A stretch of 64,000 bases of DNA from Rhizobium sp. FKY42 (GTDB lineage: Bacteria; Pseudomonadota; Alphaproteobacteria; Rhizobiales; Rhizobiaceae). The stretch lies in contig NZ_STGA01000016.1 of assembly GCF_005222835.1 (NCBI RefSeq), forward strand, positions 1 through 64,000, in the 5' to 3' direction. This document shows, piece after piece, positions 1 through 64,000 of this stretch; the stretch's first letter is position 1; every line of letters starts with the position of its first letter. The translations under genes were made by a program, and so were the position numbers. The notes under the pieces are model-generated. The model was not told where the DNA came from, ran no database searches, and saw only the letters and a program-made list of their open reading frames with translations.

Positions 1-97
1 GGTCTCTCCACTACGATGTAGAACTCGTCCAGTCCTCCACCGTAGGTGGAGGTTTACTTTGATTGCAATGAAAGGCCGCTTCTGTAGCGGCCTTTTT
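1..97 (+). ncRNA. Possible 3' end of a small RNA (or mRNA 3' UTR)
   Basis: No protein-coding frame is convincing here. The segment carries a perfect hairpin, CCTCCACC-gta-GGTGGAGG at 34-52, followed by a second hairpin with a T-run at 71-97. A CCUCC-bearing stem followed by a Rho-independent terminator is the usual 3' architecture of rhizobial trans-acting sRNAs, but the 5' part lies outside the window. It could equally be the 3' UTR of a gene to the left. The call rests on structure only. Confidence 0.25.
71..97 (+). terminator. Rho-independent terminator
   Basis: AAAGGCCGCT-tctgt-AGCGGCCTTTTT is a perfect GC-rich stem followed directly by a T-run on the plus strand. It ends whatever transcript enters from the left edge. 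The A-run on the 5' side could give weaker termination in the other direction. Confidence 0.75.
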
Positions 98-112
98 CGT
101 ACCGTTCTCTTC

Positions 113-154
113 AAAGCGCGGCGCACCTTATTGGATTCAATAGAGCCGCGCTTT
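113..154. repeat. Long inverted repeat, possible bidirectional terminator
   Basis: Perfect 10-bp arms AAAGCGCGGC (113-122) and GCCGCGCTTT (145-154) enclose a second inner stem, TATTG-gatt-CAATA. It lies about 120 bp beyond the stop of the minus-strand histidine kinase and could terminate that gene. A T-rich stretch follows on the plus side (CTTTTCTT). No gene is evident in the rest of 155-273. Confidence 0.45.
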
Positions 155-273
155 CGATCTTTTCTTGCCGCATGTACGTTATCGTTCAATCGAGGATGAT
201 TGAACGCGACATGCTGTAATATAACTTAGTCACTCTGCGTTCGACAGCTTCAGGAACGCAACGTCACCGCAAA

Positions 274-1965
274 TCAGGCCTCTTCCTTTTGAGCCTCAGT
301 CGGGCACCGTTCGAAAACGCGCCGTGGGCCGGTCAATGTCCAGCGGAACCCGTGGTGCGAATAATCGACCTCGACATGCCCGCTAAAGGCCGCCGCCGCG
401 TGTCGCTTGATGATTGTCGTTCCGAAGCCGGTCGTTGCAGGCTCGTGCACAGGCGGACCATTGTGCTCCGTCCAGTCTATGATGATGCGTGGCTCCCCCT
501 CCGTGGCCTCATCAACCCTCCAGCTCAGCGAAACCCGCCCTTCCGGCACCGACAAGGCACCGTACTTGACCGAATTGGTCGCCAGTTCGTGAAGGATGAG
601 GCCAAGGTTCTGAACAGCTTCAGCACGCAACACAAAGTCCGGACCTGAGACATCCACCCTGCTTTGTGCTTCGGCAAAGGCTTCAAGATGCAACGCCACA
701 ACCCGCATCAAGGGAACGCCTGCCCATTGTTCCTGCGCCAGCATCTCGATAGATCGACCCAGTCCCTGCAACCGCTCGCCAATGGCGCTCTGAAACGCAT
801 TGATATTTGTTTCCTTGCGCGCCAACTGCCGCATCATCGCCTGGATCAGCGTCATGATGTTCTTCGTCCGGTGCACAAGCTCTCGCATGACCAGATGCGC
901 GCGATCTTCGGCCTCGCTGCGATCGAACGAGGCATTGGACAGTGCAATTGCAACCTGGTTCGCCTCAGCTATGCGCGTCTCTACAGGCGAGACGATTTCA
1001 CCCCGACCGATCCGCTCCGCCATTTCCGCGATTTGCCGGATGGGCGTCCGCAACTGGCGCCCGAGTAGATAGGCAATCAACAAACCGACAGTCAGGAAGC
1101 TGGCGCTGCCGATGACGAAGTAGCGCCAGGTCGAAACGATGGTTGCCTGAGCCGTACTGATTGGCCCCCAAACCACGATCTTCCAGTCCCAGGGCAAAAG
1201 CCTGGCATAACCGTACATCAGACGGTCCATGCCGTTTACGTCCTCGATCGTCCCGCTATTGCCGGTCATGAGTTCCTGCGTCAGTGGGGGAATTGGCGAC
1301 GGTTCACCGGCTCCGGCATTGGTCGCAGTCACGACATTGCCACGCCTGTCCAGGACGCTGACAGACCACCCCTTTGGCAAACCATCCGTCGACATCAACC
1401 TCTGCAGGTCCTCCGCATTCTGGGTGAGGATCAGTGCAGCAGCCCCGGAGGCACGGGCAGCTCCGCCAAGCGGCAGGATAACGTTGAAGACCCATCGCTT
1501 GCTGGTATTGCCGAACAGGATATTGGAAACCTGGATCCGCTCCGTCTGCCTTGCAAGCGTAAAAGTCTCCTGGTCCGACAACATGGGCAGGGGCGTTCCA
1601 TAGTCGACGCGGGTATTGAGAAGCTGCTGGCCTTTCTCGTCGGCAACCAGAACATAGCGAGAGCTTCCCCGAAGACTCACCTGCGTCCTGTTATGAAAAC
1701 TCTGGAGATCGTTGGCATCAAGGTCCGGGGATGTGGAGATCAGCTTGAGAGTCGTGACCGCATCCCGCAACTCCTGATCGATGGCGCGCGCAATGGTGCG
1801 GGCATCGTCCTGCGTGTCCGTGTTGAGAATAGCGCGTTGCTGCGCTTCCAGCCGCAGAATGAGGAAGATCACGAAGGCAATCAACGGCAGGGCAATGACA
1901 GCCGCCAATGCAACAAGGTAGGCTCCAATCGGAGCAGTCGGCAGAAGTCCCGAAAACCTCTTCAT
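274..1965 (-). CDS. HWE-family sensor histidine kinase
   Basis: Membrane sensor kinase of 563 residues. TM1 spans about 13-38. A periplasmic Cache-like sensor region covers about 40-270, TM2 about 281-302, and a HAMP-like linker follows. The dimerisation box ERELVHRTKN carries the likely phospho-acceptor His365. The N-box HELATNSVKYG (Asn464) and a WTE motif mark the HWE/HisKA_2 type found mostly in Alphaproteobacteria. HWE kinases often signal to single-domain receivers or to the general stress response, but no response regulator is adjacent, so partner and ligand are unknown. The gene stands alone; its nearest neighbour is the tctA terminator 200 bp away. The ATG start precedes a typical basic N-terminus. 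Confidence 0.85.
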   Translation of the reverse strand: MKRFSGLLPTAPIGAYLVALAAVIALPLIAFVIFLILRLEAQQRAILNTDTQDDARTIARAIDQELRDAVTTLKLISTSPDLDANDLQSFHNRTQVSLRGSSRYVLVADEKGQQLLNTRVDYGTPLPMLSDQETFTLARQTERIQVSNILFGNTSKRWVFNVILPLGGAARASGAAALILTQNAEDLQRLMSTDGLPKGWSVSVLDRRGNVVTATNAGAGEPSPIPPLTQELMTGNSGTIEDVNGMDRLMYGYARLLPWDWKIVVWGPISTAQATIVSTWRYFVIGSASFLTVGLLIAYLLGRQLRTPIRQIAEMAERIGRGEIVSPVETRIAEANQVAIALSNASFDRSEAEDRAHLVMRELVHRTKNIMTLIQAMMRQLARKETNINAFQSAIGERLQGLGRSIEMLAQEQWAGVPLMRVVALHLEAFAEAQSRVDVSGPDFVLRAEAVQNLGLILHELATNSVKYGALSVPEGRVSLSWRVDEATEGEPRIIIDWTEHNGPPVHEPATTGFGTTIIKRHAAAAFSGHVEVDYSHHGFRWTLTGPRRVFERCPTEAQKEEA

Positions 1966-2170
1966 GTGGAGAGGTTACGTCCTGAAGCCTTGGCTGAACA
2001 TCACCATCATGGCGATCATCGTCTCTATCCCCCGCAGTGGCGCTTCCGGCGACCCATTCACTACTTCTATCCGAGTTTGCTCACGGAACCAAGAGACGTT
2101 CACCGTACAGGATACAATGTGACAACGCATTGGTTCAAATGCACCGCAACTCCTACCTGTAAACCAAAAA

Positions 2171-2200
2171 CGCCGCCACTCCGGAAAAAGAGCGGCGGCG
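2171..2200 (-). terminator. Terminator of the tct operon
   Basis: On the minus strand CGCCGCCGCT...AGTGGCGGCG forms a GC-rich hairpin followed by TTTTTGGTTT, 22 bp past the tctA stop. It closes the tctCBA transcription unit. The remaining bases up to the kinase start at 1965 show no gene. Confidence 0.8.
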
Positions 2201-2221
2201 GGTTGTTTGACGTCCGGCAGA

Positions 2222-3727
2222 CTATTCTTCGTCCTGGAACACTTCTTCGCGCTTCTTGCGCACGCTCGGCAGCAGCACGACGACCAGAACACCCAGGGCA
2301 ATCACCAGCAGTGTCGCGCTGATGGGCCTCGTCAGGAACGTCGTCGGATCACCACGCGACAAGATCATGGCGCGGCGCAGGTTTTCCTCCAGAAGCGGCC
2401 CCAGCACGAAGCCGAGCAGAAGGGGCGCCGGTTCGCACCGCAACTTCACGAGCACGTAACCGATGAAGCCGAAGAAGGCGACCGCATAGAGATCGAACAC
2501 GTTCGAGTTGACGCTGTAGACCCCGATGGAGCAGAAAGCCATGATGATGGGGAAGAGCACGTAGTACGGGATCGTCAGAAGCTTCACCCAAAGCCCGATA
2601 AGCGGCAGGTTGAGCACGACCAGCATCAGGTTGCCGATCCACATGGAGGCGATGATGCCCCAGAACAGGGCGGGCTGCTCAGTCGCGACGTTCGGACCGG
2701 GAACGATGCCCTGGATGATCATTGCGCCTACCATCAGCGCCATGACCGGGTTTGCCGGAATGCCAAGCGTCAGAAGTGGAATGAAAGATGTCTGGGCACC
2801 GGCATTGTTGGCCGATTCCGGACCTGCCACACCTGCAATCGCACCATGGCCGAATTCCTCCGGCTTCTTCGAAACACGCTTTTCCACCGTGTAGGATGCA
2901 AAGGCGGCCAGGATGGCACCGCCGCCGGGCAGAATACCGAGCGCCGAACCGATGGCCGTTCCGCGAAGCACCGGCGCAAACATTGCCTTGAAGTCCGCCT
3001 TGGTCGGCAGAAGACCGCTGACCTTCGACATCAGTACGGTTCTGTTCTTCTCGCCTTCAAGATTGCGCAAAATTTCCGCGATACCGAAGACGCCGACAGC
3101 GACGGCAACGAAGTTCAGACCGTCCGAATATTCGCGAATGCCCAGCGTGAAGCGTGGCGTGCCGGAGTAGATGTCTGTTCCCACAAGCCCGAGCAGCAGA
3201 CCGAGAACCACCATGGCAAGCGCCTTGATGATGGAGCCGGATGCAAGCGCGATGGACGAGACGAGGCCGACCACCATCAGCGAGAAATATTCCGCAGCAC
3301 CAAACTGCAAGGCGATCTTTGTCAGCGGTGGCGCGAAGATGGCAACCAGGAAAGTGGAGACCGTACCGGCGAAGAAGGAGCCGAGCGCAGCGATTGCCAG
3401 GGCTGCCCCTGCACGCCCCTTGCGGGCCATCTGGTAGCCGTCGATGGCGGTCACGGCTGACGAGCTTTCGCCCGGCATGTTGATGAGGATGGCCGTGGTG
3501 GAGCCACCATATTGTGCGCCGTAATAGATGCCGGCAAGCATGATGAGCGAGGAAACCGGCTCCAACTGGAACGTGATGGGCAACAGCATCGCAATCGTCG
3601 CGGTCGCACCAATGCCCGGCAGGACGCCGATCAGGGTTCCGAGAAGAACACCGATGAGGCAGAAGAACAGGTTTTCCAGCGACGTTGCAGTGGAGAAACC
3701 AAGGGCAAGATTATTAAAAAGATCCAT
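2222..3727 (-). CDS. tctA: Tripartite tricarboxylate transporter, large membrane subunit TctA
   Basis: Large permease of a TctABC system, a secondary transporter fed by a periplasmic binding protein. The 501-residue length and about 12 hydrophobic segments are typical. The family signatures are clear: LIGVLPGIGATATIAMLLP near residue 40 and the YYGAQYGGSTTAILINMPGE segment near 68-87. It is the last gene of a minus-strand operon, 10 bp after tctB, and is followed by a strong terminator. TctA families carry citrate, other tricarboxylates, glutamate, terephthalate and more, so the substrate cannot be read from this subunit. The adjacent DctB/DctD-like pair suggests substrate-induced control. 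Confidence 0.93.
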   Translation of the reverse strand: MDLFNNLALGFSTATSLENLFFCLIGVLLGTLIGVLPGIGATATIAMLLPITFQLEPVSSLIMLAGIYYGAQYGGSTTAILINMPGESSSAVTAIDGYQMARKGRAGAALAIAALGSFFAGTVSTFLVAIFAPPLTKIALQFGAAEYFSLMVVGLVSSIALASGSIIKALAMVVLGLLLGLVGTDIYSGTPRFTLGIREYSDGLNFVAVAVGVFGIAEILRNLEGEKNRTVLMSKVSGLLPTKADFKAMFAPVLRGTAIGSALGILPGGGAILAAFASYTVEKRVSKKPEEFGHGAIAGVAGPESANNAGAQTSFIPLLTLGIPANPVMALMVGAMIIQGIVPGPNVATEQPALFWGIIASMWIGNLMLVVLNLPLIGLWVKLLTIPYYVLFPIIMAFCSIGVYSVNSNVFDLYAVAFFGFIGYVLVKLRCEPAPLLLGFVLGPLLEENLRRAMILSRGDPTTFLTRPISATLLVIALGVLVVVLLPSVRKKREEVFQDEE

Positions 3728-3737
3728 CGGCTATCTC

Positions 3738-4199
3738 CTAGAAGCCAAGCCAGGGGCCGAAAGTGCGGAATGGAAGGCCAAGGCCGTATTCGAACACCAG
3801 GACTGAAAAGACGGTCAAACCGGCCGAGAGCAGGATCGCCAGAATCGGCGTCATTCTGGATGATGCAAAACTTGCAATAAAGGCCGTCAGGAACAGCGAC
3901 GGCACGAAACCAAGACCGCGAATGGTCAGGCCGAAGAAGATCGCAGACGGCAGGATCAAGAGAAGTCCTCGCCATGCAATCGGACCGATACCCTCATGTT
4001 CGACGCGAAACGCCTGAAACAGAATGATGCCACCCAGCAGCACGAGCGCGCAGGCCAGCAGAAACGGAAAATACCCCGGCCCCATGCGAAACGCGGTGCC
4101 CAGTTCCAGATTCAGCGACTCGAAGCCGAAAAACAGCCCTATGCCAACAAACAGCGCGCCACAGACGGCGTTTGTCTTGTCAAATTCGATAGATTTCAT
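3738..4199 (-). CDS. tctB: Tripartite tricarboxylate transporter, small membrane subunit TctB
   Basis: Small permease subunit of 153 residues with four hydrophobic helices, matching the usual TctB size. The conserved RMGPGYFP segment lies after the first helix. I chose the ATG at 4199 because GGGGAGGC lies just upstream; a longer frame to 4238 has no ribosome site. It sits between tctC (232 bp upstream, across a stem-loop) and tctA (10 bp downstream). TctB is poorly conserved and has no known catalytic role; it forms the membrane complex with TctA. Confidence 0.9.
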   Translation of the reverse strand: MKSIEFDKTNAVCGALFVGIGLFFGFESLNLELGTAFRMGPGYFPFLLACALVLLGGIILFQAFRVEHEGIGPIAWRGLLLILPSAIFFGLTIRGLGFVPSLFLTAFIASFASSRMTPILAILLSAGLTVFSVLVFEYGLGLPFRTFGPWLGF

Positions 4200-4388
4200 G
4201 ATGCCTCCCCAGAACGCACGGCTTCCTTTCGGACACACTGGCGACGCTCTAACCCTTTGAAGCTCCCCGCATCGTGCCTTTCAGGACATGGATGCCTATC
4301 CTGATACAGATGTGTCAGACGTGGCAGGCGGCCGGCAAGCGTCATGATACACACGACACACAGTTCGAGCCAGCCGCAAGAAAAGAAG

Positions 4389-4419
4389 TGCCGCACACCC
4401 ATTTTCAGTGTGTGCGGCA
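4389..4419 (-). terminator. Stem-loop / partial terminator between tctC and tctB
   Basis: Perfect 10-bp arms TGCCGCACAC and GTGTGCGGCA with an 11-nt loop, followed on the minus strand by CTTCTTTTC. It starts 12 bp beyond the tctC stop. Such a structure between a binding-protein gene and its permease genes normally stabilises the upstream mRNA and lowers downstream expression. The rest of 4200-4388 shows no gene. Confidence 0.65.
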
Positions 4420-4431
4420 ATCAGGTCGACG

Positions 4432-5412
4432 TCAGTCCGCGTACTGGCCTGCAGCCTTGATCACCGGCTGCCAGCGAGCAATCTCGCTCTCGAGCTTGGC
4501 TTTCAGGGCAGCGGGCGTAGCCTCCGCGTCAGAGGAAGGCACAGTGCCGAGTTCAGCAAAGCGGGCAGCAACATTCGGATCCTTCAGCGCCACTTTCAGC
4601 GCCTTGGACAGACGCTCGTTGACAGCGGCAGGCGTTCCCTTCGGCGTGTAGACGCCGTGCCAGATGCCCACCTCAAAGCCGGCCAATCCTGCTTCGACAG
4701 CCGTCGGTACATCCTTCAGGACGTCAAGACGCTTGGGTGACGTAACGGCATAGGCCTTGATCGTACCGCCTTGAATCTGCTTCGTCGTATTGGTCGTCTG
4801 GTCGCACATGATATCGACCTGACCGCCCAGAAGATCGGTCATCGCAGGACCCGTACCCTTGTAAGGCACCGTGACCAGAGGGGTCTGGATCGCGCTCATG
4901 AACATCATGCCGCAAAGATGCGATGCGGCACCGATACCCGCATTGGCAACCGTCACCTTGTCCTTGTTGGCCTTGGCGAATTCGATCAGACCCTTGAGAT
5001 CCTTTGCCGCCATGTCCTTGCGGGTCACAATGGTCATCGGAACGTCGGTGACGAGACCAACATATTCGAAGTCCTTCAGCGTATCATAGGGCAGCTTGCG
5101 ATAGAGGGTCGCGCTGGTTGCCATGCCAATGTGGTGAAGAAGCAGCGTGTAACCATCCGCATCCGCCTTCGCCACGCGACCGGCACCGAGTGTTCCGCCA
5201 GCACCGCCGACGTTTTCGATGATGATCTGCTGACCGAGATCCTTCGACATGGATTCTGCAACGAGGCGTGCAACCGTATCGGTCGGGCCACCTGCAGAGA
5301 ACGGTACGATCATGGTAATCGACCGCTCAGGGTAACCGGCAGCCTGTGCAACGGACGAGAAAGCAACGGCGGCAAATGCAGTTGCGCAAGCGAGAGCCTT
5401 AAAAAGCTTCAT
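4432..5412 (-). CDS. tctC: Tripartite tricarboxylate transporter, periplasmic binding protein TctC (Bug family)
   Basis: Extracytoplasmic solute receptor of the TctABC system, 326 residues. A signal peptide of about 24 residues ends at VAQA. The mature protein opens with the Bug-family segment YPERSITMIVPFSAGGPTDTVAR, and GGAGGTLGA follows. Bug proteins bind carboxylates through two water-bridged loops and show wide specificity, so citrate is only one option. The start at 5412 is set by GAGGAGG eight bases upstream. It is the first structural gene after the two-component genes; a 212-bp gap upstream holds candidate activator sites. Confidence 0.92.
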   Translation of the reverse strand: MKLFKALACATAFAAVAFSSVAQAAGYPERSITMIVPFSAGGPTDTVARLVAESMSKDLGQQIIIENVGGAGGTLGAGRVAKADADGYTLLLHHIGMATSATLYRKLPYDTLKDFEYVGLVTDVPMTIVTRKDMAAKDLKGLIEFAKANKDKVTVANAGIGAASHLCGMMFMSAIQTPLVTVPYKGTGPAMTDLLGGQVDIMCDQTTNTTKQIQGGTIKAYAVTSPKRLDVLKDVPTAVEAGLAGFEVGIWHGVYTPKGTPAAVNERLSKALKVALKDPNVAARFAELGTVPSSDAEATPAALKAKLESEIARWQPVIKAAGQYAD

Positions 5413-5553
5413 GGTCATCCTCCTCATGACAATCTACGGTGTCGCGGCTCCTCCCGCAACGACCGGATGGCGACTATGTGGCTGAGGATTGATGGCACGA
5501 GCAACCGCTTCCTGCCACCGGATGGTCACAAGTGTGACTCTCCATACGTGATC

Positions 5554-5605
5554 ATGGGTGGATTCCGCCCCAAGCCCATCAGGCCATGTGTGGATTTCCA
5601 CCCAT
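5554..5605 (-). promoter_or_regulatory. Candidate activator-binding sites upstream of tctC
   Basis: Two related motifs, GTGGATTCCGC (5558-5568) and GTGGATTTCCAC (5590-5601), lie 32 bp apart, three helical turns. Their outer parts also form an inverted repeat, ATGGGTGGA...TCCACCCAT (5554-5562, 5597-5605). They lie about 145-190 bp upstream of the tctC start, the right distance for upstream activator sites of the NtrC-type regulator encoded just before. This is inference from spacing and symmetry. Confidence 0.45.
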
Positions 5606-5624
5606 CATATCTTCAACGGACGCG

Positions 5625-6998
5625 TCAGACCTCTTCACCCAGTTCCGCAAGCCCGTCCGGAGACAGAAGTTTCTTGTCGAGACCATACTTCTGCATTTTC
5701 TCGTAAAGCGTCTTCCGGCTGATTCCCAGTTGCTCATAAACGGGCTTCAATGCGCCGCCATTGGCTGAGATTGCAGCGGCGATGATGTTCCGTTCGAACG
5801 CTGCAACACGGTCGGCCAGGCGACTACTTCCCGGCTTGACCAACGCGCCGCCATCACCGGGACGCATGTCGAGGCCGAGGACGAGACGGTCGGCCGCATT
5901 GCGCAGCTCGCGCACGTTTCCCGGCCAGTCCCGTTGCGCAACGGACATGACCACCTCCTGCGGCACATCCATGTCTTCCCGGCCATAGCGAGCCGCTGCC
6001 TCGCGAACGAGCTGCAGAAACAGAAGCGGGATATCTGCCCGGCGTTGTGCCAGTGAGGGGACCCGCAGGGTCACGACGTTCAATCGATATAGGAGATCGG
6101 CGCGGAAGCGGCCCGCGGCAACCTCTGCCTCCAGATCCACCTTGCTGGTCGCGATGAAGCGCACGTCGAGTCCCACCGGCTCATTGGAGCCCAGCCGGGT
6201 GATGACCCTTTCCTGCAGGACGCGCAGGAACTTCGCCTGGAGATCGATAGGCATGGACCCGATTTCGTCCAGTAGGATCGTGCCGCCCCGTCCATGCTCA
6301 AACTTGCCGTAGCGAGGCCGAAGCGCACCGGGAAAAGCTCCTGCCTCATGGCCGAACAGCTCGCTCTCGATCAGGGTTTCAGGCAAGGAGGCGCAATTGA
6401 TGGCGATGAAGGGACGGTTGGCGCGCGGGCTGACATCATGCAGTGCGCGGGCAACCACCTCCTTGCCAACGCCTGTATCACCAATGATCAGGGTATCGGC
6501 ATCGGCTGCACCAATGGCGCGGATTTGATAGCGGAGATCGATCATCACTTGCGTGCGTCCGGGCAGCCGGGTTTCGATATCGTCGCGCTTGCCGGCAACG
6601 GCCCGAAGCCGCCGGTTTTCCAGCACCAGATTGCGGCGGTCCTGGGCACGGCGCAACACGCCAGCCAGATGCGACGTCGTGAATGGTTTCTCGATGAAAT
6701 CATAGGCGCCCTCCCGCATGGCCTTGACGGCCAGTTGCACATCGCCATGACCGGTAACCAGAATGACCGGGATTTCGGCATCCAGTTCGCGGACACGCTG
6801 CATCAGGGTCATGCCGTCCATGCCGGGCATGCGAATGTCGCTGACGATCACGCCCTCGAAGGAATAGCCGATAAGCTCCAGAACCTGTTCGGCACTGGCA
6901 AGGGTCTGGACCTCAAAGCCGGAGAGTTCCAGCGCCTGGGCTGTGGAACGGCGAAGCTCCTCCTCGTCATCCGCCAGTAATACACGCTGCATACTCAC
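5625..6998 (-). CDS. NtrC/DctD-family response regulator of the tct operon
   Basis: Receiver-AAA+-Fis response regulator of 457 residues. The receiver has acidic residues D10/D11, phospho-acceptor D54 and K104. The AAA+ domain has Walker A GDTGVGKE (173-180) and Walker B LLDE (242-245). A Fis-type helix-turn-helix ends the protein (LGISRKTLYEKMQKYGL). The sigma54-contact motif, normally GAFTGA, reads GAFPGA (220-225), with codon CCC where ACC is expected. It overlaps the sensor kinase gene by 4 bp (ATGA), so the two are translationally coupled, and it precedes tctC. It most likely activates tctCBA when the kinase senses the substrate. Confidence 0.88.
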   Translation of the reverse strand: MSMQRVLLADDEEELRRSTAQALELSGFEVQTLASAEQVLELIGYSFEGVIVSDIRMPGMDGMTLMQRVRELDAEIPVILVTGHGDVQLAVKAMREGAYDFIEKPFTTSHLAGVLRRAQDRRNLVLENRRLRAVAGKRDDIETRLPGRTQVMIDLRYQIRAIGAADADTLIIGDTGVGKEVVARALHDVSPRANRPFIAINCASLPETLIESELFGHEAGAFPGALRPRYGKFEHGRGGTILLDEIGSMPIDLQAKFLRVLQERVITRLGSNEPVGLDVRFIATSKVDLEAEVAAGRFRADLLYRLNVVTLRVPSLAQRRADIPLLFLQLVREAAARYGREDMDVPQEVVMSVAQRDWPGNVRELRNAADRLVLGLDMRPGDGGALVKPGSSRLADRVAAFERNIIAAAISANGGALKPVYEQLGISRKTLYEKMQKYGLDKKLLSPDGLAELGEEV

Positions 6999-8818
6999 TC
7001 CGCCGCTAGGCCCACCTGCCCGGTTGCCGCCGTGAGCGAGATCGTGAAGACCGCCCCGCCATCCGGGTGGTTCACAACGCTCAGGCTGCCACCGAAATCC
7101 TTGATGATGTTATAGGATATGGACAGACCAAGTCCCAAGCCCTTGCCAACGCCTTTGGTGGTGAAAAACGGATCGAAAATGCGCTCGCTGATCGCCGCCG
7201 CAACACCCGCACCACGGTCGCGTACGCGAATATGCACCCTCTCATCCACATCGACCGTCAGTTCGATGTGCCTGTCGTCGAGACCTTCGACCGCATCCGC
7301 TGCATTGGTGATGATATTGACCAGAACCTGCTGCAGGCGAATGGACCCGGCAAGCACGGGAGGCATGTCACGGGGAAGCGAAGTCTCGATTTCCGCCTGT
7401 GCGCTCTTCAGACGTGTCGAGACAATCTCCAGCGTATCGCGGATGACGTCATCCAGCGCCACGCCGCTCAGTTTCTCATTCGGTTTGCGCGCAAAATTGC
7501 GCAGGTGACGCGAGATGGAGGCCATCCGGTCGATGAGCGCTGAAATACGCCGGATGTTATCGCGCGCCTCTTCCAGCCGGCCACGCTCGATCAGGACGTC
7601 CGCACTGTCGGAATAGGTCTTGGCTGCCGCGAGCGGCTGGTTGAATTCGTGCGAAAGTGCTGCCGACATCTGGCCAAGCCCCGCAAGCTTTCCGGCCTGG
7701 ATGAGGTCCGCCTGTGTCTGCCGCAATTGAAGTTCGGTCGCGCGGCGTTCGGCAATCTCTTCCTCGATGCGGGTGTTGACCCGCGCGAGATCAGCCGTGC
7801 GCTCCTCTACCCGACGCTCCAGTTCCACCTGTGCGGCCTCCTGCAGATGCAGTCGCTCATCCAGCCGCGCGCGGCGCTGCATCAGGATTGCAACACCAAG
7901 GCCGACCAAACACAGGACCAGCAGTCCAGCAATAATCACGGTTTGCGCCTGCGCCCGGGCTGAGGCGGTGTCCGTCAGCACATTCACCGTCCAGTCCGCA
8001 TCAGGCATGCTTTGGGAAAGCACCAGATAATCCCGCGTTCCACCGGCTTCGGCAACGCTCATGATCCTGTGACCCTCTTCGACCCGTTCGGTGAAGAGAA
8101 GCGGTTTGAGCACGGCATCGGAGTAACGGCGTGAGGCGGAGGTCCGCGCAATTCTCTCCTCGGTGAGCGGTAGGATCGAATGATAGAGCCAGTGCGGGCT
8201 GCCCGTCATGAAGATGATGCCTTCGGGATCGGAGACGAAGATGCGTGCGTCGCCCCCTTCCCATGAGGCTTCCAGCACATCGATATCGACCTTGAAGACG
8301 ATGACGCCCCGTACGATGCCGCCGATCTCGATGGGCGAAGAGAAATAATAGCCGCGTTTGGCAGATGTGGTGCCCAGCGCATAGAAGCGGGCCTGCTTGC
8401 CCTTGACCGCCTCCTGGAAATAGGGACGGTAGCTGAAATTCTGGCCGACGAAGCTGGTGGGCAGGTCGAAGTTGCTGGCGGCGATCGTCTCGCCGTCCAT
8501 TGTCAACATATAGATGTCTGAGGATTTCAGAAGCGCATTGATGTTGGCGAGATAGAGATTGGTAGAATGACGGCGGATCAGGTTATCCGGCTGTAGGATC
8601 AAAGCCTCGATGTCGGGCTGCTCCGCAATCAACGCCGGTAGTGCCTCATAGCGCTTGAGGTGCCCCTCGAGCGCCGACACGGCAAGCCTCAAGGTGGTAC
8701 CGCCCTGCGTTGTCGCTTCGGCAAGATAACGCGCCTTGATGATGTCACCGCCGTGGATGGCGAAAACGACACCAATCAGGATGAAGCCGACCAATGCCGA
8801 CAGATACCGCTTACCCAA
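6995..8818 (-). CDS. DctB-type C4-dicarboxylate/carboxylate sensor histidine kinase
   Basis: Membrane sensor kinase of 607 residues. TM1 spans about 5-22, a periplasmic double-Cache sensor about 25-288, TM2 about 291-313, and a coiled coil follows (about 320-370). The HisKA box SHEFNQPLAAAK has phospho-acceptor His390; the ATPase domain has N-box NIITNAADAV and the G-boxes GVGKGLGLGLS. HEFNQPLAA is typical of DctB. The adjacent NtrC-type regulator and the TctABC genes indicate that it senses the carboxylate imported by Tct. In DctB itself the periplasmic Cache domain binds succinate or malonate directly; the ligand here is unknown. Confidence 0.9.
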   Translation of the reverse strand: MGKRYLSALVGFILIGVVFAIHGGDIIKARYLAEATTQGGTTLRLAVSALEGHLKRYEALPALIAEQPDIEALILQPDNLIRRHSTNLYLANINALLKSSDIYMLTMDGETIAASNFDLPTSFVGQNFSYRPYFQEAVKGKQARFYALGTTSAKRGYYFSSPIEIGGIVRGVIVFKVDIDVLEASWEGGDARIFVSDPEGIIFMTGSPHWLYHSILPLTEERIARTSASRRYSDAVLKPLLFTERVEEGHRIMSVAEAGGTRDYLVLSQSMPDADWTVNVLTDTASARAQAQTVIIAGLLVLCLVGLGVAILMQRRARLDERLHLQEAAQVELERRVEERTADLARVNTRIEEEIAERRATELQLRQTQADLIQAGKLAGLGQMSAALSHEFNQPLAAAKTYSDSADVLIERGRLEEARDNIRRISALIDRMASISRHLRNFARKPNEKLSGVALDDVIRDTLEIVSTRLKSAQAEIETSLPRDMPPVLAGSIRLQQVLVNIITNAADAVEGLDDRHIELTVDVDERVHIRVRDRGAGVAAAISERIFDPFFTTKGVGKGLGLGLSISYNIIKDFGGSLSVVNHPDGGAVFTISLTAATGQVGLAAE

Positions 8819-9105
8819 CCCTTATCCTCCTGGTCCGGCCTGAAGGGTGGCTGAAATTTCAGGCAGATACAAGTTGCTTTGGAAGCGGGATCAATTGGCG
8901 CAGCAGACGGTTTGATGAGAGTAAGGCTGCAACGCAGGCACCAGATGTTCACGAACACTTCTGATTTCGTGAAGATGCATCCGGTTGCATTCCTCGTTCA
9001 TAAGCATACACTGATATTACCGCCGATTGATTGAACGGGCATCGGCGGCTGGAAGACCGTGACCCATGCGTCCGGTGACTTTCGCCCTCCTCATGGAGGC
9101 GAGAC

Positions 9106-9297
9106 ATGAATTCAGAGAAAATAACACTCGAACCAAGCGATCTGGAGTTTTTGCAGTCGGTCGTCGACAGCATCAGACAAACAAAAGGCATAGAAATCCG
9201 GTCAAGCGATGCAAGCCAAATCGCAGCGCAGATCATCGAACTGTATCAGTCCGGTGTGCGCGATCCGGATGAGTTGACCCAGCGTTTCAATATGTGA
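9106..9297 (+). CDS. Small hypothetical protein, 63 residues
   Basis: A short soluble protein with no signal peptide or membrane segment and an acidic, mostly helical appearance (EPSDLEFLQSVVDSIRQ, QIAAQIIELYQSGV). The ribosome site is strong: GGAGG lies eight bases before the ATG. I do not recognise the family. It faces the minus-strand ferritin-like gene, ending 5 bp before that gene's stop. The preceding 287 bp (8819-9105) hold its promoter region and no other gene I can support. Confidence 0.6.
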   Translation: MNSEKITLEPSDLEFLQSVVDSIRQTKGIEIRSSDASQIAAQIIELYQSGVRDPDELTQRFNM

Positions 9298-9302
9298 TGA
9301 CG

Positions 9303-9809
9303 TCATCGCTTCGCGATGAGGTCGCGTTCCTCGCGCATGAGATAAAGACGGGTCATGCCATCCAGATAGCTCTCCACCCAGCCAGCCATGGCTTTCTCCT
9401 GATCGAGGATCTTACCCAATACATCGACAGCCTTGCCGTCGCCGATTTCGTCGGCGGCTGCGAAGAGTACGCGATAGGTGGCGATTTCAGTATGCTCGAA
9501 GCTGTAGATGCTGGTGCAGATACGCACGATCTCGTCACTGGCAAGCAGGCTGGTGAGCCCTTGTGCGGTCCCCGACAGTTTGCTGGCGACATCTTTAAGC
9601 ACTGATTGCGGACCGGGCGCACGTTCCATCAACTCCCGCAAAGATTGGGCCTGGTCTTCAGTCTCCGCAAGGTGCTCCTGCAATCGCTCGCGCAGGTCCG
9701 GATAGTTCTCGATACGGCCGATCTGGCTGCGCAGCATGGTCGCGCCCTGAACCTCCATGGCATGCGCATCACGAAGCCAGACGGCGAAATGATCTCGAGC
9801 ATGGGTCAT
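9303..9809 (-). CDS. Ferritin-like DUF892 (YciE-type) protein
   Basis: A 168-residue, all-helical protein of the DUF892/YciE ferritin-like family. It shows the usual pattern of metal-type carboxylates and histidines along four helices: HLAETEDQAQSLRE in the second, FEHTEIATYR in the third and DQEKAMAGWVE in the fourth. The start at 9809 gives MTHARDHFAVWLRDAHAME, the expected family N-terminus, with AAAAGGAGA just upstream; longer frames are artefacts. YciE proteins are general-stress proteins that bind iron in vitro, with unclear physiological role. Neighbouring envelope/stress genes fit a stress function. Confidence 0.85.
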   Translation of the reverse strand: MTHARDHFAVWLRDAHAMEVQGATMLRSQIGRIENYPDLRERLQEHLAETEDQAQSLRELMERAPGPQSVLKDVASKLSGTAQGLTSLLASDEIVRICTSIYSFEHTEIATYRVLFAAADEIGDGKAVDVLGKILDQEKAMAGWVESYLDGMTRLYLMREERDLIAKR

Positions 9810-9904
9810 TGCATTCTCCTTTTCCCGAACCCGCCAACCAGCGTTCGGTCGGAACCATTTCCACTGATGTGGGTTGGTGTCAGCAGAAACCAAGAGGAAA
9901 AGGG

Positions 9905-10063
9905 ATGTCCGACCCCCACGAGCCCAGCGAGCAGCCTCCGATGCCGGCGCCAACCTGGGTGCCCGAACCTCCGATCGAAGAACCGGAACCCGACCATCTG
10001 CCAGACGAAGAACCGGTTCCCAACCCGGATGAGACGCGCGATCCCCCCATGCAAGTCCGCTGA
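9905..10063 (+). CDS. Small proline/glutamate-rich protein, 52 residues
   Basis: A short frame from an ATG preceded by AAGAGGAAAAGGG, a good ribosome site. The product is almost wholly Pro, Glu and Asp (EPPIEEPEPDHLPDEEPVP), hence acidic and probably disordered. It lies between the divergent DUF892 gene and the phospholipase D-like gene, 88 bp before the latter. I do not recognise it. Low complexity makes coding status uncertain, but the start context favours translation. Confidence 0.5.
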   Translation: MSDPHEPSEQPPMPAPTWVPEPPIEEPEPDHLPDEEPVPNPDETRDPPMQVR

Positions 10064-10151
10064 CCCCCCTTCGCTGCCCACCATCGGCCGCCACGGAACC
10101 CGCGCGCGGCCGATGCGTTGTTGCGGCACGGATAGCGAAGGGGTGAATGCT

Positions 10152-11645
10152 GTGGATTACAGATCGTCGGCAGAAACGGATACATCGGCAAGCGGCAGCA
10201 TCGTCCAGCCTGGCCGCAATGCCTGGCGCAGTTCAAGATGCGACAAGGCTGCATTCCTGATCGACGGTGCGGAATACTATCGCAGGCTCGAGCAGGTTCT
10301 CCACAAGGCTCGTCATTCGATCTTCATCGTCGGTTGGGACTTCAACCCTCATATCCGCCTTCAGCCCGAGATACCGGGAAGCCCGACGCTCGGCCAAATC
10401 CTTCGTCAGCGCGTGGACTCCCAGCCGGATCTCGTCGTCCGAATTCTGGTCTGGGGCATGGGTCCGGTCTATTCTGGCAAGAGCCTGAAGATATTCCGGA
10501 AGACGGGCTGGAATGATCACCCCCGCATCCTCATGGAATTCGACTTCCGCCACCCGATCCGCGCCAGCCACCACCAGAAGATGGTCTGCGTCGACGATAC
10601 GGTCGCCTTCCTCGGCGGCATAGACCTGACTGCCCGCCGCTGGGATTATCGCAACCATGCCATTCCAAACAAGCTGCGCTGCTCGCCCGATGGAACCTGC
10701 TACGGCCCGGTTCACGATGCGCAATCAATCGTAACCGGCGATGCCGCGAGGCTGGTCGGCGACGCATGCCGCAAGCGCTGGAAATGGGCGACGAAACAGG
10801 AGCTGGCACCTGGCCAGCCACATTCTGACGATCTCTGGCCAGTGGACCTGGCACCGGTTTTGACCGATTGCCCGGTCGCCCTTGCACTGACTGAACCGCT
10901 GAAGTGGAACGGCCGCCGCGGACGACGCGAAGCCATCCAACTGACGCACGATGCCCTACGCGCCGCGCGGAGCCACATCTATCTGGAATCGCAATATCTC
11001 GCCTCCTTTGCCGTCGCGCGCACGATTATGGATAGGCTTGCGGAAGCAGACGGCCCTGAGATCATCATTCTCGTGACCCAGGAATCGCACGGTTTCCTCG
11101 AAAAGCTGATGATGGGCCATAATCGGACCCGGCTCATCCGGCGGATGAAACGTCATGACCGCTATAATCGCCTGCGCGTCTATTACTCGGTGACGCAGGA
11201 TGAGGAAGGCAAGGAGACGGAAATCATCGTCCATGCCAAGCTGGTCATCATCGATGACCGTTTCATCCGCATCGGATCATCGAACCTGAACAACCGCTCC
11301 GAAGGTCTGGATACGGAATCCGACCTGGCGTTCGAACCCGAGAAGGCAGAGGATAGAAAGGCAGTCCTCGATCTTCGTCACGATCTCCTCGCTGAACATC
11401 TTGGCTCGACGTCGGAAACCGTTGCCAGCCTTGTCGAAGAAACCGGATCGTTGATCCGTACCATCGAACGGCTGAACAATCAGCGTCGGGGCTTACGTCA
11501 TTTCAACGTCGACGTTCTGCACGGAGAAACGGATTCGCTGATCGGCACCTCGCTGATCGATCCGCGCCGACCCTTCTGGCCATTCCGCCAGCTAAAGGTC
11601 GGCACGCGCTGGGCATTGTCACGCCTGATGCGCAGCTTCACCTGA
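10152..11645 (+). CDS. Phospholipase D / cardiolipin synthase-like protein (YbhO/ClsB type)
   Basis: A 497-residue PLD-superfamily protein with both HxKxxxxD motifs: HHQKMVCVD (His141) and HAKLVIID in the second half. Two HKD motifs form one active site that transfers phosphatidyl groups through a phospho-histidine intermediate. I chose GTG at 10152, eight bases after GAAGGGG; upstream in-frame codons cross the preceding small gene. Neighbours are a YbhN-like membrane protein (convergent, 27-bp overlap) and an endonuclease/exonuclease/phosphatase-family protein, the same trio as E. coli ybhO-ybhN-ybhP, where YbhO is cardiolipin synthase B. It lacks the N-terminal membrane helices of ClsA. Confidence 0.85.
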   Translation: MDYRSSAETDTSASGSIVQPGRNAWRSSRCDKAAFLIDGAEYYRRLEQVLHKARHSIFIVGWDFNPHIRLQPEIPGSPTLGQILRQRVDSQPDLVVRILVWGMGPVYSGKSLKIFRKTGWNDHPRILMEFDFRHPIRASHHQKMVCVDDTVAFLGGIDLTARRWDYRNHAIPNKLRCSPDGTCYGPVHDAQSIVTGDAARLVGDACRKRWKWATKQELAPGQPHSDDLWPVDLAPVLTDCPVALALTEPLKWNGRRGRREAIQLTHDALRAARSHIYLESQYLASFAVARTIMDRLAEADGPEIIILVTQESHGFLEKLMMGHNRTRLIRRMKRHDRYNRLRVYYSVTQDEEGKETEIIVHAKLVIIDDRFIRIGSSNLNNRSEGLDTESDLAFEPEKAEDRKAVLDLRHDLLAEHLGSTSETVASLVEETGSLIRTIERLNNQRRGLRHFNVDVLHGETDSLIGTSLIDPRRPFWPFRQLKVGTRWALSRLMRSFT

Positions 11646-12569
11646 AGGCTCGGAACGACCCGGACCTTCGCGGCGCGCCAGAATTTCTGTCAACAAAAAC
11701 AGCGGCGCGCCGATCAGAAGCGGAACGAAGTAATAGAGCACCCGGAACGCGACCAGAGAGCCAATGGATGCGCCGGCAGGCAGCACCATCAGCATGGTTG
11801 CCTCCAGAACCCCCAGCCCTCCCGGAACGTGACTCAGCATGGCAGCAATCGTTGCCGTCACATAGGCGGTTGCGACTTGCAGATAGCCCGCATCGGTAAA
11901 GGCTGAGAGCAATTGATGCAGGGCGGCAGCCACGAAACCGAAGTTGACCGTCCCCACAGCAATCTGCGCGATACACATGGGCGTGGTCGGCATTTCCATA
12001 CGGAAAGAGCGGAATTTCAGAGGTGGCCGCCCCCAGATCGAGCAAATGACATAGGCAACCGGATAGGCTAGAAATGCCAGCCCCAGCAACTTGCGAGGGC
12101 CCGGATCCAGCTGCAGGATTGTCTCTCCTGTGGGTGGCATCAGCAGCAGCGCAATACCTGCCAGCATGCTGAGGCCGAGCAGAACGGTCGCACCGCAGAA
12201 CAGAATGACTTTCGCCACCTCGTCCCCGCTCAGTCCCCAGCGCGTGTAGAACCGATACCGCACGGCGCCGCTCGAAAGTGCGGCCCCTCCGACATTGTGG
12301 CCGATCGACAGTGCACAGAAAGATGCTAGCGCCGCCCTTGGATAAGCCTGACCCTTTCCGACATAGCGCAACCCTAGATAATCGAAGAGCGAAAGGCAGA
12401 CGTAGGATGCGATGACACAGAGGAAGCCGGTCATGATCCGATAGGACGGGATTTGCGCCAGTGAGGACGTAATGTCGTCCAGACTATAGCGACTGAGACT
12501 GCGATACACCAGAACGAGCGCCACACAGATGATCAGCAGAATGAGTATACGAAGAAGATGCCGTCTCAC
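11619..12569 (-). CDS. YbhN / LPG-synthase-like (UPF0104) integral membrane protein
   Basis: An integral membrane protein of about 316 residues with eight or nine hydrophobic segments, in the lysylphosphatidylglycerol-synthase transmembrane family. The conserved segments are SIGHNVGGAALSSGAVRYRFY and the MLSHVPGGLGVLEATML segment. I chose GTG at 12569 because GAGGAG lies five bases upstream; the ATG at 12644 is possible but adds an unconserved-looking leader. Members serve as lipid flippases or membrane domains of aminoacyl-phospholipid synthases, but this protein lacks the catalytic domain. Its neighbours make a role in phospholipid handling likely. Confidence 0.82.
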   Translation of the reverse strand: MRRHLLRILILLIICVALVLVYRSLSRYSLDDITSSLAQIPSYRIMTGFLCVIASYVCLSLFDYLGLRYVGKGQAYPRAALASFCALSIGHNVGGAALSSGAVRYRFYTRWGLSGDEVAKVILFCGATVLLGLSMLAGIALLLMPPTGETILQLDPGPRKLLGLAFLAYPVAYVICSIWGRPPLKFRSFRMEMPTTPMCIAQIAVGTVNFGFVAAALHQLLSAFTDAGYLQVATAYVTATIAAMLSHVPGGLGVLEATMLMVLPAGASIGSLVAFRVLYYFVPLLIGAPLFLLTEILARREGPGRSEPSGEAAHQA

Positions 12570-12659
12570 GATGTCTCCTCGTCCTTCCGTTTCGTCGCAA
12601 AGGACCGCAGTTGCAGGGTTTGAGGGAACGAAACGCAGCCTCAAGGGGTTCCCCGCGTC

Positions 12660-13421
12660 ATGATCGAACCTGACATCAATACGGCGCCACGGAGCAGCCG
12701 GACCATTCGAATTCTCTCATATAACGTTCACAGCTGCGTGGGCACCGACCGCAGGCTCGACCCCGGCCGCGTTGCGGACGTGATCGCGTCGTTGAAGCCG
12801 GATATCATCGGCCTGCAGGAGCTGGATGTTCGCCGGCGTCGCAGCGGCGGCATCGACCAGGCGGAAGTCATCGCCAATCGGCTGAAGATGAACTTTCATT
12901 TCCACCCGGCTCTCAGTGTTGAGGAAGAACTCTACGGAGATGCGCTTCTGACCGCACTGCCGGTGCGGCTGGTCCGGGCGGGCGGCCTGAAATCCTACGG
13001 GGAACCGCGCGGAGCAATATGGTCTGAGGTCGAGATGGGTGCGGTCAAGGTCAACGTCTTCAACACCCATCTCGGCCTGTTGCGACGCGATCGTTTGCGA
13101 CAAGCGCAGGAACTGACCGGTCCAGACTGGATCGGTCATCGCGACTGCGCGAATAAGCCTCTCATCGTAATGGGCGACTTCAATTCCATTCCGTCATCCG
13201 CAGCCTATCGTAATCTCCTGAAACCTCTGCAGGATTCCAAGCAACAGACTGGGCGACGCCCCGACCCGACATTTCCCTCGCGCTTTCCGCTGTTGAGACT
13301 GGACCATATCTTTACCGCGAATGGCCCGCGCATCCTGTCCGCTGAAGCCGTCCGGAATGCAGCGACCCGTATCGCCTCCGATCATTTGCCCTTGCTGGCA
13401 ATCGTGGAAGTCCCCGCCTGA
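12660..13421 (+). CDS. Endonuclease/exonuclease/phosphatase-family protein (YbhP-like)
   Basis: A 253-residue metal-dependent hydrolase of the DNase I/inositol-phosphatase fold. The motifs are in order: SYNVHSCVG (Asn), GLQELDVRR (metal-binding Glu), NTHLGLLRRDR (His), VMGDFNSIP (Asp/Asn) and ASDHLPLLAIVE (catalytic Asp-His). It is transcribed divergently from the YbhN-like gene and completes the YbhN/YbhO/YbhP-like trio. The substrate is unknown; the context argues for a phospholipid-head-group or phosphodiester product rather than DNA. No signal peptide is seen. A terminator follows about 110 bp downstream. Confidence 0.88.
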   Translation: MIEPDINTAPRSSRTIRILSYNVHSCVGTDRRLDPGRVADVIASLKPDIIGLQELDVRRRRSGGIDQAEVIANRLKMNFHFHPALSVEEELYGDALLTALPVRLVRAGGLKSYGEPRGAIWSEVEMGAVKVNVFNTHLGLLRRDRLRQAQELTGPDWIGHRDCANKPLIVMGDFNSIPSSAAYRNLLKPLQDSKQQTGRRPDPTFPSRFPLLRLDHIFTANGPRILSAEAVRNAATRIASDHLPLLAIVEVPA

Positions 13422-13532
13422 TTAACCATGCTGATTAATCGTACAAGATACGGAACAATGATGCCGCCTAGCCATTTTCAGGATGTCGCACAGGCGAGAG
13501 TTGGAGCGGCAGCGTCATAGAACCTCCCCCTT

Positions 13533-13570
13533 GGGCGTCCCCTCGTTGATCGAGGAGGCGCCCTTTCTTT
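13533..13570 (+). terminator. Terminator downstream of the YbhP-like gene
   Basis: GGGCGTCCCCTCG-ttgat-CGAGGAGGCGCCC with two mismatches, followed by TTTCTTT. It isolates the preceding gene from cydAB. A separate weak inverted repeat, GATTAA-N9-TTAATC, lies at 13420-13440. The rest of 13422-13698 holds no gene and presumably carries the cydA promoter, for which I see no clear FNR box. Confidence 0.7.
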
Positions 13571-13698
13571 GACATATCGCAATACGTGCGACCATTCGCG
13601 CCTGCGGCCAAACTTCCTATTGCTAAACGTCAAACGGCGGCCACATAGCTCTCATCAACAGGATTTCGGGGGACGAGGTCCATAATGAGGGCGAGACA

Positions 13699-15126
13699 AT
13701 GTTCGAGCACTTTGACGCAACGCTTCTGGCGCGAATCCAGTTCGCGTTCACCGTATCCTTCCACATCATCTTTCCAGCCTTTTCCATAGGGCTTGCAAGC
13801 TATCTGGCCGTTCTGGAAGGCCTGTATCTGTGGACGAAAAAGCCGGTTTACCTGGAGCTCTTCGATTTCTGGAAAACGATTTTCGCGCTGGCCTTCGGCA
13901 TGGGCGTCGTCTCCGGCATTGTCATGTCCTATCAGTTCGGCACCAATTGGAGCGTCTTTTCCGACAAGGCGGGGCCGGTGATCGGGCCACTGATGGGCTA
14001 TGAGGTGCTTTCCGCCTTCTTCCTGGAGGCGGGTTTCCTTGGCGTCATGCTGTTCGGCAGAAAGCGTGTTGGCCCCGGCCTCCATTTTTTCGCAACCCTT
14101 ATGGTGGCCTTCGGCACGCTGATGTCCGCGACCTGGATTCTGTCGGTGAACTCATGGATGCAGACGCCTGCGGGCTTTGCGATGAATGACAAGGGACAGT
14201 TCGTGCCGACCGACTGGTGGGCGGTCATCTTCAACCCGTCCTTTCCCTACCGCTTCACGCACATGGTTCTGGCTGCCTATCTCACCACGGCGCTGGTCGT
14301 CGGTGCCGTCGGTGCCTGGCATCTGTTGCGTCGCACGGCGCCGCTTCGGGCCGGAACCATGTTCTCCATGGCCATGGGAATGATTGCCGTCGTCGCGCCG
14401 ATCCAGATTTTCGCCGGAGATATGCACGGCCTGAATACGCTGGAACACCAGCCCGCCAAGGTCATGGCCATGGAAGGCCATTTCGAGAGCCATCCGGATG
14501 GAGCGCCGCTCATTCTGTTCGGTCTCCCCGATCAGGACAACCAGCGGATCGATTATGCTGTGCAGATCCCGAAGCTTTCGAGCCTGATCCTGAAGCATGA
14601 CCTGAACGCGCCGCTGAACGGACTGGATACCGTTGCGCGTGACAAACAGCCGCCGGTCGCGGTCGTGTTCTGGTCGTTCCGGGTCATGATTGCACTGGGT
14701 TTTGCCATGCTGGGCCTTGGCCTGTTCAGCCTCTACTGTCGCTTCCGCGGAACCCTTTACCAGAGCCAATCGCTACACCGTTTTGCACTCGTCATGGGTC
14801 CGGCAGGCTTTGTCGCCGTTCTTGCCGGATGGATCACCACCGAAGTCGGTCGCCAGCCCTATACGGTCTATGGCCATTTGCTGACGGCGGATTCGATCTC
14901 GCCAATTTCCGCCCCCGCCGTGGGAGCATCGCTTTTGGCCTTTGTCATCGTCTATTTCCTCGTCTTCGGTGCCGGCACCTTCTACATCCTGCGCCTGATG
15001 GGCCGCCTCCCACGCGATCCTGAACCGCATCTGGGCCAGGGTCCGATTCGCAGCGCGGGCATTACGCCCGCTCCGGCTCTTGCTGAAAACCATGCCAAAC
15101 ACGGAGGTGCCCATCATGGAGCTTGA
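13699..15126 (+). CDS. cydA: Cytochrome bd-type (cyanide-insensitive) ubiquinol oxidase subunit I
   Basis: Subunit I of a bd-type quinol oxidase, 475 residues with nine hydrophobic helices. Conserved features are the N-terminal RIQFAFTVSFHIIFPAFSIG with the haem-ligand histidine, GYEVLSAFFLEAGFLGVMLFG, and GWITTEVGRQPYTVYG. The short quinol-binding Q-loop and overall length fit the CioA group (cyanide-insensitive oxidases of Pseudomonas and rhizobia). It is the first gene of a three-gene operon, overlapping cydB. The complex oxidises quinol and reduces O2 to water without pumping protons, usually under low O2 or respiratory-inhibitor stress. Confidence 0.93.
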   Translation: MFEHFDATLLARIQFAFTVSFHIIFPAFSIGLASYLAVLEGLYLWTKKPVYLELFDFWKTIFALAFGMGVVSGIVMSYQFGTNWSVFSDKAGPVIGPLMGYEVLSAFFLEAGFLGVMLFGRKRVGPGLHFFATLMVAFGTLMSATWILSVNSWMQTPAGFAMNDKGQFVPTDWWAVIFNPSFPYRFTHMVLAAYLTTALVVGAVGAWHLLRRTAPLRAGTMFSMAMGMIAVVAPIQIFAGDMHGLNTLEHQPAKVMAMEGHFESHPDGAPLILFGLPDQDNQRIDYAVQIPKLSSLILKHDLNAPLNGLDTVARDKQPPVAVVFWSFRVMIALGFAMLGLGLFSLYCRFRGTLYQSQSLHRFALVMGPAGFVAVLAGWITTEVGRQPYTVYGHLLTADSISPISAPAVGASLLAFVIVYFLVFGAGTFYILRLMGRLPRDPEPHLGQGPIRSAGITPAPALAENHAKHGGAHHGA

Positions 15127-16120
15127 TCTTCCCTTCATCTGGGCGGCCATCATTGCCTTTGCCGTTCTCGCCTATGTGGTGCTGGATGGTTTCGATCTCG
15201 GTGTCGGCATCCTGTTTCCGTTCTTTCCGGAAAAGCACGACCGCGATGTCATGATGAATTCCGTCGCGCCCGTGTGGGACGGTAACGAGACATGGCTTGT
15301 CCTGGGCGGCGGTGGACTTCTGGCGGTCTTTCCACTTGCCTATGCCACCATTCTGCCAGCCCTGTACGCGCCGTTGATCGCAATGCTTCTGGCCCTGATC
15401 TTCCGAGGCGTGGCCTTCGAATATCGTTGGCGGACAAAACGAGCTGAATGGCTTTGGAACTTGGCCTTTGCCGGTGGCTCCACTGTCGCCGCCTTCACGC
15501 AAGGGGTGGCGCTTGGCGCGCTCGTGCAAGGAATTCCCGTCGCCAATCGCGCCTATTCCGGCGGCTGGTGGGACTGGCTGACACCCTTCTCCATCATGAC
15601 GGGCTTTGCGCTCCTGATCGGTTACGCGCTGCTTGGCGCAACCTGGCTGGTGATGCGAACGACGGGAGAACTTGCCGAGCGGGCGCGCTGGTTTTCGTTC
15701 GTAACGGCCTTCGGCACCGTGGCCGCCATGGGCATTGTCAGCCTGTGGACGCCCTACCTGAAACCCGAATATCTGGATCGCTGGTTCCTCTATCCCGGCG
15801 CACTTTTCACGGTCATCGTGCCGCTACTGGTCGGCGGATGCCTCTATGGCATCATCACCGGGTTGCAGCACAACAAGGATACGCGCCCGTTTCTCTGCGC
15901 ACTCGGCCTCTTCGTTCTGGCCTATATCGGCATCGGCATCAGCTTCTACCCGTATATCGTGCCGACATCCGTCACGATCTGGGATGCGGCGGCACCAAAT
16001 GAAAGCCTCAGCTTCCTGCTGGTAGGGGCAGCCGTACTGGTTCCGGCAATCCTGATCTACACCTCCTATGCCTATTGGGTCTTCCGTGGAAAAATCGATC
16101 CTGAGGAAGGCTATCACTGA
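15116..16120 (+). CDS. cydB: Cytochrome bd-type ubiquinol oxidase subunit II
   Basis: Subunit II of the bd-type oxidase, 334 residues. The start MELDLPFIWAAIIAFAVLAYVVLDGFDLGVG is the family signature, and GGAGGTG lies eight bases before the ATG at 15116; a frame opening at 15080 is longer only on paper. The gene overlaps cydA by 11 bp and its TGA shares a base with the ATG of the next small gene (TGATG), so all three are translationally coupled. Eight hydrophobic segments are seen, and RNYSGGWWDWL-like loops are conserved (RAYSGGWWDWLTPF). Confidence 0.93.
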   Translation: MELDLPFIWAAIIAFAVLAYVVLDGFDLGVGILFPFFPEKHDRDVMMNSVAPVWDGNETWLVLGGGGLLAVFPLAYATILPALYAPLIAMLLALIFRGVAFEYRWRTKRAEWLWNLAFAGGSTVAAFTQGVALGALVQGIPVANRAYSGGWWDWLTPFSIMTGFALLIGYALLGATWLVMRTTGELAERARWFSFVTAFGTVAAMGIVSLWTPYLKPEYLDRWFLYPGALFTVIVPLLVGGCLYGIITGLQHNKDTRPFLCALGLFVLAYIGIGISFYPYIVPTSVTIWDAAAPNESLSFLLVGAAVLVPAILIYTSYAYWVFRGKIDPEEGYH

Positions 16121-16230
16121 TGCGGAGCGGCAAGGCAAAACAGCTCGCCTGGTTCGTCGGCCTGTGGCTGGCCGGCGTTCTGGCCGTCGGCATTGTCGGC
16201 CTCATCATCAAACTCTGGCTCGGTGCCTGA
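16120..16230 (+). CDS. DUF2474-type small membrane subunit of the bd oxidase
   Basis: A 36-residue protein with a basic N-terminus (MRSGKAKQ) and one transmembrane helix (AWFVGLWLAGVLAVGIVGLII). The ATG overlaps the cydB stop by one base (TGATG). Single-helix proteins follow cydB in many operons (CydX in enterobacteria); DUF2474 members follow the cyanide-insensitive type, and their position and topology suggest they stabilise the haem sites of subunit I. Too short for routine gene finding, so easily missed. The next gene is convergent, 14 bp away. Confidence 0.8.
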   Translation: MRSGKAKQLAWFVGLWLAGVLAVGIVGLIIKLWLGA

Positions 16231-16244
16231 GGTCAGGGTCAGTG

Positions 16245-16814
16245 TCAGATCCGCCGGGTCAGCGCTATGATGTAGCGAGCCTCTGCCTCGGCCGGGTTGA
16301 AGAAGACGCACGGCTGCGGTGGCCCAAGTTCCAGGCAGTCTCCGGCGGTTAGATGATGAACCGTCTCGCCTTCGATGAACTCCAGTTCCCCCACTGTGAC
16401 CCAGATCTGCTGGCGCTGGAAGGCAAAGGCTGATGCCGGATAGGGAATGCGAACACCTGCCGGGAGGGTAACCTCCAGCAATTCCAGCCCGTTGCCGGTC
16501 GCCGGAGAGATGGCGCGGCGCGTATAACCGGTTTCAGGATCGGTCCAGACCACCTGTTGGGCAGCCCGAACCAGCCGCTCCCCCGCCTGTTCCGCCAGCG
16601 CCAGAAGGCGTGAAAGCGGCAGGCCGAAAGCGCCGGAAAGTCGCCCGAGAACTGTCGCGGTCGGGCTTGCCTCGCACCGTTCGATCTTGCTGATCATGGC
16701 TTTCGACACGCCGGAACGCTCGGCCAGCTCGCTTAGCGACCAGCCGCGATCCTCCCGCTCCAACCGGATACGCTCTGCAATTGCCGCCGCTGCCTGCTCT
16801 TCACGCAGATCCAT
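16245..16814 (-). CDS. XRE-family transcriptional regulator with C-terminal cupin
   Basis: A 189-residue regulator. Residues about 10-65 form a Cro/CI helix-turn-helix (SLSELAERSGVSKAMISKIERCEASPTATVLGRLS). Residues about 110-185 form a small cupin ligand domain (IPYPASAFAFQRQQIWVTVGELEF, LTAGDCLELG). This architecture controls adjacent amino-acid or aromatic catabolic genes in response to a small ligand. The gene is divergent from the flavin monooxygenase, with a 20-bp near-perfect palindrome between them, so it most likely represses or activates the monooxygenase-MFS unit and itself. Confidence 0.87.
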   Translation of the reverse strand: MDLREEQAAAAIAERIRLEREDRGWSLSELAERSGVSKAMISKIERCEASPTATVLGRLSGAFGLPLSRLLALAEQAGERLVRAAQQVVWTDPETGYTRRAISPATGNGLELLEVTLPAGVRIPYPASAFAFQRQQIWVTVGELEFIEGETVHHLTAGDCLELGPPQPCVFFNPAEAEARYIIALTRRI

Positions 16815-16831
16815 CTTGCAATCCTCAAAAA

Positions 16832-16851
16832 TCGTCTCCTATAGTAGACGA
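16832..16851. promoter_or_regulatory. Palindromic operator between XRE-cupin and monooxygenase genes
   Basis: TCGTCTCCTATAGTAGACGA is symmetric at nine of ten base pairs around the centre. It lies 18 bp upstream of the regulator start and 53 bp upstream of the monooxygenase start. It is well placed to be bound by the divergently encoded XRE-cupin protein and to cover both promoters. The role is inferred from symmetry and position. Confidence 0.6.
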
Positions 16852-16903
16852 AATTAAATCTATAAGAAACGCTCGACCTTTCTCGTCGCCACCAGAGGGA
16901 CTT

Positions 16904-18277
16904 ATGGCAGATCCAGTCAAACAGGAAATTCGCTTCAACGCGTTCGATATGAACTGTGTCGGGCATATCCAGCAAGGTCTTTGGGCGCATCCGCGTGATC
17001 AGTCGCATCGCTTCAACGAGATCTCCTACTGGATCGACTATGCCCGGCGGCTGGAGGAAGGGCTGTTCGACGGGATCTTCCTGGCCGATGTCGTCGGCGT
17101 CAACGATGTCTATGGCGGAAGTGCCGACGCAGCGCTACGCGGCGCAGCGCAGGTGCCGGTAAACGATCCTCTTCTGTTGGTGCCTGCCATGGCTGCCGTC
17201 ACCAAACATCTTGGTTTCGGCATCACCGCGAACCTAACCTATGACGCGCCCTTCCTGTTTGCGCGGCGCATGTCCACGCTCGATCACCTGACGAACGGAC
17301 GTATCGGCTGGAACATCGTGACGGGCTATCTCGATAGCGCCGCGAAAGCCATAGGGCTGGACCAGCAGGCCGCCCATGATGACCGCTATGATCTGGCGGA
17401 CGAATATATGCAGGTGGTCTATCGCCTGTGGGAGGAAAGCTGGGCCGATGATGCCGTGCGCTTCGACCGCGACAATCATGTTTACGCCGATCCGGCAAAG
17501 GTGCGGGCCACCCGTCATGAGGGCAAGCAATACCGCTTGAACGCCATGCATCTTTCCAGCCCCTCGCCACAGCGAACGCCAGTGCTCTATCAGGCTGGGT
17601 CTTCCACGCGAGGACGGCAATTTGCGGCAACCCATGCGGAATGCGTTTTCGTCAACGGTCAGAAGATGGAAGGCGTTCGCGCCATCGTCGATGACATCAG
17701 GGCAAAAGCCGTGGAACTCGGCCGCTCGGCAAGCGACATCAAGGTCTTCATGGGGGCCACGATCGTCACGGGCAAAACAGCAAAGGACGCGCAGGAAAAG
17801 TTCGAGGAGTACCGCCGCTATGTGAGTTCGGAGGCCGCCCTTGTGCATGCGAGCGCCTCATTGGGCATCGATTTCGCGAAATATGACCTCGACGAACCGA
17901 TCGAAACCGGCAAGAGCAATGCGATTGTCTCGAACGTCGAAGCGGTCAGCCGCAGTGCCGGACCGCAATGGACGAAGCGCAAGCTGCTGGAGCAGATGGT
18001 GCTGGGCAGCCGCCAACCCCCCATGGTCGGCTCTGCGGAAGAGATTGCCGATCAACTGATGGCGTGGGGCCAACAGGCAGGAATCGATGGCTTCAACCTG
18101 TCGCGCACGGTGGTGCCGGAATGTTTCGACGACATCATAGCCCATGTCATCCCGATCCTGCAGGAGCGTGGGGTCTACAAGACCAGCTACCGCGAGGGTA
18201 CGTTGCGCGAAAAACTGTTTGGAGAGCCCCGCCTGCCAGATCGGCATAAAGCTGCGACCTTCCGCCAGAAAGATTGA
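16904..18277 (+). CDS. NtaA/SnaA/DszA-family FMN-dependent monooxygenase
   Basis: A 457-residue luciferase-like (TIM-barrel) monooxygenase using reduced FMN from a separate reductase. Family landmarks are GLWAHPRDQSHRFN near the start, YWIDYARRLEEGLFDGIFLADVVG, the LTNGRIGWNIVTGYLDSAA segment, and PVLYQAGSSTRGRQFAATHAECVF. ATG at 16904 follows AGAGGGA; earlier codons overlap the divergent regulator. NtaA-family enzymes cleave C-N or C-S bonds in nitrilotriacetate, dibenzothiophene or S-substituted cysteines. Neighbouring MFS, amino-acid ABC transporter and aminotransferase genes point to a modified amino acid as substrate (inference). No flavin reductase gene lies in the cluster. Confidence 0.88.
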   Translation: MADPVKQEIRFNAFDMNCVGHIQQGLWAHPRDQSHRFNEISYWIDYARRLEEGLFDGIFLADVVGVNDVYGGSADAALRGAAQVPVNDPLLLVPAMAAVTKHLGFGITANLTYDAPFLFARRMSTLDHLTNGRIGWNIVTGYLDSAAKAIGLDQQAAHDDRYDLADEYMQVVYRLWEESWADDAVRFDRDNHVYADPAKVRATRHEGKQYRLNAMHLSSPSPQRTPVLYQAGSSTRGRQFAATHAECVFVNGQKMEGVRAIVDDIRAKAVELGRSASDIKVFMGATIVTGKTAKDAQEKFEEYRRYVSSEAALVHASASLGIDFAKYDLDEPIETGKSNAIVSNVEAVSRSAGPQWTKRKLLEQMVLGSRQPPMVGSAEEIADQLMAWGQQAGIDGFNLSRTVVPECFDDIIAHVIPILQERGVYKTSYREGTLREKLFGEPRLPDRHKAATFRQKD

Positions 18278-18284
18278 AACGCGA

Positions 18285-19466
18285 ATGCTGCAGGAAAATC
18301 GCTGGCACTTCCTAGGTTGGCTCTGCCTTTCGGTCGTCCTGTCGTTGTCGAGTTGGTTCTCGGCTACGGCCGTTGCACCGGAGATGAGCGCGGCGCTCAC
18401 TTTTCCGGAAGGTTCCTCGGCGTGGCTGACCAATGGCGTTCAAATCGGTTTCGTAACTGGCGCGCTCCTGTCCAGTCTCATCAATCTGCCGGATATCGTG
18501 CGGATGAACCGGCTCGCCGCCGCATCTGCTGCACTGGCAGGGCTTGCGAATGCCGTACTGCTCCTGGAACCGGGTTTCGTCGGCGCGATAGCCTGCCGCT
18601 TCCTCACCGGGTTCGCATTGGCGGGTGTCTATCCACCAGCCATGAAACTGGCCGCCACTTGGTTTCAGCAGGGTCGTGGACTGGCACTTGGCTTCGTGAT
18701 TGGCGCCCTGACCGCGGGCTCTTCCCTACCCCATCTGTTCCGCGGACTGACATCGGGATTGAACTGGCAACTGGTCGTCGTCCTATCGTCTCTTTCCGCC
18801 TTCATCGGCGCAGCCCTCCTGCTCTGGAAAATCGCGGAAGGCCCATACCCCTTCGCTCGCGCGATGTTTGACCCGCGCCAGATCGGCCAGATCATCCGCA
18901 ACCGTGATCTGATGCTGGTGAATGCTGGCTATCTCGGCCATATGTGGGAACTCTATGCGCTCTGGGCCTGGCTTCTGGCCTATCTCAAGGCGGCACCAGC
19001 AGCATTTGCCAATGGTCCTGCGGGTGTCGGATCGCTCGCAACATTTGCAGCTCTGTCTGTAGGCGTCATTGGCTGCATTGCAGGAGGCATTCTGTCCGAC
19101 CGTTTCGGACGCGCCAGAACTACGGCCGGCCTCATGCTCGCCTCCGGCACCTGTGCGCTTCTGGTCGGCTTCCTGTTCAACGGACCCTTCTGGCTGCTGA
19201 TGATCGTCGTGCTGCTCTGGGGTATAACGGTCATCGGCGATAGCGCGCAGTTTTCGGCAGCGGCGACGGAAGTCTCAGAGCGGCACCTCGTCGGCACTGC
19301 CCTGTCCTTCCAGATGGGCCTCGGCTTTAGCCTGACAGTCGTCAGCATTTGGCTTATGCCGAAAATGGCCTCGCTGCTCGGAAGCTGGCAATGGTGTTTT
19401 GCCTTCCTCGCGCCCGGCCCCTTCCTCGGAGCCTGGGCGATGTTGAAGATCAGACGCCACGGTTAG
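18285..19466 (+). CDS. MFS transporter
   Basis: A 393-residue major-facilitator carrier with 12 hydrophobic helices. The loop 2-3 motif is weak, but GGILSDRFGRARTTAGLMLASG in the second half is the standard motif-A repeat. The ATG at 18285 starts 8 bp after the monooxygenase stop, so the two genes form a unit. It could import the monooxygenase substrate or export a product; nothing in the sequence decides. The end overlaps the convergent ABC permease gene by 17 bp. Confidence 0.85.
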   Translation: MLQENRWHFLGWLCLSVVLSLSSWFSATAVAPEMSAALTFPEGSSAWLTNGVQIGFVTGALLSSLINLPDIVRMNRLAAASAALAGLANAVLLLEPGFVGAIACRFLTGFALAGVYPPAMKLAATWFQQGRGLALGFVIGALTAGSSLPHLFRGLTSGLNWQLVVVLSSLSAFIGAALLLWKIAEGPYPFARAMFDPRQIGQIIRNRDLMLVNAGYLGHMWELYALWAWLLAYLKAAPAAFANGPAGVGSLATFAALSVGVIGCIAGGILSDRFGRARTTAGLMLASGTCALLVGFLFNGPFWLLMIVVLLWGITVIGDSAQFSAAATEVSERHLVGTALSFQMGLGFSLTVVSIWLMPKMASLLGSWQWCFAFLAPGPFLGAWAMLKIRRHG

Positions 19467-20262
19467 GGATTCGCTTCTCCAACTGCCGGAAAGAGAAAAC
19501 AAGAATGCCGGTCAGGATGAGATAGATGGCGGCCAGCAGCAAAAGCGGCTCGTAGGTCAGGAACGTATCCTGCCGCACCTTGGAAATGACGGCGTAGACA
19601 TCCACCACCGTCACGGTTGCCACCAGCGGCGTCGACTTCAGCTGGATCACGGTTTCGCCCGTCAGGGTCGGCAGCGTGCGCTGGATCGCACGCGGAAGCC
19701 AGATGCGGCGGAACATGGTGAAACGGCCCATGCCATAGGCCTTGGCAGCTTCCAGCTCGCCCTTCGGCACGCCCGCAAAAGCGCCACGCATGACCTCCCC
19801 TTCATAGGCCGCAAACGAGATGGTCAAGGCAGCAAAGCCATAGGGCCATGCCTGCCGCAGATAGGGCCAGAGGAAGGACTGGCGAATTTCCGGATATTGG
19901 GCAAACAGCGAACCGAGGCCGTAATACAAGAGCCAGAGCTGAAGCAGAAGCGGCGTACCACGGATCAGCGTACAGAAGCCCCGTGCCAGCCAGGCCAGCG
20001 GCTTTGGTCCCGTCACCTGCACCAGTCCCAGAGGAACGGCGAGGATGAACCCGGCAATGGCTGTCGAAAACAGCATGACGACGGTTTCCCAGATGCCCCA
20101 GAGCAGACGCGTCTGGTATTTGGGTATCCAGTCCCAGCGCATGAACCAGGCCATGGAAAGCAGGATGGCCGCGAAGAGAACCATCAGAAAAATGCGATGC
20201 GGCTCGAAGAGGCTGCGCGCCTTCGGCGCCTGATAGGTGGGAATTCCGGTGACTTTGCTCAT
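19450..20262 (-). CDS. Polar amino acid ABC transporter permease (HisM/OccM type)
   Basis: A 270-residue permease of the HAAT family with five or six helices and the EAA loop FAAYEGEVMRGAFAGVPKGELEAAKAYGMGRF, where the coupling helix meets the ATPase. It overlaps the partner permease gene by 4 bp (ATGA). Together with the second permease, the binding protein and the ATPase it forms a complete importer of basic or polar amino acids (histidine/lysine-arginine-ornithine/octopine class). The gene is last in the minus-strand operon and its end overlaps the convergent MFS gene. Confidence 0.9.
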   Translation of the reverse strand: MSKVTGIPTYQAPKARSLFEPHRIFLMVLFAAILLSMAWFMRWDWIPKYQTRLLWGIWETVVMLFSTAIAGFILAVPLGLVQVTGPKPLAWLARGFCTLIRGTPLLLQLWLLYYGLGSLFAQYPEIRQSFLWPYLRQAWPYGFAALTISFAAYEGEVMRGAFAGVPKGELEAAKAYGMGRFTMFRRIWLPRAIQRTLPTLTGETVIQLKSTPLVATVTVVDVYAVISKVRQDTFLTYEPLLLLAAIYLILTGILVFSFRQLEKRIPNRGV

Positions 20263-20990
20263 GCCGCCCCTTCCGGTCTCGCGAAACCGCGACGCGCCCG
20301 CTTTTCAATGATCCCGATGATGAGGTTGGAAACCAGCGTCACCATGAGATAGAGCGCACCGGCCGCAAGAAAGAAGGTGAGGAAGGCCTTGGTCGTGCCA
20401 GCCGCCTGCCGCGTCACGAGCGTCAATTCAGCAAAACCGACGACCGCCAGCAGCGCGGTATCCTTCGTTGCAATCAGCCAGAGGTTCGAAAGGCCCGGAA
20501 TGGCATAGGGCAACATGGCCGGAAAGGTGATGCGGCGAAGCGAAAGCAGAGGCGACATGCCATAGGCACGCGCCGCCTCCAGCTGACCCGGAGGCACCGC
20601 GAGAATGGCGCCGCGCAGAACTTCGGTGGAATAAGCGCCCTGCACCACCCCGATCACGAAAATGCCCGCCGTCAGCCCGCTGATGTCGACTGCGGGAAGG
20701 CCCAGGAGCTGCATAAGCTGGTTCACCGCATCAGTGCCAGCATAGTACAGGATCAGGATCAACACGAGTTCCGGCACGCCGCGCACGACAGTGGTGTAGA
20801 CCTCCAGCAGATCGCGCAGAATGGGGCCGCCCCAGAGCTTGCCCGCCGCGCCGCCAATACCGATGAAAAGCCCGAGTAGATAGCCGCCGATGGCCACCTG
20901 CAGGGACTTCAGAAGGCCCATCAACAGCACGCCACCCCAGCCGGGGGAAGATAAAGACAAAAGGCTCAAGTCAAAACTTGTTGCGCCCAT
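20259..20990 (-). CDS. Polar amino acid ABC transporter permease (HisQ/OccQ type)
   Basis: The second HAAT permease, 243 residues. The EAA loop is GAYSTEVLRGAILAVPPGQLEAARAYGMSPL. The N-terminus MGATSFDLSLLSLSSPGWGGVLLMGLL is typical of HisQ proteins. It follows the binding-protein gene by 121 bp containing a mosaic repeat and a stable stem-loop, and overlaps the downstream permease by 4 bp. It heterodimerises with that permease in the inner membrane. Confidence 0.9.
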   Translation of the reverse strand: MGATSFDLSLLSLSSPGWGGVLLMGLLKSLQVAIGGYLLGLFIGIGGAAGKLWGGPILRDLLEVYTTVVRGVPELVLILILYYAGTDAVNQLMQLLGLPAVDISGLTAGIFVIGVVQGAYSTEVLRGAILAVPPGQLEAARAYGMSPLLSLRRITFPAMLPYAIPGLSNLWLIATKDTALLAVVGFAELTLVTRQAAGTTKAFLTFFLAAGALYLMVTLVSNLIIGIIEKRARRGFARPEGAA

Positions 20991-21011
20991 GGGAAAATGC
21001 TTTCAGGGCTA

Positions 21012-21060
21012 GGAGCAATTCCAGCAAAGGTAGAAACCGGTTTTGCATCCGAAATAAGCA
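21012..21060. repeat. Rhizobial mosaic repeat, copy 1
   Basis: GGAGCAATTCCAGCAAAGG and CCGGTTTTGCATCCG match the core of the elements at 32026-32130 and 51025-51082 (GAGCAtttCCAGCAAAGGTG, GCGGTTTTGCGTCCG). It lies between the binding-protein and permease genes of the amino-acid transporter. It is the most diverged copy and lacks perfect terminal arms. Confidence 0.6.
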
Positions 21061-21062
21061 CA

Positions 21063-21097
21063 CAGCCGGATTTCTTCCCGTCGAAGAAACCCGGCTG
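21063..21097 (-). terminator. Stem-loop after the ABC binding-protein gene
   Basis: CAGCCGG-a-TTTCTTC-ccgtc-GAAGAAA-c-CCGGCTG is a 14-bp stem with one internal mismatch, 15 bp past the binding-protein stop on the minus strand. No strong T-run follows, so it more likely protects the abundant binding-protein mRNA or gives partial termination than full termination. Confidence 0.55.
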
Positions 21098-21111
21098 CAA
21101 CGAAGATCTGC

Positions 21112-21894
21112 TTACTTGCCGTAGATATTGAAGTCGAAATACTTCTTCGAAATAGTATCGTAGGTTCCGTTCGTACGGATGGCCTTGATGGCCGCGTTGA
21201 ACTTGTCCTTCATGGCCGTGTCTTCCTTGCGAAGACCAACGCCGATGCCCGTGCCCAAAATGGCCGGATCGTCCTTCACGTCACCCCGCAGTTCGCAGCA
21301 CGCCTTGCCCGCATCAGACTTCAGGAACGAGTCGAGCGTAATCAAATCGCCCTGAATGGCATCCAGGCGACCGGCGGCGAGGTCACTATTGGCCTCATCC
21401 TGCGTCTGGTATTCCTTGATTTCGGAAACGGACTTGCCGAAATATTTCTGCGCATATTCCGCTTGAATGGTGGAAACCTGAACGCCAAGGATCTTGCCCT
21501 TGAGGCCTTCGGCTGTAGGCTCGAACTTTACGCCCTTAGGGCCAATGACCGATGAAGGCGTGTTGTAATATTTGTCGGAGAAATCGATCGTCTTCTTGCG
21601 CTCGTCGGTGATCGACATCGAACTCATGATGGCGTCGATCTTCTTCGACGTTAGCGCGGGGATGAGGCCGTCAAAGGCAAGCGGCGTCAAAACGCACTTC
21701 AGCTTGGCTTCAGCACAAAGCGCGTCCATGATTTCCACTTCCCAGCCAACCCACTTACCGCTTGCATCCGGCGAGCTGAACGGCGGGTAAGGGCCGGAAT
21801 CGACACCAACCTTCACTTCCTGCGCAGAAGCCGAGGCGAAGGCTGCCGCTGTCATGCACAGCGCCAGGGCGGTGGTACGGACAAAGTTTTTCAT
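21112..21894 (-). CDS. Periplasmic amino acid-binding protein (HisJ/ArgT/OccT type)
   Basis: A 260-residue family-3 solute-binding protein. A signal peptide of about 24 residues ends at ASA. The signature GKWVGWEVEIMDALCAEAKLKC lies near residue 45-70 and DAIMSSMSITDERKKTIDFSDKYY near 85-108. It delivers a polar or basic amino acid, or an opine-like derivative, to the HAAT permeases. A conserved cysteine pair (Cys61/Cys68 type, in LCAEAKLKC) is that of LAO/HisJ proteins. It is encoded first among the membrane-associated genes, 41 bp after the ATPase. Confidence 0.9.
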   Translation of the reverse strand: MKNFVRTTALALCMTAAAFASASAQEVKVGVDSGPYPPFSSPDASGKWVGWEVEIMDALCAEAKLKCVLTPLAFDGLIPALTSKKIDAIMSSMSITDERKKTIDFSDKYYNTPSSVIGPKGVKFEPTAEGLKGKILGVQVSTIQAEYAQKYFGKSVSEIKEYQTQDEANSDLAAGRLDAIQGDLITLDSFLKSDAGKACCELRGDVKDDPAILGTGIGVGLRKEDTAMKDKFNAAIKAIRTNGTYDTISKKYFDFNIYGK

Positions 21895-21935
21895 GATTTC
21901 CCCTTTCTAGATTTTTTGAATTTTGCTGTTACGCA

Positions 21936-22709
21936 TTAGTGAATGGAGCTGATGAACTTCTTCAGCCGCTCCGATTGAGGGTTTTCGAAGATGGCCTCTG
22001 GCGGACCTTGCTCCTCGATAACGCCGCCATGCAGATAGATGACGTGGCTCGCCACCTGTCGCGCAAATTTCATTTCGTGGGTTACGAGGATCATCGTGCG
22101 GTTCTCTTTGGCGAGATCTCCGATCACGGAAAGAACCTCGCCGACCAGTTCTGGATCGAGCGCCGATGTCGGTTCATCGAAGAGCATCACCAGCGGCTGG
22201 ATGGCAAGCGCCCGTGCAATGGCCGCGCGCTGCTGCTGGCCACCGGACAAAAATGCCGGATAGGCATCGCGCTTTTCGTAAAGCCCCACGCGGCGAAGCA
22301 GAGCCTCGGCCACGACAATCGCCTGATCCTTCGGCTGACCGAGAACATGCACCGGCACTTCGATGACGTTTTGCAGGACCGTCATATGCTGCCAGAGGTT
22401 GAAACTCTGGAACACCATGCCAAGCTTGGTACGGATGCGCTGGATTTGTCGGCGGTTGGCTGGCATCAGCCCGCCGCGGCCATCCTGCTTCATCTCGATC
22501 GTTTCACCGTGAATGGTCACGCTGCCCGCTGTTGGAAGCTCCAGCATGTTGATGCATCTGAGAAAGGTGGATTTCCCCGATCCGCTCCCACCGATAAGGG
22601 CGATCACATCCCCTTGGCTGGCAGAGAGGGAAACCCCCTTCAAAACCTCCAGCGGACCAAAACGCTTGTACAGATCGCGAACTTCAATGGCTTGCGCCTT
22701 GTCCGTCAT
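21936..22709 (-). CDS. Polar amino acid ABC transporter ATP-binding protein (HisP/OccP type)
   Basis: A 257-residue ATPase subunit. Walker A GGSGSGKST, signature LSGGQQQR, Walker B VMLFDEPTSALD and the H-loop VTHEM are all intact. The start MTDKAQAIEVRDLYKRFG at 22709 has GAAGG five bases upstream; a frame to 22820 begins in an unlikely region. It drives the HisQ/HisM-type permeases and begins the transporter operon, divergent from the aminotransferase. The shared 286-bp region 22710-22995 probably holds both promoters. Confidence 0.92.
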   Translation of the reverse strand: MTDKAQAIEVRDLYKRFGPLEVLKGVSLSASQGDVIALIGGSGSGKSTFLRCINMLELPTAGSVTIHGETIEMKQDGRGGLMPANRRQIQRIRTKLGMVFQSFNLWQHMTVLQNVIEVPVHVLGQPKDQAIVVAEALLRRVGLYEKRDAYPAFLSGGQQQRAAIARALAIQPLVMLFDEPTSALDPELVGEVLSVIGDLAKENRTMILVTHEMKFARQVASHVIYLHGGVIEEQGPPEAIFENPQSERLKKFISSIH

Positions 22710-22995
22710 ATTACCTTCACCGTCGGCATCTATCTGCCGATCAACTCTTGCCAACTGTTCCCCCAGCATTTCTTCTTGTGAGGCAGTGCTGGCGCTGCGA
22801 TTAAGCACTAACTTTTGCACTTGTTCGAAAATTACTCAAGCACTTAAAAATCTCGCTCCCGGCTCGGAAGCGGGCATCCAGAGCTTTGCTGCCGCTCCTC
22901 ACAAAATCTGAGAACGAACAGTTTGCATGATCGCATTGCCGTGGCCGGAGGATCACGCTAAACGGCCTGACATTGATTTCAACGGAGGATTTGCC

Positions 22996-24201
22996 GTGCG
23001 CTATGCATCCATCACCGATCGCCTTGCCGATCTTGGTTCCGGTCGCTGGGCATTGCATCTTGCAGCCCGGCGAATGAAGGCGGAAGGGCAACCCATCATC
23101 GAATTGACGATCGGTGAGCCGGACATGCCTCCGCACGAAGACCTTTTGGCCGAGTGCTCCCGCGCCATGTATGCGGGCCGTACCCGTTATTCCAATGGCC
23201 GGGGCGAACCTGCCGTCCTGAAAGCGCTGGTAAACAAGTATTCCAATCGACGTCCGGGCGTGACGGAAAAGAACTTTCTCTGCTTTCCAGGTACTCAGAC
23301 CGCACTTTTCGCAGTGATGATGGGGCTGGCCGAAGCAGGCGACGGCATATTGGTGGGCGATCCGCTCTACGCGACCTATGAGGGAGTCATCGCCTCCACG
23401 GGCGCGCATATCATCCCGGTGCCACTGCGGCCCGAGAACCGCTTCCATATGCAGGCAGCAGATCTTGAACGCGCCATCACGCCGGAAGCGCGCGTGCTTC
23501 TGCTCAACACGCCGCACAATCCGACCGGCGCCGTCCTCACGGAACAGGAAATCGCAGCAATTGGCGCAGTCTGCCGCAAGCACGACCTCTGGATCGTGTG
23601 CGACGAAGTCTATGAACAGCTGATTTTCGGCGAAGGCTTCGCCTCTCCTTTCGACATGCCGGAGCTAGCGGAACGTACAATTGTTGTTTCGTCGATCTCC
23701 AAATCTCACGCGGCGCCGGGCTTCCGCAGCGGCTGGGCAGCGGGACCGGAAGAGTTCTGCGAAAAGCTTTTACCCGTTTCTGAAACCATGCTGTTCGGCG
23801 TGCAGCCCTTTATCTCCGATATGACGGCGCTGGCCCTGTCACGCCCCTTCGAGACGGCGGGCATCATGCGTGACAATTACAGCCGCCGTGCCGCAATCGT
23901 CGAGAAAACGCTGGCCGGAAGCAACCTCCTGAAACCCATGATGCCGGAAGGCGGCATGTTCGTGGTAGTGGATGTGACGGCGACAGGCCTCGGCGGAGCC
24001 GATTATGCCTGGGAACTGCTGCGCAAGGAGCAGGTGGCCGTCATGCCGGGCTCTTCCTTTGGCCATCAGGCGGCGGGGTTCATCCGGATTTCGCTGACCG
24101 TACCGGATGATGTTCTGGAACAAGCAGTCCGCCGCATGGCAAGCCTTGCAGGACGGCTGGCTGCCATGCCCGCCGAAGAACGGGCGCAACTGGGCGCCTG
24201 A
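22996..24201 (+). CDS. Class I PLP-dependent aminotransferase
   Basis: A 401-residue fold-type I aminotransferase of the aspartate-aminotransferase group. It shows IELTIGEPDMPP near the start, NTPHNPTGAVLT, CDEVYEQLIF, and the PLP-lysine motif SISKSHAAPGFRSGWAAG. GTG at 22996 follows GGAGG by seven bases and is preferred over ATG at 22927. It is divergent from the amino-acid importer, so the importer's substrate is probably deaminated here to a 2-oxo acid. A strong terminator follows. Confidence 0.9.
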   Translation: MRYASITDRLADLGSGRWALHLAARRMKAEGQPIIELTIGEPDMPPHEDLLAECSRAMYAGRTRYSNGRGEPAVLKALVNKYSNRRPGVTEKNFLCFPGTQTALFAVMMGLAEAGDGILVGDPLYATYEGVIASTGAHIIPVPLRPENRFHMQAADLERAITPEARVLLLNTPHNPTGAVLTEQEIAAIGAVCRKHDLWIVCDEVYEQLIFGEGFASPFDMPELAERTIVVSSISKSHAAPGFRSGWAAGPEEFCEKLLPVSETMLFGVQPFISDMTALALSRPFETAGIMRDNYSRRAAIVEKTLAGSNLLKPMMPEGGMFVVVDVTATGLGGADYAWELLRKEQVAVMPGSSFGHQAAGFIRISLTVPDDVLEQAVRRMASLAGRLAAMPAEERAQLGA

Positions 24202-24240
24202 CCACCTGTGACCTTCGACACGGCTCAGCCGGGATTGAGT

Positions 24241-24273
24241 TGACCGGAACATCCATTGTTGCGGTCATTTTTT
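24241..24273 (+). terminator. Terminator after the aminotransferase gene
   Basis: TGACCG...CGGTCA with an inner AAC/GTT pairing and six consecutive T residues, 40 bp past the aminotransferase stop. It separates that gene from the ABC protein gene at 24400. Confidence 0.75.
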
Positions 24274-24300
24274 GCGCTCGCCTTGCATATTGGGTAACCT

Positions 24301-24321
24301 TGACGGATGTCAGGTCCGTCA
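24301..24321. promoter_or_regulatory. Inverted repeat upstream of the SbmA/YddA-like gene
   Basis: TGACGGA-N7-TCCGTCA, perfect 7-bp arms centred 89 bp before the start codon. It has no following T-run and sits after the previous gene's terminator, so an operator is more likely than a terminator. No regulator gene is adjacent, so its protein is unknown. Confidence 0.45.
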
Positions 24322-24399
24322 GCGGCAAGCTTGGTGATTTAGAATTAACACTTAGCCCCCGATAACAGGCGCAGCAGAAGCTTCTGCCCGGACCGCGTA

Positions 24400-26154
24400 A
24401 TGGCAAGTATCGAGACGAAAACATCGCATATAGACCCGGATACGGGTTACCCGCCCTTCACCTTTGGCGGCCAATTGAGAATGATGGCCGGTGCATTCTG
24501 GTCGTCTCAAGTCAGAAACAAGGTACTTTTGCTGATCGTTGGGCTTCTGACGATCATCCTGACCACTGTCTATGCACAATACCGTCTGAACTACTGGAAC
24601 ACGCCGTTCTACAATGCGCTTGAGCAACGTGATCTCGACGGTTTTTTTGAGCAATTGAAGGTATTCTTCATCATCGCCGGTTCTCTGCTTGTGCTGAACG
24701 TCATCCAGGCCTGGCTGAACCAGATGACGGCACTGTTCATGCGCGAAGGATTGACGCGAGACCTCGTCGATCAGTGGATGCATCCGCGAAGGGCTCTAAG
24801 ACTGGCAGCCCTTGGCAAGATCGGCATCAACCCGGATCAGCGGCTTCATGAGGATGCGCGCAATCTCGCGGAACTGACGACGACGCTTGCCATCGGGCTG
24901 GTAAATGCCACCATCCTGCTGGCCAGTTTCATCGGTGTCCTCTGGGTGCTTTCTGCCGATTTTGCCTTTACCTTCAACGGTCGGCAGATCGCCATTCCGG
25001 GCTATATGGTCTGGGCAGCACTACTTTATGCGGGCTCCGCGTCGATGCTCAGCAACTATGTTGGCCGAAAGCTGCCGACACTGAACACGCAGCGCTACTC
25101 ACAGGAAGCCGAGCTACGCTTCACGCTCATGCGGACCAATGAAAACATGTTGGCAATCACGCTAACCAATGGCGAAGACAGCGAGCGGCGGCGGATCCAG
25201 CAGGGCATCAGCGAGGTTCTCGCCATCATCCGGCGGCTGGCCTTCGCCTATACCAATCTGACATGGGTTTCTGCCGGGTTCGGCTGGCTCACCACCATCG
25301 CACCGATCCTGATTGCGGCACCGGTCTATTTCAGTGGCGGTCTTTCCTTTGGCGGTCTTATGATGGCGGTCGGTGCGTTCAATCAGGTCAACACGGCGCT
25401 GCGCTGGTATATCGATAACTTCCGTCCCATTGCCGACTGGAAAGCCGCTCTCTATCGCGTTTCGGTGTTTCGAAGGGCATTGATCGAACTCGACAATGAG
25501 CATGCAGGACCGGAAACACTGAGGGTGGAACAGGATGAGGCCGAGCAACTGACCCTTAAAGATCTGCTCCTGTCGCCAAGACCCAACAGCTCCGGCAGCG
25601 ACCGTGGGCTGCGGCTCGATGGAGAATATGTGATCTTTCCCGGTGAACGGATCATGGTCAACGGCGATCCCCGGGCCAACCGTCGCCTCTTGTTCCAGGC
25701 GATTGCGGGGCTGTGGCCCTGGGGCAAGGGAACGATCCGCCTGCCGAAATCCGGCTCGATGCTTCTGGTCCCGCAGAAGGGCTTTTTTCCGGACGCAACT
25801 CTGGAAGAAGTTCTCACCTACCCGATGCCGGCCGCTACCTACACGCCGGACGCGATGGGCAATGCCCTTGAAACAGTCGGCCTTGGCCGATTGACGGAAA
25901 AGTTGTCGGCTCGCGAAAGATGGGAGCGTGTCCTGCAGGAAGATGATCAGATGCGCCTTCGCATCGCAAATGCGCTGCTGGTCAAGCCGCGATGGATCGT
26001 TCTTGATGATGCATTCGAGGCGCTGGAAACGGAGACCCAGTCAGAACTCCTTGCAATCCTGAATATGATGTCGGAGGCAACAGTCATTTATGTCGGACGG
26101 TCAGAGACATTTCTGCCAAGTTCAACACGACTGATCCATCTCCAGCCCTATTAA
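24400..26154 (+). CDS. SbmA/BacA/YddA-like ABC membrane protein with degenerate ATPase domain
   Basis: A 584-residue half-transporter. The membrane part, about 40-345, matches the SbmA/BacA fold (YRLNYWNTPFYNALEQRD near 61-78; RLHEDARNLAE near 148). A linker leads to a nucleotide-binding-domain-shaped C-terminus, but each ATPase motif is altered. The Walker A position reads GDPRANRRL (422-430), with no Gly-Lys-Ser/Thr. The Q-loop glutamine is kept (PQKGFFP). The signature position reads VLQEDDQMRL, Walker B reads WIVLDDAFEALE, and the switch histidine is Arg (VGRSE). Family members with working domains read GESGxGKS, LSxGEQQR, DEATSALD and VGHR. Transport driven by proton motive force, as for SbmA/BacA, is the likely consequence; the reading frame is intact. 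Confidence 0.85.
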   Translation: MASIETKTSHIDPDTGYPPFTFGGQLRMMAGAFWSSQVRNKVLLLIVGLLTIILTTVYAQYRLNYWNTPFYNALEQRDLDGFFEQLKVFFIIAGSLLVLNVIQAWLNQMTALFMREGLTRDLVDQWMHPRRALRLAALGKIGINPDQRLHEDARNLAELTTTLAIGLVNATILLASFIGVLWVLSADFAFTFNGRQIAIPGYMVWAALLYAGSASMLSNYVGRKLPTLNTQRYSQEAELRFTLMRTNENMLAITLTNGEDSERRRIQQGISEVLAIIRRLAFAYTNLTWVSAGFGWLTTIAPILIAAPVYFSGGLSFGGLMMAVGAFNQVNTALRWYIDNFRPIADWKAALYRVSVFRRALIELDNEHAGPETLRVEQDEAEQLTLKDLLLSPRPNSSGSDRGLRLDGEYVIFPGERIMVNGDPRANRRLLFQAIAGLWPWGKGTIRLPKSGSMLLVPQKGFFPDATLEEVLTYPMPAATYTPDAMGNALETVGLGRLTEKLSARERWERVLQEDDQMRLRIANALLVKPRWIVLDDAFEALETETQSELLAILNMMSEATVIYVGRSETFLPSSTRLIHLQPY

Positions 26155-26260
26155 AACTCCATGCAGAATGACGCGATACCGGGACAATTGATGAATGCGT
26201 TATGTATTTCATAAGGTTTGAGCTGATAAATTGGCACCCATAGATTGAGTTGAGGGCGTT

Positions 26261-28450
26261 ATGCCGGGCAAGCAACATGGACAAGGGCAGTCACGTCTGC
26301 AAAGGAAACTGATCGAAGAGTTCCGGCTGGGCGATTCGAATCCCGATTTGTTTTCCCGCTCCCTGTGCGACTTCATTGCAAAATTCTGCAGCGCTCCGAT
26401 CGCCTACATTTCCTTGATCGATGACAAGACGCAGATCATCCAGGCAAGCGTCGGCGCAGATCTGAAAAAGATGCCGCGCGAGGATAGCATCTGCAATCTG
26501 ACCGTCGAAGGGGGCAGCCCTCTCGTCATCCTCGACACCGAGACCGATGACAGGGTGAAGAATCTTCCGATCGTGACGGGTGATACTGCGATACGCTTCT
26601 ATGCCGGCGCTCCGTTGAAAACCTTCAGCGGAGAGACGATGGGCGCGCTCTGCATTGCCGACACCAGCGCGAGAACGGAATTTTCAAGCTCGGATTACGA
26701 TCGTCTGCAAGAGGCCGCACGCCTGTTGATGAACCACTATGAAGAGCGTCGCGAGGGCTTTCCGGGCCAGACCGCCGCAAGCTTCATCAATGCGACCGAA
26801 CTCTCCATGATCTCGGTGGATCATCAGGGCCGCATCCAGTTCGTCAACAACAGCCTTCTCAAATTGTTGGGCTATGAGCGTGGCCAATTGATCGGGAGAG
26901 ACGTTGAAATCATCATCCCAATGCGGTTTCGTGCCTCCCATCATAAGAGTTTCGAACGACTGTCCGATAAGAAAGGTCCGCTGCTTGATGGCAAGACGGT
27001 AGAGGTGTTCGCACGGCGGAGCGATGGAAGCGAGATCCCGATCGAGATCACGCTTTCTGCCTGGAACGACGATGGCGGAATGGGCGTCGGCGCCATCATC
27101 AACGACATTTCTGAACGTCGGGAACGCGACAAGCGTCTTCTGCGGCTTGCCAATCAGGATCCCGTCACAGGCTTCAACACCCGCCATCGCTTCGATGAGC
27201 TTATCGATCAGCATTGCCAGACACATGTTGCAGGTACACTCTTGCTGATCGAACTCGATGGCCTGAAGGAAACGGGAGACCGGCTCGGCCAGGACATATT
27301 CGATACCTTGCTCCAAAATATCGCCGTGCGCCTGCCGCGCATCCTGACCAAGGAAAGTGTTATCGCAAGGCTTGGCGAGGAACAGATTGGTCTGCTCGTC
27401 CAGTCGGCGCAAACCGTTGAAGAAGCGCGAACTCTCGCTCAGGCGGCCATGGACGAGCTTGTTTTACCCTTTGACCTGGGCTCGATGAAGCTGAAGCTCG
27501 GAGCTGCGATCGGTTGGGCCTTGCGTCAGGACACGACAAATGCGCGCGAGTGGCTAGCCAACGCCGATTTTGCACTGGCGCATGCACGAAAGGCCGGCGG
27601 CAACAGCTGCGTGGCCTATGAAGGACATGTCGAACAGACATCGCAGCAGCGCCGTGTGGCTCGAGACGAACTGTTGGAAGCGCTGCGCAAGCAGCAATTC
27701 GTGCTGCACTACCAGCCCCAGGTACTCCTGGAAACCGGAGAACTATCGGGCATCGAAGCCCTGATCCGCTGGCAGCATCCTGAAAAAGGCCTCCTGATGC
27801 CCGGGCATTTTCTGCCGGCCCTGGAACAGAGCGCCATCAGTCTCGATGTCGGCGCATGGGTGTTGAACGAGGCTATCCGTCAACTTGGCACATGGGTCGC
27901 CAAGGGTCTGCCTCCGATCAAGATGGGCATGAACCTGTTTCCGTCGCAGATGCGGGGAAGCGATCTTCCGGCACAGGTCAGTCAGCTCTCACGCGATCAT
28001 GGCGTCGATCCACGCTGGCTGGAGTTGGAAATCACGGAGACCGCAACGCTTGAAGACGAAGGTAGATCCTTCGAACTGATCAGTGAATTGCGCGAACTGG
28101 GCATCGGCATCGCATTCGACGATTTCGGCACCGGCTATGCCTCGCTCGGTTCGCTCCAGCGCTATCCGATTACGACGCTGAAGATCGACCGAGGCTTTGT
28201 GCGCGATCTTCTGACACGCCAGAGAGATTCGGCAATCACACGCGCGCTTATCATGCTCAGCCATGATCTCGGCCTGAAGACGATTGCGGAGGGCGTCGAA
28301 ACGCTGGATCAGCAGATTGCGCTTCGCTTGATGGGTTGCGATTACGGCCAGGGTTATCTCTACGGAAAAGCCCTTCCCGCGGCAGATATCGAGGCCATGC
28401 TTGCCTCGCGCGCCAAGCCGCCAAGCAAACAGGCCCGCCGAAAAACCTGA
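26261..28450 (+). CDS. GAF-PAS-GGDEF-EAL cyclic-di-GMP phosphodiesterase
   Basis: A 729-residue soluble signalling protein. GAF covers about 20-160, PAS about 172-290 and GGDEF about 293-455. The EAL domain, about 465-715, has the key motifs: IEALIRW (EAL at 499-501), ELEITET, AFDDFGTGYASL and IAEGVET. The GGDEF active site reads LGEEQ (371-375), so cyclase activity is unlikely and the domain may bind GTP or act as a regulator. The protein should hydrolyse c-di-GMP in response to a ligand of the GAF or PAS domain. It stands alone and is convergent with the fixL-like gene, 22 bp apart. Confidence 0.88.
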   Translation: MPGKQHGQGQSRLQRKLIEEFRLGDSNPDLFSRSLCDFIAKFCSAPIAYISLIDDKTQIIQASVGADLKKMPREDSICNLTVEGGSPLVILDTETDDRVKNLPIVTGDTAIRFYAGAPLKTFSGETMGALCIADTSARTEFSSSDYDRLQEAARLLMNHYEERREGFPGQTAASFINATELSMISVDHQGRIQFVNNSLLKLLGYERGQLIGRDVEIIIPMRFRASHHKSFERLSDKKGPLLDGKTVEVFARRSDGSEIPIEITLSAWNDDGGMGVGAIINDISERRERDKRLLRLANQDPVTGFNTRHRFDELIDQHCQTHVAGTLLLIELDGLKETGDRLGQDIFDTLLQNIAVRLPRILTKESVIARLGEEQIGLLVQSAQTVEEARTLAQAAMDELVLPFDLGSMKLKLGAAIGWALRQDTTNAREWLANADFALAHARKAGGNSCVAYEGHVEQTSQQRRVARDELLEALRKQQFVLHYQPQVLLETGELSGIEALIRWQHPEKGLLMPGHFLPALEQSAISLDVGAWVLNEAIRQLGTWVAKGLPPIKMGMNLFPSQMRGSDLPAQVSQLSRDHGVDPRWLELEITETATLEDEGRSFELISELRELGIGIAFDDFGTGYASLGSLQRYPITTLKIDRGFVRDLLTRQRDSAITRALIMLSHDLGLKTIAEGVETLDQQIALRLMGCDYGQGYLYGKALPAADIEAMLASRAKPPSKQARRKT

Positions 28451-28472
28451 CAAACCCCTCAGACGGAAAACG

Positions 28473-30386
28473 TCAATCCAGCAGGGCGCGCAGCTGCACG
28501 GCAAGCTCGCGCGCCGTATAGGGTTTTTTCAGCCAGCTTTCGTCAGCCGCAAGTTCTTTTCCAGCCACCTCCGGCTCGGCATAGCCCGACGTAAAGAGAA
28601 TGCGGATCTCGGGCCATCGCTCACGCACGCGTTCCGCCAGCTGATCTCCCGACATTCCGGGCATCGAAATATCGGTAAAGACGAGAGCGACATCGTCGTG
28701 CTTTTCCAGCAACTCGAGTGCCTCGACGCCGTTTGATGCCTCATGGACCTTGTAGCCCATGCTTTCAAGCCGGGCCACGGCGACGCGACGAACACGAGGA
28801 TCATCCTCGACCGCCAGAATGACCTCATCGCCACCCGGATAGTCCATGACAGGCGATGAAATGTCTTCTGTATGGCCGGACGCAGCGGTTCCTTGCACCG
28901 CAGGCAAAAACAGCCGGATGCTGGTTCCCTGACCCGGCTCGCTGTAGATCTGGATATGTCCGCCCGATTGGCGAACAAAACCGTAGACCATGCTGAGGCC
29001 AAGCCCGGTGCCCGCCCCCATGGTCTTGGTCGTGAAGAAGGGCTCGAAGGCGCGCTGCTTCACCTCATCCGTCATGCCAGTCCCGGTATCTGTAACCGAG
29101 ACCAGCACGTAATCGCCTGCCCGAAGCTGCGGATACATTTGCGCATAGTCAAAATCCAGATGACTACGGCTGACCTCAATGGTCAATAGACCGCCGCCCG
29201 GCATGGCGTCACGGGCATTGAGAGTGAGGTTCAGAAGCGCGTTCTGCAACTGCGGCCCGTCAACCAGCGCCTCGTTCTCTCCAGCCCGGATAACCGTGCG
29301 CAATTCCACCCGATCCCCGATGGTGCGGCGGATGAGTTCCGAAAAGCTGGAAATCATCTGCCCAAGATCCGTCAGGCGCGGATTGAGCGGCTGGCGGCGT
29401 CCGAAGGCGAGCAGTTGAGCTGTCAACTTCGCGCCGTCGTCGGTCGCACCCTGCGCTTCTCGCAGCAGAACCTGCGCCTTGGGATCGCGCACCCGCATTT
29501 CCAGCATTTCCAGATTGCCGCTGATGATGGTCAGCAGGTTGTTGAAGTCATGCGCCAGACCACCCGTCAGTTGGCCGATGGCTTCCATCTTCTGGGATTG
29601 CCGCAGCTCCTCCTCGATCTTGTGCCTGCTCGTCAGATCGCGGATGAAGCCGGTAAAGATTCGCTTGCCGCTGGAAATCGCCTCACCGACCGCCAGCTCC
29701 ATCGGGAAGGTGGACCCGTCCTTGCGCAACCCCTTGACCACACGACCGAGGCCGATGATGCGGCGCTGTCCGGTCCGCAGATAATTGCGGATATAATTGT
29801 CATGATTGTCGCGGTCGGGCGTCGGCATCAACATGCGCACATTGCGGCCCTCGACCTCATGCGCTTCGTAACCGAAAAGATCTTCTGCGGTCGTACTGAA
29901 GGAGGTGATCGTGCCCGCCTCGTCGATGACCACCATGGCCTCCGGCACGGTTTGCAGGATCGAGCGGAAATGCGCTTCTCGAGCCGCAAGATTCTCCTGG
30001 ATCGTGGCGGCTGCGCGAAAATCCTCGTTGAACTGGACAAGGAGATCCGTACCGTCCTCATCGCGTCCGAACGGTATCCAGCGGCTGAGCACCGAGATCG
30101 TATGGCCGTCCTTGTGACGATATTCGAGATTGGATTTCCAGGATCCTTCCGCTCGGATCGAAGACGCGATATCCTCAAGCGAAATATCGGGCTTCGGCGA
30201 CAGAAGTTCGGTCACATGCAAGCCGATAACCTCGTCGCGCGTCCAGCCGAAGAGCGCAACACTTCCCGTGCTCCAGTCGCTGATCACGCCTTGGGTCGTA
30301 TGAACGATGAGATTGACCGGATCGAGCAGCGACAACAAACCCGCACTGTTAACCGCGCCGGTGTCGAGGGTTCGAAACTCTGCCAT
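28473..30386 (-). CDS. fixL: Hybrid FixL-like haem-PAS oxygen-sensing histidine kinase
   Basis: A 637-residue soluble hybrid kinase with no transmembrane segment. PAS1 covers about 12-125 and PAS2 about 135-255. HisKA has GGLAHDFNN with His279, an ATPase domain has NLTLNARDAMPGGG, and the C-terminal receiver, about 515-637, has the phospho-acceptor in VFTDISMPG. PAS2 matches the FixL haem domain: NHDNYIRNY holds the proximal-haem His195, and IIGLGR ends in Arg215, 20 residues on, the same spacing as His200/Arg220 of Bradyrhizobium FixL. RKDGSTFPMELAVGE follows. This is the architecture of hybrid hFixL of R. etli and R. leguminosarum. It lies 25 bp beyond the fixK-type gene in the same direction. 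Confidence 0.85.
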   Translation of the reverse strand: MAEFRTLDTGAVNSAGLLSLLDPVNLIVHTTQGVISDWSTGSVALFGWTRDEVIGLHVTELLSPKPDISLEDIASSIRAEGSWKSNLEYRHKDGHTISVLSRWIPFGRDEDGTDLLVQFNEDFRAAATIQENLAAREAHFRSILQTVPEAMVVIDEAGTITSFSTTAEDLFGYEAHEVEGRNVRMLMPTPDRDNHDNYIRNYLRTGQRRIIGLGRVVKGLRKDGSTFPMELAVGEAISSGKRIFTGFIRDLTSRHKIEEELRQSQKMEAIGQLTGGLAHDFNNLLTIISGNLEMLEMRVRDPKAQVLLREAQGATDDGAKLTAQLLAFGRRQPLNPRLTDLGQMISSFSELIRRTIGDRVELRTVIRAGENEALVDGPQLQNALLNLTLNARDAMPGGGLLTIEVSRSHLDFDYAQMYPQLRAGDYVLVSVTDTGTGMTDEVKQRAFEPFFTTKTMGAGTGLGLSMVYGFVRQSGGHIQIYSEPGQGTSIRLFLPAVQGTAASGHTEDISSPVMDYPGGDEVILAVEDDPRVRRVAVARLESMGYKVHEASNGVEALELLEKHDDVALVFTDISMPGMSGDQLAERVRERWPEIRILFTSGYAEPEVAGKELAADESWLKKPYTARELAVQLRALLD

Positions 30387-30411
30387 GCTTGCCAGTCAAC
30401 CTTTCGTTCAA

Positions 30412-31164
30412 TCAGTGGGGCCATACCGCCTGCCGGGTTTTCACGGCACGATCTCCAACATTCTCATAACTATCGCCATCACCGCACAGCGCAAGAAGTT
30501 TTCCCGGCTTGGTCACGTCGAAGGCATGGCGACCGTTCGGCGTGATGATGCCGCGCTGGATTAGCTTGGTGACGGTACGAGACACCGTTTCAATGGTCAG
30601 CCCGAGATAATCGGCCATGTCCTGACGGCTCATGGCCAGTTCGACGGTCTTTGGCATCTGGGTCTGCCCGGATTGGCGCTGACCCAGCATCATCAGGAAG
30701 CTGCAAAGACGTTCCTCTGCACTCTTTCGCGACAGAAGCACCATCTGATCCTGTGCAGCAGCCATCTCATCGCACATCAGCGAGAAAAGCTGCGGACGAA
30801 GCTCTGGCGAATTCTCGATCGCATCCTGAAACGCCTTTCGTGTCAGGCGACGAACCTTGACCGGCGTGACCGCTTCCGCACTGTAGAGGTAGACATTCTT
30901 GAGCGAGAGACCCACCATGTCGCCAGCGTACAGGAAGCCGGTAATGACGCGGCGCCCGTCGGCAATAATCTTGAAGATGCGCAATACGCCTTCCGTGATT
31001 TCGAAAATGTGCTGCGCGCGGTCGCCTTCCCAGAACAGGCCTTCGCCCACATCCAGCGTCTCGCGCGGGGAAGTAGAAAACAGCTCTTCCATCGTTGCCA
31101 TTTGCGGCTTCATGGTTGCCATGGCTGCAATCGTCGCCTGTGTGGTGGAAGCTGTCGAAAACAT
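30412..31164 (-). CDS. fixK: Crp/Fnr-family regulator, FixK type
   Basis: A 250-residue Crp/Fnr protein. A cyclic-nucleotide-binding-like domain, about 30-150, precedes a helix-turn-helix (MSRQDMADYLGLTIETVSRTVTKL) with the E-x-x-S-R recognition pattern for TTGAT-N4-ATCAA sites. The N-terminal iron-sulphur cysteines of Fnr are absent, which favours FixK over FnrN. It lies between the hybrid FixL-like kinase and the divergent OmpR-type regulator. It would relay low-oxygen signals to respiratory genes; the cyd and cyo loci of this window are possible targets, though I find no clear site before them. Confidence 0.82.
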   Translation of the reverse strand: MFSTASTTQATIAAMATMKPQMATMEELFSTSPRETLDVGEGLFWEGDRAQHIFEITEGVLRIFKIIADGRRVITGFLYAGDMVGLSLKNVYLYSAEAVTPVKVRRLTRKAFQDAIENSPELRPQLFSLMCDEMAAAQDQMVLLSRKSAEERLCSFLMMLGQRQSGQTQMPKTVELAMSRQDMADYLGLTIETVSRTVTKLIQRGIITPNGRHAFDVTKPGKLLALCGDGDSYENVGDRAVKTRQAVWPH

Positions 31165-31248
31165 GATCTATCCCTCTGTATTGATGGCCTCAATATGACG
31201 GGCGGCGGTGACAGAAGGATGCCTGTCATGTTACGGTTGGTGAAATCG

Positions 31249-31264
31249 TGTAACAGTTTGTAAC
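31249..31264 (-). promoter_or_regulatory. Putative K-box upstream of fixK
   Basis: On the minus strand GTTACA-AACT-GTTACA is an exact 10-bp-spaced direct repeat, 85 bp upstream of the fixK start and 28 bp before the OmpR-type regulator start. As I recall, R. etli FxkR binds a K-box of this form before fixK. Direct repeats at 10-bp spacing are the normal OmpR/PhoB-class target. The position fits activation of fixK and feedback on the regulator gene. Confidence 0.65.
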
Positions 31265-31292
31265 AGCATAATATGCCAGTCAGGTCAGCAGG

Positions 31293-32027
31293 ATGGCGAT
31301 GATGGAGAAGCGTGCGGAACGGATTCTCATTGTTGATGACGATCCGCGTATCCGTCAGATGGTAACCCGCTATTTCGAAGACGAAGGCTTTGTCGTGCAT
31401 GGCGCCGCAGATGGTAACGGCATGCGCAAGGCGCTCGCCGATTACAGCGTCGATCTCATTCTGCTCGATCTGGTTCTACCCCAGAGCGAGGACGGACTGG
31501 CCTTAGCGCGGGAAGTCAGGGCAGGATCCGATGTGCCGATCGTCATGCTGACTGGTCGCGATGACGTGCTGGACCGGATCATCGGACTTGAGGTCGGTGC
31601 CGATGACTATATCCCCAAGCCGTTCCACCTTCGCGAAGTGCTCGCGCGAGTAAGAAGCATTCTGCGAAGGCGCAAGCTGGCGGAACCTGCACAGAGCCAC
31701 GCCGACCCCGGTCAGACACTTGAATTTGACGGATGGCGGCTGGAAATTCACCGTCGTCGCCTTCTCAATCCCGAGCAGCAGGAAATCGAGCTGACGACCG
31801 GCGAGTTCGATATGCTCACCGTCATGATCCGCAATGCAGGCCGCGTACTGACGCGTGAGATGCTGATGGACCAGACCCGCGGTCGGCAATTCGACGCCTA
31901 TGACCGGGCCATCGACGCCCAGATTGCGCGATTACGCAAGAAGATCGAGCCGAACCCGGCGCAGCCCACCTTCATTCGCTCCGTTCGTGGCGTCGGTTAT
32001 ATCTTCACCGGTGAGAACAACGGCTAG
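31293..32027 (+). CDS. fxkR: OmpR/PhoB-type response regulator, FxkR-like
   Basis: A 244-residue regulator. The receiver spans about 10-125 with acidic DDD (15-17), phospho-acceptor Asp59 (LILLDLVLP) and YIPKPFHLRE. The winged-helix DNA-binding domain spans about 140-240 (ELTTGEFDMLTVMIRNAGRVLTREML, RAIDAQIARLRKKIE, IRSVRGVGYIF). ATG codons at 31293, 31299 and 31302 are all possible. It is divergent from fixK and shares a putative K-box with it. With the hybrid FixL-like kinase it forms the hFixL-FxkR-FixK pathway known from R. etli, in which FxkR is the missing link replacing FixJ. A mosaic repeat overlaps its stop. Confidence 0.82.
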   Translation: MAMMEKRAERILIVDDDPRIRQMVTRYFEDEGFVVHGAADGNGMRKALADYSVDLILLDLVLPQSEDGLALAREVRAGSDVPIVMLTGRDDVLDRIIGLEVGADDYIPKPFHLREVLARVRSILRRRKLAEPAQSHADPGQTLEFDGWRLEIHRRRLLNPEQQEIELTTGEFDMLTVMIRNAGRVLTREMLMDQTRGRQFDAYDRAIDAQIARLRKKIEPNPAQPTFIRSVRGVGYIFTGENNG

Positions 32028-32130
32028 AGCATGGCACGCAAAAGTGTGCAGCGGTTTTGCGATAACGACATGCGAAAGAACAAAGAGATAAAGCGTCAAA
32101 AGCGAATCTGAAAGATCGCGCCATGCTTTA
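32026..32130. repeat. Rhizobial mosaic repeat, copy 2, with inverted ends
   Basis: The element begins inside the stop codon of the OmpR-type gene. The ends AGAGCATGGC and GCCATGCTTT form an imperfect inverted pair (one mismatch), so the whole unit can fold into a long hairpin. The core AAAGTGTGCAGCGGTTTTGCG and the later CAAAGAGATAAAGCG match the intergenic element common in Rhizobiaceae. It may serve as a transcription terminator for the regulator gene. Confidence 0.7.
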
Positions 32131-32143
32131 GACCTATGGCCGT

Positions 32144-32587
32144 TCAGGCTGCGACAGTTTCCCGTAACACGCTACCCGTCTTGTAGGCCAGCGCAACAAG
32201 ACCATCATGCATTGCCCGGCGAACGCCGTCTTCGTCGACGACGGTCGCAATCACCTGCACCGGAACGTCCAAAACCGGTCCTTCTTCGGTCTGCATCACT
32301 CGGGTCATGCACAGCGCCTTGAGATAACCTCGTCCATTGGCGCAAACGATCAGCCGCTCGTTGCGGTCAGGTTGGTCATGACCCTTGATAATGGTTTCGC
32401 AGAACTCTCGCCATTGCGCCAAGTCTGTTGCAATCCGGCCAGCCGTAGCAAGCGGAAACGCGCGATCGATTTCCGGGATCGTCATGTCGGCAACTTGATA
32501 GGCAAGATCCATGATCATTCCTTCGAGGGGCACCGCCCCTTCGTCTCCACGCGCAATACCCTGTCTTGCACGCTTATCCACGATCAT
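32144..32587 (-). CDS. Hypothetical protein, 147 residues
   Basis: I do not recognise this protein. It is soluble, has no signal peptide, is slightly acidic, and mixes helical and strand segments (LIVCANGRGYLKALCMTR, VPVQVIATVVDEDGVRRAMHDGLVALAYKTG). The start is uncertain: ATG at 32587 has GATAA nearby but no strong ribosome site, and internal ATGs at about 32518 and 32512 are possible. It lies 60 bp upstream-side of the adenine deaminase stop, on the same strand but after that operon. Size and codon use look coding. Confidence 0.55.
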   Translation of the reverse strand: MIVDKRARQGIARGDEGAVPLEGMIMDLAYQVADMTIPEIDRAFPLATAGRIATDLAQWREFCETIIKGHDQPDRNERLIVCANGRGYLKALCMTRVMQTEEGPVLDVPVQVIATVVDEDGVRRAMHDGLVALAYKTGSVLRETVAA

Positions 32588-32647
32588 GTGATAGCCTGCA
32601 ACATTCCCTCATGCTTTGCGCAGAATCAACTGCGGCAAATTTGCAGG

Positions 32648-34438
32648 TCAAAAAATCTGAAGGACCGGGGAAAGCAGGAGACGTCCGGTTTCAGCATCTG
32701 CGATGCCGAGATCGGTCTGGTGCGGCCCTGCGTTGCACGCGAGCGTCGCGCCGAAACAGGCCTTGAACACCAGATAGGGCGGTTGCCAGTCGACAATGGC
32801 ATCCATAGCCTGACGGACTGCGGTAAACTGCGCGGCAACTTCACCGAGATGGTCCTGCGACACAAGCCCGCCCAGCGGAAGCGGAAGCAGCGCCTGCACG
32901 ACGCCGCCCGAAACGACCGCGAGACCGCCACCGGCATCGATGACAGCATTAGCCGCCAGCGCCATATCGGCGGGATCCCGGCCGAAGACAGTCAGATTGT
33001 GACTATCATGAGACACGGTGGATGCAAAGGCGCCCCGCCAATCTCCCCAGCCGGTGAGAAAGCCCGTTCGTACAATTGGCTCAGCCAATCCATGACGATG
33101 GATGACCGAGATCAGCGTCGTTCCCTTCGGCGGAACAACGTGAGCATCGACCACGTCGGCGGTCGCTCCCCCCCATTGCGTGAAGCGTGGACGATCGATC
33201 GTGGCAATTTTCACCTGCCGCGCATCGGCACTATCGACTGCAACCCGGAAATCATCCGGCGACAGATGAGAAAGCCTGACAGTCCCCTGCAGAATTTCGC
33301 TCGATGCCTCGAGAGCAGGCTGAAGCAGCGCACCGCCGGCGGCCACTTCGCGCCCGGAAACGAAAACACGACGCGCCTCGAAGCTCTCGAGATCCTCGAA
33401 CAGCACGAGATCGGCACGGCGACCCGGTGCAATCACACCAAGATCCTGCCGTTCGAGCCGGCGTGCAGCATTGATTGTCGCAGCCTGCAGCGCCCATTCC
33501 GGCTTCATGCCATAGCGGACCAGACGTCGGACGACATCGTCCAGTCCACCGCCCTTGTGCAGATCGTCGGGAAAGACGTCATCGGTGCAAAGCGTGACTG
33601 TTTGCGGCAAATGCCCCAGCCGGTTGAGGGCATCGACGAACTCCGGCAACAGATGATCGTGACTTCCCCGTAGCTCGATCGTCAGACCGGCGCGCAGCTT
33701 TTCCATGAGGTCATAGGCAGAAACCAGCTCGTGGTCGGACGAGACGCCTGCCGTAACGAACGCCTGAAGATCCGGTCCAGACAGCCCGCGCGCATGACCG
33801 CAGACAAGCTTGCGCGTCGTGAGGCCCGCCTGAATTATTCCCTCCATACGGGCATCGCCTTCGATGATGCCGCGCATGTTCATCATTTCGGCGATACCGG
33901 CAATCTCCTGCCGGGCGAGCAGATCCTCCAGCACGGTCGCATCGAAATCGGCGCCTGCCCGCTCCAGTCCCGGCGCGGATGGCACGGAGGATGGCGCAAG
34001 CAGCATGACACGAAGCGGAAGATCGATCACCGCATCTGCTGCCCAGTTTACACCGGCTATTCCCACGACATTGCCGAACTCATGCGGATCCCAGACAACT
34101 GTGGTCACACCCCGTGGCACGACGGCCTGGGCATAGGCAGCGGGTGTCACCATCGAGCTTTCGATATGCATATGCGTGTCGATCAGCCCCGGAGCAATAA
34201 AGGTTCCAGTAGCATTGACAACGGAAGCGGCGTTTTCGAAACGACCCGGTTCATGGACACTTGCGATCAGGGGACCGACAAGCCCTACATCCACAAGCCT
34301 TCTCTCGCCGGTGATCACGTCGAGAACCGTACCGCCTTTCAGAAGACAGTCGAAGGGCACCTCCCCACGCGCAGCCTGTACCGCCCTGCGGCGCAGTTCC
34401 GGCAGGTTGAGATCCATCAGTTCAAAGGGGCGAGTCAT
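32648..34438 (-). CDS. ade: Adenine deaminase
   Basis: A 596-residue amidohydrolase converting adenine to hypoxanthine and ammonia. The binuclear metal motif GLIDTHMHIESSM lies near 88-100, followed by TTVVWDPHEFGNV. The C-terminal part has SVSHDSHNLTVFG and AIDAGGGLAVVSGG, both typical of bacterial adenine deaminase (AdeC). The ATG overlaps the stop of the nucleoside hydrolase by 4 bp (ATGA), so the enzymes are made together: the hydrolase frees the base and this enzyme deaminates it. The operon is probably controlled by the upstream LacI-type regulator. Confidence 0.93.
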   Translation of the reverse strand: MTRPFELMDLNLPELRRRAVQAARGEVPFDCLLKGGTVLDVITGERRLVDVGLVGPLIASVHEPGRFENAASVVNATGTFIAPGLIDTHMHIESSMVTPAAYAQAVVPRGVTTVVWDPHEFGNVVGIAGVNWAADAVIDLPLRVMLLAPSSVPSAPGLERAGADFDATVLEDLLARQEIAGIAEMMNMRGIIEGDARMEGIIQAGLTTRKLVCGHARGLSGPDLQAFVTAGVSSDHELVSAYDLMEKLRAGLTIELRGSHDHLLPEFVDALNRLGHLPQTVTLCTDDVFPDDLHKGGGLDDVVRRLVRYGMKPEWALQAATINAARRLERQDLGVIAPGRRADLVLFEDLESFEARRVFVSGREVAAGGALLQPALEASSEILQGTVRLSHLSPDDFRVAVDSADARQVKIATIDRPRFTQWGGATADVVDAHVVPPKGTTLISVIHRHGLAEPIVRTGFLTGWGDWRGAFASTVSHDSHNLTVFGRDPADMALAANAVIDAGGGLAVVSGGVVQALLPLPLGGLVSQDHLGEVAAQFTAVRQAMDAIVDWQPPYLVFKACFGATLACNAGPHQTDLGIADAETGRLLLSPVLQIF

Positions 34439-35358
34439 AGGCTGGCTTCGACTTTCAGAACTTGCAAGATGAGATCGCGCGCGGCATCGACGTTGATATC
34501 CTGCGCAAAGAAGGCATTGAAGGGTGACCGGCCGGTGCGGGTCTCGATCACGGTACGGCCGCGGGTGTGGGTGCCGGAAAGCTCTACATCAAGCCTCGCC
34601 TCTCGCCAGGACACAAGATCCGGCCGCGTGAAGGCAACGGCTGCAACGGCATCGTAGAGCGACATGGCACTTCGCCCGCGGCTGATGGCAATGTTGATAA
34701 AGCCTTCCAGAAGGTCTGCGAGCAGTTTTGCATTTCTCCCGCCCGCGTGACGGATGGGTGGGACATCGGAGGGACCGGCCAGCACCTTGCGGCACACATC
34801 GAGATCCACCATCCGGACCGGAACATTCTGGGCAAGCAGGATGGCAAGCGCCTCCGGATCAGCAAGCGCGTTGAATTCCGCAGAAGCGGTATGGTTGCCG
34901 GTCGTCAATCCCCCACCCATCCAGACAAGCTCGCCGATGCGACACGCCAGTTCGGGCCGGGCCAGAACGAGTGCAGCCAGATTTGTCAGTGGCCCGAGCG
35001 CAAGAATTCGTCGGTCTTCGCCCGATTGCAGATAGCCGGACAAGGCATCGAAAGCGGAAGGCGTGTCAGCAAGGGTCACTCCCATCGGGAGATGCAGCCC
35101 CGTTGACGGCATGCCTCCGGTTCCGAGAATACTCTGCGCCGTTTCGAGTACGCTCAGAACAGGCAGCGACCGACCGCGATGAACGGGAAAGCGCCAGTTA
35201 AAGACATGGGCGGCGCCAGCGGCATTCTTTTCCACCTGCTCTAGCGGTGCATTGCCGAAAACCAACGACACGCCATCGATGGCCTCCGTGCTGTGACAGA
35301 CGACCAGCAAGGCAACGATATCGTCAAAACCCATATCGGTGTCGATCCAGACACCCAT
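34435..35358 (-). CDS. Inosine/uridine-preferring nucleoside hydrolase
   Basis: A 307-residue ribonucleoside hydrolase that splits the N-glycosidic bond of purine or pyrimidine nucleosides. The N-terminal metal-binding motif VWIDTDMGFDDIVAL is intact, and VWMGGGLTTGNHTASAEFNALADPEA is the expected active-site region. I prefer ATG at 35358, because GGGAG lies eight bases upstream and it forms TGATG with the stop of the preceding small frame. ATG at 35394 would add 12 unconserved residues. It overlaps the adenine deaminase start by 4 bp. Whether inosine or adenosine is preferred cannot be read directly; the ade partner suggests adenosine. Confidence 0.88.
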   Translation of the reverse strand: MGVWIDTDMGFDDIVALLVVCHSTEAIDGVSLVFGNAPLEQVEKNAAGAAHVFNWRFPVHRGRSLPVLSVLETAQSILGTGGMPSTGLHLPMGVTLADTPSAFDALSGYLQSGEDRRILALGPLTNLAALVLARPELACRIGELVWMGGGLTTGNHTASAEFNALADPEALAILLAQNVPVRMVDLDVCRKVLAGPSDVPPIRHAGGRNAKLLADLLEGFINIAISRGRSAMSLYDAVAAVAFTRPDLVSWREARLDVELSGTHTRGRTVIETRTGRSPFNAFFAQDINVDAARDLILQVLKVEASL

Positions 35359-35618
35359 CAAGCCGCTCCCGGCAGGGATGGTTTTGGATGCCACGCAAAA
35401 AAGCCGCGCACGATGACACGGAAAAGACCTGATGCCGTGTGCATCGCGCGCGACGACCGGACAAACTCCGCCGCTTCCGGAGTAGGACCGGCAATGAGGG
35501 ACAGGCCGCGAACCTGACCAGCTTTAATTCGGGGGATGCTGAATGCTATAGATGTATTACAAATCACAACCAAGGCCAAAATACGACCGTACCGGCCCGA
35601 AGTGACAGATCTGCTCAT
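35358..35618 (-). CDS. Small ORF coupled between lacI-type and nucleoside hydrolase genes
   Basis: An 86-residue frame with one possible hydrophobic stretch (YGRILALVVICNTSIAF) and a basic C-terminus. Its ATG overlaps the LacI-type stop (ATGA) and its stop forms TGATG with the nucleoside-hydrolase ATG, so it fits the operon exactly on both sides. The middle of the region is AT-rich, more like an intergenic spacer than a gene. I do not recognise the sequence. It may be a real small protein, a remnant, or a leader that carries ribosomes into the hydrolase gene. Confidence 0.35.
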   Translation of the reverse strand: MSRSVTSGRYGRILALVVICNTSIAFSIPRIKAGQVRGLSLIAGPTPEAAEFVRSSRAMHTASGLFRVIVRGFFAWHPKPSLPGAA

Positions 35619-36643
35619 GACGTCACCTCGGAATGTCCAGCCTTGCCGGAGGATGGCCGGACCAGAAGTTCCATCGCAACGCGATCAGGACTTGCCTTCA
35701 CGGTTCCGCTTTCCGTGCGCTCTGCCTGATCAGGCCGCTCGATCGACTTCACAAGCGCTTCGACTGCAATGCGTCCGATTTCGGCCATATCCGCCCGCAT
35801 CGTCGTCAGACCCGGCGTGATGGCTGACGACCAGATCAGATCGTCGAAACCTGTGACGCTGACGCGGTCCGGTACGCTGAAACCCGCACCCTGCAGTTCG
35901 GTCAGTACCCTCAGTGCGGTCAGGTCAGACAGTGTTGCGACGGCAGTCACGCCCCGCGCAACATAATCCGCAAGCCCAAGAGAGCCGACGGCTCCGTCCT
36001 GCTCAGCAAGATCCTCCGTGAAGATCAATTCGACGCGCGCCTGTTCACCCAAACCCTGCTTCAGTCCCTCGATCCGATCCGCCTGCACGATCGAACGCGA
36101 ACTCATCGCCACGATCAGCACATGCTGGTGACCGAGTTCGGCGAGATAGGTGCCCATCTTAACGCCGCCGTCATGGTGATCGGCAGAGACGGTATTGCCG
36201 GGCGTGGATGGGGAATCGATCATGGCGAGCGGCCGTCCGATATCGGTTACCCGGGTTCCGCGTCTGGGAATCACCAGCATGCCATCCACGCCGCGCTCGA
36301 GGAGACGATTGATCGCTTGCGATTGCCCTTCCGTGCTGCCTCGTGCATCGCCGATCAGGACACCGTAACCACGGGTCGATGCGGCCTGCTCGATCGCCTG
36401 CGCGATCTGCGGAAAGAGCGGGTTGGAAATGTCCGGAAGGACCAGCCCCAACACGCCGCTGCGACCTGTTCTGAGCGCCCGCCCAGCGCTGCTGGGTACA
36501 TAACCGATTTCACGGGCCCCGTCGCGAATGCGTTGCGCAAGCTCAGGCGAAATCCTTCCCTTACCCGACAACGCATTCGACACCGTCGCCACGGAGACGT
36601 TGAACGTTTCGGCCAGCAGAGTAAGTTTGGGCTTGGGCTTCAT
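35615..36643 (-). CDS. LacI/GalR-family transcriptional regulator
   Basis: A 342-residue repressor. The helix-turn-helix and hinge spans 6-60 (TLLAETFNVSVATVSNALSGKGRISPELAQRIRDGAREIGYVPSS), followed by a periplasmic-binding-protein-like effector domain (about 65-330). It is the first gene of the unit leading to the nucleoside hydrolase and adenine deaminase, so a nucleoside or purine base is the likely effector. A near-palindromic LacI-type site lies 17 bp upstream of its start, consistent with autorepression of the operon. Confidence 0.88.
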   Translation of the reverse strand: MKPKPKLTLLAETFNVSVATVSNALSGKGRISPELAQRIRDGAREIGYVPSSAGRALRTGRSGVLGLVLPDISNPLFPQIAQAIEQAASTRGYGVLIGDARGSTEGQSQAINRLLERGVDGMLVIPRRGTRVTDIGRPLAMIDSPSTPGNTVSADHHDGGVKMGTYLAELGHQHVLIVAMSSRSIVQADRIEGLKQGLGEQARVELIFTEDLAEQDGAVGSLGLADYVARGVTAVATLSDLTALRVLTELQGAGFSVPDRVSVTGFDDLIWSSAITPGLTTMRADMAEIGRIAVEALVKSIERPDQAERTESGTVKASPDRVAMELLVRPSSGKAGHSEVTS

Positions 36644-36659
36644 ACCGCACCGGATCGGG

Positions 36660-36671
36660 TTAATCGTTTAA
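36660..36671 (-). promoter_or_regulatory. LacI-type operator
   Basis: TTAATCGTTTAA is symmetric at five of six base pairs around a central CG step, the hallmark of LacI/GalR operators. It lies 17 bp upstream of the regulator start and would block its promoter. The rest of 36672-36995 (about 320 bp before cysG) shows no gene I can support and no clear terminator; it presumably contains the cysG promoter. Confidence 0.55.
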
Positions 36672-36995
36672 TCGGATAATAAGGAATACTGAAACTGTCC
36701 AGCCCCTTGTGACCGAGACTTCCATTCTTCCTAAAGCCGTCGGGGTGCAGGACGCAATCGGCTTCTCAACCACAGTCGGTCCAAAACGCTTCACCAGGGC
36801 AATGGTCGGGTTGCGGACCTACGGGAAACGGCGGATCATAGGAGTGATCGGTGCGGTTTTCCATGAATGGCAAGCTTTTTGCAGTATTATTTCTTGCCGG
36901 GACGTGGCTTCCTCTGGCAGGAATTAACGAAGATCAAGACGTGCCGGCCACTCGTTGCAGCGAGGAACGAGAGAAATGTCCGCTGGAGACCTGAA

Positions 36996-38510
36996 ATGAG
37001 CGCACTGCATCCTTTGCAAAACGATACCCGCCGGGGAGCGCCTGCCCGGATGGAGCCGCTTGCAAAATTGCCGGTCTTCCTGGACCTGAACGACAGACGG
37101 GTCGTGTTGGCGGGTGGCTCCGAGGGAGCCGCCTGGAAAGCCGAGCTTCTGGTAGCTTGCGGCGCCTTCGTCGATGTTTACTGTCCGGCCGATGAGCTTT
37201 CAGACACCTTTCGACAGCTGCTGGCGAACGACGCGGCGTTGGAGCAGCCTCGGTTGACGCATCATGACAGGCCATGGTCGATAACCTCATTCGAGGGAGC
37301 GGCGATCGCACTCGGCGACTGCGAGACGGATGAGGACGCGAAGGCGTTCTACTGCGCGGCCAAGGCGGCGCGTGTTCCGGTCAACGTTATCGACAAGCCG
37401 GCATTCTGCGAGTTCCAGTTCGGCTCTATCGTCAACCGCTCTCCGGTCATCATCGGCATTTCGACCGATGGAGCAGCGCCTATTCTGGGCCAGGCAATCC
37501 GCCGCCGCATCGAGACATTACTTCCGCCGACGCTGAAAAGCTGGGCGGAAATCGCCCAATCGATTCGCGGCGCAATAAACGAGCGACTGAAGCCCGGAAC
37601 CGAGCGCCGCACCTTCTGGGAACGCTTCGTAGATCGCGTATTCCGCGAAAAGCCTGCTGAAAATATAGGCGATACGCTCGTTCGTGAAGCGGAGGCCATT
37701 GCACGGGCAAGCGAAACGGAGACCGGTACCGGCAAGGTGACATTGGTCGGGGCTGGCCCCGGCGACGCAGAGCTTCTGACGTTAAAGGCGGTGCGCGCCC
37801 TTCAATCCGCGGATGTCATCCTCTTCGACGATCTCGTCTCAGCCGATGTGCTGGAACTGGCAAGACGCGAAGCAAAGCGCATGCTGGTCGGCAAGCGCGG
37901 TGGTCGAGAGAGCTGCAAGCAGGAAGACATCAACGCCACAATGGTTGCACTTGCCAAATCCGGCAAGCGCGTCGTGCGCCTGAAATCCGGCGACCCGATG
38001 ATTTTTGGGCGCGCGGGCGAAGAGATCGAAAGCCTGGAACGGGAAAACATTCCGGTCGAGATCGTTCCCGGCATCACCTCCGCCACGGCCATGGCCGCGC
38101 GTCTCGGCGTGTCCCTGACACATCGCGATCATGCGCAGTCTGTGCGTTTCGTGACCGGTCATTCGCGGAAAGGGGAACTGCCCACAGATCTCGACTGGTC
38201 AAAGCTGGCTGACCCATCCGTGACGACGATCTTTTACATGGGCGGACGTACGGCCAGAGCCATCACAGAAAAACTGACGGGCTTCGGCATGAGCCCGTCG
38301 ACACCAGCCGTGATCCTCAGTTCGATTGCGCGTGACGACGAACAGCGCTGGGTCGGGATGCTGTCCGATATGCCACAGGCCATGGGCGAAATCGGCTATC
38401 ACAATCCGGTCCTGATCGGCATCGGCGATGCTTTCATCAAGGCGAAGCGCGCCGATGGTGAAAAGTCAGAGACCGACACCATCGCAACGTTTGGAACCAT
38501 CACAAGGTAG
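36996..38510 (+). CDS. cysG: Sirohaem synthase (uroporphyrinogen-III methyltransferase / precorrin-2 dehydrogenase / ferrochelatase)
   Basis: A 504-residue CysG fusion. The N-terminal third, about 20-235, is the NAD-dependent dehydrogenase/chelatase (VFLDLNDRRVVLAGGSEGAAWKAELL). The C-terminal part, about 245-490, is the SAM-dependent methyltransferase (VTLVGAGPGDAELLTLKAVRALQSADVILFDDLVS; SGDPMIFGRAGEE). The Rossmann glycine motif reads AGGSEGAAWK rather than the usual GGGxVAxRK. The product is sirohaem for sulphite and nitrite reductases. The ATG at 36996 opens MSALHPLQ; longer frames upstream look non-coding. It stands alone here and is convergent with the malQ remnant. Confidence 0.9.
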   Translation: MSALHPLQNDTRRGAPARMEPLAKLPVFLDLNDRRVVLAGGSEGAAWKAELLVACGAFVDVYCPADELSDTFRQLLANDAALEQPRLTHHDRPWSITSFEGAAIALGDCETDEDAKAFYCAAKAARVPVNVIDKPAFCEFQFGSIVNRSPVIIGISTDGAAPILGQAIRRRIETLLPPTLKSWAEIAQSIRGAINERLKPGTERRTFWERFVDRVFREKPAENIGDTLVREAEAIARASETETGTGKVTLVGAGPGDAELLTLKAVRALQSADVILFDDLVSADVLELARREAKRMLVGKRGGRESCKQEDINATMVALAKSGKRVVRLKSGDPMIFGRAGEEIESLERENIPVEIVPGITSATAMAARLGVSLTHRDHAQSVRFVTGHSRKGELPTDLDWSKLADPSVTTIFYMGGRTARAITEKLTGFGMSPSTPAVILSSIARDDEQRWVGMLSDMPQAMGEIGYHNPVLIGIGDAFIKAKRADGEKSETDTIATFGTITR

Positions 38511-38532
38511 CGCTGCCTGTCGGCATCTCTAC

Positions 38533-39520
38533 CTAATATGACTTCGGCCTCACGCGCCTCAGTGTATCCGTCACATCCTGAACGAGTGGCAGTTCATCCA
38601 TATTCTCCAGCGTTACTGACAGGCGGGTGCGCCAGTTCGGATGACTGGTGCTGGTGCCCGGAATATTGGTCGGTTGCGGCTCTTTCGTCAGGTCTGCAAG
38701 ACGGACGGAGAATAGCAGGCTCCGGCTTTGCGCCAGAAGCGTATGCAGATCGATGATGAACCGGTCCAGTTCTTCCGGATCGTGCTTCAACTTCTGCGGA
38801 TCCGGCGCGTTGAAACCGGCACTTTCCAGAAGTTCGCAAATCTGCTGCCGCTCCTGCTTGCGCAGGTCCAGATCCTTCTGCGCCAGCCCTGCCGGGACCA
38901 GATCATGGTCGATCCGGGCCTGAACATCCGCGCCAGTCCCGCCAATAACGACGCAGGGCGGTGATCTTTAGCTCCGCAACCCTCCTATAGTCGACAAGGT
39001 TCGCGCATCTCAGCGCGGCGATGGCGCCCATCTCCTCCTCAGATCCCGTCCATCCTTCAAGTTTATCAACGGCGATGTAAAGCGGATTGAGCCAGCGCTT
39101 GTTTGAGGGCTCATAGGGGCTGCAACGCGCGGGATCTGCGAGGAAAGGAGCATGGAGCGGGTTAATACCGACGAAGTCTGCACCCCAATCACCTGCCATG
39201 GCGCAAAGCTCTGACAGATCGGCAAAATCTCCAATTCCCCAGTTTCGGGAGGATCAAAGCTCGTAGAGCTGTATGGAAATACCCCAGACCTGAGCATCGC
39301 TCAAGAAGTCCGGCAAAAAGCACCCGCTTCCGTCGCGCGTTGCTGCTTCGATATCCACATTCAGCGCCGCGAGAAGCTTGCGCTTCGTCTCGTCGCTAAC
39401 GGGAACCTCCGCACCATCCGGCTCAGGTCTCGTGGGCGCGATACCATGGCTTTGCGCCAGGGCATCGAGTGCTGCATCAGCCGTTTCTGTCGCTTGGCGC
39501 GATCGTTTCTCGTCAGACAT
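38533..39520 (-). pseudogene. malQ: Decayed 4-alpha-glucanotransferase (malQ) remnant
   Basis: Three pieces of MalQ follow in order. The N-terminus starts with MSDEKRSRQ at 39520 and runs to GISIQLYEL, where TGA (39254-39256) replaces an expected CGA arginine codon. The same frame continues as SSRNWGIGDFADL and NPLYIAVDKLEG down to about 38940. There it joins, in a different frame (offset by one), the C-terminal end (DHDLVPAGLAQKDLDLRKQ to DTLRRVRPKSY). The total is 988 bp, against about 1.9-2.1 kb for full-length genes; the central catalytic part is gone. It overlaps treZ by 8 bp, as an intact operon gene would. Confidence 0.88.
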
Positions 39521-41279
39521 CCGACACACTCCATACGACCGACCAGGGGCCGGCCTTGCCACAGGAAACGGCGCCGAACTGGAAGATCATGTCACCTTGC
39601 GGCTCGAACGAAACATTCTCGTCAGCGAGATTGGCCAAGAGCGTCAATTGTCTGACGCCAAAATCCCAGCGAACAACCACCGCAGCCCCCTGCTTCTCAT
39701 AGACAGCTGGCGCCGTGCTTCCGCTGGCCAGCAGCGGCACCACGATCCGGTGACGGACATTGAGGATATTGCGATAAAAAGCTGTGATCTCGCGGGACAC
39801 GGAAGACGAAAGCTCCGTCCAGTTGAGCTTCGCCATCTCGAACGTTTCCCGCGCGGTTGGATCCGGTAGATCGTCTGCATCAAAGCCGGGCAAGCGGGAG
39901 AACTCCTCCCGTCGCCCCTTGCGCACCTTCTCGTTCAGCTCTTCGTTGAAGTCGCAAAAAAACGGAAACGGTTGTTTCGCGCCGAACTCTTCCCCCATGA
40001 ACAGCATGGGCAACTGCGGCGACAGGAGATAGCAAACGGCCAGGGCCTTCATCCTGTCGAGCGGTTGCGAGGCGATCATCCGATCCCCCAAAGCCCGATT
40101 GCCGATCTGGTCATGGTTCTGCATGAAAGAGACGAAGGCGGTCGGTGGGAGGTGGTCGCTTGGCTTGCCCCTCGCCTCGCCTCTATACTCCATCATCTCG
40201 CCTTGAAACACGAAGCCCTCCGCCAGCGCTTTACCAAGTTTTGCGGAATCATCGGCAAAATCCTTGTAGTAGCCGAAGGTCTCGCCGGTCCCGGCAATGT
40301 GCAGAACGTGGTGAACGTCGTCATTCCACTGTGCGGTGAAATGGATTGGCCGACCATCCGCATCCCGTTCCAGCAGATCGCTGTCGTTATTCTCGTTTTC
40401 GACGACCAGATGAATGTGGCGGTCTCCCGCCTCTGCCCTGACCCGTCGCGCGAGAGCCTTGAGAAGGTGCTCCTCGCTGTCGTCCTTGATGGCATGGACC
40501 GCATCGAGCCGCAGCCCATCGAAGCGGAAATCCCGGACCCAGTAGACAGCATTCTCGATCATGAAGCTGCGCACTGTATCACTATGCTCGGCATCGAAAT
40601 TGATACCATTGCCCCATGGTGTTTTATGATGATCGGTAAAGATGGGCGCATAGGCAGGCAGATAGTTTCCGTCAGGCCCGAAGTGATTGTAGACGACATC
40701 GAGAAAGACGCAGAAGCCGCGCTCATGCGCCGCATCGATCAACGCCATCAGATCTTCCGGCCGGCCATAGCTGCTCTCTGGAGCATAGGGCATGACGCCA
40801 TCATAACCCCAGCCGTAACTCCCCGGAAAATCAGCAATCGGCATGATCTGCAGCGCAGTAATGCCAAGACCCGCCAGGTGGTCGAGCTTGTCGATGGCTG
40901 CCTTGAAAGTACCTTCAGCCGTAAAGGCTCCGATATGCATTTCGTAGAAGACCAGTTCCTCGACTGGTCGTCCCTTCCACGAGCGGGCACGCCAGCGATA
41001 GGCCCCGTGATCGATGACTTCACTCACGCCATGAACGTCATCCGGCTGAAAGCGTGAGGCGGGATCCGGCACCTGCAGGCCATCCGGCAGCAGGAAAGCG
41101 TACCTCGTGCCAGCGGCAGCGCCCACCACCGTGCAGGAAAACCACCCATCCTCGACCGGCTCCATTTCGACAGGAGCATCGCCTTCGACAACAAGCTGCA
41201 CGGTTTGCGATTGCGGCGACCAGAAGCGAAACTCGGTTTCGGTGGAACGGAGGATCGGACCGAATGTGAACTCTGTCAA
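39513..41279 (-). CDS. treZ: Malto-oligosyltrehalose trehalohydrolase
   Basis: A 588-residue GH13 enzyme that releases trehalose from maltooligosyl-trehalose. An N-terminal E-set domain opens with FTFGPILRSTETEFRFWSP; then come GWGYDGVMPYAPESSYG, the nucleophile region FDGLRLDAVHAI, HLVVENENND (acid/base Glu) and FMQNHDQIGNRALGDR (transition-state Asp). The start is TTG at 41279 with AAAAGG eight bases upstream; that ribosome site lies in a predicted hairpin. The partner treY is not in the window, and the downstream malQ is broken, so the TreYZ trehalose route may be incomplete. It looks intact itself. Confidence 0.92.
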   Translation of the reverse strand: MTEFTFGPILRSTETEFRFWSPQSQTVQLVVEGDAPVEMEPVEDGWFSCTVVGAAAGTRYAFLLPDGLQVPDPASRFQPDDVHGVSEVIDHGAYRWRARSWKGRPVEELVFYEMHIGAFTAEGTFKAAIDKLDHLAGLGITALQIMPIADFPGSYGWGYDGVMPYAPESSYGRPEDLMALIDAAHERGFCVFLDVVYNHFGPDGNYLPAYAPIFTDHHKTPWGNGINFDAEHSDTVRSFMIENAVYWVRDFRFDGLRLDAVHAIKDDSEEHLLKALARRVRAEAGDRHIHLVVENENNDSDLLERDADGRPIHFTAQWNDDVHHVLHIAGTGETFGYYKDFADDSAKLGKALAEGFVFQGEMMEYRGEARGKPSDHLPPTAFVSFMQNHDQIGNRALGDRMIASQPLDRMKALAVCYLLSPQLPMLFMGEEFGAKQPFPFFCDFNEELNEKVRKGRREEFSRLPGFDADDLPDPTARETFEMAKLNWTELSSSVSREITAFYRNILNVRHRIVVPLLASGSTAPAVYEKQGAAVVVRWDFGVRQLTLLANLADENVSFEPQGDMIFQFGAVSCGKAGPWSVVWSVSDV

Positions 41280-41287
41280 AGCTATGA

Positions 41288-41337
41288 CCTTTTGCGCGAG
41301 GGGAAGCCACGCGTTAACTCCCCTCGGGCGTAAAAGG
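41288..41337 (-). promoter_or_regulatory. Hairpin sequestering the treZ ribosome-binding site
   Basis: In the minus-strand transcript CCUUUU (41337-41332) pairs with AAAAGG (41293-41288), the treZ Shine-Dalgarno, and CGAGGGG pairs with CCCCUCG inside it (41326-41320 with 41303-41297). Both stems are perfect. The start codon TTG lies eight bases beyond AAAAGG. Opening the weak outer stem would free the site, so thermal or ligand-dependent control is possible. It could also simply terminate the upstream hydratase transcript, though no T-run follows. Confidence 0.5.
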
Positions 41338-41357
41338 TTTCCGCAGCAAGAGCGAGA

Positions 41358-42107
41358 TCAGGCAGTTTTCAGTGTGACGGTAAAAGACTGCCCGCCGAGC
41401 TTGGTCGTAAAGTGTGACGGCTTCTCGATCACAGGAGCACCACTCAGCGTTCCCGTTGTCAGGACCTGCCCCTTTTTCAGGTGTCCTCCCATTGGCAGAC
41501 CCTCATTGGCGCAACGGACCACGCTTTTCAGAACGTCGCCGTCGGGATGTACCGCGGCCCCATCGAACAGCACGCGCCCTTCGTTCTCCAGATACAATTT
41601 GCCGAGATCGGCACCTTCGTCGAGAAGCGCACGATCCAGCTGAGGACCGACCAGATAGCCAACATTGCTCATGCAATCCGCCAGCAGCAAGCCAAGCGAA
41701 CTGCCGGCTCCGCCGACATAACGGGTGCGAACCAGTTCAACACCGATATGAACGCTTTCGATAGCCTCCTGCACCTCTGCGCGGCTGTAACCTCCGGAAC
41801 GGATCGGCAAATCTCGCCCCAGGACAAGAGCCAGTTCGATCTCGACCTTGATTTCGTTCTCGAAGCCTGATTCCGGCTGACGCGACACGAACAGCAGAGG
41901 TGCACCGATTAGAACGCCTTCGCGGATCGAAAACTTGTAGCCGCCGAGATCGGCCCCCAAGGCCGAAGTTACAGCGCCTTGTGCGGCATAAAACGCGCCA
42001 GCTTCAGGTTCGGCCAAACCATCCTTCTCAATCACCGAGCCGGAACGGATCGCGTTTGCGAGGCGATCAACAAGCATGGAATGTTGCGAAACAGATGTCT
42101 GGTTCAT
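41358..42107 (-). CDS. 2-keto-4-pentenoate hydratase-like protein (MhpD/DmpE, FAH superfamily)
   Basis: A 249-residue protein of the hydratase/decarboxylase branch of the fumarylacetoacetate hydrolase superfamily. It has YKFSIREGVLIGAPL, the metal-binding FENEIKVEIELALVLGRDLP (two Glu in EIELA), and the C-terminal GQVLTTGTLSGAP. Members hydrate 2-hydroxypentadienoate-type intermediates of aromatic meta-cleavage or decarboxylate 4-oxalocrotonate. No ring-cleavage dioxygenase is nearby, so the pathway is unknown. The MHS-type carrier gene lies upstream on the same strand but is separated by a terminator. Confidence 0.82.
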   Translation of the reverse strand: MNQTSVSQHSMLVDRLANAIRSGSVIEKDGLAEPEAGAFYAAQGAVTSALGADLGGYKFSIREGVLIGAPLLFVSRQPESGFENEIKVEIELALVLGRDLPIRSGGYSRAEVQEAIESVHIGVELVRTRYVGGAGSSLGLLLADCMSNVGYLVGPQLDRALLDEGADLGKLYLENEGRVLFDGAAVHPDGDVLKSVVRCANEGLPMGGHLKKGQVLTTGTLSGAPVIEKPSHFTTKLGGQSFTVTLKTA

Positions 42108-42206
42108 GGATCGTCCTCCCGAAATAACTCATTGCTCCTCGCATGTCCTTGCCAAACGGACAATCCACATGACGCCCTTTGCGGTACAGTCGAGACAACA
42201 AAAAGA

Positions 42207-42230
42207 CCGCAGAAGACGATCCTTCTGCGG
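42207..42230 (-). terminator. Terminator of the MHS-type carrier gene
   Basis: CCGCAGAAG-gatcgt-CTTCTGCGG on the minus strand, a perfect 9-bp stem followed by TCTTTTTGTT. It lies 26 bp past the carrier stop and separates it from the hydratase gene. Confidence 0.82.
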
Positions 42231-42255
42231 CCTGCTCAGTCGAGGTTGGAAGGAT

Positions 42256-43602
42256 TCAGCGCTCGGCAGCAGACTGATGCTCGGAGCTGTCTAGAATTCG
42301 GCTCAGCGTCAGCGCAGCGAAAGTGCAGATGGCACCGGAGATCAGATAGCCACCGATGAAGATGATGCCGAATTCAGATGCGAGCCCCAGCGCCACAAGT
42401 GGGGCGAAACCGGCTCCGACCAGCCATGCCAGGTCGGACGTCAGGGCCGAGCCCGTATACCGGTAGCGCAGGGAGAACCGCGAGGAGACGGCGCCGGACG
42501 CCTGACCGAAGGAGAGGCCGAGGATCGCAAAGCCGAGGATGATGAACGCATCCTGACCCTTACCACCTGCTTCCAGCAGGAAGGGAGCAGAGAAGCTGAA
42601 GATCGCGATGAGAACGGCACCGATCATCAACTGGCGACGGCGGCCGATACGGTCCGCAATGGCGCCGGAAATGACAACGGAACCGATTCCGACAAAGGCT
42701 CCCAGGATCTGTACGAAGAGGAATTCTCCGGCCGACTGTCCACCGCGCAGGAAAACCCAGGTAAGCGGAAAGATGGTGACCAGATGGAACATGGCAAAGC
42801 TTGCCAGCGGCGCGAAGGCACCAAGCAGAACGTCACGACCATGCACACGCAATGTTTCCAGGACCGGGCTGGGACGCAGTTCATGGTTCTCGAACAGTTC
42901 ACCGAATTCACGGCTGGCAACGATACGCAGGCGGGCAAAAAGCGCGACCACGTTGATGGCGAAGGCGACGAAGAACGGATAGCGCCAGCCCCAGGACAGG
43001 AAGTCCGCATCCGACAGGCTGGTATAGAAATAGCCGAACAGGGCGCTGGCCAGCGCAAAGCCGATAGGCGCACCGAGCTGTGGCACCATGGCCCACCAGC
43101 CGCGTTCGGATTTCGGCGCATTCAGCGCGAGCAGCGATGCCATGCCATCCCAGGCACCGCCAAGCGCAAAGCCCTGACCCAGCCGGAAGAGAGCCAGCAA
43201 AGCCACGGCCCAGACACCAATCGATTCATAACCTGGCAGGAACGCCATGGAGGCCGTCGACCCACCGAGAATGAAGAGCGCAATGGTCAGCTTCATTCCG
43301 CGTCCATAAGTGCGGTCAACCCACATGAAGACCAGCGAACCAATGGGACGCGCGATAAAGGCCAGAGAAAAGACGGCGAAGGAATACAGCGTCGCCGTCA
43401 CCGGATCGGCGGCGAAGGAAAAGATGAGACGCGGGAAAACGAGAACGGATGCGAGGCCGTACACGAAGAAATCGAAGAATTCCGACATGCGGCCAATGAT
43501 CACACCGATGGCAATGCTGCCGGGCGACAGCGGCTTGTCATCGTGCATCTGGCGAGCGTCCCGCTCGAAATGGGCTGATGTCGGATGACTGGCTACGGAC
43601 AT
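42256..43602 (-). CDS. MFS transporter, metabolite:H+ symporter (MHS) family
   Basis: A 448-residue carrier with 12 helices. The N-terminal helix carries IGRMSEFFDFFVYGLASVLVFPRL, the MHS-family segment of ProP, ShiA and KgtP. Motif A reads DRTYGRGMKLT, and ADRIGRRRQLM is its second copy. The ATG at 43602 has AGAGGAG upstream. Substrates of this family are organic acids, betaines or shikimate. It has no co-transcribed enzyme because of the terminator after it; the hydratase next door could still belong to the same pathway. Confidence 0.85.
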   Translation of the reverse strand: MSVASHPTSAHFERDARQMHDDKPLSPGSIAIGVIIGRMSEFFDFFVYGLASVLVFPRLIFSFAADPVTATLYSFAVFSLAFIARPIGSLVFMWVDRTYGRGMKLTIALFILGGSTASMAFLPGYESIGVWAVALLALFRLGQGFALGGAWDGMASLLALNAPKSERGWWAMVPQLGAPIGFALASALFGYFYTSLSDADFLSWGWRYPFFVAFAINVVALFARLRIVASREFGELFENHELRPSPVLETLRVHGRDVLLGAFAPLASFAMFHLVTIFPLTWVFLRGGQSAGEFLFVQILGAFVGIGSVVISGAIADRIGRRRQLMIGAVLIAIFSFSAPFLLEAGGKGQDAFIILGFAILGLSFGQASGAVSSRFSLRYRYTGSALTSDLAWLVGAGFAPLVALGLASEFGIIFIGGYLISGAICTFAALTLSRILDSSEHQSAAER

Positions 43603-43937
43603 GAATGCACTCCTCTTATGCGGCGAATAGTCGCCTCCCCGACAGTGAGGATGATACATATTTGCCGCATATCAAGTGCGGTCTTGTCGCAAACCGCAAA
43701 TTTGTGCGTTGAGTGCGCTTTCCTCCTGCAACTTCAGGACTATTTCTGTGCTTTCACACAGAGAATTGAGTTCTGAACTAACCGCTGCAGGGTAAGTTGA
43801 GGGTATTGCGCATTGAACCACAGATGTTTATTGCGCCGCACTAAATTGTTTTTGCACTGCGACGAAAGACCTCATAGGGAGCTTCGCCTCAGTGCGTTAG
43901 TCGCAAGTAGACAAAACGCAAATTTCGAAATTGAAAG
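43603..43937. other. Intergenic region between the MHS carrier and cyoA
   Basis: No gene is supported in these 335 bp. It must hold divergent promoters. It contains CAAATTTG within CGCAAATTTGTGCG (about 43696-43709) and the 12-bp palindrome AATTTCGAAATT (43921-43932) directly against the cyoA ribosome site GAAAG. I see no complete FNR/FixK box (TTGAT-N4-ATCAA). Confidence 0.5.
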
Positions 43938-45065
43938 ATGCCACGGTTGATGAAGCTCATTCGCCGGCTTAGTGCCCTCGCCCTACCCCTCGCCCTGTCG
44001 GGCTGTGACCTCGTCGTGATGTCACCGTCCGGCGACATTGCCATGCAACAGCGTGATCTCATCATCGTTTCGGTGGTGCTGATGCTGCTGATCATCATCC
44101 CGGTGATCTGCCTGACGTTTTATTTCGCGTGGCATTATCGCCGCTCGAACATCAACGCCAAGTATGATCCGGAATGGCACCACTCCACGCGTCTGGAAGT
44201 GGTGATCTGGGCAGCGCCGCTTGCCATCATCATTGCGCTCGGTGCCGTCACCTGGGTCAGCACGCACAAGCTCGATCCCTATCGCCCGCTGGACCGCATA
44301 GACGCCAACCGTCCGGTTACTCCGGAAACCAAGCCGATCACGATCGAAGTGGTAGCGCTCGACTGGAAGTGGCTGTTCCTCTATCCCGAACAGGGCATTG
44401 CGACGGTGAACGAGATTGCAGCCCCGATCGACACGCCGATCGAGTTCAAGATCACCGGCTCGACGGTCATGAACTCCTTCTATATTCCGGCCCTCGCAGG
44501 CCAGATCTATGCCATGCCCGGCATGCAGACCAAGCTGCACGCCGTCATGAACAAGGAAGGCGTCTACGAAGGCTTCTCGGCGAACTACAGCGGCGACGGT
44601 TTTTCCGGCATGCGCTTCAAGTTCCACGGCATGTCGAACGACAATTTCGGACAATGGGTCGCACGTGTGAAGGGACAGGGATCCGCCCTGAACCGTGATG
44701 CGTATCTGAAGCTGGAACGCCCGAGCAGCCGCGTTCCCGTGACCTACTTCGCATCGGTTGAGAACGGTCTCTACGACGCCATCCTCAATCTCTGCGTCAA
44801 GCCCGGACAGATGTGCGCCAATGAAATGATGCACATCGACATGATGGGCGGCGCTGGCAAGGACAGCCACGAGAACCGCAAGCGTCTCGAATACGATACC
44901 CGTTGGGCCGCAGATGCAGGCCCTGGCGCGACACATCCGGCAACCGGCCATGGTGCCAAGGAGCCGACGCAAGCTGGAGGCGTGAATGCGCCGGCTGGAG
45001 CCACCGAAGGCCATGAAGGCCACGGCGCAGCACCAGGCCAGCTCAACACGAACCCGAAGCCTTGA
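43938..45065 (+). CDS. cyoA: Cytochrome bo-type quinol oxidase subunit II
   Basis: A 375-residue lipoprotein subunit. The lipobox LALSGC (cleavage before Cys23) is followed by two helices (about 42-62 and 85-108) and a periplasmic cupredoxin-like domain without the CuA ligands, as expected for quinol oxidases (WKWLFLYPEQGIATVNE, NSFYIPALAGQIYAMPGM). The C-terminal tail is long and rich in His, Gly and Ala (GHEGHGAAP), beyond the usual 315 or so residues. It is the first of cyoABCD, 29 bp before cyoB. The complex oxidises ubiquinol and pumps protons under ample oxygen. Confidence 0.93.
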   Translation: MPRLMKLIRRLSALALPLALSGCDLVVMSPSGDIAMQQRDLIIVSVVLMLLIIIPVICLTFYFAWHYRRSNINAKYDPEWHHSTRLEVVIWAAPLAIIIALGAVTWVSTHKLDPYRPLDRIDANRPVTPETKPITIEVVALDWKWLFLYPEQGIATVNEIAAPIDTPIEFKITGSTVMNSFYIPALAGQIYAMPGMQTKLHAVMNKEGVYEGFSANYSGDGFSGMRFKFHGMSNDNFGQWVARVKGQGSALNRDAYLKLERPSSRVPVTYFASVENGLYDAILNLCVKPGQMCANEMMHIDMMGGAGKDSHENRKRLEYDTRWAADAGPGATHPATGHGAKEPTQAGGVNAPAGATEGHEGHGAAPGQLNTNPKP

Positions 45066-45094
45066 TCTGGCTGGATAGGTAATTGGAAACTGCC

Positions 45095-47101
45095 ATGTTT
45101 ACGAACACAAACCTGATGGAATTCATTTTCGGACGGTTGTCATGGAACTCACTCGCTTTTACCCATGACCCGATCATTCTGGCGACTTTCGTGGTCGTCG
45201 TCCTTGGCGGCGGCGCCGTCGTCGGCGCGATCACCTATTTCCGCCTCTGGGGCTATCTCTGGAATGAGTGGTTCACCAGTGTCGATCACAAGAAGATCGG
45301 CATCATGTACGTCATCCTGTCGCTTGTCATGCTAATGCGTGGCTTCGCCGACGCCGTCATGATGCGCGCCCAGCAGGCGATTGCCTTTGGCGAGAACCAG
45401 GGCTATCTGCCGCCGCATCATTACGATCAGATTTTCACCGCCCATGGCGTGATCATGATCTTCTTCTTCGCCATGCCGCTGGTGACGGGTATCATGAACT
45501 ATGTGGTGCCGCTGCAGATCGGCGCGCGCGACGTTTCCTTCCCCTTCCTGAACAATTTCTCGTTCTGGATGACCACGGCGGGCGCCGTCATCATCATGAT
45601 GTCGCTTTTCGTCGGTGAATTCGCCCGTACCGGCTGGCTGGCCTACCCGCCGCTGTCCGGAGCAGATTACTCGCCAGGCGTCGGCGTCGACTACTATATC
45701 TGGGGCTTACAGGTCGCAGGTGTCGGAACAACGCTATCCGGTATCAACCTCATCGCCACCATCGTGAAGATGCGCGCTCCGGGCATGACCATGATGAAGA
45801 TGCCGATCTTCACCTGGACCTCGCTCTGCACCAACGTTCTGATCGTGGCATCCTTCCCGATCCTGACAGCAACCCTCGTCCTGCTTACCCTTGACCGCTA
45901 CGTTGGCACGAATTTCTTCACCAACGATCTGGGCGGCAACCCGATGATGTATGTGAACCTCATCTGGATCTGGGGCCATCCGGAGGTCTACATTCTCATC
46001 CTGCCGGCCTTCGGTATCTTCTCGGAAATCGTCTCGACCTTCTCCGGCAAGCGCCTCTTCGGTTATGCCTCGATGGTCTACGCCACGGTCGTCATCACGA
46101 TCCTGTCCTACATCGTGTGGCTGCACCACTTCTTCACCATGGGTTCGGGCGCAAGCGTCAATGCCTTCTTCGGCATTACGACGATGATCATCTCTATCCC
46201 GACCGGCGCGAAGATCTTCAACTGGCTCTTCACCATGTATCGCGGCCGTATTCGCTACGAAGTTCCGATGTACTGGACGATCGGCTTCATGGTGACCTTC
46301 GTCATCGGTGGCATGACCGGCGTCATGCTGGCCATTCCCCCGGCCGATTTCGTGCTGCACAACTCGCTCTTCCTGATAGCGCACTTCCATAACGTGATCA
46401 TCGGCGGCGTGGTGTTCGGCCTGCTGGCGGGCATCAATTTCTGGTACCCGAAGGCCTTCGGCTACCGTCTCGATCCGTTCTGGGGCAAGATGTCCTTCTG
46501 GTTCTGGCTGACCGGCTTCTACTTCGCCTTCATGCCGCTTTACGTTCTCGGCCTGATGGGCGTAACCCGCCGCGTCAACCACTTCGAGGATTCCTCCCTG
46601 CAGATCTGGTTCATCATCGCAGCCTTCGGTGCCTTCCTGATCGCGCTAGGTATCGCTTCCTTCGTGATCCAGCTCGTCGTCAGCTTCTTCAAGCGCGAAC
46701 AGCTGCGGGATACGACAGGCGATCCGTGGAATGGCCGTACGCTGGAATGGTCCACGTCTTCGCCGCCGCCGGAATACAACTTCGCCTTCACGCCCGTCGT
46801 TTACGATCATGACGGCTGGTATGACATGAAGAACAGCGGCTATGTGCGTCCGCTGGAAGGGTTCAAGCCGATCCATATGCCAAAGAACACCGGCACCGGT
46901 GTGATCCTCTCGGCGTTCAGCGTCACGCTGGCCTTCGGACTGATCTGGTACATGTGGTGGCTGGCAGCCTTGTCGTTCCTCGCCATTCTGGTGGTGTCGA
47001 TCGCACATACCTTCAACTACAAGCGTGACTACTACATTCAGGCTGAAACCGTTATTGCAACGGAGAACGCCCGGACCAAGCAGCTTGCGGAACAGGCCTG
47101 A
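45095..47101 (+). CDS. cyoB: Cytochrome bo-type quinol oxidase subunit I
   Basis: A 668-residue haem-copper oxidase catalytic subunit. [16 protein letters not shown] holds the low-spin haem ligand, [15 protein letters not shown] holds the CuB His and the cross-linked Tyr of the K-channel, HHFFTMG holds two CuB histidines, and HFHNVIIGG holds the high-spin and low-spin haem ligands. Start ATG at 45095 ([17 protein letters not shown]); TTG at 45083 is less likely. It is type A1 by its YILILP-x-FG Glu-free helix VI motif with PEVY. The gene follows cyoA and precedes cyoC by 5 bp. Confidence 0.95.
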
Positions 47102-47106
47102 TCACC

Positions 47107-47727
47107 ATGAGCAACACACAAGCGGCGACGTCCGAAAAGCCCGTCTTCTACCTGACGGAAGAACATCATCCGGAAAACAGCACCAATCTGGGCTTCTGGA
47201 TCTACCTGATGAGCGACTGCCTGATGTTCGCAGTGCTCTTCGCAACCTACGCAGTCCTCGGCCGCAGCTATGCGGCCGGCCCCTCCCCGGCAGACCTTTT
47301 CGACCTGAAGCTGGTCGCCATCAACACGGCCATGCTGCTGTTTTCATCTATCACCTATGGCTTTGCCATGTTGCGGATGGAAAAGGGTGACAAGAGCGGC
47401 ACCCTGATGTGGCTGGGCATCACGGGCCTCTTCGGCCTCGCGTTTCTGGGCATCGAGCTCTACGAGTTCTACCACCTGATCCATGAAGGAGCGACACCGC
47501 AGCGCTCGGCCTTCCTGTCAGCATTCTTTACGCTGGTCGGCACCCACGGTCTGCACGTCACCTTCGGCTGCATCTGGCTCGTTACACTGATGGTGCAGGT
47601 CGCAAAATTCGGCCTCATCGAAGAAAACCGCCGCCGTCTGATGTGCCTTTCCATGTTCTGGCACTTCCTTGACGTGATCTGGATCGGTGTCTTCTCCCTC
47701 GTTTACCTGGTTGGAGTGCTCGGATGA
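47107..47727 (+). CDS. cyoC: Cytochrome bo-type quinol oxidase subunit III
   Basis: A 206-residue membrane subunit with five helices, typical CyoC length. Conserved segments are [63 protein letters not shown] and [18 protein letters not shown]. It overlaps cyoD by 4 bp (ATGA). Subunit III supports subunit I stability and proton uptake but has no metal. Confidence 0.93.
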
Positions 47728-48131
47728 GTTCGCACCCTCACGCACCGGCGCATGAGAGCGCCCATAATACGCATCATGGTCACAGCCACGGTCATGAAGC
47801 CGCCCATGGTAGCTTCAAGAGCTACATGACCGGCTTCATTCTGTCCGTCATCCTGACCGCAATTCCATTCTGGCTGGTCATGGGTGATGTGCTGGAAAGC
47901 CGCGCGCTGACCGTTGGCATCATCATCATTTTCGGTGGTGTGCAGATGGTGGTCCACATGATCTACTTCCTGCACATGAACACCAAGTCGGAAGGCGGGT
48001 GGACGATGCTGGCAATGATCTTCACCATCATCATCGTCGTCATCATGCTCGCGGGCTCCATGTGGGTCATGCACCATCTCAACACAAACATGATGCCGAT
48101 GAGCCCTGAAATGATGAAGAACATGCCCTGA
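47724..48131 (+). CDS. cyoD: Cytochrome bo-type quinol oxidase subunit IV
   Basis: A 135-residue subunit with three helices (about 35-52, 63-82, 92-112). The N-terminal 30 residues are very rich in histidine ([20 protein letters not shown]), and the C-terminus is rich in methionine ([10 protein letters not shown]). His- and Met-rich tails suggest copper binding, which is not a known feature of CyoD in E. coli. The core [23 protein letters not shown] is conserved. It overlaps cyoC by 4 bp. No cyoE (haem O synthase) follows. Confidence 0.9.
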
Positions 48132-48161
48132 CGGGCGGTTTTTCCAACAGAGTTGAAAGTC

Positions 48162-48890
48162 ATGACCGAGGCCCGCCCTACGACCGCAAAACGCCATACA
48201 GCCTTTGCGGCCATCATGGCGGGCCTCGTTCTCGTTTTTCTGGCCCTCGGCACCTGGCAGGTACAACGCCTGTTCTGGAAGCTGGATCTGATTGCCCGCG
48301 TCGATGCCCGTATCCATGCGGAACCGGTTCCCGCTCCTCCTCCATCGACAAGTATCAGCACGGCGAATGACGAATACAAGCGCGTGACCGCAACGGGCCG
48401 CCTGTTGAACGACAAGGAAGTGTTCGTTCAGGCTGTCACGGAACTTGGCCCCGGTTTCTGGGTGGTCACACCGCTTCAGACAGCGGATCAGGGAATCATC
48501 CTCATCAATCGCGGCTTCGTGCCGAAAGAAAAGCGTGATCCTGCGGCACGCAGGCAAGCCCAATATGAAACCCCCGTTACGGTAACAGGCCTCCTGCGCA
48601 TGAGTGAGCCGAAAGGCGGCTTCCTTCGTGCCAACGATCCATCAAACGACCGCTGGTACTCCCGCGATGTGGAGGCAATTGCCAAGGCGCGCAGCCTGAC
48701 CAACGTCACGCCCTATTTCATCGATTCGGATACGACACCCAACCCTGGTGGCTTTCCGGTGGGTGGGCTCACGATCGTGAAATTTCGCAACAGCCATCTG
48801 GTCTATGCGCTGACCTGGTACAGCCTGGCAGCCATGTCTGCGGGTGCGGTCTATTTTCTTTCGCGGCGACGCAAGGTCACGGAAAATTAA
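48162..48890 (+). CDS. SURF1-family oxidase assembly protein
   Basis: A 242-residue protein with a transmembrane helix at each end (FAAIMAGLVLVFLALGTWQVQRL near 16-38; LTWYSLAAMSAGAVYFLSRRR at the C-terminus) and a periplasmic SURF1 domain between (VTATGRLL, GFWVVTPLQTADQGIILINRGFVP, PVTVTGLLR). SURF1 proteins help insert haem into subunit I of haem-copper oxidases. It starts 30 bp after cyoD in the same unit. TTG at 48153 is an alternative start with no better ribosome site. Confidence 0.88.
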   Translation: MTEARPTTAKRHTAFAAIMAGLVLVFLALGTWQVQRLFWKLDLIARVDARIHAEPVPAPPPSTSISTANDEYKRVTATGRLLNDKEVFVQAVTELGPGFWVVTPLQTADQGIILINRGFVPKEKRDPAARRQAQYETPVTVTGLLRMSEPKGGFLRANDPSNDRWYSRDVEAIAKARSLTNVTPYFIDSDTTPNPGGFPVGGLTIVKFRNSHLVYALTWYSLAAMSAGAVYFLSRRRKVTEN

Positions 48891-48906
48891 GCCGACCTCA
48901 AATTGA

Positions 48907-49383
48907 TCAGCGAGATGCTCTCAAAGCCTGCTCCCGGCTAACGCCAAAATGATCGAGAATCATCTGCACATTGCGGCGGTGGGACTTGAAGTAGAGGTCA
49001 AAGACATCACCCAACACTGGAACGCTGCCGAGCACTGCATCGGCTCCGATGTTTCCCGCCATCTTCAGCAGCTTCTCGTTTGGCAGGCCGAGGCGCCGTG
49101 CCTCATTGATGATGAAAACGCCGATCAGCGCACCGCTCGCATCACCCACGATTGGCAGAAGCCCGAGAATGGAGTCGGCGCCGAAGCGAATGCCGACACC
49201 AGGAATGCGAATGGCCGTATCCATTACACGGGCAAGACGCACAAGCCGTCCGATCCGGCGCAGTTTTTCCGCGTCCAGGGCGCCCCTGGCATAAGCGCGC
49301 CGAGAATTCCGAGACGAAAACCCGAACCGAGCCTTCGCACCTGCATCTACCATGTATGATGCCTCCAGAAGCTTCGCGGCCAT
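48907..49383 (-). CDS. DUF4112-family membrane protein
   Basis: A 158-residue protein of the DUF4112 family. LARVMDTAIRIPGVGIRFGADSILGLLPIVGDASGALIGVFIINEARRLG and GNIGADAVLGSVPVLGDVFDLYFKSHRRN are the two family repeats around the helix pairs. The function of the family is unknown. An internal ATG at 49353 gives MVDAGAKARFG and is as plausible as 49383. It is convergent with the SURF1 gene, 16 bp apart, and not co-transcribed with it. Confidence 0.78.
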   Translation of the reverse strand: MAAKLLEASYMVDAGAKARFGFSSRNSRRAYARGALDAEKLRRIGRLVRLARVMDTAIRIPGVGIRFGADSILGLLPIVGDASGALIGVFIINEARRLGLPNEKLLKMAGNIGADAVLGSVPVLGDVFDLYFKSHRRNVQMILDHFGVSREQALRASR

Positions 49384-49455
49384 GTGACCGCGAGGAGAGA
49401 GGTGGGAAGTGCAAAAGGCGTTTGCAACAGGCTTGGCTAATATGTTAGAGATAAC

Positions 49456-50988
49456 TCATGTGACAGCCCCGACCTGCCACGGCACGAATTCATTGTCGCC
49501 GTAATCGTAGATCTCGCTGAGTGTCTTCTGGCCTGACGCAACGGCCAGAATATGTTCGAAGATGCGCTCACCGGATTGTTCGATGGTTTCGTCACCTGTA
49601 ACGATGCCGCCGCAGTTGAGATCCATATCCTCCTTCATGTGCTCATACATGTCGGTATTGGTGGCGATCTTGATGCAAGGGGATGGCTTGAAGCCGGACA
49701 CGGAACCACGGCCGGTGGTGAAACAGATGACATTGCAGCCGCCTGCCACCTGACCGGTGACGGCAACCGGATCATATCCCGGCGTGTCCATGAAGACGAA
49801 GCCCGGTTCAGTTACCGTTTCGGCAAATTCATAGACGGCCTTGAGCGGCATGGAACCGCCCTTGGCGACTGCCCCAAGCGACTTTTCCAGAATGGTGGTC
49901 AGGCCGCCCAGCTTGTTGCCGTGGGAGGGGTTATTGTTCAGCTCATCACCGTTGCGAGCTGTGTAATCCCGCCACCAGTCAATCCGGTCGAGCAGCTTCT
50001 GCGCAACAGCGGGGGTTACTGCACGCCGCGTTAGAAGATGCTCGGCGCCATAAATCTCCGGCGTTTCAGACAGAACCGTCGTACCGCCATGGCGCACGAT
50101 GAGATCCGATGCGTTGCCCAGTGCCGGATTGGCAGAAATGCCGGAATAGCCATCGGAGCCACCGCATTCCAGCGCCAGCTTCAGCTTGGAAAGCGGCTGT
50201 GGTGTGCGTTGCGCGGCGTTCACCGATGGAAGCATTTCCTTGACCATCGCAATGGCCGCATCGATCGTTTTCTTCGTGCCGCCATATTGCTGGATCGTCA
50301 TAGTGCGCAGACGATCCCCCTCCTCCATTTTGTAATGCTCGAGGATCGGCGCGATCTGGTTCGTTTCACAACCGAGACCAATCATCAGGATGCCGCCGAA
50401 ATTGGGATGGCGCGCATAGCCCTGGATGGTGCGGATAAGCAAGCGATACCCTTCGGACTTGTTGTTCAGCGCACAGCCGCCGCCATGGGTCAGCGCCACG
50501 ACGCCATCGACATTCTCGAAGCCTTCCAGACCGCCCATGCGATTGAAGTAATCGGCGATGTAGCGCGAGACGGTGGCGGAACAGTTTACCGAGGAGATGA
50601 TGCCGATGTAATTGCGCGTGCCAGCGCCGCCAATGCCGCGATCATAGCCCATGAAGGTGCGCCGCTCTTCCACCGGCACCATGCCCTTTTCTTCGATGTC
50701 GACGCAAAATTGATGCTCGTGCTCAGAGGGCAGCATGGCGAGATTGTGCAGATGCACATGCGCACCGGCCTCGATGTCCTGCGTGGCAAGGCCGATGATC
50801 TGGCCATATTTGCGCACCTCATGACCGGACGGAATGGCACGGATCGCCACCTTGTGACCGCGTGCAATAAGTTCGCGCGCATTCAGATCACGATAGCCGG
50901 TCGGCTGTCCGACGGGAATAGCGCGGCGGGCCACAGCGACGTCGTCAATCTCGTTGAGCAGAATGGTAGGGGAAACAGTATCACTCAT
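49456..50988 (-). CDS. UxaA-family sugar-acid dehydratase (altronate dehydratase-like)
   Basis: A 510-residue dehydratase. An N-terminal SAF domain (about 12-95; INEIDDVAVARRAIPVG-type segment) precedes the UxaA/GarD catalytic domain (GYDRGIGGAGTRNYIGIISSVNCSATV, ALTHGGGCAL, LGCETNQI, LECGGSDGYSGISANPALG). Family enzymes dehydrate D-altronate or galactarate to 2-keto-3-deoxy acids using Fe2+. The ATG at 50988 has GAGGAGG upstream. It follows the FadR-type regulator on the same strand and faces the L-fucose pathway genes, so it may act on a related 6-deoxy or pentonic acid; the window already has an enolase-type L-fuconate dehydratase. Confidence 0.85.
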   Translation of the reverse strand: MSDTVSPTILLNEIDDVAVARRAIPVGQPTGYRDLNARELIARGHKVAIRAIPSGHEVRKYGQIIGLATQDIEAGAHVHLHNLAMLPSEHEHQFCVDIEEKGMVPVEERRTFMGYDRGIGGAGTRNYIGIISSVNCSATVSRYIADYFNRMGGLEGFENVDGVVALTHGGGCALNNKSEGYRLLIRTIQGYARHPNFGGILMIGLGCETNQIAPILEHYKMEEGDRLRTMTIQQYGGTKKTIDAAIAMVKEMLPSVNAAQRTPQPLSKLKLALECGGSDGYSGISANPALGNASDLIVRHGGTTVLSETPEIYGAEHLLTRRAVTPAVAQKLLDRIDWWRDYTARNGDELNNNPSHGNKLGGLTTILEKSLGAVAKGGSMPLKAVYEFAETVTEPGFVFMDTPGYDPVAVTGQVAGGCNVICFTTGRGSVSGFKPSPCIKIATNTDMYEHMKEDMDLNCGGIVTGDETIEQSGERIFEHILAVASGQKTLSEIYDYGDNEFVPWQVGAVT

Positions 50989-51024
50989 GATGTCTTCCTC
51001 CTCCCCGGAGGTCCTTGGTTCAGC

Positions 51025-51082
51025 GAGCATTTCCAGCAAAGGTGTCGAGCGGTTTTGCGTCCGGAAATGCGTTAAAAAGATT
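51025..51082. repeat. Rhizobial mosaic repeat, copy 3
   Basis: GAGCATTTCCAGCAAAGGTG, GCGGTTTTGCGTCCGG and AAATGCG match copies 1 and 2. The ends GCATTTCC (51027-51034) and GGAAATGC (51063-51070) are a perfect 8-bp inverted pair. The element lies between the FadR-type regulator stop and uxaA start, so it is transcribed with them. Confidence 0.7.
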
Positions 51083-51084
51083 GA

Positions 51085-51777
51085 CTAACGCGGTTCGCTA
51101 TCGAGCCAGCGGCGTTTGGATTGTTCGAGATGGCGGTGCATGGCCACCTGGGCGAGAAGCGGATCGCGCGCTTCCAGCGCGGCAAAAATCGCCTCGTGTT
51201 CGGAAAGAGCCAGACTCCATGTGTCCGGCGTTTCGAAATGTTCGCGCAACTGTGTTGCAAGTGGACTGTGCCGCTCATCGAAGAGATCCCCGACAAGACG
51301 GGTCAAAACACCGTTTCCAGCCTGCTGTGCGATAGTGAGGTGGAACTGACGATCAAGCTCAACGGGCTTGCGGCCTTCGGCAACATCGGCGCGCATACTC
51401 TCAAGAATTTGCCGAATGGATTTCAAACCCTCTGGCGTCATGCGCGCAGAGACCTGCACCACGATGGCACTCTCCACCATAGCCCGCGCCTCCATCAGTT
51501 CGACCGGGCTTTCGCCGATGGAGCTTGAAACGCTGCGGCGCTCAGTGCTGGAACTGACATAGATGCCCGACCCCATGCGGATTTCGACCGCACCTTCGAT
51601 TTCCAGCGCAATCAGCGCCTCACGGAGCGACGGACGCGAGACGCCCAATTGCTGCGCCAGTTCGCGCTCGGCAGGAAGGCGCTGCCCCAGCCGGAAATGC
51701 CCGGTCTGGATCAATGCACGGATCTGGTCTGCCACCTGCTGGTAAAGCCGTCTTTCGACGGGCCGGATGCTGTTCAT
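51085..51777 (-). CDS. FadR-subfamily GntR transcriptional regulator
   Basis: A 230-residue regulator. The winged helix-turn-helix lies at about 10-75 (LYQQVADQIRALIQTGHFRLGQRLPAERELAQQLGVSRPSLREALIALEIEG). The FCD ligand domain, about 90-215, has the metal-type residues in DRQFHLTIAQQAGN and SEHEAIFAALEARD. The start at 51777 (MNSIRPVERRLYQ) is preferred over 51867. It is divergent from the L-fucose dehydrogenase gene and precedes uxaA, so it likely controls both units with a sugar acid as effector. Confidence 0.87.
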   Translation of the reverse strand: MNSIRPVERRLYQQVADQIRALIQTGHFRLGQRLPAERELAQQLGVSRPSLREALIALEIEGAVEIRMGSGIYVSSSTERRSVSSSIGESPVELMEARAMVESAIVVQVSARMTPEGLKSIRQILESMRADVAEGRKPVELDRQFHLTIAQQAGNGVLTRLVGDLFDERHSPLATQLREHFETPDTWSLALSEHEAIFAALEARDPLLAQVAMHRHLEQSKRRWLDSEPR

Positions 51778-51861
51778 GAAGGCTCTCGATGATTTGGCCT
51801 TACCATAGGCATGGAAGGGATAACTGGCAAGACCGGCTTTGTAGCGTTGATTTACAAGAAG

Positions 51862-51884
51862 TATCACCGATCACCAATATGATA
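51862..51884. promoter_or_regulatory. Possible FadR-type operator between divergent units
   Basis: TATCA-N13-TGATA is an inverted repeat and includes ACCAATAT, an 8-mer also present in the large palindrome at 57935-57958. It lies in the 218-bp region shared by the regulator and the aldo/keto-reductase gene. The call is weak: no full TTGGT-N-ACCAA site is present. Confidence 0.3.
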
Positions 51885-51995
51885 GTATGCTGGCTTCCGA
51901 AATTGGCTTGACCAGTTTCGTCAGCGCGCGTACCACTAGCGCCCAAGGGAGAATGCCTGACGAATATGACGCGTCGGGCCGGAGGAATACCTCGG

Positions 51996-53009
51996 ATGAA
52001 AATCACCGATCGACATGTTCACACGCGCACGGGTGTCAGCCTGACTGGCATGGGTCTCGGCTGCGCCCAGATGGGCAATCTCTACCGCGTGACCCCTTAC
52101 GATGAATCCAAGAGCGCGTTTACCGCTTCCTGGGACTGCGGCATCCGCTATTTCGATACAGCCCCTTTTTACGGCTTCACCCGGTCCGAGCGGCGGCTCG
52201 GAACGATGCTGACCGATCTTCCGCGCGAAGATTATGTCGTAAGCACCAAGGTGGGACGTGTGATGACGCCCGATGAGAGCGTCGGCCCGGAAGAACAGGG
52301 TTATGCCGAACCGCTGCCATTCCGCCCGGTCTTCGATTACACCTATGATGGCGTCATGCGTTCTTTCGAGGCAAGCCAGCAGCGTCTGGGCATCCTGAAG
52401 CCGGACATCCTCTATGTCCACGACATCGGCACGGTGACCCATGGCGACAAACACCAGCATTACTGGAACCAGTTGACCGAAGGCGGCGGTTTCCGCGCGC
52501 TTGGAAAGCTGCGCGAGGAAGGCTCGACCCGCGCGATTGGCCTTGGCGTCAACGAGTGGGAGATCATCCGCGATGCCATGCAGGTGTTCGATATCGACAT
52601 CTGCATGCTGGCCGGGCGCTATACGCTTCTGGAACAGCAAAGTCTTTCCTTCATGAACGACTGCGCCGAAAAGGGCGTCGGCATCGTGATCGCCGGGGCG
52701 TTCAATTCCGGCATTCTGGCTGGCAACAGGAAGTTCAACTACACGGATGCACCTGCGGAACTTCTGGCGCGGGTGGATTCCCTGCACGCCGCCTGTGAGG
52801 AAGAAGGTGTGACCATGCAGGCCGCAGCCCTGCAGTTTCCGCTGGCCCATCCAGCCTCTCTCACAATCGTCTCGGGCGCGCGCAATGGCGAGCAATTAAA
52901 GGCCAATGCCGCCTGGTTCGAGGAGGACATCCCGACCTCCTTCTGGTCCAACCTGAAAAGGCGGGGCCTGATTGCCGAGGGCGCGCCTGTGCCGGGTAAT
53001 GGAGCCTGA
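51996..53009 (+). CDS. Aldo/keto reductase, L-fucose (D-threo-aldose) 1-dehydrogenase type
   Basis: A 337-residue NAD(P)-dependent AKR. The catalytic tetrad is visible: Asp and Tyr in IRYFDTAPFYG, Lys in YVVSTKVGR, His in ILYVHDIG. These AKRs oxidise L-fucose and other D-threo-aldoses to the lactone, the first step of the non-phosphorylating route. ATG at 51996 follows GGAGG. The stop overlaps the leader of the next gene closely (5 bp to its ATG). The substrate is inferred from the cluster, which contains the lactonase and the L-fuconate dehydratase. Confidence 0.85.
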   Translation: MKITDRHVHTRTGVSLTGMGLGCAQMGNLYRVTPYDESKSAFTASWDCGIRYFDTAPFYGFTRSERRLGTMLTDLPREDYVVSTKVGRVMTPDESVGPEEQGYAEPLPFRPVFDYTYDGVMRSFEASQQRLGILKPDILYVHDIGTVTHGDKHQHYWNQLTEGGGFRALGKLREEGSTRAIGLGVNEWEIIRDAMQVFDIDICMLAGRYTLLEQQSLSFMNDCAEKGVGIVIAGAFNSGILAGNRKFNYTDAPAELLARVDSLHAACEEEGVTMQAAALQFPLAHPASLTIVSGARNGEQLKANAAWFEEDIPTSFWSNLKRRGLIAEGAPVPGNGA

Positions 53010-53013
53010 ACCT

Positions 53014-53835
53014 ATGCCGGTCATTGACGCGCACCAGCATTTCTGGCGAAGGGCGGACCGGATTGGCGAATGGCCGACATCGGATCTCGCCGCGATCTTT
53101 CGCGATTTCGAGCCGGATGATCTTGAACCCCTGCTGCAGGCCGCAGGTGTTGACGGCACAGTGCTGGTGCAGACGCGCGAAAGCGAAGACGACACAGCCT
53201 ATATGCTGGATCTGGCGGATCACTATTTCTTCATCAGGGGCGTTGTCGGCTGGACGGATCTGAAGGCAACGGATGCGGCAGAACGAATTAGCAAGTTTGC
53301 AAAGCATCCGAAGCTAAAGGGCCTGCGCCCCATGTTACAAGGCATCAGTGATCTGCGCTGGATCTGTGACGTGGCCGTCGATCCGGCCATTGAAGCAATG
53401 ACTGCCCATGACCTGGCCTTTGATGCGCTGATCCTGCCACCGCATTTGCCGCATTTCCTCGAATTTGCAAAAATGCATTCGCAACTTCGCATCGTCATCG
53501 ACCACGGCGCGAAACCCTATATCGCAGATGGCAAGATCAGCGATTGGCGCAAAGGCATGGAGGCCCTGAGCCGCCTTCCCAACGTCGCCTGCAAACTGTC
53601 CGGCCTGCTGACCGAAGCGGGCGACCAGAAACCTCAATCGATACGGCCTTATGCGGAAACCATCCTGGATCTCTTCGGACCCGCACGCACTCTCTGGGGC
53701 AGCGACTGGCCCGTCCTGCGCCTGGCTGGCAATTACCAGAGATGGCATGACCAGTGCCGGGATATTGTTTCGGCAGAGCATCATCAAGCCATTTTCGGCG
53801 AAAACGCCATTAATTTCTATCGACTGAACGGATAA
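53014..53835 (+). CDS. Amidohydrolase-family L-fuconolactonase
   Basis: A 273-residue amidohydrolase-2 protein. HxH metal motif is in VIDAHQHFW, the later His in RIVIDHGAKPYI and the Asp in LWGSDWPVLRL. It hydrolyses the sugar lactone made by the preceding dehydrogenase (L-fucono-1,4- or 1,5-lactone) to L-fuconate. ATG at 53014 follows GGAG by nine bases; ATG at 52999 is possible. It is co-transcribed, 4 bp after the AKR gene. The family also contains 2-pyrone-4,6-dicarboxylate lactonases, but the context favours fuconolactonase. Confidence 0.83.
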   Translation: MPVIDAHQHFWRRADRIGEWPTSDLAAIFRDFEPDDLEPLLQAAGVDGTVLVQTRESEDDTAYMLDLADHYFFIRGVVGWTDLKATDAAERISKFAKHPKLKGLRPMLQGISDLRWICDVAVDPAIEAMTAHDLAFDALILPPHLPHFLEFAKMHSQLRIVIDHGAKPYIADGKISDWRKGMEALSRLPNVACKLSGLLTEAGDQKPQSIRPYAETILDLFGPARTLWGSDWPVLRLAGNYQRWHDQCRDIVSAEHHQAIFGENAINFYRLNG

Positions 53836-53839
53836 GACC

Positions 53840-54847
53840 ATGCTGACGATTGTGTGCGACACGCCCGGAACCCTGACCGCAATCGAGCGGGAAAAACCCG
53901 TTCCTGCCGAGGGCGAGGCGCTCATTCGCATTCGCCGCGTGGGGGTGTGCGGCACCGATCTGCATATCTTTACCGGCAATCAGCCCTACCTCTCCTATCC
54001 GCGTGTGATGGGGCATGAACTCGCCGCAACCGTTGTAAAACCGGCAGAGGGCAGCCGCTTCGAGACCGGCGATACGGTGTCGATCATCCCCTATATCTCG
54101 TGTGGAACCTGCGATGCCTGCCGCAAGGGCCGCACCAATTGCTGCCGCAACATCGGCGTGCTGGGCGTTCACCGTGATGGCGGCATGACCGAATATCTCT
54201 GCCTACCGGAAGAATTTCTTATCAAGGCCGATGGCCTGACGCTGGATCAGGCGGCCATGGTGGAATTCCTCGCCATCGGTGCCCATGCCGTGCGGCGTGC
54301 GGGCCTGCGCGGTGGCGAAAAGGTGCTGATTGCAGGTGCCGGTCCGATTGGTCTGGCGGTTGCGCTTTTCGCCAAGCTGGAAGGTTCTGAAGTAACGCTG
54401 ATCGACAGCCGTCAGGACCGGCTGGATTTCGCCAGCCAGCATCTTGGCATAACCTCGCTGGTGAAGCTTGGCGATGGTGACCGGGAGCAGCTATCGGACA
54501 TCACCGACGGAAATTTCTTCGAAGCTGTGTTCGATGCCACCGGCAATCCCAAGGCAATCGAACGCGGCTTCGGCTTCGTTGCCCATGCAGGCACCTATGT
54601 TCTTGTCTCCATCGTCGCCTCGGACATCACCTTCAACGATCCGGAATTCCACAAGCGCGAGACGACACTGCTCGGCAGCCGTAACGCCACGATTTCCGAC
54701 TTCGAATATGTGATGGCGGCCATGCGGGCCGGCGAAGTGCCGGATGCGCTGATCACGCACCGCATGACCCTTTCCGACGTACCGCAGCTTTTCGGCGGCC
54801 TGACCGACCCTGCTGCCGGCGTGGTGAAGGCAATGATCAGCGTATGA
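53840..54847 (+). CDS. Zinc-dependent alcohol dehydrogenase (MDR superfamily)
   Basis: A 335-residue medium-chain dehydrogenase. Catalytic zinc ligands are Cys in GVCGTDLHIF and His-Glu in GHELAA; the structural zinc cysteines are SCGTCDACRKGRTNCC. The Rossmann motif is GAGPIGLAV. It oxidises a secondary alcohol of a polyol or sugar acid. In L-fucose/L-galactonate clusters similar proteins act on L-galactonate or a deoxy-sugar acid, but this gene's substrate is not determined by the sequence. It begins 4 bp after the lactonase gene. Confidence 0.85.
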   Translation: MLTIVCDTPGTLTAIEREKPVPAEGEALIRIRRVGVCGTDLHIFTGNQPYLSYPRVMGHELAATVVKPAEGSRFETGDTVSIIPYISCGTCDACRKGRTNCCRNIGVLGVHRDGGMTEYLCLPEEFLIKADGLTLDQAAMVEFLAIGAHAVRRAGLRGGEKVLIAGAGPIGLAVALFAKLEGSEVTLIDSRQDRLDFASQHLGITSLVKLGDGDREQLSDITDGNFFEAVFDATGNPKAIERGFGFVAHAGTYVLVSIVASDITFNDPEFHKRETTLLGSRNATISDFEYVMAAMRAGEVPDALITHRMTLSDVPQLFGGLTDPAAGVVKAMISV

Positions 54848-54943
54848 CGGGTTTGGCCCTCTTTGGCCTTGCAAAGGGCTGGATGAGGGGAAAATCTGCG
54901 CCAGTATGAGAAAGAGGCCGAAGGGCCGGGAGAAGAGGCAAAC

Positions 54944-55675
54944 ATGGCCGATTTGAGAGGAAAGACGGTTCTGATCACCGCCGCGGGTCAGGGTATTGGA
55001 CGCGCCAGCGCGATTGCCTTTGCCAAGGCGGGCGCAACCGTCCACGCGACCGACATCAACGAAAAGACACTAGCTGAACTGCCCAAGCTTGCAGGTTTGC
55101 GAACACGCATGCTGGATGTGCTGGATGAGGCAGCGGTGAAGGCCTGCGTCGACGCTATCGGGCAGGTGGATGTGCTGTTTAACTGCGCCGGTGTGGTGCA
55201 TGGCGGCTCCATTCTGGAGATGAAGGACAGCGACCTTGATTTCGCGATGGATCTGAACGTGAAAGCGATGATCCGCACCATTCGCGCCGTGCTTCCGGGC
55301 ATGATCGAGCGCAAGGACGGCGCAATCATCAACATGTCGTCGGTCGCCTCCAGCATAAAGGGCGTTCCCAACCGCTTTGCCTATGGCGTGTCGAAGGCCG
55401 CCGTGATTGGTCTCACCAAGGCCGTCGCGGCCGATTATGTGGCGCACAACATCCGCTGCAACGCCATCTGCCCCGGCACGGTCGATAGTCCCTCGCTACA
55501 GGAGCGGTTGCGCGCACAGGGCGACTATGAAAAGGCCCGTGCCGCCTTCGTGGCCCGTCAACCGATTGGCCGCATCGGCGACCCGGAAGAAATTGCCGAC
55601 CTCGCCGTCTATCTGGCGGGTGCCACCTACACATCCGGCCAGGCCATCGCCATCGATGGCGGCTGGACCATCTGA
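54944..55675 (+). CDS. SDR-family 2-keto-3-deoxy-L-fuconate dehydrogenase
   Basis: A 243-residue short-chain dehydrogenase. NAD-binding TAAGQGIGRA lies near 12, the NCAG motif follows (FNCAGVVHGG), then INMSSVAS (catalytic Ser) and YGVSKAAVIG (catalytic Tyr-x-x-x-Lys). It oxidises 2-keto-3-deoxy-L-fuconate to 2,4-diketo-3-deoxy-L-fuconate, feeding the hydrolase encoded next. The 96-bp gap after the Zn-dehydrogenase gene has a small stem (GCCCTctTTTG/CAAAGGGC) but no terminator, so one operon is likely. Confidence 0.87.
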   Translation: MADLRGKTVLITAAGQGIGRASAIAFAKAGATVHATDINEKTLAELPKLAGLRTRMLDVLDEAAVKACVDAIGQVDVLFNCAGVVHGGSILEMKDSDLDFAMDLNVKAMIRTIRAVLPGMIERKDGAIINMSSVASSIKGVPNRFAYGVSKAAVIGLTKAVAADYVAHNIRCNAICPGTVDSPSLQERLRAQGDYEKARAAFVARQPIGRIGDPEEIADLAVYLAGATYTSGQAIAIDGGWTI

Positions 55676-55703
55676 CAAGAACGATCATCAGGAAGGAAGA
55701 CCC

Positions 55704-56549
55704 ATGAAACTGCTTCGTTACGGTGCGCCCGGTTCCGAACGCCCTGCCATGGTGGATGCCGATGGCAAGATCCGCGATATTTCCGCACATGTAGCAGATC
55801 TTTCCGGCTCTACTCTGGAGCCTGCCAATCTGGCAAAACTGGCTGCCCTTGACACCTCCTCGCTGCCGGAAGTGGCAGCCTCGGAGCGTCTTGGCCCCTG
55901 CGTTGCCAATACCGGCAAGTTCATCTGCATCGGCCTGAACTATTCGGATCACGCTGCCGAATCCGGCATGGCTGTCCCACCGGAGCCGGTCATCTTCATG
56001 AAGGCAAGCTCTGCCATCTGCGGCCCGAATGACGATGTTCTGATCCCACGCGGCTCCGAGAAAACCGACTGGGAAGTGGAACTTGGCATCGTCATCGGCA
56101 AAAAGGCGAAGTACGTTTCAGAAGCGGAAGCGCTGGATTATGTGGCGGGCTATTGCGTGAGCCACGATGTATCCGAGCGCGCCTTCCAGACGGAGCGTTC
56201 CGGCCAGTGGACCAAGGGCAAATCCTGCGACACCTTCGGCCCAATCGGCCCCTGGCTGGTGACGAAGGATGAGGTTACCGATCCGCAGAATCTCAACATG
56301 TGGCTGAAGGTGAACGGCGAGACCATGCAGAACGGCTCAACAGCCACCATGGTGTATGGCGTTGCCTTCCTCGTCTCCTACCTCAGCCAGTTCATGAGCC
56401 TGCATCCGGGCGATGTCATTTCCACCGGCACGCCTCCGGGCGTCGGCATGGGTCTGAAGCCACCGCGCTATCTCAAGCCCGGCGATGTGGTCGAGCTTGG
56501 TATCGAAGGCCTCGGCACGCAGAAGCAGACCTTCCGCGCCGATACGTAA
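55704..56549 (+). CDS. FAH-family 2,4-diketo-3-deoxy-L-fuconate hydrolase
   Basis: A 281-residue fumarylacetoacetate-hydrolase-family protein, often annotated as ureidoglycolate lyase. FICIGLNYSDHAAESG, the metal ligands in DWEVELGIVIGKKAKYV (Glu, Glu), and GDVISTGTPPGVGMG are all present. In the non-phosphorylating L-fucose pathway it cleaves 2,4-diketo-3-deoxy-L-fuconate to pyruvate and L-lactate. The start is ATG at 55704 after GGAAGGAAG; upstream frames are continuations of the SDR region. Confidence 0.86.
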   Translation: MKLLRYGAPGSERPAMVDADGKIRDISAHVADLSGSTLEPANLAKLAALDTSSLPEVAASERLGPCVANTGKFICIGLNYSDHAAESGMAVPPEPVIFMKASSAICGPNDDVLIPRGSEKTDWEVELGIVIGKKAKYVSEAEALDYVAGYCVSHDVSERAFQTERSGQWTKGKSCDTFGPIGPWLVTKDEVTDPQNLNMWLKVNGETMQNGSTATMVYGVAFLVSYLSQFMSLHPGDVISTGTPPGVGMGLKPPRYLKPGDVVELGIEGLGTQKQTFRADT

Positions 56550-56585
56550 TCGTCTCTTCCTCATAAAGCTGCCGGAGCATCGAGC

Positions 56586-57896
56586 ATGACCAGGATTACC
56601 GACATGCGGATCGTGGATCTGAGGTTTCCGACATCCAAGAGCCTTGATGGCTCCGATGCCATGAACCCGGACCCGGACTATTCGGCAGCCTATGTGATCC
56701 TTGAAACGGACGTGCCCGGCCTTGCCGGGCATGGCCTGACCTTCACCATCGGGCGCGGCAACGACATCTGCTGCATGGCAATCGATGCCATGCGCCATCT
56801 GGTCGTCGGGCGGGATCTGGCAGAGTTCAAAGCTGCTCCCGGCAAATTCTGGCGGCATCTGACCGGCGATAGCCAGTTGCGCTGGATCGGACCGGACAAG
56901 GGTGCCATGCACCTGGCAACCGGTGCCGTGGTCAACGCCTTCTGGGATTTTCTCGCCAAGCAGGAAGGCAAGCCGGTCTGGCGGCTGGTGGCGGAGATGA
57001 GCCCGGAAGAAATCGCCGATATCGTGGATTATCGTTATCTCACCGATGCGCTGACCCGTGACGAAGCCATTGAAATCCTCAAAAAGGCTGAAGCCGGCAA
57101 GGCCGAGCGCATCGCCATTCTCGAACGGGAAGGCTATGCCTGCTACACCACCTCAGCTGGATGGCTGGGCTATGATGACGACAAACTGCGCCGCCTTTGC
57201 CGGGAGGCAATCGATGCAGGCTTCAACCACATCAAGATGAAAGTCGGCCGCGATCTGGAGGACGATATTCGCCGTCTGCGCATCGCCCGCGAGGTAATCG
57301 GTCCCGACCGCTATCTGATGATCGATGCCAATCAGGTCTGGGAGGTTGATCAGGCGATTGACTGGGTGAAGCAGCTTTCCTTCTGCAAGCCCTTCTTCAT
57401 CGAGGAGCCGACGAGCCCGGACGATGTGGCCGGCCATCGTAAGATCCGCCAGTCTATTGCACCGGTGAAAGTGGCGACCGGCGAAATGTGCCAGAACCGC
57501 ATCATGTTCAAGCAGTTCATCGCGGAAGGCGCCATCGACATCGTGCAGATCGACAGCTGCCGCATGGGCGGGCTGAACGAGGTGCTGGCCGTGCTGCTGA
57601 TTGCCGCAAAGTTTGGCCTGCCGGTCTGGCCGCATGCGGGTGGTGTGGGCCTTTGCGAATATGTGCAGCATCTTTCGATGATCGATTATGTGGCTGTGTC
57701 CGGCACCAAGGAAGGCCGCGTGATCGAATATGTTGATCACTTGCACGAGCATTTTCTGGACCCATGCCGGATCGAAAACGCCGCCTATATGCCGCCTTCC
57801 ATGCCGGGTTTCTCCATCGAAATGAAACCAGAAACGCTGAAGAGCTTTGCTTTTGCAGCTGTCAGAACAAGTTCCAGCGCGCAAACACGCGCTTGA
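56586..57896 (+). CDS. L-fuconate dehydratase (enolase superfamily)
   Basis: A 436-residue mandelate-racemase-subgroup dehydratase. The catalytic pieces are HIKMKVGRD (Lys-x-Lys base), LMIDANQVWEV (Asp), FIEEPTSPDD (Glu), ATGEMCQNR (Glu) and VWPHAGGVGL (His). The N-terminus RIVDLRFPTSKSLDGSDAMNPDPDYSAAYV is characteristic of L-fuconate dehydratase rather than of other sugar-acid enzymes. It converts L-fuconate to 2-keto-3-deoxy-L-fuconate. It is the last gene of the six-gene plus-strand cluster, 36 bp after the hydrolase. Confidence 0.9.
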   Translation: MTRITDMRIVDLRFPTSKSLDGSDAMNPDPDYSAAYVILETDVPGLAGHGLTFTIGRGNDICCMAIDAMRHLVVGRDLAEFKAAPGKFWRHLTGDSQLRWIGPDKGAMHLATGAVVNAFWDFLAKQEGKPVWRLVAEMSPEEIADIVDYRYLTDALTRDEAIEILKKAEAGKAERIAILEREGYACYTTSAGWLGYDDDKLRRLCREAIDAGFNHIKMKVGRDLEDDIRRLRIAREVIGPDRYLMIDANQVWEVDQAIDWVKQLSFCKPFFIEEPTSPDDVAGHRKIRQSIAPVKVATGEMCQNRIMFKQFIAEGAIDIVQIDSCRMGGLNEVLAVLLIAAKFGLPVWPHAGGVGLCEYVQHLSMIDYVAVSGTKEGRVIEYVDHLHEHFLDPCRIENAAYMPPSMPGFSIEMKPETLKSFAFAAVRTSSSAQTRA

Positions 57897-57934
57897 TTCC
57901 TGAACCGGCAGGGATCGCGACAGAAGTGGATTAT

Positions 57935-57958
57935 TATTGGTACTTCTGAGTACCAATA
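57935..57958. promoter_or_regulatory. 24-bp perfect palindrome upstream of the serine-rich gene
   Basis: TATTGGTAC-N6-GTACCAATA, with perfect 9-bp arms, lies 39 bp past the fuconate dehydratase stop and 62 bp before the next start. TTGGT/ACCAA half-sites are those of GntR/FadR-subfamily regulators such as UxuR. No T-run follows, which argues against a terminator. It is the most symmetric site in the window. Confidence 0.6.
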
Positions 57959-58019
57959 TTTATACCGCATTAAGAGATGACGTTTAGCGTGTTGTTAGAT
58001 TCATAACAGGACGTCTCCC

Positions 58020-58382
58020 ATGGTCGATGCCATTTCAAGTGCTGCCACAACGATTCTGAGCTCCAGCAGTTCGTCTTCATCTACCTCCTCCTCCTCGAAC
58101 ACGGATGTCGCCGCTCTGGAAGCACAGCTGGCCGCCAAGCAGTCTGAGCTTGCCAAAACCGAGGACGAAGACGACAAGAAGGAGCTGGAAGAGCAGATAG
58201 CCACCTTGCAGAAGCAGATTGCCGACGCCAAGGCTGCCGAGGCCAAGAAGCTTGCGGATACGGGCTCGTCCAACCAGAAACCGGAGCAAGTGCCTGCGCA
58301 AATGTCCGGTGAAAGCGATCGGATCGGTTCGAAGAATTTCGACGAGAACACAGAGTTCGGTGAGCGCACAGCCTATGTTTGA
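58020..58382 (+). CDS. Serine-rich, coiled-coil hypothetical protein
   Basis: A 120-residue protein. A serine/threonine-rich stretch spans about 13-27. A charged coiled coil spans about 29-80 (EAQLAAKQSELAKTEDEDDKKELEEQIATLQKQIADAKAAEAKK), and a polar tail ends in GSKNFDENTEFGERTAYV. There is no signal peptide by sequence. I do not recognise a characterised family. The frame has good coding character and begins after GACGTCTCCC with a weak ribosome site (ACAGGACG). The palindrome 62 bp upstream may regulate it. Confidence 0.6.
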   Translation: MVDAISSAATTILSSSSSSSSTSSSSNTDVAALEAQLAAKQSELAKTEDEDDKKELEEQIATLQKQIADAKAAEAKKLADTGSSNQKPEQVPAQMSGESDRIGSKNFDENTEFGERTAYV

Positions 58383-58436
58383 ACGGTTATCTGACCGTCC
58401 ATCCGCCGCTCGAACCCGTTTTACAATTTTGGATTG

Positions 58437-58451
58437 ACAGAAGTTATCTGT
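58437..58451. promoter_or_regulatory. Possible TetR operator
   Basis: ACAGA-agtta-TCTGT is a 15-bp inverted repeat beginning within TTGACA (58434-58439), a -35-like hexamer. It lies about 50 bp upstream of the TetR-family start, the normal place for autorepression. No convincing -10 is seen, so the promoter is not assigned. Confidence 0.4.
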
Positions 58452-58503
58452 AAGCCCTGCCAATTCTGGTATGAGATGCCGAAACGGCAATATGGCTGCA
58501 CGG

Positions 58504-59145
58504 ATGAACGACACGACAGACGACCAACAGGCTGCGCCCTTGAAACGAGGGCGAGGCCGGCCCAAAGCTTCGACAGACAATGCGAGGCGAACATCCATCA
58601 TCGAGATGGCAAGACGCACCTTCATGGAGCTCGGCCTGCTGCGGACCACCACCGACATCGTGGCTGCACGCTGTAGAATTTCCAAGCAGACACTCTACCG
58701 TTTGTTTCCCAGCAAGGCGGACCTGTTCATCGCTGTTGTCGCCGCGCACCGGCAGACCATGCTCGACCTTCCGCGCCCGGAGGACGAAGACGGCCCGTTG
58801 GAGGACCTGATTGCGCGGATTTTCCTGATCGACATTGACGCACAACAGGAGCGGGAGCGCGAGGCCTTTATCCACATGGTCCTGCGGGAGGCCCATCAAG
58901 TGCCTGACCTTGTGGAAATTCTGTTCAGGGAGGGGCCGGAAACCTCTCGTCGTCTGCTTGCCGATTGGTTATCCGGCCAGATGGCCAAGGGCAAAATTCA
59001 TCTCGATGATCCGATGAATGGGGCGAGAATGCTGATGGATCTTCTCTTCGCTGGACCCGGTCCCTTCAAATGGAAAGACATGGCGGAACGGCATCAACAT
59101 ATGCGGCAGGCGATCGGAATATTCGTGCGAGGCACGCGTCCGTAA
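58504..59145 (+). CDS. TetR/AcrR-family transcriptional regulator
   Basis: A 213-residue regulator. A basic arm (LKRGRGRPKAS) precedes the helix-turn-helix (TTDIVAARCRISKQTLYRLFPSKADLFIAVV, about 45-75). The C-terminal ligand domain is helical with no recognised specificity. ATG codons at 58471, 58492 and 58504 are in frame; 58504 (MNDTTDDQQ) best matches a usual short leader. Targets may include the serine-rich gene upstream or the osmoprotectant genes downstream, separated by 237 bp without other genes. Confidence 0.8.
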   Translation: MNDTTDDQQAAPLKRGRGRPKASTDNARRTSIIEMARRTFMELGLLRTTTDIVAARCRISKQTLYRLFPSKADLFIAVVAAHRQTMLDLPRPEDEDGPLEDLIARIFLIDIDAQQEREREAFIHMVLREAHQVPDLVEILFREGPETSRRLLADWLSGQMAKGKIHLDDPMNGARMLMDLLFAGPGPFKWKDMAERHQHMRQAIGIFVRGTRP

Positions 59146-59382
59146 GTCGTTTGAGTTTCACTGACGGATGAGGACCAGTCTTGGCAAAGAACGCTTAAAA
59201 ACGCTTCCAATTCCTGCGCCGAACTTTGGTCTGACACCATTTTGTTCCAGAAAAATCGCAACCAAATGAGGTTTTTGTCGTTTGGCCTCCTGTGCAGGCG
59301 CGTTTCTCAACGGGCCTGCTTCCTCTTTGCCCGGATTTTCCGGGCTTAAGGCGTATGAAGACAGCGAGGTAAAGACAGAACA

Positions 59383-61158
59383 GTGTGTGGCATCTGCGGA
59401 GAAATTCGGTTCGACGGCACTCAGCCTTCCCCCATGGTTCAAGCACAGATGATGGAGGCGATCGCGCCTCGCGGGCCAGATGGTTCGGGTCTCGTCATTC
59501 ATGGTTCAACTGCACTTGCGCATCGGCGCTTGTCAATTATTGATCTGAGTGAAAAGGCGCGCCAACCGATGGTGGATGGCGAACTCGGTCTGACGATTGC
59601 CTTCAACGGCTGCATCTACAACTACCCGCAACTGCGTCAGGAACTGGAAGAGCGCGGCTATCGCTTCTTCTCGCATGGCGATACGGAGGTTATCCTCAAG
59701 GCGTGGCATGCCTGGGGCATTGATTGCGTGAAGCGCTTCCACGGCATGTTTGCCTTCGTGATTCACGAACGCGACACAAACCGTGTTGTGATGGCCCGCG
59801 ACCGCTTCGGCATCAAGCCGCTCTATCTGGCGAAAGTCGATGGCGCGCTGCGCTTTTCATCCTTCCTTCCTGCGCTTGTTCAAGGCGGCGGCGTCGACAC
59901 GTCCATCGACCGCATAGCGCTGCATCACTATATGAGCTTTCACGCCGTCGTGCCGCCGCCGCGCACGATCCTGAACGGCATCAAGAAGTTTCCGCCTGCA
60001 ACAATCCGCGTGATCGAAGCCGATGGCCGCGAGAGCGATACGCGTTACTGGAACCCGCCCTACGAGCGCGACCCTTACATGGCAGGGCTTTCTCGCGAAG
60101 ACTGGCGCGATCTGGTGCTGGATTCGCTGCGCACCGCCGTGAAGCGCCGCATGGTGGCCGATGTGCCAGTCGGCGTGCTTCTCTCGGGCGGCGTGGATTC
60201 CAGCATCATCACCGGCCTTCTGGCTGAGCAGGGTCAGAACGATCTGATGACCTTCTCTGTTGGCTTCGAGGAAGCCAATGGCGAAAAAGGCGATGAATTC
60301 GTCTATTCGGACCTGATCGCCAGGCATTTCGGCACCGACCATCACAAAATCTTTGTGCCATCCGACCAGTTGATGGCCGCCCTTCCCGGTGTGATCTCTG
60401 CCATGTCGGAACCCATGGTTTCCTATGACAATGTGGGCTTCTATCTGCTGGCCAAAGAGGTTTCGAAGCACATCCGTGTCGTGCAGTCCGGCCAGGGTGC
60501 CGATGAGGTCTTCGGCGGCTATCACTGGTATCCGCCCCTCGGAAACTCAAAAGACGTCGTGAGCGACTATGCCCGTGTGTTCTTCGACCGCAGCCATGCG
60601 ACACTGAAGACGCAGCTGGGTGATGACTGGATCGCCGACCACGATGCAAGTCTTGAACTGGCGCGCGCTCATCTCACGCAGCCGGAGGCAGCAACGCCGG
60701 TGGATGCAGCCCTTCGTCTCGACAGCCAGGTCATGCTGGTGGACGATCCGGTCAAGCGCGTCGACAACATGACGATGGCCTGGGGGCTCGAGGCACGCGT
60801 TCCCTTCCTCGATCATGAACTGGTGGAACTGGCCGCGAAAATTCCACCGGAATTCAAGCTGAACGAAGGCGGCAAGGGCGTGCTCAAGGACGCTGCCCGC
60901 CTTGTCGTGCCGAATGAGGTGATCGACCGCAAGAAGGGCTATTTCCCCGTTCCGCAACTGAAATATGTCGATGGACCCTATCTGGAAATGGTGCGCGACG
61001 CGCTGTCTTCGCAGGCTGCCCGCGAACGCGGCATTTTCCGCAAGGATTATCTCGACCGGTTGTTTGCCAATCCCTCCGATCACATCACGCCGCTGCAGGG
61101 TTCCGAACTCTGGCAGGTGGGCCTTCTGGAATTGTGGCTGCAGGCGCAGGGAGTTTGA
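59383..61158 (+). CDS. asnO: N-acetylglutaminylglutamine amide synthase (asparagine-synthetase-like)
   Basis: A 591-residue AsnB-like amidotransferase. The GTG start is followed at once by the nucleophile Cys2 (MCGICGEIRF), with RGPDGSG and FNGCIYNY in the glutaminase domain, and VLLSGGVDSSIITGLL as the PP-loop of the synthetase domain. GADEVFGGYHWYPP and TMAWGLEARVPFLDHELVELAAKIP follow. In S. meliloti AsnO amidates N-acetylglutaminylglutamine to the osmoprotectant NAGGN. It heads the three-gene osmotic-stress unit; ngg begins 2 bp after its stop. The 59146-59382 region holds its promoter. Confidence 0.92.
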   Translation: MCGICGEIRFDGTQPSPMVQAQMMEAIAPRGPDGSGLVIHGSTALAHRRLSIIDLSEKARQPMVDGELGLTIAFNGCIYNYPQLRQELEERGYRFFSHGDTEVILKAWHAWGIDCVKRFHGMFAFVIHERDTNRVVMARDRFGIKPLYLAKVDGALRFSSFLPALVQGGGVDTSIDRIALHHYMSFHAVVPPPRTILNGIKKFPPATIRVIEADGRESDTRYWNPPYERDPYMAGLSREDWRDLVLDSLRTAVKRRMVADVPVGVLLSGGVDSSIITGLLAEQGQNDLMTFSVGFEEANGEKGDEFVYSDLIARHFGTDHHKIFVPSDQLMAALPGVISAMSEPMVSYDNVGFYLLAKEVSKHIRVVQSGQGADEVFGGYHWYPPLGNSKDVVSDYARVFFDRSHATLKTQLGDDWIADHDASLELARAHLTQPEAATPVDAALRLDSQVMLVDDPVKRVDNMTMAWGLEARVPFLDHELVELAAKIPPEFKLNEGGKGVLKDAARLVVPNEVIDRKKGYFPVPQLKYVDGPYLEMVRDALSSQAARERGIFRKDYLDRLFANPSDHITPLQGSELWQVGLLELWLQAQGV

Positions 61159-61160
61159 CC

Positions 61161-62957
61161 ATGACGACCAAGACCACGGAGCGAATGCAGCGGTTTCGAA
61201 GCGAAAAGGCAGTGGCACACCGGCTGAAACGCAAGCGGTTCGAATCTCTTCGCAAAACCGGCCAGACCTATGACGATGGCCCCGCGCCTTCTGCCTGTGT
61301 GGATTGTGGCTGGGGCCGATTGATCTTCGCCCAGACCTTTGACGATTCCGTCGAACTGGTCTCCGCATTGAGGGAAGAAGCGCCTGAGCACCGCGATATC
61401 GCGGTTTATGTGGGCGATCCGCATGTTCTTCTGGCCGAAGCGCCGCAGGAGATCTTTCTCGATCCGTCGCATACATTCCGGTTGGATCTTTCCACCTATC
61501 GCTCCAGCCGTCGCGCCGTTCGTGGCTTTTTTGTGCGTCGCCTGACCTCAGAAGCAGATGCGCGCGCTGTCAACCGCATCTATTCGTCTCGCGGAATGGT
61601 GCCGGTTCGTCCTGACTTTTTCTGGTCCAACCGCGACAATCGCGTCATCACCTATCTGGTGGCGGAAGACGAACAGACGGGCGAGGTGATCGGCACCGTA
61701 ACCGGCATCGACCATATCCGCGCCTTCTCCGATCCCGAACAAGGGGCTTCCCTTTGGTGCCTTGCCGTTGATCCGCAGGCGCGCCACGCCGGTATTGGAG
61801 AGACGCTGGTGCGTAGACTGGGTGAACATTTCAAGGCGCGTGGCAATGCCTTCATGGATCTATCCGTACTGCATGACAACGAACAGGCGATTGCACTGTA
61901 TGAGAAGCTTGGCTTTCGCCGTATTCCAGCCTTCTCCGTCAAGCGCAAGAATTCCATCAACGAGCGCCTCTATGCCAGCCCGCTGGAAGCCTATGACGCG
62001 CTGAACCCTTATGCGCGGCTGCTGGTAGACGAGGCCCGCCGCCGCGGCGTGCATGTGGAAATTACCGATGCGGAAGGTGGCTTCTTCCGGCTTTCCCATG
62101 GCGGGCGCTCCGTTCACTGCCGCGAGAGCCTGACCGAACTGACATCCGGTGTTGCCATGTCGATCTGTGATGACAAGGCCGTGACACGCCGTGTCGTGGA
62201 GCGGGCCGGTATTATCGTTCCAGAACAGATGACGGCAGGCGAGGATGAGCAAGCGCTTGTCTCATTTCTTGAAAAACATGGCCGCGTGGTAGTGAAACCT
62301 GCCCGTGGCGAACAGGGCCGCGCCGTGGCCGTTGGTCTTTCTACTCTGGACGAGGTGAAGACTGCCATTCAGGCGGCGCGGGAAGTGTGCGACCGGGTGC
62401 TGATCGAAGCCTGTTTCGACGGTGAAGATCTGCGTCTGGTCGTCATCGATTTCAAGTTGGTGGCTGCGGCCGTACGCCGCCCGCCGCATGTGGTGGGCGA
62501 TGGGCGTTCCACAGTTCGGGAACTGATCGAGCGGCTTTCGCGCCGCCGCGCCGCTGCGACCGGTGGAGAAAGCACCATTCCCGTTGATGCGGAAACCGAG
62601 CGCTGCCTTTCCATGTCCAACGTGACGCTGGACGACGTGCTTGAGGAAGGTCGCGAGATTGCCGTGCGCAAGGCGGCCAATCTTCACACCGGCGGCTCGA
62701 TCCACGATGTCACCGAGATCGTCCATCCGTGTCTGGTGGAAGCGGCAATCAATGCCGCGCGCGCGATCGATATCCCGGTGGTGGGTATCGACTTCATGAT
62801 CAAATCCCCGACAGAGCCGGACTACGTGTTCATCGAGGCGAACGAGCGCCCAGGCTTGGCCAATCACGAGCCGCAGCCGACGGCGGAACGTTTTCTCGAT
62901 CTCCTTTTTCCGCTGTCTGGCCATCGCGCCGCACGTCACGCGCTGGGTCGGATCTGA
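61161..62957 (+). CDS. ngg: N-acetylglutaminylglutamine synthetase (GNAT plus ATP-grasp)
   Basis: A 598-residue bifunctional enzyme. The N-terminal half holds a GNAT acetyltransferase (LWCLAVDPQARHAGIGETLVRRL, LHDNEQAIALYEKLGFRRIP). The C-terminal half is an ATP-grasp ligase (VVVKPARGEQGRAVAVG, RVLIEACFDGEDLRLVVID, PVVGIDFMIKSP, FIEANERPGLANHEP). It acetylates and joins glutamine units to N-acetylglutaminylglutamine, which AsnO then amidates. The start is ATG at 61161, 2 bp after asnO; the upstream in-frame ATG lies inside asnO. Co-transcription with the M42 gene is likely. Confidence 0.92.
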   Translation: MTTKTTERMQRFRSEKAVAHRLKRKRFESLRKTGQTYDDGPAPSACVDCGWGRLIFAQTFDDSVELVSALREEAPEHRDIAVYVGDPHVLLAEAPQEIFLDPSHTFRLDLSTYRSSRRAVRGFFVRRLTSEADARAVNRIYSSRGMVPVRPDFFWSNRDNRVITYLVAEDEQTGEVIGTVTGIDHIRAFSDPEQGASLWCLAVDPQARHAGIGETLVRRLGEHFKARGNAFMDLSVLHDNEQAIALYEKLGFRRIPAFSVKRKNSINERLYASPLEAYDALNPYARLLVDEARRRGVHVEITDAEGGFFRLSHGGRSVHCRESLTELTSGVAMSICDDKAVTRRVVERAGIIVPEQMTAGEDEQALVSFLEKHGRVVVKPARGEQGRAVAVGLSTLDEVKTAIQAAREVCDRVLIEACFDGEDLRLVVIDFKLVAAAVRRPPHVVGDGRSTVRELIERLSRRRAAATGGESTIPVDAETERCLSMSNVTLDDVLEEGREIAVRKAANLHTGGSIHDVTEIVHPCLVEAAINAARAIDIPVVGIDFMIKSPTEPDYVFIEANERPGLANHEPQPTAERFLDLLFPLSGHRAARHALGRI

Positions 62958-62965
62958 GCCAAGCC

Positions 62966-64000
62966 ATGCAGATCACCATCGACGAAAACTATCTGCTGCG
63001 GCAGCTTGCGGCACTGCTGCAGATAGACAGTCCCACCGGTTACACGGATGAAGTGGTTCTCTACTGCGCGGAAGAACTGAAACGCCTTGGCCTTTCGCCA
63101 GAACTGACGCGGCGCGGCGCCATTCGCGCCGTCCGTCAAGGCAGCCGAAGGGCGGGAGCGCGTGCCATCGTCGCCCATGTCGATACGCTGGGCGCGCAGG
63201 TCAAAGCCATCAAGGACAATGGCCGACTGGAACTTGTGCCCATCGGCCATTGGTCAGCCCGTTTTGCCGAAGGTGCGCGGGTGACGATCTATGGCACCGG
63301 GGGCATTCATCGCGGCACCATTCTGCCGCTCAAAGCATCCGGCCATACGTTCAATGAGGAGGTGGACACGCTGCCTGTCGGCTGGTCTTATGTGGAGGTT
63401 CGCATCGACGCAAGGACCCGCACGCCCGATGAAACACTGAAACTCGGCATCGAGGTCGGCGATATCGTCGCCATCGATACGGGCAGCGAGTTTCTGGAAA
63501 ACGGCTTCATCAATTCCCGCCATCTGGATGACAAAGCGGGCGTGGCCATTGCGCTCGCAGCCATCGAGGCGCTGGAACGCGCCGGTGCCAGCACGCCTGT
63601 TGATACGCATTGGCTGTTTACGATTGCGGAAGAAGTCGGCGTTGGTGCCTCCTCCATCGTCACGTCAGAGATTGCCTCCATGCTGACCATCGACAACGGC
63701 ACAACAGCACCGGGGCAGAATTCCTCCGAATTCGGCGCGACGATTGCCATGGCGGACCAGACCGGGCCTTTCGATTTCCACCTGACGCGCAAGCTGGTGG
63801 AGCTTTGCCGCGAAAACCAGATCCCCTACCAGAAGGACGTGTTTCGTTACTATCGCTCCGATTCAGCCTCGGCGCTGGAGGCTGGCCATGATATCCGCAC
63901 CGCCCTTGTTACCTTTGGGGTCGATGCCTCGCATGGTTATGAGCGCATTCATAAACATGCGCTGACCTCAGTGGCGAGGCTGGCAGCGGCTTTTGCAGTC
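62966..64000 (+). CDS. M42-family peptidase of the NAGGN osmoprotectant locus (partial)
   Basis: The frame runs from ATG at 62966 to the window edge without a stop, giving 345 residues. It is a co-catalytic dinuclear metallopeptidase: AHVDTLG (His71, Asp73), HLDDKAG (Asp188), AEEVGVGA (Glu222 and Glu223), LTIDNGT (Asp243) and a His in DASHGYER. This M42 type (trio_M42_hydro) accompanies asnO and ngg in many bacteria. It probably degrades or trims the NAGGN dipeptide, or regulates its level. It starts 8 bp after ngg, in the same operon. The C-terminus lies beyond the right edge. Confidence 0.9.
   Translation, partial: MQITIDENYLLRQLAALLQIDSPTGYTDEVVLYCAEELKRLGLSPELTRRGAIRAVRQGSRRAGARAIVAHVDTLGAQVKAIKDNGRLELVPIGHWSARFAEGARVTIYGTGGIHRGTILPLKASGHTFNEEVDTLPVGWSYVEVRIDARTRTPDETLKLGIEVGDIVAIDTGSEFLENGFINSRHLDDKAGVAIALAAIEALERAGASTPVDTHWLFTIAEEVGVGASSIVTSEIASMLTIDNGTTAPGQNSSEFGATIAMADQTGPFDFHLTRKLVELCRENQIPYQKDVFRYYRSDSASALEAGHDIRTALVTFGVDASHGYERIHKHALTSVARLAAAFAV

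Follow-up and report, generated by a model that had tools for sequence, protein, structure and literature searches.

The 64,000-nucleotide stretch of Rhizobium sp. FKY42 DNA analysed here (the window) encodes a protein that resembles an ABC half-transporter and lacks several residues of an ATPase, which raises the question of how such a protein could still work and how it relates to the ATP-independent transporters SbmA and BacA. The gene, at 24400–26154 on the forward strand, is an open frame of 584 codons with an ATG start and no internal stops. We annotate its 584 aa product as an ExsE-type half-transporter with a pseudo nucleotide-binding domain (pseudo-NBD), based on the open frame, the Pfam matches and two relatives from the same genus that are 97 and 95% identical. 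An earlier sequence-only reading had quoted degenerate motif letters from this frame, and all of these letters were found again in the ORF translation and the motif alignment.

The transmembrane domain (residues 22–363; 24463–25488, forward strand) consists of an elbow helix and membrane helices in the AlphaFold2 model, with helices at residues 22–35, 39–76, 79–126, 145–185, 202–222/225–248, 259–311 and 317–363, and is matched by PF06472 over residues 36–310. Pfam scores for the protein are 99.6 bits for ABC_membrane_2 and 76.7 bits for SbmA_BacA. The score for ABC_tran (PF00005), at 17.4 bits, is below its cut-off of 25, and just 13 of the 57 proteins in the AlphaFold2 alignment matched this profile at 0.001. 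The pseudo-NBD (residues 375–583; 25522–26148, forward strand) was delimited from pLDDT, the whole-chain structural match and the PF00005 match below the cut-off. In the model, which was built from 57 sequences, pLDDT is mostly 85–93 in this domain, with a mean of 81 and a pTM of 0.71 for the whole, and Foldseek matched the whole chain to Rv1819c (6tqe, TM 0.84) and also to ABCD1, ABCD3 and ABCD4. These values and matches indicate that the C-terminal domain is NBD-shaped in its predicted fold. As in active type IV ABC transporters, an NBD fold follows an ABC_membrane_2-type membrane domain in a single chain.

The motifs within this fold (all on the forward strand) are another matter. The rewritten Walker A, VNGDPRANRRLL (residues 420–431; 25657–25692), has Asn for Gly427, Arg for Lys428 and Arg for Ser/Thr429, and thus reads GDPRANRR, not the GxxGxGK(S/T) of active type IV ABC transporters. 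Likewise, the signature position, WERVLQEDDQMRL (residues 508–520; 25921–25959), carries an acidic stretch (LQEDDQ) instead of LSGGQ, and the switch region IYVGRSE (residues 563–569; 26086–26106) has Arg at His567. Walker B, RWIVLDDAFEALE (residues 531–543; 25990–26028), retains Asp536 and has Asp in place of the catalytic Glu537, and the Q-loop VPQKGFF (residues 457–463; 25768–25788) retains Gln459. The predicted fold and the motif audit described below bear out the sequence-only reading of an NBD-shaped domain without ATPase residues. The same reading held that all ATPase motifs were degenerate, which is correct for Walker A, the signature, the catalytic Glu and the switch His, but not for Gln459 and Asp536.

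Ordinary decay, with the gene a pseudogene on its way out, is one possible cause of such a site, and a few relatives (L138, L145, L146 and L149) are broken. Recent decay should have left intact Walker A motifs in close orthologues, as the sequence-only reading had pointed out. Relatives were collected from the genomes of kin, 93 of 200 of which hold family members or paralogues at E 1e-30, and from a scan of a species collection in which 280 relatives were confirmed and the best 80 of the 280 were kept. The motif alignment, with identical cores merged, has 94 rows from 111 loci with a match; L002, L004, L145 and L161 were omitted from a second alignment, and the motif counts are made without the short or distant rows L149, L159, L174, L175, L176, L177 and L180. 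The Walker A place is present in 76 of the 78 family rows that are more than 53% identical to the window protein, and the lysine is absent from all 76 of these NBD-bearing rows. The highest identity to the window protein among lysine-bearing rows is 52.5% (L122).

The losses are shared widely. The 86 Lys-less family rows include no full Walker A, one signature with Ser and Gly (L028), four catalytic Glu and one switch His (L077); the 35 intact paralogues include 35, 35, 33 and 33, respectively. The replacements are also shared: among 84 Lys-less rows, the Walker A Lys place is Arg in 83, the Gly427 place is Asn or Asp in 80, the Ser/Thr429 place is His or Arg in 79, the second signature glycine (Gly515) is Asp or Glu in 83 and the switch His place is Arg in 81. 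The same altered letters in dozens of relatives form a pattern far above chance, and the alignment indicates that the motif changes are specific rather than random.

Selection was assessed from dN/dS by simple Nei–Gojobori counts, using pairs of at least 80% identity inside one group with dS of 0.1–1.5, greedily made disjoint. A first table of all pairs with dS <1 gave a pseudo-NBD median of 0.61 with values up to 1.66, included saturated distant pairs and was used for the nearest pairs only. Across 28 disjoint pairs of Lys-less close relatives, dN/dS has a median of 0.047 in the membrane part and of 0.107 in the pseudo-NBD, where it reaches at most 0.328. The corresponding values are 0.049 and 0.103 in five pairs of Lys-keeping members, 0.054 and 0.081 in eight pairs of intact paralogues, and 0.048 and 0.105 for the window gene against its 97% identical relative L009. 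Purifying selection on the altered domain, which the sequence-only reading had proposed as a check, is thus evident. The ratio of NBD to membrane dN/dS is about 2.4 in Lys-less rows and 1.7 in intact paralogues; the dead domain is therefore somewhat, not much, more relaxed than intact NBDs. Close relatives have low dN/dS in both domains, the altered letters are identical across the whole clade, and matches in kin genomes have, in all but a few places, no stop inside them; all of this argues against decay, which we regard as extremely improbable.

The old ATP site looks, from the alignment, to have been rewritten rather than abandoned. Its columns have a mean top-letter share of 0.74, versus 0.58 for the rest of the pseudo-NBD (56 thinned rows; Mann–Whitney p 0.0009, a guide value as the rows are related), and Arg428, Leu430, Glu540, Tyr564 and Arg567 are new letters that are nearly fixed (95–98%). 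For Lys-less rows, Lys-keeping rows and intact paralogues, respectively, mean net charge is −2.73, −2.32 and −1.00 at positions 513–516 and +0.94, +0.74 and 0 at the switch. Since Lys-keeping rows are already acidic at the signature, these values suggest that the acid there predates the swap of Lys for Arg. Walker A (position 428) and the Q-loop (position 459) also seem to trade, with Lys rows mostly carrying a Q-loop Arg and Arg rows mostly carrying Gln; on the tree this would require either that Gln came back or that it was lost several times in parallel.

Each ATP site of an ABC dimer brings Walker A and the switch of one subunit opposite the signature of its partner. This geometry, together with the opposite charges, makes a nucleotide-free salt bridge a natural guess: here the arginines at Walker A and the switch probably lie across from the partner's acidic stretch at the former signature, and the two pseudo-NBDs could pair without nucleotide through such a salt bridge. 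We hypothesize, with somewhat better than even confidence, that the window protein is a homodimeric ExsE-family half-transporter (of the YddA/ABCD4/Rv1819c type) that works independently of ATP hydrolysis and uses its pseudo-NBD as a structural or regulatory clamp. The membrane part would cycle or conduct by itself, driven by an ion or substrate gradient, while the C-terminal pseudo-NBD would stay docked as the clamp. The whole scheme, of homodimer, no hydrolysis, gradient-driven transport and salt-bridge clamp, is one that we infer, and the clamp is a guess drawn from alignment charges and a model of the monomer.

As Gln459 of the Q-loop and Asp536 of Walker B remain, some nucleotide contact may be possible. 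A related explanation is therefore that the pseudo-NBD binds nucleotide without hydrolysis and acts as the on/off sensor of a gradient-driven transporter. The retention of Gln459 in 77/86 and of Asp536 in 80/86 Lys-less rows, the intact predicted fold and the conserved old-site columns are all consistent with a sensor. However, the changes at positions 427, 428 and 429 (80, 83 and 79 of 84 rows) should fill the phosphate pocket, and the signature and switch are lost. We consider a sensor unlikely.

Alternatively, the ATPase activity could come from an intact ABC half-transporter with which the protein pairs. Heterodimers of this sort, in which one of the two sites is degenerate, are common among ABC exporters, and some relatives of the window protein have an intact paralogue in their genomes. 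In the FKY42 genome, by contrast, no intact family member was found among 68 of 68 first-look candidates scored; the genome holds just BacA and a broken fragment. With six candidates scored in each, 33 of the 55 matching genomes from the same genus gave a single match. Moreover, an ATP site takes Walker A from one subunit and the signature from the other, and the window protein lacks both. A heterodimer with an intact family partner in its own genome was thus rejected on the 68 candidates, ABC half-transporters outside the family being possible partners, and we judge pairing of this kind to be very unlikely. The sole canonical YddA-type paralogue found in the FKY42 genome (L161:2905–3890; G000:C18, reverse strand) is a remnant of two short open pieces, one of them with GESGSGKSTL, and adjoins a peroxiredoxin-like gene.

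The history of the family was read from trees of the membrane part alone, so that the motifs do not shape the topology. Rows were thinned at 95% for a quick tree and at 88 or 97% for a careful tree of 92 rows, which kept 6/6 and 7/10 rows of two clades of NBD-less genes (NA and NB, respectively; see below), and 67 hand-picked rows were used for a tree with SbmA and BacA. Long branches occur in NB and outgroup rows in the quick tree and in outgroup and early-branching rows in the careful tree. The ExsE family forms one clade (50 rows, support 100/98), and its earliest branches are L146 and L141. L141 is nearly canonical, with GESGSGKST, PQRPY, LSLGQ, MDEATSALD and AHR motifs and an ABC_tran score of 72.1 bits. 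Beyond L141, the signature Ser/Gly and the switch His are gone from nearly all rows, the exceptions being L028 for the signature and L077 for the switch. The Lys-keeping members, where named, are mostly of Mesorhizobium/Ensifer type; of 37 Lys-keeping rows, 25 have a full Walker A, 30 the catalytic Glu and 2 the Q-loop Gln, and an Ensifer adhaerens group retains the aligned Lys inside a broken Walker A. In the Rhizobium/Agrobacterium/Neorhizobium part, which includes the window protein, Walker A is lost and the Q-loop Gln is present. The quick tree requires four changes between Lys and not-Lys. Judged by these motifs, the family grades from one nearly intact member via partly eroded NBDs to NBD-less genes. 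As a separate observation, about 900 bases, possibly inserted, separate the NBD pieces of L146 (G153:C1) at 5018–5275 and 6171–6629, and the frames of L149 (G030), L145 (G042) and L138 (G112) have an early stop or a break, either in the membrane part or in the NBD.

A membrane-part scan of 394 Rhizobiaceae genomes gave matches in at least 152. Among the matches listed, 17 genomes have a frame that ends directly after the membrane part, and the DNA of 16 of these (including L147 and L148) was examined. All 16 NBD-less genes have a stop within about 16 residues after the last aligned membrane residue. Outside L147 and L148, 13 of the 14 loci have 3 to 5 kb of flank beyond the gene, and L187 has only 138 bases. 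No NBD remnant was found in the surrounding DNA of 14 of the 16; near the other two (L147 and L195), the only matches are weak ones to a distant ABC ATPase, which in L147 lies behind branched-chain amino-acid transporter-like genes. At E 1e-12, a search of the 16 genomes gave no orphan ExsE-type NBD (in four genomes, 150 of the 153–183 candidates were scored), and all 12 matches in this search lie inside frames of 572–714 aa at 29–36% identity.

In the careful tree, clade NA (6 rows, 100/100) is placed within the Walker-A-keeping part of the family and clade NB (7 rows, 100/99) within the Lys-less part. Forcing the two together is 43.8 log units worse, with a p-AU of 0.024 (a test run after the tree was seen, and with long NB branches), and a single origin of the NBD-less genes was rejected on this value. 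On the membrane-part trees, two separate NBD losses are needed, neither adjoining SbmA/BacA. Membership of the NBD-less genes in SbmA itself was also rejected: the four of the 16 that were tested score 43.9–68 bits to the SbmA equivalog (cut-off 492). The dN/dS of NB is low (0.010–0.062), and that of NA (0.18–0.39; pairs of 73–90% identity) is clearly above the values elsewhere, so constraint is strong on NB and weaker on NA.

The two kinds of gene also differ where the domains would meet. Residues 245–262, RTNENMLAITLTNGEDSE (25132–25185, forward strand), contain a short predicted helix (250–255) and a Glu248/Glu259/Glu262 pattern, and are annotated as coupling helix 2; we take them to be an EAA-like motif, by which the membrane domain of an ABC protein would hold on to its NBD. 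The window protein has Glu248, Gly258, Glu259 and Glu262. Among these related rows, Glu248 occurs in 157/160 NBD-bearing and 0/16 NBD-less members, and Glu262 in 158/160 and 2/16, respectively. Glu259 is present in 6/6 NA rows and 0/10 NB rows, and Ile253 in 6/6 NA rows. Since Glu248 is kept with the NBD and gone without it, the pseudo-NBD still seems to be docked to the membrane part, and the grip seems to erode after NBD loss, further in NB than in NA.

The sequence-only reading had suggested that the window protein may be an intermediate between ATP-driven transporters and SbmA/BacA. In a 2026 paper, SbmA-like secondary transporters are proposed to derive from a YddA-like ABC transporter by loss of the NBD and coupling helices, on the basis of a tree and a few cases of separate TMD and NBD genes (PMC13316013). 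In our membrane-part tree, the FKY42 BacA and E. coli SbmA fall outside the family clade (support 100/98), and therefore NBD loss in the family is a parallel route and not the ancestor of SbmA. The idea of an intermediate stands insofar as the family includes NBD-less members on a route of its own, but a direct link to SbmA/BacA does not. The FKY42 genome encodes a separate true BacA, with 474.7 bits to PF05992 and 650.2 bits to the NCBIfam SbmA equivalog (cut-off 492); the window protein scores 54.6 bits to the latter. The membrane folds are related (VIA-align Z 21.8–22.3 over 307–309 residues), and ATP independence would be a further likeness to SbmA/BacA (SLiPT). The differences are that SbmA/BacA form a separate branch, have neither an NBD nor a coupling helix, SbmA being described as without coupling helices, and have an extra TM0 and a full glutamate ladder (PMC13316013). 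The window protein has both an NBD-shaped domain and a coupling helix.

The ladder bears on the energy source. In SbmA it comprises E193, E203, E269, E276, E287 and E378 (PMC13316013). The equivalents in the window protein are E, T, N, E, N and D, with the acid missing at E203, E269 and E287, and the FKY42 BacA has His at position 269. No family row has an acid at the E203 place, and at the E287 place one occurs in 1/85 Lys-less and 1/35 Lys-keeping rows. An SbmA-type ladder was accordingly rejected for Lys-less, Lys-keeping and NBD-less members alike (the last represented there by L147 and L148, the rest being treated separately), and in clade NB the E193 place is acidic in 2/10. At a 60% threshold, the two NBD-less clades share no newly gained acidic residue within the membrane helices; an acid occurs at position 186 in 4/6 NA and 6/10 NB rows, but this position is in a loop of the model. 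With the ladder incomplete, an SbmA-type proton mechanism finds no sequence support in the window protein, and another gradient route is possible.

A dead NBD and an incomplete proton ladder could also mean that the protein has given up transport and serves as a scaffold in the membrane, a receptor or a lipid-handling protein, and no operon partner hinting at a substrate is conserved. Against this, the membrane part is the most constrained (median dN/dS 0.047), and a Phyllobacterium zundukense protein classed as ExsE, a candidate orthologue, made a bacA mutant partly sensitive to gentamicin again (PMC12003926). Specifically, the P. zundukense protein in S. meliloti bacA mutants gave intermediate complementation for gentamicin and little to no complementation for NCR247 (PMC12003926). 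The P. zundukense plasmid match (H81) is just 31% identical to S. meliloti ExsE, and the P. zundukense protein is a putative orthologue at best. A non-transporter role seems quite improbable.

Under the transporter reading that we favour, the family as a whole might be a living series from an ATP-driven pump to an ATP-free transporter, repeating the route proposed for the origin of SbmA independently and with a different gradient coupling. We put this forward tentatively, at less than an even chance. In such a series, the signature and switch His would be lost first; the Walker A lysine would then become arginine, giving the nucleotide-free salt-bridge clamp between pseudo-NBDs; and the NBD would finally be discarded in two lineages, after which the coupling helix would erode. 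The ExsE family still displays the erosion steps, and it adds two NBD losses that lie away from SbmA/BacA on the tree and in both of which the coupling-helix motif has eroded. Its nearly intact, half-eroded, dead and NBD-less members could serve as a matched set of natural proteins for direct testing of a switch from ATP to another energy source. The family also means that the label "ABC transporter ATP-binding protein/permease", carried for example by a 55% identical relative in Rhizobium sp. NLR16a, need not mean an ATPase.

One of the closest systems is the relative from S. meliloti (L225), which we take to be ExsE by the gene order exsH-exsG-exsF-exsE-queE/queC-exsA-exoB. The order read around the relative in L225 fits the exo/exs region of pSymB. 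This protein is 47.7% identical to the window protein over 95% of its length, has the same one-piece TMD–NBD layout and has also lost the signature and switch (LGDDEQ and IKIGRTP). It differs in that Walker A (GDPRAGKT) and the catalytic Glu (VIDE) are retained in ExsE and lost in the window protein, whereas the Q-loop Gln is lost in ExsE (PRAPY) and retained in the window protein. ExsE is reported to be involved in long-chain fatty acid transport (PMC12003926). No account of degenerate or missing NBDs in ExsE was found in a search of the open-access literature.

Human ABCD4 (by sequence) and ABCD1/3 (by fold) are the next best relatives after Rv1819c; they are ATP-driven and have different substrates and compartments. 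The ATP-driven Rv1819c of Mycobacterium tuberculosis (Rv1819c/BclA type) is the closest solved relative by sequence (143 bits) as well as by fold. Unlike the window protein, its solved chain has a normal Walker A, LSPGEQ and a Gly at the catalytic Glu place, the last presumably an engineered change. Rv1819c is described as possessing every motif of a functional ABC transporter (PMC3603451). By its published description, E. coli YddA resembles the window protein in an incomplete glutamate ladder (E203 and E287 missing) and differs in being treated as a full-length ABC protein (PMC13316013).

The window gene is separate from its neighbours, which by sequence reading are an aminotransferase-like gene upstream (ending at 24201) and a PAS/GGDEF/EAL-like gene downstream (starting at 26261). 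A scan for promoters and terminators gave no excess over shuffles; in 24202–24399 it found no sigma-70-type promoter, and no clear ribosome-binding site was seen by eye before the ATG at 24400. Operon context was rejected as a clue to the substrate, as neighbours vary among the 80 loci: the downstream gene of the window is matched in 8/80, downstream in six and upstream in two (32% identity). A divergent gene is present upstream in 33/80 loci (L050 and 32 others), from about 3.7 kb upstream of the match; in L050 it encodes a transglutaminase-type-like protein of 1108 aa.
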